From IMG/VR virus record IMGVR_UViG_3300042898_000529, positions 1-25,820 of that record: a stretch of DNA of 25,820 bases; one strand, written 5' to 3'. Source of the stretch: a virus. The position numbers were made by a program, and so were the translations under genes. Below the pieces are notes generated by a model that did no database searches, was not told the DNA's origin, and was given only the letters and a program-made list of their open reading frames with translations. Numbering within the stretch: position 1 is the first letter of the stretch; each line of letters begins with the position of its first letter. This document shows positions 1-25,820 of the stretch, piece after piece.

Positions 1-88
1 CTAGGAAGTCATCTCTATCTGGGTATACGCCATAGTTTGCGATACGGTTGAGTTCTGCACATAATGGACTACCAGTATTACCAGCCAT
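1..88 (-). CDS. hypothetical protein, 3' end beyond window (partial)
   Basis: The ATG at 86-88 (minus strand) is preceded by a strong AAGGAAGG ribosome-binding site. Twenty-nine codons stay open to the window edge, beginning MAGNTGSPLC and continuing into a Tyr/Asp-rich stretch. It is the next gene in the leftward virion operon, so a structural or tail-related role is plausible from position alone. The visible part matches no family I recognise. Confidence 0.6.
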   Translation of the reverse strand, partial: MAGNTGSPLCAELNRIANYGVYPDRDDFL

Positions 89-121
89 TGTTTTGCCTTC
101 CTTGTTGTACGATTAAATTAC

Positions 122-379
122 TTACCATTTAACTTTGTCAGCCCAGTAGGCTGCGCTCATTTTACCTTTTTGAATATTGGCTTTGTGACGAGCCTTGAAA
201 GATTTCTGTCTTGCAGTTGGCTTCTTGTCTCCAGTGACACCCTGCTGACCAAAGCGAATAGTCTTGACCTTATCGCCTTCTTTTGCTACAACAACGTGTG
301 ACTTGGTTGGATGACTAGGTGTACGCTTTGGCTTGTTAAAGCCAGATACTCCTATTCGCTTTAGTCTAGGGTCTGTCAT
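122..379 (-). CDS. small basic conserved phage protein
   Basis: This 85-residue protein is strongly basic, with many Lys and Arg and few acidic residues. It starts MTDPRLKRIG, contains RTPSHPTKSHVVVAKEG near residues 19-35, and ends with KGKMSAAYWADKVKW. From memory, similar short proteins with this C-terminus occur in several marine and freshwater podophages, but no function is established. It lies one base from the upstream 57-residue gene in the same leftward operon, downstream of the capsid gene. The charge and position suggest a DNA-associated or minor virion protein; this is inference. Confidence 0.75.
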   Translation of the reverse strand: MTDPRLKRIGVSGFNKPKRTPSHPTKSHVVVAKEGDKVKTIRFGQQGVTGDKKPTARQKSFKARHKANIQKGKMSAAYWADKVKW

Positions 380-380
380 C

Positions 381-554
381 TTATCGCTTAGTCTTTTTCA
401 TATCTGCAATTACTCTTTTAAGCATTGCATCATATTGTTTTGGAGTTATTACGACTGGAGAAAAAGTACTCTTTGATTTTGATGGAGTAATTTTTCCAGT
501 CTTGCTGTTCTTGCTTCCTCCACCTGGGAGTGAGATTTCAAATCCTTTACCCAT
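381..554 (-). CDS. small Lys/Ser-rich basic protein
   Basis: A 57-residue reading frame opens with ATG at 554 and stops with TAA at 381-383, one base before the next ATG. The N-terminal half is Gly/Ser/Lys-rich (MGKGFEISLPGGG followed by KTGKITPSKSKST). The C-terminal half looks helical (YDAMLKRVIADMKKTKR). It has no recognised domain. Its tight packing between two other basic mini-genes in the same direction supports it as a real gene. It probably belongs to the same DNA-binding or virion-accessory group as its neighbours. Confidence 0.65.
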   Translation of the reverse strand: MGKGFEISLPGGGSKNSKTGKITPSKSKSTFSPVVITPKQYDAMLKRVIADMKKTKR

Positions 555-556
555 AA

Positions 557-697
557 TTACATACCCTTCTTACGGACCATACTCTTTTTCTTTACGGTCT
601 TCTTTACCATCTTCTTGCCAGACTTCTTTGCTTCTGCTTTAGCCATTGCCATACCCTTAGCGGTATATGGAAATTCTTTTCCGTTTACCTTTGGCAT
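557..697 (-). CDS. very Lys-rich mini-protein
   Basis: This 46-residue frame starts at 697 and stops at 557-559. The N-terminus MPKVNGKEFPYTAKGMAMAK resembles short phage proteins with a KVxGKxFPYT motif. The rest is almost entirely Lys, Met, Val and Ala (AEAKKSGKKMVKKTVKKKSM). Its start overlaps the upstream stop in a TAATG arrangement, so it is translationally coupled to the H1-like gene. The composition strongly suggests nucleic-acid binding. It may act in the virion or on the packaged genome; no direct evidence separates these. Confidence 0.65.
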   Translation of the reverse strand: MPKVNGKEFPYTAKGMAMAKAEAKKSGKKMVKKTVKKKSMVRKKGM

Positions 698-816
698 TAC
701 TTCATCTTCTTCTTGGCAACAGCCTTCTTTGCAACCTTCTTGGCTACAGCCTTCTTAGCAGTCTTCTTAGCAGACTTCTTCATCATCATATCCATCATCA
801 TATTCTTGTTCATCAT
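697..816 (-). CDS. histone H1-tail-like Lys/Ala repeat protein
   Basis: This 39-residue frame begins at the tandem ATG ATG (811-816) with a Met-rich leader. Residues 12-39 consist of repeated KKSAKK, KKTAKK, KKAVAKK and KKVAKK units. Such AKK repeats are typical of eukaryotic histone H1 C-terminal tails and of bacterial H1-like proteins (Hc1, AlgP, HU extensions), which condense DNA without a fixed fold. The start overlaps the upstream stop (TAATG) and the stop overlaps the next start in the same way, so it is co-translated on both sides. A role in condensing packaged or ejected DNA is inferred. Confidence 0.65.
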   Translation of the reverse strand: MMNKNMMMDMMMKKSAKKTAKKAVAKKVAKKAVAKKKMK

Positions 817-1244
817 TATATTGTTCCCACTTCCTTTAGGACTTCGGTTGTATTTTTATTGATGTGTTGTGCAGGAGGCATCTTCTCAGCGTTGTAAGGT
901 TTGTTCAGAACCTCACTAGCCTTGTAGGCTGCTTCCACGTGTTGCCTTGTTGTACCACCTGGTTGCATACCTTGGGCACGTGCATCCCGATATGCTTGGA
1001 GTTCACCAGTCCATTTCTTGTCGGATATTTCTCTGGTTGCATCTCCTGCATTCATCTGTAAAGTTTTTACCTTACATCCGAAGCAATCTTCATCACAGGC
1101 TGTGTGGTCTATCTCAATCTCTTCGTGCTCAAAGGGAGCACTTGAGGTTTCATCACACAGAGAACAACCCCACTTAAGTGCCTTGAAGTTGTGGTTATCA
1201 TCAAATCCAAAATCTAATACCTTGCTAATATGGATGTGTTCCAT
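816..1244 (-). CDS. conserved hypothetical protein with Cys-rich N-terminal half
   Basis: The protein has 142 residues. Residues 27-57 hold a possible zinc site: C27, C30, H47, C50, C54 and C57 (CSLC, then DHTACDEDCFGCK). The C-terminal half contains MQPGGTTRQHVEAAYKASEV and PYNAEK, a pattern I associate with uncharacterised phage proteins encoded near capsid genes. The start at 1244 has an AGGGGA ribosome-binding site. The stop overlaps the next ATG as TAATG. No enzyme signature is visible. A small virion or assembly protein is possible from its place two genes after the major capsid gene. Confidence 0.75.
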   Translation of the reverse strand: MEHIHISKVLDFGFDDNHNFKALKWGCSLCDETSSAPFEHEEIEIDHTACDEDCFGCKVKTLQMNAGDATREISDKKWTGELQAYRDARAQGMQPGGTTRQHVEAAYKASEVLNKPYNAEKMPPAQHINKNTTEVLKEVGTI

Positions 1245-1252
1245 TGTGTCCC

Positions 1253-1522
1253 CTATTGTGCTGTAAAGTTTGCCTCTGTTACTCCGACATTGCCAGCAAT
1301 TAATGCTGCCTTTGTTGTTTCACTTACTGTGTGGTTATATCCACCACGATAAACTTCTTGGTAAGTAGCCAAGTCACCATCAACTAGATAACGTTGTTGA
1401 GAGTAGACACCATCTTGTCTGATGATAGTAATGCCTCTATCAATCTTGTAAAAAGAAAATAGGCGATGAGCACCAGCAGGTCCTTCTGCGACCACTGGTG
1501 TCTTGAATGTATATGTTGTCAT
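1253..1522 (-). CDS. hypothetical protein downstream of capsid gene
   Basis: This 89-residue protein starts MTTYTFKTPVVAEGPAG and is predicted mostly beta-stranded in its first 65 residues (RLFSFYKIDRGITIIRQDGVY). A short helix and tail follow (ETTKAALIAGNVGV). It is the first gene after the major capsid protein and is separated from it by a strong hairpin. A head decoration or head-completion role is possible by position, but nothing in the sequence proves it. The ATG at 1522 follows a GGGAG-type ribosome-binding site. Confidence 0.7.
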   Translation of the reverse strand: MTTYTFKTPVVAEGPAGAHRLFSFYKIDRGITIIRQDGVYSQQRYLVDGDLATYQEVYRGGYNHTVSETTKAALIAGNVGVTEANFTAQ

Positions 1523-1550
1523 TATTCTCCCTAGTTAACTTACTGATAGA

Positions 1551-1568
1551 CAGGGGATTGCTCCCCTG
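1551..1568. terminator. strong hairpin between capsid gene and next gene
   Basis: The arms CAGGGGA (1551-1557) and TCCCCTG (1562-1568) pair perfectly over 7 bp with a 4-nt loop. The hairpin sits 20 bases past the major capsid stop codon on the minus-strand transcript. No T-run follows it, so it is more likely an attenuator or an mRNA 3'-end stabiliser than a full terminator. Either would favour capsid protein over the downstream mini-genes. Confidence 0.5.
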
Positions 1569-1587
1569 CCCACCCGTCAATCAACTC

Positions 1588-2796
1588 TTATAGAGCGCCG
1601 ATTGATGAACCTGATTCGATTCGGTATAGTGCTTCTTCGCGGTAGCGAGCAAAGCCAAGTACGCCGTACCAACCCATTGGGCGGAAGCGCATCAACTTGT
1701 CAACTACTGGTCCGATTACTACGTGTGGCTCTTCGGCAACTGCCTCAGCCATTGCTTGCTGTCCAGCAAGGATTGTGTCGTAGACACGTGTTACTGGAGT
1801 TACTGTGATTGTTGTTGTTGCAGTTACAGCAGCAGAGTTAGCAACGTCAACTGTGATAGTTGTTGTTGAACCTGTTGTTGAAAGAGCAGTAATCTTTGCA
1901 GATGCTCCTACGCCTGTACCTGAAATCTTATCGCCAACTTCACCGCGTGTTGCGATAACAGATGTTGACGCAACGCCGAAAGTAAATGCAGCAGATGTTC
2001 CTGCAACTGTTACAGCAGTTGTTGTTAGTGCTGTCTGGTCTGCACCAATCTTCTCAGAAGCAATACGTGGTGACTCGATGAAGTATGCACCTTCGTATGA
2101 ACCGATTTCACCAGCCCAAATGTTTTCATTTGTCTGGTAGTTGTGTGGGTCGCGCCAAGCAGCAGCACCTGTCTCAGCACGAAGGTCGTGTGAAACTTCT
2201 GGGTGAATACCTGCCCAGTACATTGCACCCTTGCGGTATGCAGCCTTGTTAGCACGCAACTTTGCAACAGCCTTACGGATGTTAGCAGAAGTTAGTGTTG
2301 CAGCAGCAGTAACTGTTGCTGATGATGTTGCAGTTGAACCTGAGTAAATTACGTTAGTTCCTGCACCTAGTGTCGCCATTGCAACTGTGTCGATTGAATC
2401 GGCAAGGTTGAACGCGATAATGTTAGCAACTGCTGGGTCTACGTCTGCAAGTGAGAAGAGTTCCAAAGCACGTGTTACCAATACAGAGTTACCGTACTCG
2501 TTAAGAGTAATTGTAACTGTGTTTGGTGTTGTCAATGAAACTGCATCTGGGTCAGATGTTTCTGTTAGAGCAGTTGTTGCCTGTGATAGGTCGTTGTACT
2601 TCTGTAGAACGACTGTTGAGCCTGGTGTAGACTGATTAGTTGGACGCTTATCTGCAACTGAACGAATTAGTGGTTCGGCGCGGAGAGCGAATTCAACTAG
2701 GCGGTCATACGCCTTTTGTACTAAACCAGCACCGCCTGCTGTTCCTCCGAGAGAGGAAGCACCAGTGTTGGTTGTGCCTGTGTATGATGTAGGCAT
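1588..2796 (-). CDS. major capsid protein, N4-gp56 family, with beta-rich insertion
   Basis: This 402-residue protein forms the icosahedral shell. It matches the N4-gp56 major capsid family by its order of motifs: Ala/Gly-rich N-terminus, LVEFALRAEPL (33-43), YGNSVLVTRALELFSLADVDP (101-121), ADSIDTVAMATLGAG (132-146), RKGAMYWAGIHPEV (188-201), IWAGEIGSYEGAYFIESPRI (226-245), and the C-terminal PVVDKLMRFRPMGWYGVLGFARYREEALYRIE. Residues about 247-336 are an extra Thr/Ala/Val-rich segment between ESPRI and RVYDTILAGQQ, where relatives I recall have a short loop. An ideal GGAGGTGA ribosome-binding site precedes the ATG, as expected for the most abundant virion protein. The scaffold gene lies just upstream. 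Confidence 0.92.
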   Translation of the reverse strand: MPTSYTGTTNTGASSLGGTAGGAGLVQKAYDRLVEFALRAEPLIRSVADKRPTNQSTPGSTVVLQKYNDLSQATTALTETSDPDAVSLTTPNTVTITLNEYGNSVLVTRALELFSLADVDPAVANIIAFNLADSIDTVAMATLGAGTNVIYSGSTATSSATVTAAATLTSANIRKAVAKLRANKAAYRKGAMYWAGIHPEVSHDLRAETGAAAWRDPHNYQTNENIWAGEIGSYEGAYFIESPRIASEKIGADQTALTTTAVTVAGTSAAFTFGVASTSVIATRGEVGDKISGTGVGASAKITALSTTGSTTTITVDVANSAAVTATTTITVTPVTRVYDTILAGQQAMAEAVAEEPHVVIGPVVDKLMRFRPMGWYGVLGFARYREEALYRIESGSSIGAL

Positions 2797-2802
2797 TAGT
2801 TT

Positions 2803-2818
2803 GTCACCTCCAAGTGAC
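2803..2818 (-). promoter_or_regulatory. capsid ribosome-binding site in a small hairpin
   Basis: On the minus-strand mRNA, GTCAC and GTGAC can pair around a 6-base loop, and the consensus GGAGGTGA ribosome-binding site overlaps the loop and 3' arm. The spacing to the capsid ATG at 2796 is about 7 bases. The stem is only 5 bp, so it would at most modulate initiation. The near-perfect anti-16S complementarity itself is certain. Confidence 0.45.
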
Positions 2819-2830
2819 TATGAACGGACA

Positions 2831-3310
2831 TTATGATTGTGAGCGGAGGATTGACAAGATGTCGTCTGCACTCTGTGCAGCACCTAACTTGTAATCTAAA
2901 TCTTCTGCTCTATCAGGGCTTACAGCATTACTAGTTAATGAGTCCTGCTGGCGCAATTCTGCGCGGTCAAACTCATTAGTCTTTCGTGCCTCTTCAGCAG
3001 GTGTTAATCCAAACAAATCGGCATTATCTTCAAGCCAGTTACTAACTGACTCTTCGCTAAAGTCTTCAATGTCTTTCATGATTAACCGTGCTGCTTTTAG
3101 GTTAACGCCCTTCTTTTCAAGGACTTCTTTGACAGTTCGCTCACGCTGCTCCTTGGTATAGTTCTCAAGTTGCTCAGTGAGTTCCTTAATACGCTTTTCA
3201 TCAGAACGCTTAGCCTTCCGTAACTTTTTAAGTAAGTCACTTCCGTCTGGTTGCGTCTCGATTTCGGTATCGAGGTCATCGTCTTCTTCGTCCCAGTAGT
3301 TGTTGCTCAT
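2831..3310 (-). CDS. capsid scaffolding protein
   Basis: The 159-residue protein is acidic, highly charged and mostly helical. The N-terminus is Asp/Glu-rich (YWDEEDDDLDTEIE). Residues 25-65 look like a coiled coil (LLKKLRKAKRSDEKRIKELTEQLENYTKEQ). The C-terminal tail is polar and ends in a short amphipathic segment (SADDILSILRSQS), as in scaffolds that bind capsid through a C-terminal helix. It lies immediately upstream of the major capsid gene, the classical scaffold position. No catalytic motif is visible. It may be a substrate of the HslV-like protease encoded further upstream in the operon; this is inference. Confidence 0.8.
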   Translation of the reverse strand: MSNNYWDEEDDDLDTEIETQPDGSDLLKKLRKAKRSDEKRIKELTEQLENYTKEQRERTVKEVLEKKGVNLKAARLIMKDIEDFSEESVSNWLEDNADLFGLTPAEEARKTNEFDRAELRQQDSLTSNAVSPDRAEDLDYKLGAAQSADDILSILRSQS

Positions 3311-3342
3311 AGCAACGCCACCCTTCTATTCGTAGTTAGTTC

Positions 3343-3384
3343 GCAAGCCTCAGTATCTAGTCGGGGAACTAGACTGGCTCTTGC
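3343..3384. other. hairpin-rich leader before the scaffold gene
   Basis: The 124-base gap 3311-3434 is the largest in the virion operon. It contains TCTAGT and ACTAGA (3356-3361 and 3368-3373), a perfect 6-bp stem with a 6-base loop. This is flanked by further partial pairing, with GCAAG and CTTGC at the outer ends. A second weaker pair (ATCGG at 3386-3390 with CCGAT at 3409-3413) lies beside it. I see no convincing promoter here. The structure could be an RNA-processing or stability element that sets scaffold and capsid expression apart from the upstream genes. Confidence 0.45.
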
Positions 3385-3434
3385 TATCGGTCTATTACGC
3401 TGACGGGGCCGATGGGTCCGTTCAGGATTCTTTG

Positions 3435-4613
3435 TTAAATAATTCCTGCGACTGAGGAATTCATTCGTCCTACTCCAGAAGAACCACGATAGCGTGCTTC
3501 CTCAAGAGCAATCAAACTTTCTTTCTTTCTTTCTTCTGATGCTAGTCCTTGGATTCTAGCCTTCTCTGCTTCCACTTGACCATACTGCGGAAGCCCTTGA
3601 GATATAGAACTTAAGAATTCCATTCGTGGGAGTTCTGCTGCAATTGCTCTGTAATCTACATTAGCAGTTGCTGCAGTAGCACCTGAGCGCATTGCTGCCT
3701 CAGTTCCAATTGTTCCACCCATTACATTTGTATAGCGTTCTGATTTAACCGAAGTGGCTGCTTCAAATGCTTGTAGTCCCTGCTTGAGAGCAGCACCACC
3801 AATTTCAGCAGATGTAATCTTCTTCTCAATTGCAGGTAGTTGATTTTTAGGGTCAAGCATTGCTGCTACTAAATCTCCAGTAGAAAGAGATGAACCAAAC
3901 TTTCTTAACGCTAGGAGAACATTTGAATCAGCATCAAGCACACGCTTGTATGCCATTGAGACACGGGCACCAACTTCATCTGGTGCTAGTTCATTGCTAA
4001 TCAAGGTTGCATACTGTTCTGTATTTGCAAATCGCTCTACATCATATGCTTTGAAAATTCTTGCATACGCAGCCTCGTTAGCAAGATAATCTTTTTCCTC
4101 TAATACTGGCTTACCAGCAGCAGCAAGTTTTGCGTTTCCAGCAAAACGTTCCAAGTATCCCTTGTTATAACGTGGGTCATTGCGGAGCAATGCAAGCATA
4201 TCTTCTGATGTAATATCAGGATAGTCTGCACGAATTGTTGCCAATGTTCCAGCAAGCCCTGAAATTTTGTATGCTCCAAGAGATGCAAGGATTGCTGCAT
4301 ATATTGGGTCATCAGTTACTGTTGTTGACTTTGTTGCAGGAATAATCTCATAGGTTCCGTCACTATAGATTACAATAGTACTTCCATCTGCATTCTTAAT
4401 TTCTTTTGTCTTTGTCCTACCAACTGGCACCTCTTCTACCACTTGACTAGATGAACTAGCGGTTGATATTGGGGCAACACCCATATTTTCAGCAATACGT
4501 GGGTCGTACTGACTAGTGATAGGATTAGAAAGAGACTCGATATAGGCTGCTTCTTTTCTTGCTGCCTCTTTTTTGGCTGCTGCTGCTTTTTTTTGTGCTG
4601 CGGTTTGTGCCAT
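3435..4613 (-). CDS. probable internal virion protein, 392 residues
   Basis: The protein starts with an Ala/Lys heptad-like stretch (residues 2-23, QTAAQKKAAAAKKEAARKEAA). A Ser/Thr linker and a beta segment follow (TKEIKNADGSTIVIYSDGTYEIIP). A long helical region runs from about residue 105 to the end, with no transmembrane segment. The C-terminus is rich in Ser and Gly (YRGSSGVGRMNSSVAGII). Its ATG overlaps the stop of the 418-residue gene (TAATG). It shares the Ala/Lys-rich start with that gene, so the two probably act together. I infer an internal head or DNA-ejection protein by analogy with the cluster of large helical proteins in podophages; no homologue is recognised. Confidence 0.7.
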   Translation of the reverse strand: MAQTAAQKKAAAAKKEAARKEAAYIESLSNPITSQYDPRIAENMGVAPISTASSSSQVVEEVPVGRTKTKEIKNADGSTIVIYSDGTYEIIPATKSTTVTDDPIYAAILASLGAYKISGLAGTLATIRADYPDITSEDMLALLRNDPRYNKGYLERFAGNAKLAAAGKPVLEEKDYLANEAAYARIFKAYDVERFANTEQYATLISNELAPDEVGARVSMAYKRVLDADSNVLLALRKFGSSLSTGDLVAAMLDPKNQLPAIEKKITSAEIGGAALKQGLQAFEAATSVKSERYTNVMGGTIGTEAAMRSGATAATANVDYRAIAAELPRMEFLSSISQGLPQYGQVEAEKARIQGLASEERKKESLIALEEARYRGSSGVGRMNSSVAGII

Positions 4614-5869
4614 TATACATTTACTCCAAACGCTTCAGCCATAGCCCGAAGGTCATTTTTGACGGTGTCTTTATAAAACTGTGTCTCTTTAATCTTTGGG
4701 TTCTTCCACTGTGACTTTTCCCAGGCTAGTACTGGCATAGCAGTCTGTCCTGAAGCGACATCGTATAGGTCTGTAGTGGCAGGTGTCTTACCGTAAATCT
4801 TTTCATATGATGCTACATAAGGAGTAAGCAATGTCTTGACTGATGTGCCCTTTAGGATATCTTCTTTCCATGCTGGGAACTGTGTCGTAGCCTGGATTTG
4901 GATATTATTTAATGTAGTCTGTAAAGCCTGTTCACTTCTAATTCCCTTTAATGCTTCTGAGTAGACAAGTCTATCAGATGTTGGGATACCATTATCAGCA
5001 TGAGCCTGACGAATTCTACGAACAACAGTACCTAGCGCTCCTTGTTCTAGCGCTATATCATCTGCTGTATCAGGTGTCAACTTAGCAGCAGCATAACGTT
5101 TATTAGCATCGTTCTGCACATACTTCAAGAATATGTCTTCTTGTTGTTGCTGGCTTAATGCAAAACCCTTTACTCCTGCATCCTTTTGCGCCTTGTTGAT
5201 TTCGCTAGCATAAGCAGCAGCAATCTTTTTATCAGGTGCAACATTGAATAAGTCAAGGTACTTGCTCGTCATATCAGCAATGAGTGCTTCGGGATTAGTA
5301 ACTGGAATTGGCTTAGGGCCACCGCCAGTTACCTTGCCAAATGCCTGGTCTGCAAGTGATGGATTGCTAACAAAGCGCATGATTGTCTGTGAGTAAGTCT
5401 CACCAACCTGGTCTGCCTGCTTCATCATTGTGCCAAGTGCTGCGTAGTCCAGTGGACGTAGAGTTACAGACTTGTCCATGTCTTTGATAAAGTCAACCGT
5501 AGGAGCCTGACCTTTAGGATAAAGATTTGGAATCTTTCCTAATGCTAAAAGAAGGTTAGCCCTCTCTTGATTGCTCATTGTTGATGGGATTAAGTAAGGA
5601 GATTCATTTGTGTAGATTACTTTACTAAATACTGGTGCATTAGGAACAGGCTGTCCACCAGCAAACTGTGGTGGCTGCTGTACTGTTCTACCAGTCATGA
5701 CAGATGTACCTAGTGGGATACCACTGATACTTGTGCCAGTTCCAGCAGTGTTAGTTGGAGGATTAAGAGCGGCTTCTCTTTCAAGTTTAGCCTGGGCTGC
5801 AGCGGTCTTAGACTCTTCTGCCTTCTTAGCGGCCCTTGCCTTGGCTTCTGCTTGTGCTGTTATTGCCAT
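4613..5869 (-). CDS. probable internal virion protein, 418 residues
   Basis: The N-terminus (residues 2-35) is an Ala/Lys/Glu coiled-coil-like helix. A Gly/Pro/Thr-rich linker follows (about 36-80). The remainder is helical, with conserved-looking stretches such as RANLLLALGKIPNLYPKG and YGKTPATTDLYDVASGQTAMPVLAWEKSQW. The start at 5869 lies 4 bases after the stop of the giant gene, with GGAAGGG as its ribosome-binding site overlapping that gene's end. The stop is coupled to the 392-residue gene. The arrangement of giant, 418 and 392 resembles the sets of internal or ejection proteins in other podophages. The function is inferred from size, composition and order only. Confidence 0.7.
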   Translation of the reverse strand: MAITAQAEAKARAAKKAEESKTAAAQAKLEREAALNPPTNTAGTGTSISGIPLGTSVMTGRTVQQPPQFAGGQPVPNAPVFSKVIYTNESPYLIPSTMSNQERANLLLALGKIPNLYPKGQAPTVDFIKDMDKSVTLRPLDYAALGTMMKQADQVGETYSQTIMRFVSNPSLADQAFGKVTGGGPKPIPVTNPEALIADMTSKYLDLFNVAPDKKIAAAYASEINKAQKDAGVKGFALSQQQQEDIFLKYVQNDANKRYAAAKLTPDTADDIALEQGALGTVVRRIRQAHADNGIPTSDRLVYSEALKGIRSEQALQTTLNNIQIQATTQFPAWKEDILKGTSVKTLLTPYVASYEKIYGKTPATTDLYDVASGQTAMPVLAWEKSQWKNPKIKETQFYKDTVKNDLRAMAEAFGVNV

Positions 5870-5872
5870 CGT

Positions 5873-8800
5873 TTACCCTTCCAATTCTTTCTTAAAGACT
5901 CCATAGAAAATCTTTTGGAAGTCTGGGTACTTAGTGATTAATCTTAATGCTTCATTGGCAAGCCACGCACGCTGTGGTGCAGATGCTTTATTAGCAAGTG
6001 TCTTCATTCCACTAGCAGTAATGGCATCTTCACGTAGGTCAAGGTATGCACGTGCTGCAATCAAAGCACTAGAGTCTGCCAACTTAGGGTCTTCAGATGC
6101 TAGTCTAATCTGTGCAAATGCACGCTCTCTCCACTGTATGTCGTACTGTGGTTGTACTCTACCGCTAAGGTTATAGGACTTAGTTAGGTTAGATAGGGCA
6201 TCATCGAACTGTGCAGATGACCAACCTTCACCAACTGAACGCGTCATTAGGCGCTCCTTTGATGCGGTGTAAAGAACGTTAACTGCCTTATCCATGATTT
6301 CCTTGGCTGACATTCTAGCGAATGCACCACGTTCCTTCTGATATTGGTATAGAACCTTTGATAGTTCACCATTAGGATATAGATATCCATACACATCAGC
6401 ATACTTCTGAACAACTGTAGGGTCATTCTTAATCATATTGTATGTAGGAAGGTTAGTTGGTTCGTATCCTGTAGTTGACCTAATGATAGCAAAGACCTGC
6501 TCAGGTCCGTACGTATCTAGGAAATCAACATAAGCCTTAGGCTTGTCCCCACCTGCTGCTGATTCGATGTTCTTAAAGTTAGTCCATAGTGCTGTAGCAA
6601 GTACAGTGTCACCATTCTTATTCTTTGCCAACGCCTCAGGGCGCATAGAAAATGGAATTGGTGTTAGTGCTCCAAACAAACCACGCCACATTGTAAAGTA
6701 TCGTGCAAGATTATCGCCATCTTGTGTCAAGCGAGCCTGGTCGTTTGGGTCTAGTAAGTCGTACTCTCCGCTAGATGCTAGGTAGTTCATACTAGGCGCA
6801 AATGCTGCAGCATAAGAAGACTCAACTCCGAATACTCCACCCAATGCACGCACCCAGTTAGATGATAGCAACGGTCCTTCTAACAGTCCAGCGTTCTTAA
6901 TATCTGGCGTTCCATATGGGAATGCAATCTTGAATACATACTCTTCAAGTTCAGTAGGCAACAACTTAAGAGGGTTCTTATTGATTGCATCAAGTGCTGC
7001 AACTCCCCATAGTAGTCCGAATCCTGCACCTGGTAGGAATGTTCCTGCACCAATTGCGAAGTTAAATGACTGTGGTTGTGCAGTAAATGTGTATGGGCCA
7101 GACACTCTAGCCTCAGATGCACCAGGCAATAAACCCTGTAGCGCATTTAATGCACTGCTTGCGAACGGTACAAAGAACTTACGCTCACCAGTAACTGGGT
7201 CTCCAAAGAAGAATCCTTGGTTTGGGTCGTAGTAATCATTGGCATCTGTCAATTCATACAGGGCTGATGACTCAGCAGAGGATAGCCAATCGCCAATCTT
7301 AGCAACCTTATAGATTTCTGTAGGGTTATCTAGGGCAATCTTTCCCCAAGCCTTCATTGTATTTTCCCAGGCTTGACCGAATGGTGCAATCAAACGTAGT
7401 TGATGCCACAGTAGGTTACGCTTTGAAGCGTCATAGAATAGTTCTGCTACGTTTCTATTTGCATACTTAACTGCATACTCATGCGCTTCATCTAGCGTTA
7501 AAGGACCACTGCCATCTGCTACATCAAGGGCACGCCATGCTTTATGCTGCTTGCCTATCTGTGCGCCAGTAATTGGGTTCTTTAATGGAGACAAACTCTT
7601 AGGAGCACTGTCTCTAAGTTCTTTTAATGCCTTAGCATTGACAGAACCAGACAAATCATGGATTGCATCCCAGTATGACTGACGCCATTCAGGTCCCATA
7701 GTTGTAGTTTTTTCAAATCTTACAGCAACATCAAAGAATTTTTGTGATATTGCTTCTACAATCTTGGTGTTTGATATGCCTCCGACTACAGCAGTCTTAG
7801 GTACTGTCATTAGAATGTTATCCCAATTGCCAGTATTGGCGAATGTTTGTTCTAATGTACGAGTAAAGTCCTTATGTAGGTCAATCTTTACACGCTTGCC
7901 CTTTAGGCCCTTCTTCTGAGCCTCTAGTGTTGCTTGCGCAATATCTTTGCCAGTTGGTATCTTAACAAGAGTTTTACCTACAGTTACCTGGCCTTTGACC
8001 AGAAGTTCCTTGATTAGTTGTGAACCTGCACCACGACCCGATAGTTCTTCTATACGAGCAAGTACAGATACCTGTTCACCCTTATCATTGATTCCCTTAA
8101 ATAGGAAATTCATTAAACCATCTTCAGTATTGACCCAGTTTCTGAACTCTTCAGACTTAGATGCTGAGAAACGGTCAAGAGTCTTACGACCATCACCTTT
8201 TAGGAAGTAGTTAACTGTGTCAAGTTCCTTGCCAGGCTTAGTTCCAATTACTTTACGTACGAATTCTGAGTTATGTAGGATACGAACCTGGCTTGAAAAG
8301 CCTGCCCACCAATTGGGATGTCCAAAGACTTCCTTAGTGTAGCCAAGAGACTTAACAATCTTGCTCATCTCACCATCGCCACCCATGCCTGACATAGCGT
8401 CAGCCATAAAAGCAACATAGTCGTTACCTAATTCACCAGCAATCTCTGCTGCTGCAAACTCTTCTGCGGATGAACCCATTTTAAGGGACTTTCCGTATAC
8501 ATCATTTTTGACAGTATCAAATTGATTCAATAATTGCTTCCATTTTGCACCACCTGGACGACCAATCCACATACCAATAGCAGAAAGTGGGCTGTTTAAG
8601 AAGGAAATATGTCCTGTTCCAAATACACGAATCTGTTCTTCAATAATATTGCGGCTAATGTAGGCAGGACGGACGAGAACTGACTTCTTCCATAGGCTGT
8701 TAATGTCAGATAATGCATACTCTGCTAAGACTATACCTTTTCCTAATTTTAATCCAGCAAACTTTTTAGTTGTTGTAATAAAGTCCATCATTGCCTTAGG

Positions 8801-10774
8801 GTCTGGGATGAACACAAACGTGTTAAGCAACTCTGAATCTAAATGAGCACTATGAAGATTAACTTTTTCTCCACCAATGATTGAAAATGTAATATCTGCA
8901 CCCTTGGCGTGTTGCTCTGCCCAGTATGCGGACATGTTAAGACGCTCAGTTTCGAATACTCGAGTTGCTTGCTTCCATAAATCAAGTTGTTCGCCTGTAA
9001 ATTCAGGTGCATACTTATCAAAAATTACATTGAATAGTTTAGATGTTGCTGTAATGCCAGCCTTTGACTTGTCTGCTGCAGTAGCAACTTCAGTTAGGAT
9101 GTTATCTAGTACTGCCTTGTCAAGTTTCATGTAACGACCAACATTGTTTACAGCAGTAAGCAGTTCATCTTTGTTGTCAAGATGGATAAGCGTACCACCA
9201 GTCTGTGGTAACAGGGCATTGTACTTGCGCCCAAACATATGGGCTTCATTTGCAATCTTTAAAATCTTGTCGTGAAGTGGCATGCGAGTAAACGCTTGAG
9301 CAGATGCGCCACGGATAGCATTCATTGCACGGATGCGGTCACCCTTAGGTAGCACAGTTTCAAATGCATCAGCAAGCGCTCGACCAGCCGCGCTATTTTC
9401 TGCGCTCCGAGTTACACCCTTAAGGGCACGACCAGTACGTGTACCAGTCTCTAGTGCACGTTGTAGAGGTTCGCCATCTGCAATGAATGGTGCAATTGTA
9501 CGAAGAACTTCCTCACGACTGTTTGCCTTAGACAATGCAACTGCTTCGTCAGCAGTAAAGCGTCCCTTAGCCATCTTCTGAATCTTAAGCCAGTCATCTT
9601 CGTTTGCAATTGCATCGATGATGTGTGAACCTTTTTCACCAGACAAGAATGTTGAGATTCCATCATAGTCAATTTTAATATTCTTGAACTCATCTTCGAT
9701 ACGTGCTAGACTCTGGAAGTTCTTTAAGTAGGCTTCTGAATATTTTTCGGTTTGGATTGCAGTCTTTGCACCCTTAAGCGAATCTAAAGACGCTTTAGTC
9801 TTAGCCTTCATGGCCTTCAGTTGTGATTCAAGGATTGCATGTTGCTTAGCAGCCTTGGCTGCCTTAATTCCAGTAGAGGCTTCCATAACCTTCTTAGCAT
9901 CAGCAGTAGCCTTAGCAAGTTTACTGTACGCTAAGGCTGGGTCAGTAAAGACAGACAGCCCTATTTCACCAATCGCTACAATGACACGTGCTGCGCCAGA
10001 TTCTGGATTTCCACGTGTTAGAACATACGCTGCAGGGTCAAACAAAGAGTATGGTCGGTAGTAGGTTTGGTCACCTTGTCTAAATGAAACCTTTGCAAGT
10101 TTTATCTGCTCTTTGCGAGCAGCAGCGGCTGCGCCTGTCTCTTCACTAGGAAAGAATCCTACACCAAGGTCAACTTTGCCGTCTTGCACAAGTTGTTTTG
10201 TGATTTGAAATGTTGTAAGTTGCCCTGGTATGCTCTTAAGAATATCACCAGGTTTCGTATCTCCTGTTGCTCCGCCCCATTTGAACGCATCTTGCCAGGA
10301 ACCTTGGCTCTTAACTTGGTTGAACTCATCAATTGCAGAACGCAATGGTGCTGTAAGAATCTCAGGAATTGTACTACCAAGAACTGTTGCATTTCTAACT
10401 GCACCTTTAAGGCCTGACCATAGTCCGCCTAAAAGTGTGTTATTAAACTTCTCGGTTGAAATTTTATTGCTAGCAATGACGGCATCGGTCTTGCGCTTTT
10501 CCTGTGTCATTTGGTCAATTTGTGCAAGAGTTGTAATGATAGGATTTGATGCAAGTGCGCCTTGCTGTGCAAGTCCAGTAATTAAACCAGCAGAGGCTTC
10601 AGGATTCTGAGCAAACATTCTGCGTGCATTGTAACCATCAATACCTGTGACAAGAGACATACTCTTTTGTAAATCAGTATAGTCAGCCTGGTCTTGTGTA
10701 GTGATGCGCTCTTCTACACCTACCATTACTGGCAAGCCATTAGCATCTAATTTTATTTTAGGAAAGTTCGCCAT
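5873..10774 (-). CDS. giant 1633-residue probable internal virion or DNA-ejection protein
   Basis: This is the largest gene of the window, one uninterrupted frame of 4.9 kb. It is mostly helical. A Lys/Ala-rich coiled segment lies near residues 285-345 (KLAKATADAKKVMEAS onward). Several hydrophobic stretches may insert in membrane: VIVAIGEIGLSVFTDPALAY near 265-285, and FAIGAGTFLPGAGFGLLWGVA in the C-terminal half. I see no glycosidase, peptidase or polymerase signature. Phages of podovirus type carry very long proteins inside the head that are ejected to form a DNA channel, such as T7 gp16. Size, hydrophobic patches and location between portal-side and scaffold genes fit that role, which remains inference. 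A tail or tape-like role is the main alternative. Confidence 0.7.
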   Translation of the reverse strand: MANFPKIKLDANGLPVMVGVEERITTQDQADYTDLQKSMSLVTGIDGYNARRMFAQNPEASAGLITGLAQQGALASNPIITTLAQIDQMTQEKRKTDAVIASNKISTEKFNNTLLGGLWSGLKGAVRNATVLGSTIPEILTAPLRSAIDEFNQVKSQGSWQDAFKWGGATGDTKPGDILKSIPGQLTTFQITKQLVQDGKVDLGVGFFPSEETGAAAAARKEQIKLAKVSFRQGDQTYYRPYSLFDPAAYVLTRGNPESGAARVIVAIGEIGLSVFTDPALAYSKLAKATADAKKVMEASTGIKAAKAAKQHAILESQLKAMKAKTKASLDSLKGAKTAIQTEKYSEAYLKNFQSLARIEDEFKNIKIDYDGISTFLSGEKGSHIIDAIANEDDWLKIQKMAKGRFTADEAVALSKANSREEVLRTIAPFIADGEPLQRALETGTRTGRALKGVTRSAENSAAGRALADAFETVLPKGDRIRAMNAIRGASAQAFTRMPLHDKILKIANEAHMFGRKYNALLPQTGGTLIHLDNKDELLTAVNNVGRYMKLDKAVLDNILTEVATAADKSKAGITATSKLFNVIFDKYAPEFTGEQLDLWKQATRVFETERLNMSAYWAEQHAKGADITFSIIGGEKVNLHSAHLDSELLNTFVFIPDPKAMMDFITTTKKFAGLKLGKGIVLAEYALSDINSLWKKSVLVRPAYISRNIIEEQIRVFGTGHISFLNSPLSAIGMWIGRPGGAKWKQLLNQFDTVKNDVYGKSLKMGSSAEEFAAAEIAGELGNDYVAFMADAMSGMGGDGEMSKIVKSLGYTKEVFGHPNWWAGFSSQVRILHNSEFVRKVIGTKPGKELDTVNYFLKGDGRKTLDRFSASKSEEFRNWVNTEDGLMNFLFKGINDKGEQVSVLARIEELSGRGAGSQLIKELLVKGQVTVGKTLVKIPTGKDIAQATLEAQKKGLKGKRVKIDLHKDFTRTLEQTFANTGNWDNILMTVPKTAVVGGISNTKIVEAISQKFFDVAVRFEKTTTMGPEWRQSYWDAIHDLSGSVNAKALKELRDSAPKSLSPLKNPITGAQIGKQHKAWRALDVADGSGPLTLDEAHEYAVKYANRNVAELFYDASKRNLLWHQLRLIAPFGQAWENTMKAWGKIALDNPTEIYKVAKIGDWLSSAESSALYELTDANDYYDPNQGFFFGDPVTGERKFFVPFASSALNALQGLLPGASEARVSGPYTFTAQPQSFNFAIGAGTFLPGAGFGLLWGVAALDAINKNPLKLLPTELEEYVFKIAFPYGTPDIKNAGLLEGPLLSSNWVRALGGVFGVESSYAAAFAPSMNYLASSGEYDLLDPNDQARLTQDGDNLARYFTMWRGLFGALTPIPFSMRPEALAKNKNGDTVLATALWTNFKNIESAAGGDKPKAYVDFLDTYGPEQVFAIIRSTTGYEPTNLPTYNMIKNDPTVVQKYADVYGYLYPNGELSKVLYQYQKERGAFARMSAKEIMDKAVNVLYTASKERLMTRSVGEGWSSAQFDDALSNLTKSYNLSGRVQPQYDIQWRERAFAQIRLASEDPKLADSSALIAARAYLDLREDAITASGMKTLANKASAPQRAWLANEALRLITKYPDFQKIFYGVFKKELEG

Positions 10775-10776
10775 AT

Positions 10777-11241
10777 TTATAGACGCCCCTGATTAGAAAG
10801 ACCTTCCAAAACAAATCGCAAATCTTGATTAGTTGGGTCAAGCATATAAAGTGCCTGAACAATCTGAATAGGAGTTTCAACCTGAGGTGTAGCCATTGCT
10901 GGTAAATTTAAAACAGAAGAGTCTGGTCCAGGTCCAGAATCTGCACCGTATGTTAATACTTGGTCAGGTCGTTCGGTCGGTTGGTCAAGGCCAACTACTG
11001 GTGGAAGTTGTGGCGCTGCTTGTGCAGATTGTGATGCTACTGCTGCGCTAGGATTTCCTGCTAATACTGCAGAACCTTGGTTCGCCATATTCTGGCCACC
11101 CTCACCATAGCCAAGACCTGGCATATACATTGGTGCCTGTGTTCCACTCTGACCATTGCCACCTGTAGCAGAAATATTTGCTGGATTATTCTGAGGTGCA
11201 GTTGGACGATTACCGCCGCTGTTACCTGGTGTTCCTGCCAT
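10777..11241 (-). CDS. Gly/Pro/Gln/Asn-rich low-complexity protein
   Basis: Of 154 residues, the first 110 are disordered and rich in Gly, Pro, Gln, Asn and Ala. The final 35 form a probable helix (PIQIVQALYMLDPTNQDLRFVLEGL). It has an optimal AGGAGGAATC ribosome-binding site before the ATG at 11241. The gene lies between the HslV-like protease and the giant virion protein. A flexible linker or head-assembly factor is possible, and a disordered protein beside a protease is a plausible cleavage substrate. Neither idea is shown by the sequence. Confidence 0.7.
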   Translation of the reverse strand: MAGTPGNSGGNRPTAPQNNPANISATGGNGQSGTQAPMYMPGLGYGEGGQNMANQGSAVLAGNPSAAVASQSAQAAPQLPPVVGLDQPTERPDQVLTYGADSGPGPDSSVLNLPAMATPQVETPIQIVQALYMLDPTNQDLRFVLEGLSNQGRL

Positions 11242-11249
11242 GATTCCTC

Positions 11250-11795
11250 CTACTTAATATATTGTTCAAGAATATGAAATGGAGCCGAAGTTCCATTGTT
11301 ATTAATTGCTGCAATTTCTATTGCTTCTAGTGCAGACACTCCTGCATGTAATGCACCCAGTGCATAATCACCACCAGAACCAATTGCGTAAAGACCTGTG
11401 TTATTCATTGCTATGGCAAAATCACTATCGATTTCAAATAAACTACCATTGATTCCAATAATAAGACTAAGTTCAAACTTATTGTCTTCACTATCATTTG
11501 TCTTGGTAAATTCAATTCCAGATTCAGTTAGTGTCTGTTTTAATGATGGGGCAACTTTATTAATTACAAACTCATAAAGATTTAATTTTGCTTTTGCTGT
11601 TACTACTGGTGGAATCCACCCATGCAGTACCACTTGTAAAGCACGATAGTCACCAGCACCACCAATAATGTAACTTCCACGTTCAACTGCCTTTACCATG
11701 TCAGGGTGTGTGTAAATTTTTCCATCTGCTACTACGCGAGAATCACTGACAATGACACAACCTTCTGTGCTTTGTACACCTACGATTGTTGTCAT
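11250..11795 (-). CDS. proteasome/HslV-like Ntn hydrolase, candidate prohead protease
   Basis: This 181-residue protein matches the proteasome beta/HslV fold. It reads M then TTIVGVQSTEGCVIVSDSRVV, where the Thr after Met would be the nucleophile Thr1 and the SD pair gives the canonical Asp17. Lys34 in VKAV corresponds to the catalytic Lys33 with one extra residue. SYIIGGAGDYRAL (41-53) and LYAIGSGGDYALGALHAG with ALEAIEIAA (135-163) match the HslV core. A GTG nine bases upstream is in frame, but the AGGTGGGG ribosome-binding site fits this ATG. Methionine removal alone would then expose Thr1, as in bacterial HslV. No HslU-type ATPase is seen. The position between portal and capsid genes is where phages usually encode the prohead protease. 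Confidence 0.85.
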   Translation of the reverse strand: MTTIVGVQSTEGCVIVSDSRVVADGKIYTHPDMVKAVERGSYIIGGAGDYRALQVVLHGWIPPVVTAKAKLNLYEFVINKVAPSLKQTLTESGIEFTKTNDSEDNKFELSLIIGINGSLFEIDSDFAIAMNNTGLYAIGSGGDYALGALHAGVSALEAIEIAAINNNGTSAPFHILEQYIK

Positions 11796-11809
11796 TGTCC
11801 CCACCTAGT

Positions 11810-13603
11810 TTATCGTCGAGTAATAGTTCTTACGCTTGCGTTTGCCGAACCTTGTCCGCTAAGAGATGATAATAAACTTTGTAGACTTGCTGGAGGTTGT
11901 TCCTCCATTGGTGCTACTTGTCCACCCATTTCGGTAGGTGTAGCGCCTCCTGCTGGAACGCCTTCGGGAGCAGGGGACGGTTGCTCAACCGCTTGTGGTG
12001 TGCCAGCAGGAGGAACTGTCTGCTGCTGTGGAGCAAAGGTCGCTTCAATTGCGTCCTCAAGTGCCTGTCCCTTTTGGCGTGCTTTAATCACAGCAGCAAT
12101 CTTACGTACTACTTCAGAAGCGTCCTGGCCTTGAGTTGCCATCTGTGGAATCGCTTGAGTGTAGGCGGTAAGTGAACCGAGTAATGCTGCACGCATATCC
12201 TCGATTTCAATCTTTTCTAATTCTTGTGTAACGTTGACAGTAAATGGCAGTTCTCTCATAGCCATATCACGGCTGATTAGTTTTCCACCAAGAGCCTGTA
12301 GCATAAAGATAAGACCCTGTGCTGGGTTAAGACCTGCAAGCATTCCGTAACGGACATCTGCTGAGTAGTCAGCCTTGATGTCTTTTGATGGCTTGTATGT
12401 AATCTCATATGGAGAACCAGAATCAACACCACGAATAGTTTTTTCTTCTGGAAAAATTACTTCGTCGACTTCAAAACAAATCTGAATTACATCACGAAGT
12501 GTTGATGCAAAGATTGCTTGAGCAGATTTAACCTGAGTATCAAAGGCTCCCATAAGAGCCTGAACACCTTGACCAGTAACAATAGAGGCGTCAATGTTGC
12601 CTGTTCGTCCTTCAGGATAACGAGTACCAACACGAAGTTCTTGACTAAGTAGTTGCTGTTCCGTGAACGCACCTTGTGGCAATGTAAGTTCTACACGACG
12701 TACACCTGCTGGGTTAGCAGTACGAATGACCGCATCTCCACCCAACTGTAGTTCCTGTACATCTTGTGGAAGTACGATTGGAGCCTGTACAGATTTCTCT
12801 GCAGCCTCCATAGCAAGTAATGCGAAGCGATTGCGCAGTAGTTGGATACCTAGAACATCATCAAACTGTCCACGGAGTTCACCATCAATGGATGGCTTAC
12901 GTGCTACTACTACCATCATCTTACCAAGTGGGTTCTTAGCCTTTGATAAAATTAAGTTGTCTTTACTAGGAATATAAATGATTGATTGGTCTTTGTCATA
13001 ATAACGAATCATCTCAATCTGAGCATTAAGGTCCTGCTTGTAGCCAAAACCACCAAGGAGTTCCCTATCGTATTCAGGAAATTGCGTGACGAGTTCGCCC
13101 AATGTCATTATGTATCGCTTTGCAAATGCCACACAACGTCCGTAGCGGTCAAATTCTGGGTAAGCCCCAATAGGATTTTCTACGCGGATACGTGGCAGGT
13201 TTGCTTCTTCGTCCAATTCAATAATGAAAGGAACGAAACCATATGTGATGTACCAATCTGCACCTGAGTACATCTGTACTGACAGGTCAGAGTGCTGGAA
13301 ATAGTTAGATGCAATGCGTGTGCGCTTGTCAGCAAAGGCGCGAGCCTTATCGGTGACAGAGTTAGCAGCAGAACAGTTAACTGCAGGCAGTGGAGCCATG
13401 ACTTCTGATAAGTCACGGGCTACGATATCAATGAAGTTGGCAACTACGTTAGCGTCGACACCATCTGGGAAGAAATCAGGATAGACTTCAGCAATTTTTC
13501 CTCGGCGTACAGCAAGTACATCAAGGTTGCGAGCATCGCGCTCACCGTTGCGGTAGCGTAAAGAGTCAACTCTTGCTGCTACCTGTTCCATTGATAATGC
13601 CAT
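11810..13603 (-). CDS. portal protein
   Basis: The 597-residue protein is read as the dodecameric portal through which DNA enters and leaves the head. It is the right length and lies directly after the terminase and two small genes. It has the typical mix of helical N-terminal clip and stem sequences (NGERDARNLDVLAVRRGKIAEVYPDFFPDG), a central beta-rich wing (PRIRVENPIGAYPEFDRYGRCVAFAKRYI) and a helical C-terminal crown. The last 100 residues are Pro/Gln/Gly-rich (QQQTVPPAGTPQAVEQPSP). AAGGA precedes the ATG. The call rests on synteny and general pattern rather than one diagnostic motif, but alternatives are weak. Confidence 0.82.
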   Translation of the reverse strand: MALSMEQVAARVDSLRYRNGERDARNLDVLAVRRGKIAEVYPDFFPDGVDANVVANFIDIVARDLSEVMAPLPAVNCSAANSVTDKARAFADKRTRIASNYFQHSDLSVQMYSGADWYITYGFVPFIIELDEEANLPRIRVENPIGAYPEFDRYGRCVAFAKRYIMTLGELVTQFPEYDRELLGGFGYKQDLNAQIEMIRYYDKDQSIIYIPSKDNLILSKAKNPLGKMMVVVARKPSIDGELRGQFDDVLGIQLLRNRFALLAMEAAEKSVQAPIVLPQDVQELQLGGDAVIRTANPAGVRRVELTLPQGAFTEQQLLSQELRVGTRYPEGRTGNIDASIVTGQGVQALMGAFDTQVKSAQAIFASTLRDVIQICFEVDEVIFPEEKTIRGVDSGSPYEITYKPSKDIKADYSADVRYGMLAGLNPAQGLIFMLQALGGKLISRDMAMRELPFTVNVTQELEKIEIEDMRAALLGSLTAYTQAIPQMATQGQDASEVVRKIAAVIKARQKGQALEDAIEATFAPQQQTVPPAGTPQAVEQPSPAPEGVPAGGATPTEMGGQVAPMEEQPPASLQSLLSSLSGQGSANASVRTITRR

Positions 13604-13611
13604 TGTAGTCC

Positions 13612-13824
13612 TTACTTGTTTAATTCATTAGGGAATCCGCCACCACCCATTGGGCCAGCGAGTCCTCCACTTTTAAGTGGGCTTACTCTTGTTTTAATGC
13701 GTTTGATATCTTTTAAGCGTGATTCTTGTTGAACTCTAGCCATGCGCTTAGCATCAGACTTAGGCCATGATTTTGCTGCACGCAGTTCATTAATGATGCG
13801 TTGCGATTCTGGAGAGATTGCCAT
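13612..13824 (-). CDS. small basic protein between terminase and portal
   Basis: The 70-residue protein is helical and basic over residues 5-45 (ESQRIINELRAAKSWPKSDAKRMARVQQESRLKDIKRIK) and ends with a Gly-rich tail (GGLAGPMGGGG). Its ATG overlaps the stop of the 91-residue gene (TAATG). The helix could bind nucleic acid or the terminase. No family is recognised. The Gly-rich tail recalls the C-terminus of the neighbouring 91-residue protein (GGIYKPMGGGMNW), hinting that both interact with the same partner. Confidence 0.65.
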   Translation of the reverse strand: MAISPESQRIINELRAAKSWPKSDAKRMARVQQESRLKDIKRIKTRVSPLKSGGLAGPMGGGGFPNELNK

Positions 13825-14099
13825 TACTTAGTAGACCAGTTCATACCGCCACCCATTGGCTTGTATATACCGCCTACGTTTGAGCCGCCTTTACCTGAGA
13901 TACCAGGATTAGTACGGATTTTAACTACTGTTTTTTTAGGCTTATTACCAAAAGTATTAAAATGTTCCGTTACAAGACCGCCAATTTTTGCTGCTGAACC
14001 ATCTTTAGCAGATTGAGTTCTCATTGTTGAACGTTGATTTGCTTTTGCACGAGCAGCATCAGGTGTAGATGCTACAATCTTTACTGATTTGCTTGCCAT
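13824..14099 (-). CDS. small basic protein next to the terminase gene
   Basis: I place the start at the ATG at 14099 (MASKSVKIVAS), because AGGAT lies 5 bases upstream. A further upstream ATG in frame would overlap the terminase gene and has no ribosome-binding site. The 91-residue product is rich in Lys, Arg, Ser and Gly, with RAKANQRSTMRTQSAKDGSAAKIGG followed by KPKKTVVKIRTNPG. It looks largely disordered. Its function is unknown; proximity to terminase suggests packaging. Confidence 0.65.
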   Translation of the reverse strand: MASKSVKIVASTPDAARAKANQRSTMRTQSAKDGSAAKIGGLVTEHFNTFGNKPKKTVVKIRTNPGISGKGGSNVGGIYKPMGGGMNWSTK

Positions 14100-14106
14100 T
14101 GTAATC

Positions 14107-15975
14107 CTATCCGTATTGCTCTGCCCATTGTGAGGCAAAGGCTTCATCTAATTGTATTGAACCACGTGATGCTTTCTGCTGACGCGTAGCCCATCTGTTT
14201 GTCTGGTACTGACCAACTCGTGATGATTGTTGCATCAGTTCACGCACACGGATAACGGCAAACCATAAAGCCATTACACAGTCTGTTGGGTTCTTTGTAT
14301 CTGGTTTCCAGGTAATGAGTTGCTGTACAAGGGACTTTAATCCCTCAGAGCCCTCATTGCTTGGAATCTCTATTAAGTTGTTATCTTGGAAGCGACCATC
14401 ACGGGTACTTCCAAAGAGGCTAGCCATAGAGGCTACACCGAAAGATACGTCCCACTTATTTTTACCAGTGAAGTGTGAGTTTAACTGGCAACCGTACGAA
14501 GCCAAATAGTTGCGCAGGTCACCATCCATAGCATAGTACTTCTGGTGTGCGTTGATTTCGACTCTGAACTCTTGAGGTTTATACTTCTCAACCCACTCAT
14601 GGATGAGTGCTGTTTCTTTTTGAGGAGTAGGGTCAACCATGTTGACACAATCTAAAACATAAATCTTACCGTCGCCGCGGTTGTAGGTGACGGCGACGAA
14701 AGCAGAACGACCAGATACGGCAGGGTCAAAACCAATTACCGTGTAGGTTCCGTCGATGTGCTGTGGGTGCCCTGGAGTATTATGTTTAAGCGGTCCGCGC
14801 TTTCGCATACCGTTAACACATCCTGCAACGATTGTTGGCGAGAATATAGAGTCTTCTTGGACGTCTTCTTGTTGGTAGACCATAGCCCAGACAGATGGCG
14901 CAACCTCAGAGCGGCGCGTAAACAAAGAGGGTCCATCCCATTTCGGATAAAGTCCATCGGCATCAGGCTCGTCAATCTCGTTTTCTTGTTGTGTTGTCTT
15001 AGGCCAGAGAGTTTTCCAGTTCTCAGGCTTTTCATCAAATTCTAGTACGGCAGGTTGTGAGAAGTAAGTAAAGGGTGACTTGTTACCAGTCCACTGGTCA
15101 GGGTCACGAATCATCTTGTACAGGTCAATTGGCTGTACACGGGTGCCTACGATAACTAACTTACCATGACGGCCTAGACGAGTGATAACTTCCTTCTGAA
15201 GCCACTCAATCTGCTTCTCCCACTCGTGGGCGTTGGAGCCCATCACCACGTCATCTAGGATAATCAGGTCAGCACGTGCACCGTAAATCTGAGAACCAAA
15301 TCCCAGTGCCTGTACGGTAGGGTCTTTCTCACCAGAGTCACGTCCTGTGCCTAGGTAAATCATATCGGCTGACCATTGGGTTGCATCAGCCTTATAACCA
15401 CCGCTGGGGCCAAAGGCCACCTGTAACTTGGTATAGGCTGGATGACTTAATCTTGTCTTAATGGCGCCAAGGAACTTGCGTGCCATACCCTGGGTCTTTG
15501 ATACTACAATAACTCGGGCGTTAGGATTTGTTACAATCTTGTAAACTACATAGTTAGTCGTAATGACGGTAGACTTGGCGTGCTCAGGTGGTACGTTAAT
15601 CAGTAGACGATTGGCAGCACCTGGCTCGTAGGTCATAGAGGGGTGAACCCAACGGGGCTCGCGGCCCTCAATCAAATCTACCCAGTCAAAGTGATGGTCA
15701 AAAAGTTTAGTATCTAGGAACTGTTCGGAGAAGTCAGGAAATGAAATCTCCTTGATGTCCTTTAGGTCAGCCCTGATGCCCTTGCCTTCTAGACGGGCCT
15801 TCTCAGCACGCTCTTTGAACTCAGGGTCATTCATTGTCCATTGGCGGTAAGTTACCTCATTGCGTCCTACAGAGGTCATAGCGGCTACAATAGTCGAACC
15901 CTCGGCCAGAGTCAGAAGAACTCGTTCTTGGGCTTCCTTCTTGGAGATATCTATCTTTCCAGGCTTGCGTCCCAT
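14107..15975 (-). CDS. terL: large terminase (ATPase-nuclease) with N-terminal small-terminase-like HTH
   Basis: This 622-residue protein is the motor that pumps DNA into the prohead and cuts it. The ATPase shows a deviant Walker A (VPPEHAKST, 128-136), Walker B (LIILDD, 237-242) and a VGT coupling motif (276-278). The nuclease is an RNase H-like domain starting at VIGFDPAVSGRS (413-424). Residues 15-62 (EGSTIVAAMTSVGRNEVTYRQW, then DPEFKERAEKAR) resemble the helix-turn-helix of small terminases. No separate small-terminase gene is seen next to it, so DNA recognition may be built into this protein. It is the first gene of the leftward virion operon, about 120 bases from a strong promoter. Confidence 0.93.
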   Translation of the reverse strand: MGRKPGKIDISKKEAQERVLLTLAEGSTIVAAMTSVGRNEVTYRQWTMNDPEFKERAEKARLEGKGIRADLKDIKEISFPDFSEQFLDTKLFDHHFDWVDLIEGREPRWVHPSMTYEPGAANRLLINVPPEHAKSTVITTNYVVYKIVTNPNARVIVVSKTQGMARKFLGAIKTRLSHPAYTKLQVAFGPSGGYKADATQWSADMIYLGTGRDSGEKDPTVQALGFGSQIYGARADLIILDDVVMGSNAHEWEKQIEWLQKEVITRLGRHGKLVIVGTRVQPIDLYKMIRDPDQWTGNKSPFTYFSQPAVLEFDEKPENWKTLWPKTTQQENEIDEPDADGLYPKWDGPSLFTRRSEVAPSVWAMVYQQEDVQEDSIFSPTIVAGCVNGMRKRGPLKHNTPGHPQHIDGTYTVIGFDPAVSGRSAFVAVTYNRGDGKIYVLDCVNMVDPTPQKETALIHEWVEKYKPQEFRVEINAHQKYYAMDGDLRNYLASYGCQLNSHFTGKNKWDVSFGVASMASLFGSTRDGRFQDNNLIEIPSNEGSEGLKSLVQQLITWKPDTKNPTDCVMALWFAVIRVRELMQQSSRVGQYQTNRWATRQQKASRGSIQLDEAFASQWAEQYG

Positions 15976-16007
15976 CAGTTATATCCCCTTATAAACCCAC
16001 ATTAAAC

Positions 16008-16025
16008 ACCCGTCAGTAAACGGGT
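16008..16025 (-). other. hairpin in terminase mRNA leader
   Basis: The arms ACCCGT (16008-16013) and ACGGGT (16020-16025) pair perfectly over 6 bp with a 6-base loop. The hairpin lies 33 bases upstream of the terminase ATG in the minus-strand leader. No T-run follows, so a terminator is unlikely; an effect on translation or RNA stability is more plausible. Confidence 0.45.
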
Positions 16026-16036
16026 ATAACTATCCC

Positions 16037-16064
16037 AATATATATATTATATTATTATATATAA
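16037..16064. other. 28-bp pure A/T tract
   Basis: Every base from 16037 to 16064 is A or T, with TA steps predominating, so the duplex would melt easily. It lies in the leader of the leftward transcript beside the nested dyads at 16065-16095. It could serve as an unwinding element of an origin. The sequence alone cannot separate this from a simple A/T-rich leader. Confidence 0.4.
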
Positions 16065-16095
16065 GAGTCGCGGAGTCTTAAACGGAGCGACTCCG
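16065..16095. other. three mutually exclusive hairpins at the leftward transcript start
   Basis: Three perfect dyads share the same bases: GAGTCGC (16065-16071) with GCGACTC (16087-16093), CGGAGTC (16071-16077) with GACTCCG (16089-16095), and CGGAG (16083-16087) with CTCCG (16091-16095). The predicted start of the leftward transcript falls at about 16095, so the mRNA would begin with this structure. It could protect the 5' end or switch between forms. Read as DNA it could be an operator. Confidence 0.5.
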
Positions 16096-16101
16096 TTATG
16101 T

Positions 16102-16130
16102 ATTATATACATAATAGATAACCTGTTCAA
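16102..16130 (-). promoter_or_regulatory. leftward (virion operon) promoter with -10 in a palindrome
   Basis: On the minus strand, TTGAAC (16125-16130) and TATAAT (16102-16107) are separated by exactly 17 bp. This is a perfect -10 and a four-of-six -35 for the vegetative sigma factor. The -10 lies inside TTATGTAT, TAT, ATACATAA (16096-16114), a perfect 8-bp dyad. The promoter faces the terminase gene and is the best candidate for driving the whole virion operon. A protein binding the dyad would block it. Confidence 0.65.
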
Positions 16131-16189
16131 AGTACTAAAACCGAACAACCAGTTTGAATATATTTTTATTAGCCGCAACTGATATATAT

Positions 16190-16209
16190 AAAAGCCCTGG
16201 TCACAGGGC
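16190..16209 (-). terminator. leftward terminator-like hairpin
   Basis: On the minus strand GCCCTG, a TGAC loop and CAGGGC form a perfect 6-bp GC-rich stem (16194-16209) followed directly by TTTT and an A/T stretch. This is the form of a Rho-independent terminator reading leftward. It lies upstream of the virion promoter and could insulate that promoter from leftward transcription starting in the repeat region. Confidence 0.5.
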
Positions 16210-16267
16210 ATATGGGCCCCATATAACAGAAAATTTATACGGGAGACATAATATGTACAGGGGCCCC
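16210..16267. repeat. two GGGCCCC-centred palindromes
   Basis: ATATGGG, C, CCCATAT (16210-16224) is a 7+1+7 dyad abutting the terminator hairpin. GGGGCCCC (16260-16267) is a second palindrome 35 bp further on. Both share the GGGCCCC core, so they may be sites for one protein. Confidence 0.4.
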
Positions 16268-16295
16268 AGTTAAAAGACTATGGGCTCAAATGGAA

Positions 16296-16359
16296 TTGTC
16301 GACTTGTCTATTTGTCGACAAATTGATTTGTCTCCATGTGTATTTGTCTCTATTTGATG
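16296..16359. repeat. 8-bp-phased TTGTC iteron-like array
   Basis: The tract reads as eight consecutive 8-mers in perfect register: TTGTCGAC, TTGTCTAT, TTGTCGAC, AAATTGAT, TTGTCTCC, ATGTGTAT, TTGTCTCT, ATTTGATG. TTGTC starts at 16296, 16304, 16312, 16328 and 16344. The third unit is also the centre of a perfect 14-bp palindrome (16310-16323). Such phased short repeats are typical of binding sites for an oligomeric initiator or repressor. Confidence 0.65.
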
Positions 16360-16437
16360 GGTAGACACTATGCCCTTAATTGTCTAACTATAAATTAAAG
16401 GTTTATTCTTAGACAGACTATCCCCCAAGTGTCTACC
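16360..16437. repeat. nested GTCTA/TAGAC inverted repeats
   Basis: GGTAGACACT (16360-16369) and AGTGTCTACC (16428-16437) form a perfect 10-bp inverted repeat. Nested inside are TGTCTAA (16381-16387) and TTAGACA (16409-16415), a perfect 7-bp pair. All four arms share the GTCTA/TAGAC core. The array follows directly after the TTGTC repeats and looks like a set of operator half-sites. Confidence 0.5.
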
Positions 16438-16449
16438 AAGTGGGGGGCA

Positions 16450-16530
16450 CTCAGTTAATTCTCAGGAAGTTCACAGGAAACTCTAAGGTTATCCATGTCC
16501 GTATGTCTCAGGTAATTCTCAGGAAACTCT
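16450..16530. repeat. direct repeat CTCAGKTAATTCTCAGGAA
   Basis: A 19-bp unit occurs at 16450-16468 and 16507-16525 with 18 of 19 identical bases. A related CAGGAAACTCT occurs at 16474-16484 and again at 16520-16530. Spacing between the two main copies is 57 bp. A binding-site role is likely, since nothing here is coding. Confidence 0.5.
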
Positions 16531-16533
16531 CAG

Positions 16534-16560
16534 ACTAGGTGTGACCTAGTTCACATGTGA
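16534..16560. promoter_or_regulatory. paired operator-like dyads upstream of rightward promoter 1
   Basis: ACTAGGT, GTG, ACCTAGT (16534-16550) is a perfect 7+3+7 dyad. TCACATGTGA (16551-16560) is a perfect 10-bp palindrome adjoining it. GTGACCT occurs in both, at 16541 and 16557. They end 28 bp before the -35 of promoter 1, a normal distance for an activator or repressor. Confidence 0.5.
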
Positions 16561-16587
16561 CCTGCATCACTTGAGCGTGTTTTCGAT

Positions 16588-16616
16588 TTGACATGGGGGG
16601 ATTGAGCGTGTAAAGT
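16588..16616 (+). promoter_or_regulatory. rightward promoter 1
   Basis: TTGACA (16588-16593) and TAAAGT (16611-16616) are separated by exactly 17 bp. The decamer TTGAGCGTGT occurs at 16571-16580 and at 16602-16611, 31 bp apart (about three helical turns). The second copy covers the spacer end and the first base of the -10 box, so a protein bound there would block RNA polymerase. Confidence 0.6.
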
Positions 16617-16666
16617 GTGCTTTGTAAATCGGATAGGGGGCAGACCCCCAAAGGGTTACAAAGTAC
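16617..16666. other. long nested hairpin at the promoter 1 start point
   Basis: GTGCTTTGTAA (16617-16627) pairs with TTACAAAGTAC (16656-16666) over 11 bp, with one G-T wobble in the RNA. Inside it, GGGGG (16636-16640) and CCCCC (16645-16649) form a second stem. It begins immediately after the -10 box, so part acts on DNA and part would be in the leader RNA. An operator or attenuator is possible. Confidence 0.5.
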
Positions 16667-16689
16667 GACACGCCGTCAATCGTGGGTAA

Positions 16690-16724
16690 TTGACAAAGTG
16701 AGAATAGTTCGATACAATTCTCAC
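16690..16724 (+). promoter_or_regulatory. rightward promoter 2 with embedded 8-bp dyad
   Basis: TTGACA (16690-16695) and TACAAT (16713-16718) are 17 bp apart, close to the vegetative consensus. GTGAGAAT (16698-16705) and ATTCTCAC (16717-16724) form a perfect 8-bp inverted repeat that encloses most of the spacer and -10 box, the geometry of a repressor operator. ACGACACGCCGTCAAT (16665-16680) upstream recurs at promoter 3. Confidence 0.65.
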
Positions 16725-16794
16725 AAGATAGGCAGACCTAGCCTCACTTATGTGAGCCCCTAGAGCGTCACTTATCAAAATTGCATAGTGTCAT

Positions 16795-16863
16795 GGTAGG
16801 GGGTGGCTTGATTGCCACTAGTAGCAGACCCGTTGGGGTTGGTTGCACGACTCACCCCCTACC
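16795..16863 (+). ncRNA. 69-nt structured element closed by 11-bp stem
   Basis: GGTAGGGGGTG (16795-16805) and CACCCCCTACC (16853-16863) are perfectly complementary over 11 bp. Between them GTGGC and GCCAC (16803-16807 and 16814-16818) form a 5-bp hairpin, overlapping the stem end by 3 bases. ACCC with GGGT (16828-16839) gives a small third arm. It lies downstream of promoter 2, so it would be transcribed as a three-way-junction-like RNA. It lacks the TTC loop and arm spacing of a tRNA. Small RNA, leader element and DNA operator are all possible. Confidence 0.4.
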
Positions 16864-16882
16864 TACACGACACGCCGACAAT

Positions 16883-16911
16883 TTGACAAAGTAAAGCAAG
16901 TGTAGTAAAGT
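16883..16911 (+). promoter_or_regulatory. rightward promoter 3
   Basis: TTGACA (16883-16888) and TAAAGT (16906-16911) have a 17-bp spacer. The upstream ACGACACGCCGACAAT (16867-16882) repeats the element upstream of promoter 2 with one base changed and runs straight into the -35. Transcription would start near 16918, giving a leader of about 25 bases for the 99-residue gene. Confidence 0.65.
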
Positions 16912-16941
16912 ACCACTTAACAACTAGACGAAAGGCACGAC

Positions 16942-17241
16942 ATGACCTACAACCCTTACGGGGGTTTAGGTAGCATAGTCGTAACGCCCCGTAAGGTTCA
17001 AGCGACAGACCGTCGCTTAGGCACTATAGGCGCACGACTAACGGACACTAAGCATGGTAAGGCTGTACGCCGTACACGCCCACGCCACGCTGTAACGACC
17101 AACCGACCTAAGGTTGAGCGTGTGCTACCAACCCTAAGCGAACACGAACAGGAACGCCTAGCGCGTATCCTTGCACTAGCCGAACGCGAACGCGAGTTCC
17201 GCGCCACGCTCCCAAGCGTCCACATAGACGCGAACGACTAG
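16942..17241 (+). CDS. basic hypothetical early protein
   Basis: The first gene of the rightward module encodes 99 residues. The N-terminal 60 are basic and probably flexible (YGGLGSIVVTPRKVQATDRRLG, then AVRRTRPRHAVTTNRPK). The last 40 form a charged helix (LSEHEQERLARILALAEREREFRAT). AAAGG lies 8 bases before the ATG and promoter 3 is just upstream. Being the first early product, basic and helical, it could be a DNA-binding regulator, but no known HTH is visible. Confidence 0.65.
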   Translation: MTYNPYGGLGSIVVTPRKVQATDRRLGTIGARLTDTKHGKAVRRTRPRHAVTTNRPKVERVLPTLSEHEQERLARILALAEREREFRATLPSVHIDAND

Positions 17242-17296
17242 AATTACGCCACGCCTAGCGATAGGCTACATAGGTTCACGACCTAGCGTGGCACGA

Positions 17297-17326
17297 CTTG
17301 ACAAGCCGTCAAGCCTATGGTAGGCT
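17297..17326 (+). promoter_or_regulatory. promoter 4, both boxes covered by dyads
   Basis: TTGACA (17298-17303) and TAGGCT (17321-17326), an acceptable actinobacterial -10, have a 17-bp spacer. CTTGAC, AAGCC, GTCAAG (17297-17313) is a perfect dyad covering the -35, and AGCCTA, TGG, TAGGCT (17312-17326) is a perfect dyad covering the -10. The promoter lies 31 bases before the 40-residue gene. Confidence 0.55.
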
Positions 17327-17356
17327 ACGCCTATCAAACTAGAGAGAGGTAATCGC

Positions 17357-17479
17357 ATGGCACTCGTTCGTGACGTGGTCAAAGTGACCATTAAAGAATT
17401 AGGGTTCAGCAAGGTTGAGCCTGTGTCTAAGCAAGATTGGCAGATTGTGAATAACTATCTGCTTGAAAGGTGCAAGTAA
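17357..17479 (+). CDS. small hypothetical protein, 40 residues
   Basis: The frame starts at ATG 17357 with GAGAGAGG 9 bases upstream, and stops with TAA at 17477-17479, overlapping the next ATG. The product (MALVRDVVKVTIKELGFSKV, then EPVSKQDWQIVNNYLLERCK) has a plausible fold of two helices and a single Cys near the end. It is the first gene after promoter 4. No family is recognised. The strong ribosome-binding site and TAATG coupling support it. Confidence 0.6.
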   Translation: MALVRDVVKVTIKELGFSKVEPVSKQDWQIVNNYLLERCK

Positions 17480-17619
17480 TGACACTCTCAGCAAGTGACT
17501 TGTTCGCACTACTGATAGCGTTGCTATCGGTCAACATGCTACTAATCGTAGCCTTCCGTAGAGTGTACGTATTAGAGCGTAGACTCCGTAGGTACGAGGG
17601 CTACTATGACGCACGATAA
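17479..17619 (+). CDS. small single-pass membrane protein
   Basis: This 46-residue frame starts at 17479, overlapping the upstream stop by one base. One hydrophobic helix spans residues 8-26 (LFALLIALLSVNMLLIVAF), and a strongly basic tail follows (RRVYVLERRLRRYEGYYDAR). The basic residues after the helix predict a cytoplasmic C-terminus. It could be a host-membrane effector or a minor lysis protein, but it lies far from the endolysin gene. There is no recognisable family. Confidence 0.6.
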   Translation: MTLSASDLFALLIALLSVNMLLIVAFRRVYVLERRLRRYEGYYDAR

Positions 17620-17794
17620 CCTACTATTGAACCTTACACAACGTGAGGTTGAGGTCGTCCGTATGGCACTACGCCTACAAGAGGACAACCATAAGCGCAA
17701 CGATTTCACTCACCTATTGGTTGAGGTACAAGACTTGCGCTCCAAGATTGCAGACATGATTATTGACAACGCACGTGAATTGACAAGGGCATAA
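17606..17794 (+). CDS. small helical hypothetical protein
   Basis: The ATG at 17606 lies inside the end of the membrane-protein gene (14-base overlap) and has GAGGG upstream. The 62-residue product is acidic-basic and fully helical in appearance (LLNLTQREVEVVRMALRLQEDNHKRN, then VEVQDLRSKIADMIIDNARELTRA), with a possible coiled coil. No family is recognised. It ends before promoter 5, so it closes the small operon of three genes driven by promoter 4. Confidence 0.65.
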   Translation: MTHDNLLLNLTQREVEVVRMALRLQEDNHKRNDFTHLLVEVQDLRSKIADMIIDNARELTRA

Positions 17795-17808
17795 CACTAT
17801 GCTATACT
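17780..17808 (+). promoter_or_regulatory. promoter 5, upstream of the amidoligase cassette
   Basis: TTGACA (17780-17785) and TATACT (17803-17808) have an exact 17-bp spacer. GCATA, ACAC, TATGC (17789-17802) is a 5-bp dyad inside the spacer. The start point would be near 17815, about 27 bases before the amidoligase ATG. The cassette therefore has its own strong host-type promoter in addition to read-through. Confidence 0.65.
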
Positions 17809-17841
17809 ACAACTACAAGATGACGAGAGGGGGTGAGATAC

Positions 17842-19137
17842 ATGGAGAATGATGACAACACTAGAGAGTGTACGACTTGCTCTAGTACGATAGATGACGG
17901 TGACGAGATAGTCATGAACGAGCACGTTTACTGCACAGATTGTGTGTTTGTGTGTGAGGATTGTGATGATGTAAGAGACACAGATAACCGCATACTCGTT
18001 GGAGTCATGAGTTACTGTGAGGATTGCGCTAGTATTTGTGAACGTTGTTCTGAAGGCATGGACAATGACTCTAGTCGCACAGTAGACAGAGACGAGTCAT
18101 GGTGTGAGTATTGTTGGGAGAATTACAGTTACTATTGCGAGTCATGTTGTGAGTCGTGGTCAGGTGATTGTACTTATGTACAGGATACGCCATACTGTGA
18201 GCGTTGCTACGAGTCGGAGTGTTATTGGTGTGAGGATTGTGATGAGAGTTACACCAACGATAACCGTTGCGAGTGTGGTGATGATGACAACAGAGGTGGT
18301 GGTAGGTGTTGTCGTGCGTACCGTTCAAGCGGTACCATACATGACTACTCATGCAAGCCTAGCCCTATGTTCAAGGGCACAAGCAAGCACAACATGTATC
18401 TAGGCTTCGAGTTAGAGACAGAGGTACAATCGCTTGATACTGGTGCTTACTACGCCTCTAGTAACCTAGACGGTGTAGCATACCTCAAGCATGACGGAAG
18501 TATTGGTAATGGGTTCGAGATAGTAACCCACCCACATACACACCAACAGTATCGTGACAATAGTAAGTTACTATGGGATACGATAGACAGATTACGCACA
18601 GACTATGGTGCTAGGTCATGGGATACAGATACCTGCGGCTTACACATACACCTAAGTCGTAAGGGTTTCAGTAGTGGCGCACACCTTCACAGGTTCATAG
18701 CCCTAGTGTACCACAATGCACCACAGATGATGAAGTTAGCAGGTCGTAAGACTAGGTTCGCTAGGTTCAATGACGTGTACACCTTTGATGAGTACGACCG
18801 ACCAGTATTCTCAATCAAGCACAAGGTCGGACACCCTAACAGTTTCATGAGTGAACGCTACTCAGCAGTCAATACTCAGAACGAACACACCATAGAATTG
18901 CGCTTCTTTAGAGGCACAATGAATACAAGTGGAGTGCTAAGTGCCCTAGACTTAGCGCAAGCCATGGTAGAATACACTAGGGAACTACGACTAGATGACG
19001 TCAAACTTGGCGCACTATCTTGGGACTGGTTCGCTGACTATGTAGTGTCTAACAATGGACTCTACCCCGACCTGTACTCTAGGTTGGACAAGATACAATC
19101 AGTAGATGTCAACAAGCCTATCAAGGCTAACGCGTAG
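17842..19137 (+). CDS. amidoligase-family protein with large N-terminal zinc-ribbon region
   Basis: The 431-residue protein combines two parts. Residues 8-171 carry 26 Cys, mostly as CxxC pairs in LIM-like or ribbon-like order, so several structural zincs are likely. Residues about 184-425 show the Amidoligase_2-type (glutamine-synthetase-like carboxylate-amine ligase) pattern: GFELETE (188-194), KHDGSIGNGFEIVTHP (216-231), CGLHIHLSR (265-273), SERYSAVN (337-344) and TIELRFFRGTMN (350-361). The Glu, His and Arg residues of these motifs would bind ATP-Mg and the carboxylate. The family joins an amine to a carboxylate using ATP; the substrate here is unknown. I chose the ATG at 17842 over a GTG nine bases earlier, because the GGGGG ribosome-binding site fits only the ATG. 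A glutamine amidotransferase follows 12 bases later. Confidence 0.85.
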   Translation: MENDDNTRECTTCSSTIDDGDEIVMNEHVYCTDCVFVCEDCDDVRDTDNRILVGVMSYCEDCASICERCSEGMDNDSSRTVDRDESWCEYCWENYSYYCESCCESWSGDCTYVQDTPYCERCYESECYWCEDCDESYTNDNRCECGDDDNRGGGRCCRAYRSSGTIHDYSCKPSPMFKGTSKHNMYLGFELETEVQSLDTGAYYASSNLDGVAYLKHDGSIGNGFEIVTHPHTHQQYRDNSKLLWDTIDRLRTDYGARSWDTDTCGLHIHLSRKGFSSGAHLHRFIALVYHNAPQMMKLAGRKTRFARFNDVYTFDEYDRPVFSIKHKVGHPNSFMSERYSAVNTQNEHTIELRFFRGTMNTSGVLSALDLAQAMVEYTRELRLDDVKLGALSWDWFADYVVSNNGLYPDLYSRLDKIQSVDVNKPIKANA

Positions 19138-19149
19138 GGAGATGATAAC

Positions 19150-19992
19150 ATGTGCTTACTTATAGTGTGCGAGCCTGGCTCGACACCTAATAAAGCAGAC
19201 TTACACGCTGGTGCGTGTAGTAATCCACACGGATTTGGATTTGCTATTCATGCTGGCGATAAGATTATCTCAGAGCGTAGCATGTCTGCTAAGAAATCAA
19301 TCGCACGCTTCTTGGAATTACGCAAGCAATTCCCAGACGGATACGCCATGTGGCACGCACGATACGCCACACATGGTGTTAAGAACGAGCAGAACTGTCA
19401 CCCATTCGTGGTTGGTGGTGATGAGCGTACTTACCTAGCACACAACGGTGTGCTTGACATAAGTATCGGCAAGTCTGACAAGCGTAGCGATACGCGAGTC
19501 TTCGCTGAGGATACACTACCTAGAATTGGTGGTGTGTCTGCACTCGATGATGATAACGTATGGATTATGGTAGAGTCGTGGGCTAGTGGTAGCAAGGTTG
19601 CTATCCTAACCTGCGACCCGACCGCACAACACCCTATGTATCTCATCAACGAGAAGTCAGGGTCATGGGACAATGAGGGTATTTGGTGGTCTAATCAGAG
19701 CCACAAACGCACAACATACCTAGAGCCTAAGCCCACAATGGCAATCAAACCTTATGCTTACGAGCCACGTGAGTACTCAATGCTTAAAGATGGTATGTGG
19801 GACTATGAAGTAGAGGTAGACTTAGAAGTCTGCCCCTATTGCGAGTCAGCCACAGACTTGACAGACAACCCGTACTACTGTAACATGTGCAAGTCATGCT
19901 TTGATTGTTCAATCATGATAGATGACTGTCTATGTTACACACCAAACACTAACTGGCAAAGCAAACAATCGCTAAGCCAATTCCTATACTAA
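19150..19992 (+). CDS. class II glutamine amidotransferase-like protein with zinc-ribbon tail
   Basis: This 280-residue protein begins Met-Cys, so Met removal would expose Cys1, the N-terminal nucleophile of class II amidotransferases. Further motifs fit the family: NPHGFGFAIH (25-34), MWHARYATHG (67-76), NCHPF (82-86), LAHNG (96-100) and SDTRVFAE (113-120). The domain hydrolyses glutamine to release ammonia. The C-terminus has eight Cys in CPYC, CNMC, CFDC and CLC (228-262), a probable zinc ribbon absent from the basic domain. It shares an operon with the amidoligase, so ammonia or an amidated group could pass between them. No separate synthase domain is present, so the acceptor is supplied elsewhere, most simply by the amidoligase. 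Confidence 0.85.
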   Translation: MCLLIVCEPGSTPNKADLHAGACSNPHGFGFAIHAGDKIISERSMSAKKSIARFLELRKQFPDGYAMWHARYATHGVKNEQNCHPFVVGGDERTYLAHNGVLDISIGKSDKRSDTRVFAEDTLPRIGGVSALDDDNVWIMVESWASGSKVAILTCDPTAQHPMYLINEKSGSWDNEGIWWSNQSHKRTTYLEPKPTMAIKPYAYEPREYSMLKDGMWDYEVEVDLEVCPYCESATDLTDNPYYCNMCKSCFDCSIMIDDCLCYTPNTNWQSKQSLSQFLY

Positions 19993-20009
19993 CAACAGAG
20001 AGGTAACAA

Positions 20010-20276
20010 ATGTCCACAACCCAAGCCATTCTCGGTCTTGCTGATGAACTACGTATCATCGCAGACGAGATTTCATACAACGCGTTCGACTCATCGAGCG
20101 ACTACCCTAAGCGTGGTACTATCGTGAAGGCACTACCTTCACAGACACGCTTCAAGCCTAAGTCTATGTGGGTATCACTAGGCAACGGCACATACAAGCA
20201 CCTTACTGGTAGCAAGGGGCTTACCACAACGCACGAACGCCTTGACGGTTACACAGAAGTAATCTTCGAAGCATAA
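20010..20276 (+). CDS. hypothetical protein after amidotransferase gene
   Basis: The 88-residue protein has a helical N-terminus (TQAILGLADELRIIADEI) and a beta-rich basic remainder (YPKRGTIVKALPSQTRFKPKSMWVSLGNGTYKHL). Residues 30-80 could form a small barrel of the SH3 or KOW type, but this is only a guess from strand pattern. It follows the amidotransferase by 17 bases with ACAGAGAGGT as its ribosome-binding leader. That leader recurs before the next gene. It may belong to the same cassette. Confidence 0.65.
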   Translation: MSTTQAILGLADELRIIADEISYNAFDSSSDYPKRGTIVKALPSQTRFKPKSMWVSLGNGTYKHLTGSKGLTTTHERLDGYTEVIFEA

Positions 20277-20333
20277 TCTGTGACCTGAGTATGTCCATAA
20301 ACTGCTCACTAACATTAACAGAGAGGTTATACA

Positions 20334-20498
20334 ATGACACAGGAACAACCTATCATGGGTTATGTGACTAGCACCACACTTGACGACGGAGAAGTTGTAT
20401 TGTATGGTGTGTTCGAGACATTAGATAAGGCGCACGAGTTTGGTTCTAAGTTAATCAACCACGTAGCGTACACAATTTATCCACCAACACTACACTAG
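20334..20498 (+). CDS. small hypothetical protein, 54 residues
   Basis: The frame runs from ATG at 20334 to TAG at 20496-20498, with ACAGAGAGGT upstream, nearly identical to the leader of the previous gene. The product (MTQEQPIMGYVTSTTLDDGE, then VVLYGVFETLDKAHEFGSKL) has beta-beta-alpha character and a DKAHEFG helix reminiscent of small phage proteins. No known domain. It ends 9 bases before the acidic 35-residue gene. Confidence 0.6.
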   Translation: MTQEQPIMGYVTSTTLDDGEVVLYGVFETLDKAHEFGSKLINHVAYTIYPPTLH

Positions 20499-20507
20499 GG
20501 AGATACT

Positions 20508-20615
20508 ATGAGTTATGAACCACAACTTGACGACGACATAGCGTTAGGGTATGATGAAGAAGAGGAACTTGATGAAGAGTTCGACGAGATGACAGAGATA
20601 GCACTAGAGAGATAG
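20508..20615 (+). CDS. very acidic mini-protein
   Basis: This 35-residue frame has about half its residues Asp or Glu (PQLDDDIALGYDEEEELDEE followed by FDEMTEIALER), only one Arg and no Lys. GGGAG lies 6 bases before the ATG. It sits directly before the WhiB gene in the same direction. Such strongly acidic mini-proteins can mimic DNA or bind RNA polymerase, but there is no evidence beyond composition. Confidence 0.55.
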   Translation: MSYEPQLDDDIALGYDEEEELDEEFDEMTEIALER

Positions 20616-20623
20616 GATTAACA

Positions 20624-20896
20624 ATGAATGGTCTATGTACAGGTGACGTTAACCCTGACCTATGGTTTTCTAACACAGTTAACAATGCAGTACGAGCACT
20701 AACGATTTGCTCATACTGTCCTGCTGTGGTAGAATGTAAGGCAGAAGGCATGAAGCCAGACAACATAGACTATGGAGTTTGGGGTGGCACACTATCAGGT
20801 GAGCGACTATTAGAAGCAGGTGAACCTATCGATAGCGAGTACAGAAGTACAGCGGTAGCGTTTGCTACTAAGGTTAGAGAGAAGGTAAGCCTGTGA
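20624..20896 (+). CDS. WhiB-family iron-sulfur transcription regulator
   Basis: The 90-residue protein has the four Cys that bind a 4Fe-4S cluster: C5 (LCTGDVNPDLWF), C29 and C32 (ICSYC), and C38 (VECKAEGM). The family turn GVWGG follows at residues 51-55. WhiB proteins bind the vegetative sigma factor of actinobacteria and change promoter choice. Phage copies, such as that of mycobacteriophage TM4, can repress host WhiB genes. The basic C-terminal helix (TAVAFATKVREKVSL) is shorter than in host members. The stop overlaps the GTG of the endolysin gene. This gene is the best evidence for an actinobacterial host. Confidence 0.92.
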   Translation: MNGLCTGDVNPDLWFSNTVNNAVRALTICSYCPAVVECKAEGMKPDNIDYGVWGGTLSGERLLEAGEPIDSEYRSTAVAFATKVREKVSL

Positions 20897-21285
20897 AAGC
20901 ATTAAGTTTCTTGCTACTTGTATTAGTAGTATGGTTTGTATCGGACAACTCAAAACAAAGCACGGACACAACAGACAAAGGCGTGCAAGTTACTTGGAGT
21001 AAGGAAGATAGCAAGGCATACGCTAGAGATAAACTCAGCGAGTGGCAAGATGAGCAGTGGTCATGCCTCAGCAGATTATGGGGTAAAGAATCAGCATGGA
21101 ATCCTGATGCTTGGAATAGCATTCGGGTGATGGGGAAGCATGCTGGTGGTATACCTCAACTGTTGGGGCTTGACCCTGCAACACCAGCACCACGACAGAT
21201 AGAGCGTGGGCTGGATTATATTTACTACAGATACGGAACGCCATGCGACGCATGGCTACACTTCAAACAGAAAGGTTGGCACTGA
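20893..21285 (+). CDS. membrane-anchored lytic transglycosylase-like endolysin
   Basis: The start is GTG at 20893, overlapping the WhiB stop, with AAGG upstream. Residues 4-16 form a hydrophobic segment (LSFLLLVLVVWFV) that is either a signal-anchor or a weak signal peptide. Residues 50-130 match the SLT/Rpf-like lysozyme superfamily: WSCLSRLWGKESAWNPDAWN with Glu66 as the probable catalytic acid, AGGIPQLLG, then RQIERGLDYIYYRYGTPCDAW. Cys58 and Cys118 are placed for a disulfide, which fits an extracytoplasmic enzyme. It would cleave peptidoglycan glycan strands. No classical holin lies beside it, so export through the anchor is possible. Confidence 0.82.
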   Translation: MKALSFLLLVLVVWFVSDNSKQSTDTTDKGVQVTWSKEDSKAYARDKLSEWQDEQWSCLSRLWGKESAWNPDAWNSIRVMGKHAGGIPQLLGLDPATPAPRQIERGLDYIYYRYGTPCDAWLHFKQKGWH

Positions 21286-21494
21286 TGAGCCTACTAGAGG
21301 ACTATAAAGTATTGTGCATGTCATGTAACAAACCAATTACAAGTGACCCTTTGCGTGTACCAGTACCAGCAAGAGGTAACAGACCAGCAACAGAGCACCT
21401 GTTCCACAGTTCAGCCATCGAGTGTGCATACGCACCTGAGACGCACTACATACACATGCGTAACACTAAATACAGAGGTGACAAACTTGGCTAA
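21285..21494 (+). CDS. small CxxC protein
   Basis: The ATG at 21285 overlaps the endolysin stop (TGATG) and has AAAGG 8 bases upstream. A longer in-frame extension upstream would lie inside the endolysin gene and has no ribosome-binding site. The 69-residue product has CMSC near residue 11 (VLCMSCNKPITSDP), then RPATEHLFHSSAIECAY. C11, C14, H53-type residues and a later Cys could form one zinc site. It is the first of a chain of overlapping small genes, several with CxxC motifs. Confidence 0.6.
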   Translation: MSLLEDYKVLCMSCNKPITSDPLRVPVPARGNRPATEHLFHSSAIECAYAPETHYIHMRNTKYRGDKLG

Positions 21495-21711
21495 GCATGT
21501 GACAGAGATGAAGCCTGACTACACTCAGGCTATGGATATACGCGGTGAACCTACAACTGTGTGTCCATGTGGCTCAGAGATTTGGAATTTAAAGACTATG
21601 TTCGATGACGATGGCGAGATTGGTATGTACTTTCTTGACATGGAGTGTGCTGAGTGTGGTACACTAGCAACAGCACCTACACCTATTGATACGGAGGAAA
21701 GTTATGAGTGA
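21487..21711 (+). CDS. zinc-ribbon protein, TTG start
   Basis: I choose TTG at 21487 because AGAGGTG lies 7 bases upstream. The 74-residue product (MAKHVTEMKPDYTQAMDIRG) has a two-part ribbon: CPCG near residue 27 and CAEC near residue 56, joined by beta-stranded sequence (EIWNLKTMFDDDGEIGMYFLDM). Zinc binding is likely. It overlaps the upstream gene by 8 bases and the next by 8 bases. No specific function is recognised; small ribbons of this type are common in phage early regions. Confidence 0.6.
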   Translation: MAKHVTEMKPDYTQAMDIRGEPTTVCPCGSEIWNLKTMFDDDGEIGMYFLDMECAECGTLATAPTPIDTEESYE

Positions 21712-21871
21712 ATTTCTACACCATGTGGTAGCAAACCGCGAGTACATTCAACGTGACATGGCTTGGCTATCTGAGTCAGATGAACACGACCCATGGGAAT
21801 CTAGCGTACCTATCCCATACACACTCACAAGAAGGTACAGACTTGTTGATGAGAGGGATAACAATGGCTAG
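21704..21871 (+). CDS. small hypothetical protein, 55 residues
   Basis: The ATG at 21704 has an excellent GGAGGAAAG ribosome-binding site. The frame continues upstream to a TTG, but the ATG is the better start. The product (MSEFLHHVVANREYIQRDMA, then WLSESDEHDPWESSVPIPYT) is a helix followed by an acidic segment and a basic end. It overlaps both neighbours by 8 bases. No family is recognised. Confidence 0.6.
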   Translation: MSEFLHHVVANREYIQRDMAWLSESDEHDPWESSVPIPYTLTRRYRLVDERDNNG

Positions 21872-22040
21872 TTACGAATACAAATGTGATGTTGACTCAT
21901 CGGTTATCACTATCACTAGAGGCATGACAGAAGAAGAGATTGTTCCTTACTGTGACAACTGTAATGAACCAATGTCTAGAGTATATAGCGCACCACCAGT
22001 TAAGTTTAATGGTGGTGGATTCTATTCAACTGGAGGGTAA
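21864..22040 (+). CDS. FmdB-like zinc-ribbon protein
   Basis: This 58-residue protein has the form of the FmdB or CxxC ribbon family: MASYEYKCDVD at the start, a hydrophobic-polar middle, PYCDNCNEPMSRVYSAPPVKF and the ending NGGGFYSTGG. The first CxxC is incomplete (C8 only, followed by DVD), while the second (CDNC) is intact. That is unusual for a zinc ribbon and suggests a modified site. Such genes are frequent in phages; the function is unknown. The ATG overlaps the upstream stop by 8 bases. Confidence 0.7.
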   Translation: MASYEYKCDVDSSVITITRGMTEEEIVPYCDNCNEPMSRVYSAPPVKFNGGGFYSTGG

Positions 22041-22041
22041 T

Positions 22042-22215
22042 ATGTGTGATGTATGTATAGGTGGTGGCTGTTCTGCTTGCGAGCCAAGCAATGACACGCT
22101 ACAATTCGCCAGCATGAAAGAGATAGAAGAGTTCTACAACATACATGGGGAAGATATGTATGTTGACCCAGCAGAGTTAGACTTAGAGGATATGGAACAG
22201 TATATTGATGAATAG
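22042..22215 (+). CDS. small CxxC protein with acidic tail
   Basis: The ATG at 22042 follows GGAGGG with a 4-base spacer. The 57-residue product starts MCDVCIGGGCSACEPSN, with four Cys in two CxxC-type pairs within 13 residues. It ends in an acidic helix (DPAELDLEDMEQYIDE). The knot could hold one zinc or an iron-sulfur cluster. It is the fourth Cys-rich protein in this overlapping run and its stop overlaps the next gene by 8 bases. Confidence 0.65.
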   Translation: MCDVCIGGGCSACEPSNDTLQFASMKEIEEFYNIHGEDMYVDPAELDLEDMEQYIDE

Positions 22216-22333
22216 ATTCAAAGCAACTAAGTTTACTGCATTATTTATAGGTGCTGTTGTTCTTGGAGGTGCGAGTTTATCATCAGCAATAGCACTATTC
22301 ATCTGTGTTATTGTGCTCGTAGCCTTCCTCTAA
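22208..22333 (+). CDS. small membrane protein, last gene of rightward module
   Basis: The frame ATGAATAG at 22208 overlaps the upstream stop by 8 bases, the same overlap seen in this run. The 41-residue product (MNRFKATKFTALFIGAVVLG, then GASLSSAIALFICVIVLVAF) has a basic N-terminus and two short or one long hydrophobic helix. This is compatible with a holin-like or other minor membrane protein. There is no clear ribosome-binding site, so it relies on coupling. Its last 39 bases overlap the convergent sigma-like gene on the other strand. Confidence 0.5.
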   Translation: MNRFKATKFTALFIGAVVLGGASLSSAIALFICVIVLVAFL

Positions 22334-22990
22334 AGATTCCGCCTCTGCTGGTTCAACCTCTTTACCAGCAGGGGTGGAGTCTTCATCTCTATAGGGCTTA
22401 TGCCCACCTATTTTATTAATCAAACGATTAAGCGCACGCTTAGTTCTCATGCGTGCCGCATCTTCCGAACCCAAGGATAGTGCATTAGATATCTCCTTGT
22501 AATCCATTGACTCAGCATGGCGTAGAAAGATTATGCGTCTATCATCTTTGCTTAACTTCCAATAACCCCAGTCAATTTCAATCATCATTGCCATTAAGTT
22601 TCCGCCCTCAGATGGTGCGGTTGGTGTGCTACTACCACCAAGATTTAACTGTGGTGTAATTGTTAAGTCATGTCGCAAGACAGCAGGCAACATAGCCTCT
22701 ACAACTTCAGGTGCATAGTAAAATAAATCAGAGACTTCATAACCAACTGATTTGGCTTTCCATCTCTGACAATAATCTAATGCCTGATTGCGTAGGCTAC
22801 GATAGATTAAGTTCTTTGCATCTCTCTTACCTATCGCTTCCCACTCATCTAACTTATTAGGGTGCTCGATGAACCACTCGTATAATGATTGCTTGATATC
22901 CTCTAACTCAACCATAGTATATTTTCTATGGTACTCAGAGGCTACAGCCACTACAACATAATCCCAAGGTTCAATGCGTTGCCAGTTCAT
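22295..22990 (-). CDS. sigma-70-like factor
   Basis: The 231-residue protein has a sigma-type layout. Residues 29-84 resemble region 2 (LEDIKQSLYEWFIEHPNKLD, then RDAKNLIYRSLRNQALDYCQRWKAK). Residues 145-195 form a region 4-like HTH (KLSKDDRRIIFLRHAESMDYKEISNALSLG). The C-terminal 35 residues are acidic. It would redirect host RNA polymerase to phage promoters, or the HTH could serve another DNA-binding role. The start overlaps the upstream gene by 20 bases. The C-terminal end overlaps the convergent membrane-protein gene by 39 bases. Confidence 0.72.
   Translation of the reverse strand: MNWQRIEPWDYVVVAVASEYHRKYTMVELEDIKQSLYEWFIEHPNKLDEWEAIGKRDAKNLIYRSLRNQALDYCQRWKAKSVGYEVSDLFYYAPEVVEAMLPAVLRHDLTITPQLNLGGSSTPTAPSEGGNLMAMMIEIDWGYWKLSKDDRRIIFLRHAESMDYKEISNALSLGSEDAARMRTKRALNRLINKIGGHKPYRDEDSTPAGKEVEPAEAESLEEGYEHNNTDE
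22342..22374. terminator. hairpin at the convergent gene junction
   Basis: CCTCTGCTGG (22342-22351) pairs with CCAGCAGGGG (22365-22374) over 10 bp with one wobble and a 13-base loop. It begins 9 bases after the rightward module's last stop, inside the 3' end of the sigma-like gene. No T-run follows it. It may slow or end rightward transcription, but part of the pairing is constrained by coding sequence. Confidence 0.35.
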
Positions 22991-23381
22991 CTGCCTTTGC
23001 TTTCTTATATAGTCGTGTTGCCGACATTAAATCATCAACAGTTATTAACTTACCCTTAGAAAGATTAGGTGGTATGTTACATTCAATCTCTCTACCGAAT
23101 TCTTTTACTGCATATTTAAGTGCACCAATCGGTACAATCAAGGTGCTTTCTTCTAGTACAAATGCCCAGTATGCTGCCTCTGTTACCATCAATCCTGATG
23201 GAGCCCAGTCCTCAATCTTCTTGAAGAAACACTCAGTCTCAATGTATAGGTTGTTGGTCTTAGCCCACTTGCGGTCACGCTTTACTTCTACTGTGCGTCC
23301 ACCAGTAAGCAACTCATCTACTAACTGCTCACCCTTACGTCCATATCCAAAGTCTAAATCGAATGAAGATTTATTAGTCAT
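22971..23381 (-). CDS. PD-(D/E)XK-like nuclease or related protein
   Basis: I start at ATG 23381 (MTNKSSFDLDFGYGRKGEQL), overlapping the upstream stop by 8 bases, the same style as the other junctions; an upstream ATG exists but has no ribosome-binding site. The 136-residue protein shows E18, D22, then VEVKRDR with E32 and K34 after a short loop, then NLYIETEC and SGLMVTEAAYWAF. This order fits restriction-endonuclease-like folds of small phage proteins that may process recombination or host DNA. A classical motif I Asp is not clear, so activity is uncertain. Confidence 0.6.
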   Translation of the reverse strand: MTNKSSFDLDFGYGRKGEQLVDELLTGGRTVEVKRDRKWAKTNNLYIETECFFKKIEDWAPSGLMVTEAAYWAFVLEESTLIVPIGALKYAVKEFGREIECNIPPNLSKGKLITVDDLMSATRLYKKAKADELATH

Positions 23382-23760
23382 TGTCCCATTGCTTTCGTAA
23401 AACCAGCAACCCAATGATTGCATAGTTAGCCATGTCCTTGAAGGAATCTTCTAAGGATTCGTGCTCAGGGTTTGCACCACTGTCAATCAGGTTATTGATT
23501 CGTGCTAACTTGTCATGCATACGTACACGTAAACCATTGATTGCACCGCCAGGTGCTTGTGAGATATTCTTAGGACCATAGTCCTTATGCTTGCTCAGTA
23601 ACAACTCAGACAACTCATTGACTGTGTTGCTCAAGTGCACCTCTAGATGGACTTCGCGTGCAATAGAGGTATCGTTAAGGTTATCTTTAGCCGACCGCCT
23701 TGATTCTGATACGACTCTATCTGTAATCCCAGTCCTGATACGTATTGGATAATCTGCCAT
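23374..23760 (-). CDS. Nmad1/DUF1599-like protein
   Basis: The 128-residue protein carries the pattern KHKDYGPKNISQAPGGAINGLRVRMHDKLARINNLI (57-92), then HESLEDSFKDMANYAIIGLLVL. This matches the DUF1599 or nucleotide-modification-associated (Nmad1) family: a conserved DYG, VR..DK..R and a final ES..D..D.ANYA motif, related to all-alpha nucleotide pyrophosphohydrolases. Members accompany DNA base modification or nucleotide metabolism in phages. No modification enzyme is visible in this window, so the partner must lie outside or the role may be housecleaning. Confidence 0.75.
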   Translation of the reverse strand: MADYPIRIRTGITDRVVSESRRSAKDNLNDTSIAREVHLEVHLSNTVNELSELLLSKHKDYGPKNISQAPGGAINGLRVRMHDKLARINNLIDSGANPEHESLEDSFKDMANYAIIGLLVLRKQWDND

Positions 23761-23766
23761 ATCTCT

Positions 23767-24105
23767 TCATTCTCCATCTTCCAAGAGGCGTTTAAGTTCG
23801 TCATCAATTCCTATCATACTCGAGCCAACTATCATATCTTCTATCACATGCGTTACTTCTTGCGGATTAGTTTCCGCTGTAAACAAAGTGAGATATGTTG
23901 ACTCTGTTATTTCTTCAATCTTTTCTGGCTCATTAGAATGTTTGTATAAACATTTCAATAACGAACCAATCATTAACCTATAGCCATTTGGAAGTATAAG
24001 CGCTGGGTCAAACTCTTCATCTTCTTCAAGTAGATGGTCGATTGCTTCGAACACATTATCAAACAACTCTCCACACTGTGGGCATTTCTTTATGTCATTC
24101 TTCAT
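23767..24105 (-). CDS. small zinc-finger-like protein
   Basis: The 112-residue protein opens with KKCPQCGELFDNVFEAIDHLLEEDEE, resembling a single C2H2-like finger (C8, C11, H24) with an acidic helix after it. The remainder is helical and acidic (EEITESTYLTLFTAETNPQE) and ends near DDELKRLLEDGE. It overlaps the TOPRIM gene by 11 bases, so it is probably co-expressed with the primase. No catalytic signature. Confidence 0.65.
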   Translation of the reverse strand: MKNDIKKCPQCGELFDNVFEAIDHLLEEDEEFDPALILPNGYRLMIGSLLKCLYKHSNEPEKIEEITESTYLTLFTAETNPQEVTHVIEDMIVGSSMIGIDDELKRLLEDGE

Positions 24106-24694
24106 TTGTTAAGCCCATCTTTTCTTTAATGAAATGCGCACCGTACTTTGTGTATGCCGAATTAACATCTTCCCCGTCACCGAATCCCACGATAGTGACT
24201 GGTAACTCTCTTGCCAAACTGTTTGCAAACTCTCGTCCTGGTCCGTCACCATCTGCAAAAACAAAGACGCGCTCGAAGTCAGCAAGTAATCTTGTGTAGT
24301 GTTTCTTCCAAGAGTTTGCTCCTGGTACTCCGACGCATGGGATTCCAACACATCGTGACATAGTAAGGGTGTCAAGTTCACCTTCGCATACTCCAATCCA
24401 ATCACCTGCTCGTTCAATATCTAACACGTTGTACATCTTTGTATCTGCACCTACCATGCCCATATACTTTGGTTCAACCGCAGGATTGAGCGAACGAAAT
24501 CTTATATCAGCGATGCCTGTCTTGGTAACATAAGGGATAGAAAGTCTTCCTATGTATGCTTCATGTCCTGGCTCAGGCTCCGCGACTACGCCTAATCGTG
24601 CCAACCGTGCCACCTCCAGAGGAATTCCCCTGCTTCGAAGGTAGTCTTCGGCCTGATAAATGTTTTCCTGGTACTTTCTGGACGCTATGCCCAA
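24095..24694 (-). CDS. TOPRIM primase fragment
   Basis: The TOPRIM part shows WIGVCEGELDTL (Glu catalytic) and VFVFADGDGPGREF (DxD). An upstream segment (YQENIYQAEDYLRSRGIPLE) leads into RLSIPYVTKTGIADIRFRSL, typical of primase linkers. This is the catalytic half of a DnaG-type primase, making RNA primers. The start is uncertain: TTG at 24694 has AGAAGGA four bases before it and gives 199 residues, but the frame is open to 24781. The zinc-finger half is in a different frame and overlaps. Either a +1 frameshift or separate initiation is needed to make a complete enzyme. Confidence 0.75.
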   Translation of the reverse strand: MGIASRKYQENIYQAEDYLRSRGIPLEVARLARLGVVAEPEPGHEAYIGRLSIPYVTKTGIADIRFRSLNPAVEPKYMGMVGADTKMYNVLDIERAGDWIGVCEGELDTLTMSRCVGIPCVGVPGANSWKKHYTRLLADFERVFVFADGDGPGREFANSLARELPVTIVGFGDGEDVNSAYTKYGAHFIKEKMGLTNEE

Positions 24695-24947
24695 GAGTTC
24701 CTTCTGCGAATTTTGCTGCGCCACGTATGTCACACCCTTCTTGTTGTGCAATAATTTGTAAACTGTTTCCTTGTACACCACATGCGAAACATACGAATAG
24801 ATTCTTATCTAAGTTTGCAGTACCTGACTGGTGACTATCACCATGAAAGGGACACTTTAGGTTGGCTTGCCCATGGTCACGACGTAGGCTAGCACCATAG
24901 TATTCTAGCACCGCCTTGATACTGGGCAAATCATTCACCGAAAACAT
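24573..24947 (-). CDS. CHC2 zinc-finger primase fragment
   Basis: The frame starts at ATG 24947 (MFSVNDLPSIKAVLEYYGAS). It holds a CHC2-type finger: C32, H35, C53 and C56 in LKCPFHGDSHQSG and FVCFACGVQGNSL, the template-binding domain of primases. After about residue 83 (DIRGAAKFAE) the sequence becomes Gly/Arg/Ser-rich and looks out of frame (GKHLSGRRLPSKQGNSSGGG). From the same DNA, the TOPRIM frame reads sensible primase sequence. The two halves overlap by at least 122 bases in different frames. The gene overlaps the resolvase stop by 17 bases. Confidence 0.75.
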   Translation of the reverse strand: MFSVNDLPSIKAVLEYYGASLRRDHGQANLKCPFHGDSHQSGTANLDKNLFVCFACGVQGNSLQIIAQQEGCDIRGAAKFAEGTLGHSVQKVPGKHLSGRRLPSKQGNSSGGGTVGTIRRSRGA

Positions 24948-25299
24948 CTCCTAATCTAAGCACTAAATATGAATCGGCTATTGACTTTCCTCTAGCCTTG
25001 ATAAGTATTGCTGGGAGGACGGCGTTACGGTCGAGCCCCCTTGCTTCTGCATAATGCGTTGCTTCAATCTGTGCTTCTTTTGTCCAGCCACTAAGGTCAA
25101 TGGCGTTGCCTGCCCCTGGGGCTTTACATTCGATAACGCCAATGCTACCAAGGAAGTCTGAGCGGACAACAACGTCGCCCTCATCTTTTGCACCTGTTCG
25201 AGCAAGTCGCTCAGAATCGTATCCATTTGCTCGAAACCAATCTCTGATGTCTGTTTCATACGTCGCACCTCTAGCCTTGTGACTCTTCCTTGTTGTCAT
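24931..25299 (-). CDS. Holliday-junction resolvase-like PD-(D/E)XK nuclease
   Basis: I start at ATG 25299 (MTTRKSHKARGATYETDIRD), because GAGGA lies 6 bases upstream; a TTG four codons earlier is weaker. The 122-residue protein has E15, D42 (GDVVV) and E57-C-K59 (GVIECKAPG), the E, D, ExK set of archaeal Hjc and phage resolvases. It would resolve branched recombination or replication intermediates before packaging. It overlaps the primase finger gene by 17 bases and the upstream small gene by 29. Confidence 0.82.
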   Translation of the reverse strand: MTTRKSHKARGATYETDIRDWFRANGYDSERLARTGAKDEGDVVVRSDFLGSIGVIECKAPGAGNAIDLSGWTKEAQIEATHYAEARGLDRNAVLPAILIKARGKSIADSYLVLRLGDVFGE

Positions 25300-25447
25300 C
25301 TTTATCCTCAAAGTTAGGTACTTCTACATTTTCAATTGCATTTCGTAGTGACTGTTCAAACTTAGATGTGATTGAATCTGCTGCATCTTGCCAGCCCTGC
25401 ACATATGCATCTTGCTTTAACTTCTTTAGTGTATCATCCATTAACAT
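25271..25447 (-). CDS. small acidic helical protein
   Basis: ATG at 25447 follows GGAG with a 7-base spacer. The 58-residue product (MLMDDTLKKLKQDAYVQGWQ, then DAADSITSKFEQSLRNAIEN) is helical with an acidic tail (EDKDDNKEESQG). Its last 29 bases overlap the start of the resolvase gene in another frame. Its location between helicase and resolvase suggests a replication accessory, but no family is recognised. Confidence 0.65.
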   Translation of the reverse strand: MLMDDTLKKLKQDAYVQGWQDAADSITSKFEQSLRNAIENVEVPNFEDKDDNKEESQG

Positions 25448-25456
25448 TATTTCTCC

Positions 25457-25820
25457 TCAAACATTCTCTGGTATATCATCAATAAACATGTACTCAGGAT
25501 TGAAAGCAACCCATGTCATGAGTCCTCCTCCTGCGTCAGCCTTACCGTATCTATTCTTAACAGGTGCAACACCCATAGAAGTACCAACAACGCCAAGGGT
25601 GCATATAAGAGCAGGAAGTTGAGCAACCTTACCCTGAATAGCCGACCTGGGTTGACACGGGCTACCTTGGACAGCCTCCGAAGTGTGGTGTAATACAACC
25701 ACTGCAGCGTTAGTCGCTCTCGCAAGATACTTCAACTCCTTCATGATTGCACGCATTGATGCAAACTCTTCGCCACCATCTGTGGCTACATCCATTAAGT
25801 TATCTACTATAATCAATGTA
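25457..25820 (-). CDS. RecA/DnaB-like helicase or ATPase, C-terminal part (partial)
   Basis: The frame is open to the window edge. The visible part begins TLIIVDNLMD, a Walker B strand ending in Asp. It continues to KELKYLARATNAAVVVLHHT, a typical sensor strand with His, then QGKVAQLPALICTL and VKNRYGKADAGGG. This is the C-terminal half of a RecA-fold ATPase of the DnaB or RadA/AAA_25 type used in phage replication. The Walker A part lies outside the window. It heads the replication cluster here. Whether it is the replicative helicase or a recombinase cannot be decided from this part. Confidence 0.75.
   Translation of the reverse strand, partial: TLIIVDNLMDVATDGGEEFASMRAIMKELKYLARATNAAVVVLHHTSEAVQGSPCQPRSAIQGKVAQLPALICTLGVVGTSMGVAPVKNRYGKADAGGGLMTWVAFNPEYMFIDDIPENV

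Follow-up and report, generated by a model that had tools for sequence, protein, structure and literature searches.

A phage gene pair predicted to form a glutamine-dependent amidating enzyme, with conserved cysteine-rich regions on both proteins

Introduction

Several groups of phages carry an amidoligase of the Amidoligase_2 family close to a class II glutamine amidotransferase (GATase). In the phiEco32-, LUZ24- and RIO-1-like phages, these genes belong to larger cassettes that additionally encode a COOH-NH2 ligase, an ATP-grasp enzyme and a gamma-glutamyl cyclotransferase (PMC5498523, PMC3890496, PMC11945000). Such cassettes have been named peptidoglycan modification modules (PMC5498523, PMC11945000), and the gene list of UFV-P2 has its Amidoligase_2 and class II GATase genes near each other (PMC3890496). 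The prediction that phage amidoligase-glutaminase pairs act on the cell wall or in superinfection dates from 2009: a study of OM43 phages credits Iyer et al. 2009 with linking phiEco32 to cell-wall modification and superinfection exclusion (PMC10580990). That study, published in 2023, reported a PF12224 and PF13522 pair in MEP401/402 and in more than 30 metagenomic genomes, and noted that the pair of Mycobacterium phage Marvin had been linked to secondary metabolites or host interaction (PMC10580990). In cells, a ligase and a glutaminase, MurT/GatD, form a two-protein system for the glutamine-dependent amidation of a peptidoglycan carboxylate (PMC3267633). Our literature search found no experiment on the phage pair or on the larger cassettes, and the role in the cell wall given in publications was itself predicted from the context of the genes.

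Here we analyze a virus record of 25.8 kb (the window), a fragment with 44% G+C. An initial annotation had singled out two adjacent genes in it, for an amidoligase and a GATase with large Cys-rich modules, as the best candidate for an undescribed system. This part of the proposal is not supported, since the gene pair is already known from other phages: it has been named in Marvin and MEP401/402, with cell-wall and superinfection hypotheses attached.

Results

Leftward from about 16 kb, the window carries its head genes (terminase, portal and major head protein), which are similar to their counterparts in Streptomyces phages. A gene for a WhiB-type regulator is located at 20624. Together, these genes point to an actinobacterial host. 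The pair is located in the divergent, rightward region. About 970 bases between the divergent gene blocks (15976-16941) contain no open reading frame of at least 60 amino acids; this stretch has three strong promoter-like sites on the plus strand (16588, 16690, 16883) and is probably an early promoter region. Both open reading frames of the pair were confirmed as initially called (Table 1). The ATG of the ligase gene is preceded by AGGGGGTGA, and a GTG at 17833 is an alternative upstream start. The pair had also been credited with its own promoter. Indeed, a sigma-70-type promoter lies just upstream and is conserved in close relatives: 31 of 60 upstream regions, that of the window among them, have it 57-63 bp upstream of the ligase gene.

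Table 1. Features of the amidoligase-GATase locus (positions in the window)
Feature	Position	Strand	Details
Sigma-70-type promoter	17780..17808	+	TTGACA-N17-TATACT, extended -10 (TG); 11/12 consensus bases
Amidoligase gene	17842..19137	+	431 aa; PF12224 above gathering cut-off; PHROG 2443 "amidoligase enzyme"; model pLDDT 82.7
Tandem zinc-knuckle (LIM-like) array	17869..18276	+	Residues 10-145, five-unit; from Cys positions, conservation, model hairpins and LIM fold matches
Glutamine-synthetase-fold catalytic domain	18400..19014	+	About residues 187-391; 65-sequence alignment
Class II glutamine amidotransferase gene	19150..19992	+	280 aa; 12 bp after ligase gene; PF13522 and PF13230; PDB matches GlmS, PurF, EgtC
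Glutaminase domain	19153..19698	+	Cys2 (mature Cys1), R71, T74-H75-G76, N82-x-H84-P85, H98-N99-G100, D114-T115; 65-sequence alignment
Eight-Cys C-terminal tail, C228-C262	19831..19935	+	Conserved in 63-64/65 sequences (window's phage group and Marvin)

The family assignment of the first gene stands: its product matches Amidoligase_2 (PF12224) with 26.4 bits, above the Pfam cut-off of 22. We aligned 65 sequences, taking in Marvin, MEP401 and ctgrD200 at 24-36% identity. Residues G188, E190, E192, D218, S220, E226, P231, H268, H270, S272 and R273 are invariant in the ligase, as are R302, R339, N344, T350, E352 and R354. The conserved Glu/His/Arg set of a glutamine-synthetase-like active site is intact among them (E190, E192, E226, H268, H270, R302, R339, E352 and R354). 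Fold matches of the ligase model in the PDB were YbdK, GmaS (gamma-glutamylmethylamide synthetase), glutamine synthetase and Dop/PafA, which have a glutamine-synthetase-type fold in common with the ligase domain at 8-14% identity. YbdK and GmaS were best in Foldseek, with E of about 1e-5 and low TM-scores (0.26-0.33) for a query that was the two-domain model. To our knowledge, none of these four enzyme types carries a Cys array. A role of the ligase in the ATP-dependent activation of a carboxylate is thus a prediction, and one well supported by homology.

The second gene, initially read as a class II GATase, bears this out with matches to PF13522 (GATase_6; 33.8 bits, cut-off 27) and PF13230 (GATase_4; 29.1 bits, cut-off 23). 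Its N-terminal Cys and the R-x2-THG, N-x-HP, HNG and DT motifs are invariant in the 65 sequences, and neither this catalytic Cys nor the Glu/His/Arg set of the ligase is replaced in any of these relatives. The model has an Ntn-type glutaminase fold that matches GlmS, PurF and EgtC with E from 7e-7 to 8e-4; its confidence is moderate, with a pLDDT of 73 and values below 50 for residues 189-225 and 265-280. Glutamine hydrolysis is therefore the well-supported predicted activity of this protein.

Both proteins carry Cys-rich modules, as the initial annotation had noted. In the ligase, 26 of the 27 Cys precede the catalytic domain (residues 10-171), with C-x2-C pairs at residues 10, 31, 38, 59, 66, 88, 99, 119 and 127/130. 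The pattern, C-x2-C-x17-C-x2-C-x3 repeated with small variations, is near the spacing of tandem LIM-type zinc knuckles, for which we used C-x2-C-x16-23-[HC]-x2-C in tandem, with two zinc sites per domain, as the standard of comparison. This region contains ten C-x2-C motifs, against 3.4 expected on shuffling, and at least ten appeared in only 2 of 10,000 shuffles. At least 60 of 65 relatives keep most Cys of the array; for the first two pairs the number is 45-46. The model shows the array as a chain of hairpins (pLDDT of about 80-92), and the LIM proteins LMO2, PINCH and CRP1 are among its fold matches; weak PDB profile matches to LIM proteins were also found (E 0.05). Since no LIM model matched in a Pfam scan of the gene, we call the array LIM-like only. 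The array is a general, though not a universal, feature of the family: it has nearly gone in MEP401-type pairs, and it was not seen in the Comamonadaceae copy, in which the gene start is cut by the contig end. The number of units differs among lineages, while the catalytic core is fixed.

The eight Cys of the GATase lie at residues 228-262, in the pattern C-x2-C-x12-C-x2-C-x2-C-x2-C-x6-C-x-C, which is invariant in the 32 sequences of alignment A2; its four C-x2-C motifs were matched in 8 of 10,000 shuffles. Both Cys regions may bind zinc. The tail is found only in actinobacteria-associated pairs, namely the window type, Marvin, Nocardia and Actinoplanes (the last read from the sequence), and is absent from the MEP401-type, ctgrD200, Clostridia, Bdellovibrio and Comamonadaceae pairs that were scored. 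Scoring of the Cys modules left out two Nocardia pairs, one at a contig end and one missed by the text filter. In Clostridia, Bdellovibrio and ctgrD200 the ligase array is present and the GATase tail absent, so the array is independent of the tail. This weakens the earlier suggestion that the two regions build a shared scaffold, and we reject an obligatory one. In an incomplete literature search, we came across neither the LIM-like array nor the eight-Cys tail.

We then considered how the two genes are inherited. The ligase gene precedes the GATase gene, in strict order and 2-23 bp apart, in 88 viral loci with both genes readable, some of which share one contig. We also compared 27 syntenic contigs that include a related terminase along with 5.8 kb or more of the neighboring region: both genes are present in 16 and absent from 11, and no contig has a single gene. 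A GATase profile search of the whole records of 7 of the 11 pair-less contigs found nothing elsewhere. Hence, the cassette is dispensable and is inherited as a whole. The profile match, the catalytic motifs and the co-occurrence, any of which could have undone the initial annotation, all hold. Two small plus-strand genes flank the pair (17606-17794 and 20010-20276), in 7 and 5 of the 16 pair-bearing loci, respectively, and in none of the 11 pair-less ones; they are possibly parts of the cassette, or else merely restricted to close relatives.

In one viral collection, we confirmed 435 ligase matches and found 563 GATase matches; scans with the ctgrD200 and Marvin ligases as queries gave 1 and 2 loci, respectively. 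Adjacent pairs also occur on cellular contigs, in Nocardia, Actinoplanes, Clostridia, Bdellovibrio and Comamonadaceae assemblies, and resolvase- or ParB-like genes, read from the sequences, adjoin several of these copies. Two Nocardia contigs (L113 and L115) have two tandem amidoligase genes, each followed by a GATase gene where the contig allows; the second GATase of L115 was found by profile search. The pairs on these contigs that were scored have both the Cys array of the ligase and the eight-Cys GATase tail. Only 1 of 395 genomes of Nocardia's class has the pair. This rarity marks the pair as accessory, carried by mobile elements and not part of core metabolism, and a core bacterial enzyme is rejected. 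The distribution is that of a mobile accessory function.

Among the described relatives, Marvin (cluster S) has the adjacent genes gp105 and gp106 in identical order, with all catalytic residues and with eight Cys in the gp106 tail identical to those of the window. Identity to the window is 35-36%, and the Marvin ligase differs in its Cys array, which is much shorter, and in a long C-terminal extension. Most cluster S records annotate the ligase gene (Marvin gp105 and its relatives, locus L108) as "glutamine amidotransferase domain protein", which is probably a misannotation, as the gene that follows encodes the GATase. The OM43 phages MEP401 and MEP402 also have the amidoligase (PF12224) and GATase (PF13522) genes in identical order (PMC10580990). 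There the genes overlap, identity is 24-27%, the ligase has few zinc-type motifs, and the GATase lacks the Cys tail. With the phiEco32-, LUZ24- and RIO-1-like cassettes, the pair shares the combination of an Amidoligase_2 and a class II GATase. The gamma-glutamyl cyclotransferase (PF06094) was found in none of nine related viral contigs of 39-79 kb, with positive controls; the COOH-NH2 ligase (PF14395) was also found in none of the nine, but here the controls gave no match either. Because its relatives lack the cyclotransferase, we do not file the window pair with these cassettes, and we reject a truncated member of a larger peptidoglycan cassette.

Other genes of the window were compared between pair-bearing and pair-less loci. 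Next to the portal gene and directly following it, 11250-11804 (minus strand) encodes a protein of the proteasome/HslV fold (PF00227 above cut-off, PHROG 1040), perhaps a head maturation protease of unusual fold. It is present in 11 of 16 pair-bearing and 9 of 11 pair-less loci, and a link to the pair in a tagging-and-degradation scheme is rejected. In the rightward region that also holds the pair, directly after WhiB, 20893-21285 (plus strand) encodes a transglycosylase-like protein (PHROG 12661, NCBIfam AggPromo_Cterm) whose N-terminus contains a hydrophobic stretch; it is retained in nearly all relatives, with or without the pair. The WhiB and transglycosylase-like genes occur in all, or almost all, loci of both kinds and so give no sign of acting jointly with the pair. 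A sigma-factor-like protein (PHROG 354 sigma-K, weak Sigma70_r4) is encoded at 22295-22990 on the minus strand.

Discussion

Judged from its sequence, the pair is real, conserved and functional-looking, and joint action of the two products in amidating a carboxylate is well supported by homology; the catalytic residues are invariant down to 24-27% identity. We propose, tentatively and with a little under even confidence, that the pair is a glutamine-dependent amidating enzyme that is expressed from its own promoter and amidates a carboxylate of a cell-wall precursor, against superinfection or for the tuning of lysis. The genes would be transcribed from the sigma-70-type promoter, probably early in infection. 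The N-terminal Cys of the GATase would hydrolyze glutamine and release ammonia, which may be handed to the ligase; the ligase, with its glutamine-synthetase fold, would activate the carboxylate with ATP and join it to ammonia. The likeliest substrate would be a carboxyl group of a cell-wall precursor, comparable to the D-glutamate amidated by MurT/GatD, and the altered wall may block superinfection or tune lysis to the benefit of the phage. Through its LIM-like array, the ligase probably draws in a protein partner or a complex that carries the substrate.

A cell-wall precursor as the target is possible rather than probable. We favor it because papers on phiEco32-, LUZ24- and RIO-1-like phages propose this role for members of these families and because of the MurT/GatD precedent. 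MurT and GatD have the folds of a Mur ligase and a class I type glutaminase. These are unrelated to the folds of the window pair, and MurT/GatD is an analogue of the mechanism, not a relative. Our analysis yielded no result tying the pair to the cell wall. Several points speak against this target: the bearers and hosts are diverse (actinobacteria, OM43 methylotrophs, Clostridia), the cyclotransferase of the larger cassettes is missing from the related contigs, and the nearby transglycosylase-like gene, retained irrespective of the pair, offers no evidence of a link.

The pair may instead amidate or amide-link a specific host or phage protein brought in by the LIM-like array, with the aim of reprogramming a host function such as transcription. 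We regard this, one of the main rivals, as unlikely. LIM domains are protein-binding modules, the ligase fold matches the protein-modifying enzymes Dop/PafA, and an array that varies in unit number by lineage over a fixed catalytic core is expected if partners change. However, the window shows no substrate or partner protein, the occurrence of the HslV-fold gene with and without the pair gives no link to degradation tagging, and no protein amidase of the Amidoligase_2 family that is fed by a GATase is known to us. We think it improbable that the pair is zinc-scaffolded in a stricter sense, in which the array would recruit a defined host protein, phages and mobile elements would amidate a specific host macromolecule, and the actinobacterial eight-Cys tail would dock the glutaminase on the scaffold.

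The pair could also make or modify a small metabolite such as an amide signal or an anti-defense compound, rather than a macromolecule. According to the OM43 study, secondary-metabolite synthesis had been suggested for the Marvin pair (PMC10580990), the closest solved relatives, YbdK and GmaS, work on free amino acids, and the presence or absence of the pair is that of an accessory trait. We recognized no further biosynthetic gene beside the pair, however, and no PADLOC defense model matches, which makes this reading quite doubtful. The empty PADLOC result also led us to reject a known defense system.

It is very unlikely that the second gene product, instead of donating ammonia, hydrolyzes gamma-glutamyl or other amides and in this way trims or reverses what the ligase has made. 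EgtC, an Ntn hydrolase with a gamma-glutamyl amide substrate, is among its fold matches, and the GATase of the larger cassette has been placed among peptidoglycan degradation genes (PMC5498523). Against this, the GlmS and PurF glutaminase domains are its best matches in both sequence and fold, and it retains intact motifs of the glutamine site. Finally, we give hardly any credence to DNA hypermodification, in which the pair would modify a carboxylated nucleotide. The window does encode, at 23374-23760, a protein that scores above the cut-off for PF07659 ("nucleotide modification associated domain 1"), but it lies several kilobases off on the minus strand, opposite to the pair, and no base-modifying enzyme was among the genes scanned.

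Amidation of a cell-wall precursor remains our preferred reading. The two-gene form is compact and common, and is about the simplest version of the prediction made for phage amidoligase-glutaminase pairs. Its zinc-finger-like arms hint at a protein partner. Close relatives that lack the pair at the same place provide a natural control, and with a relative of the pair in cultured Mycobacterium smegmatis phages, its function is testable with ordinary tools.
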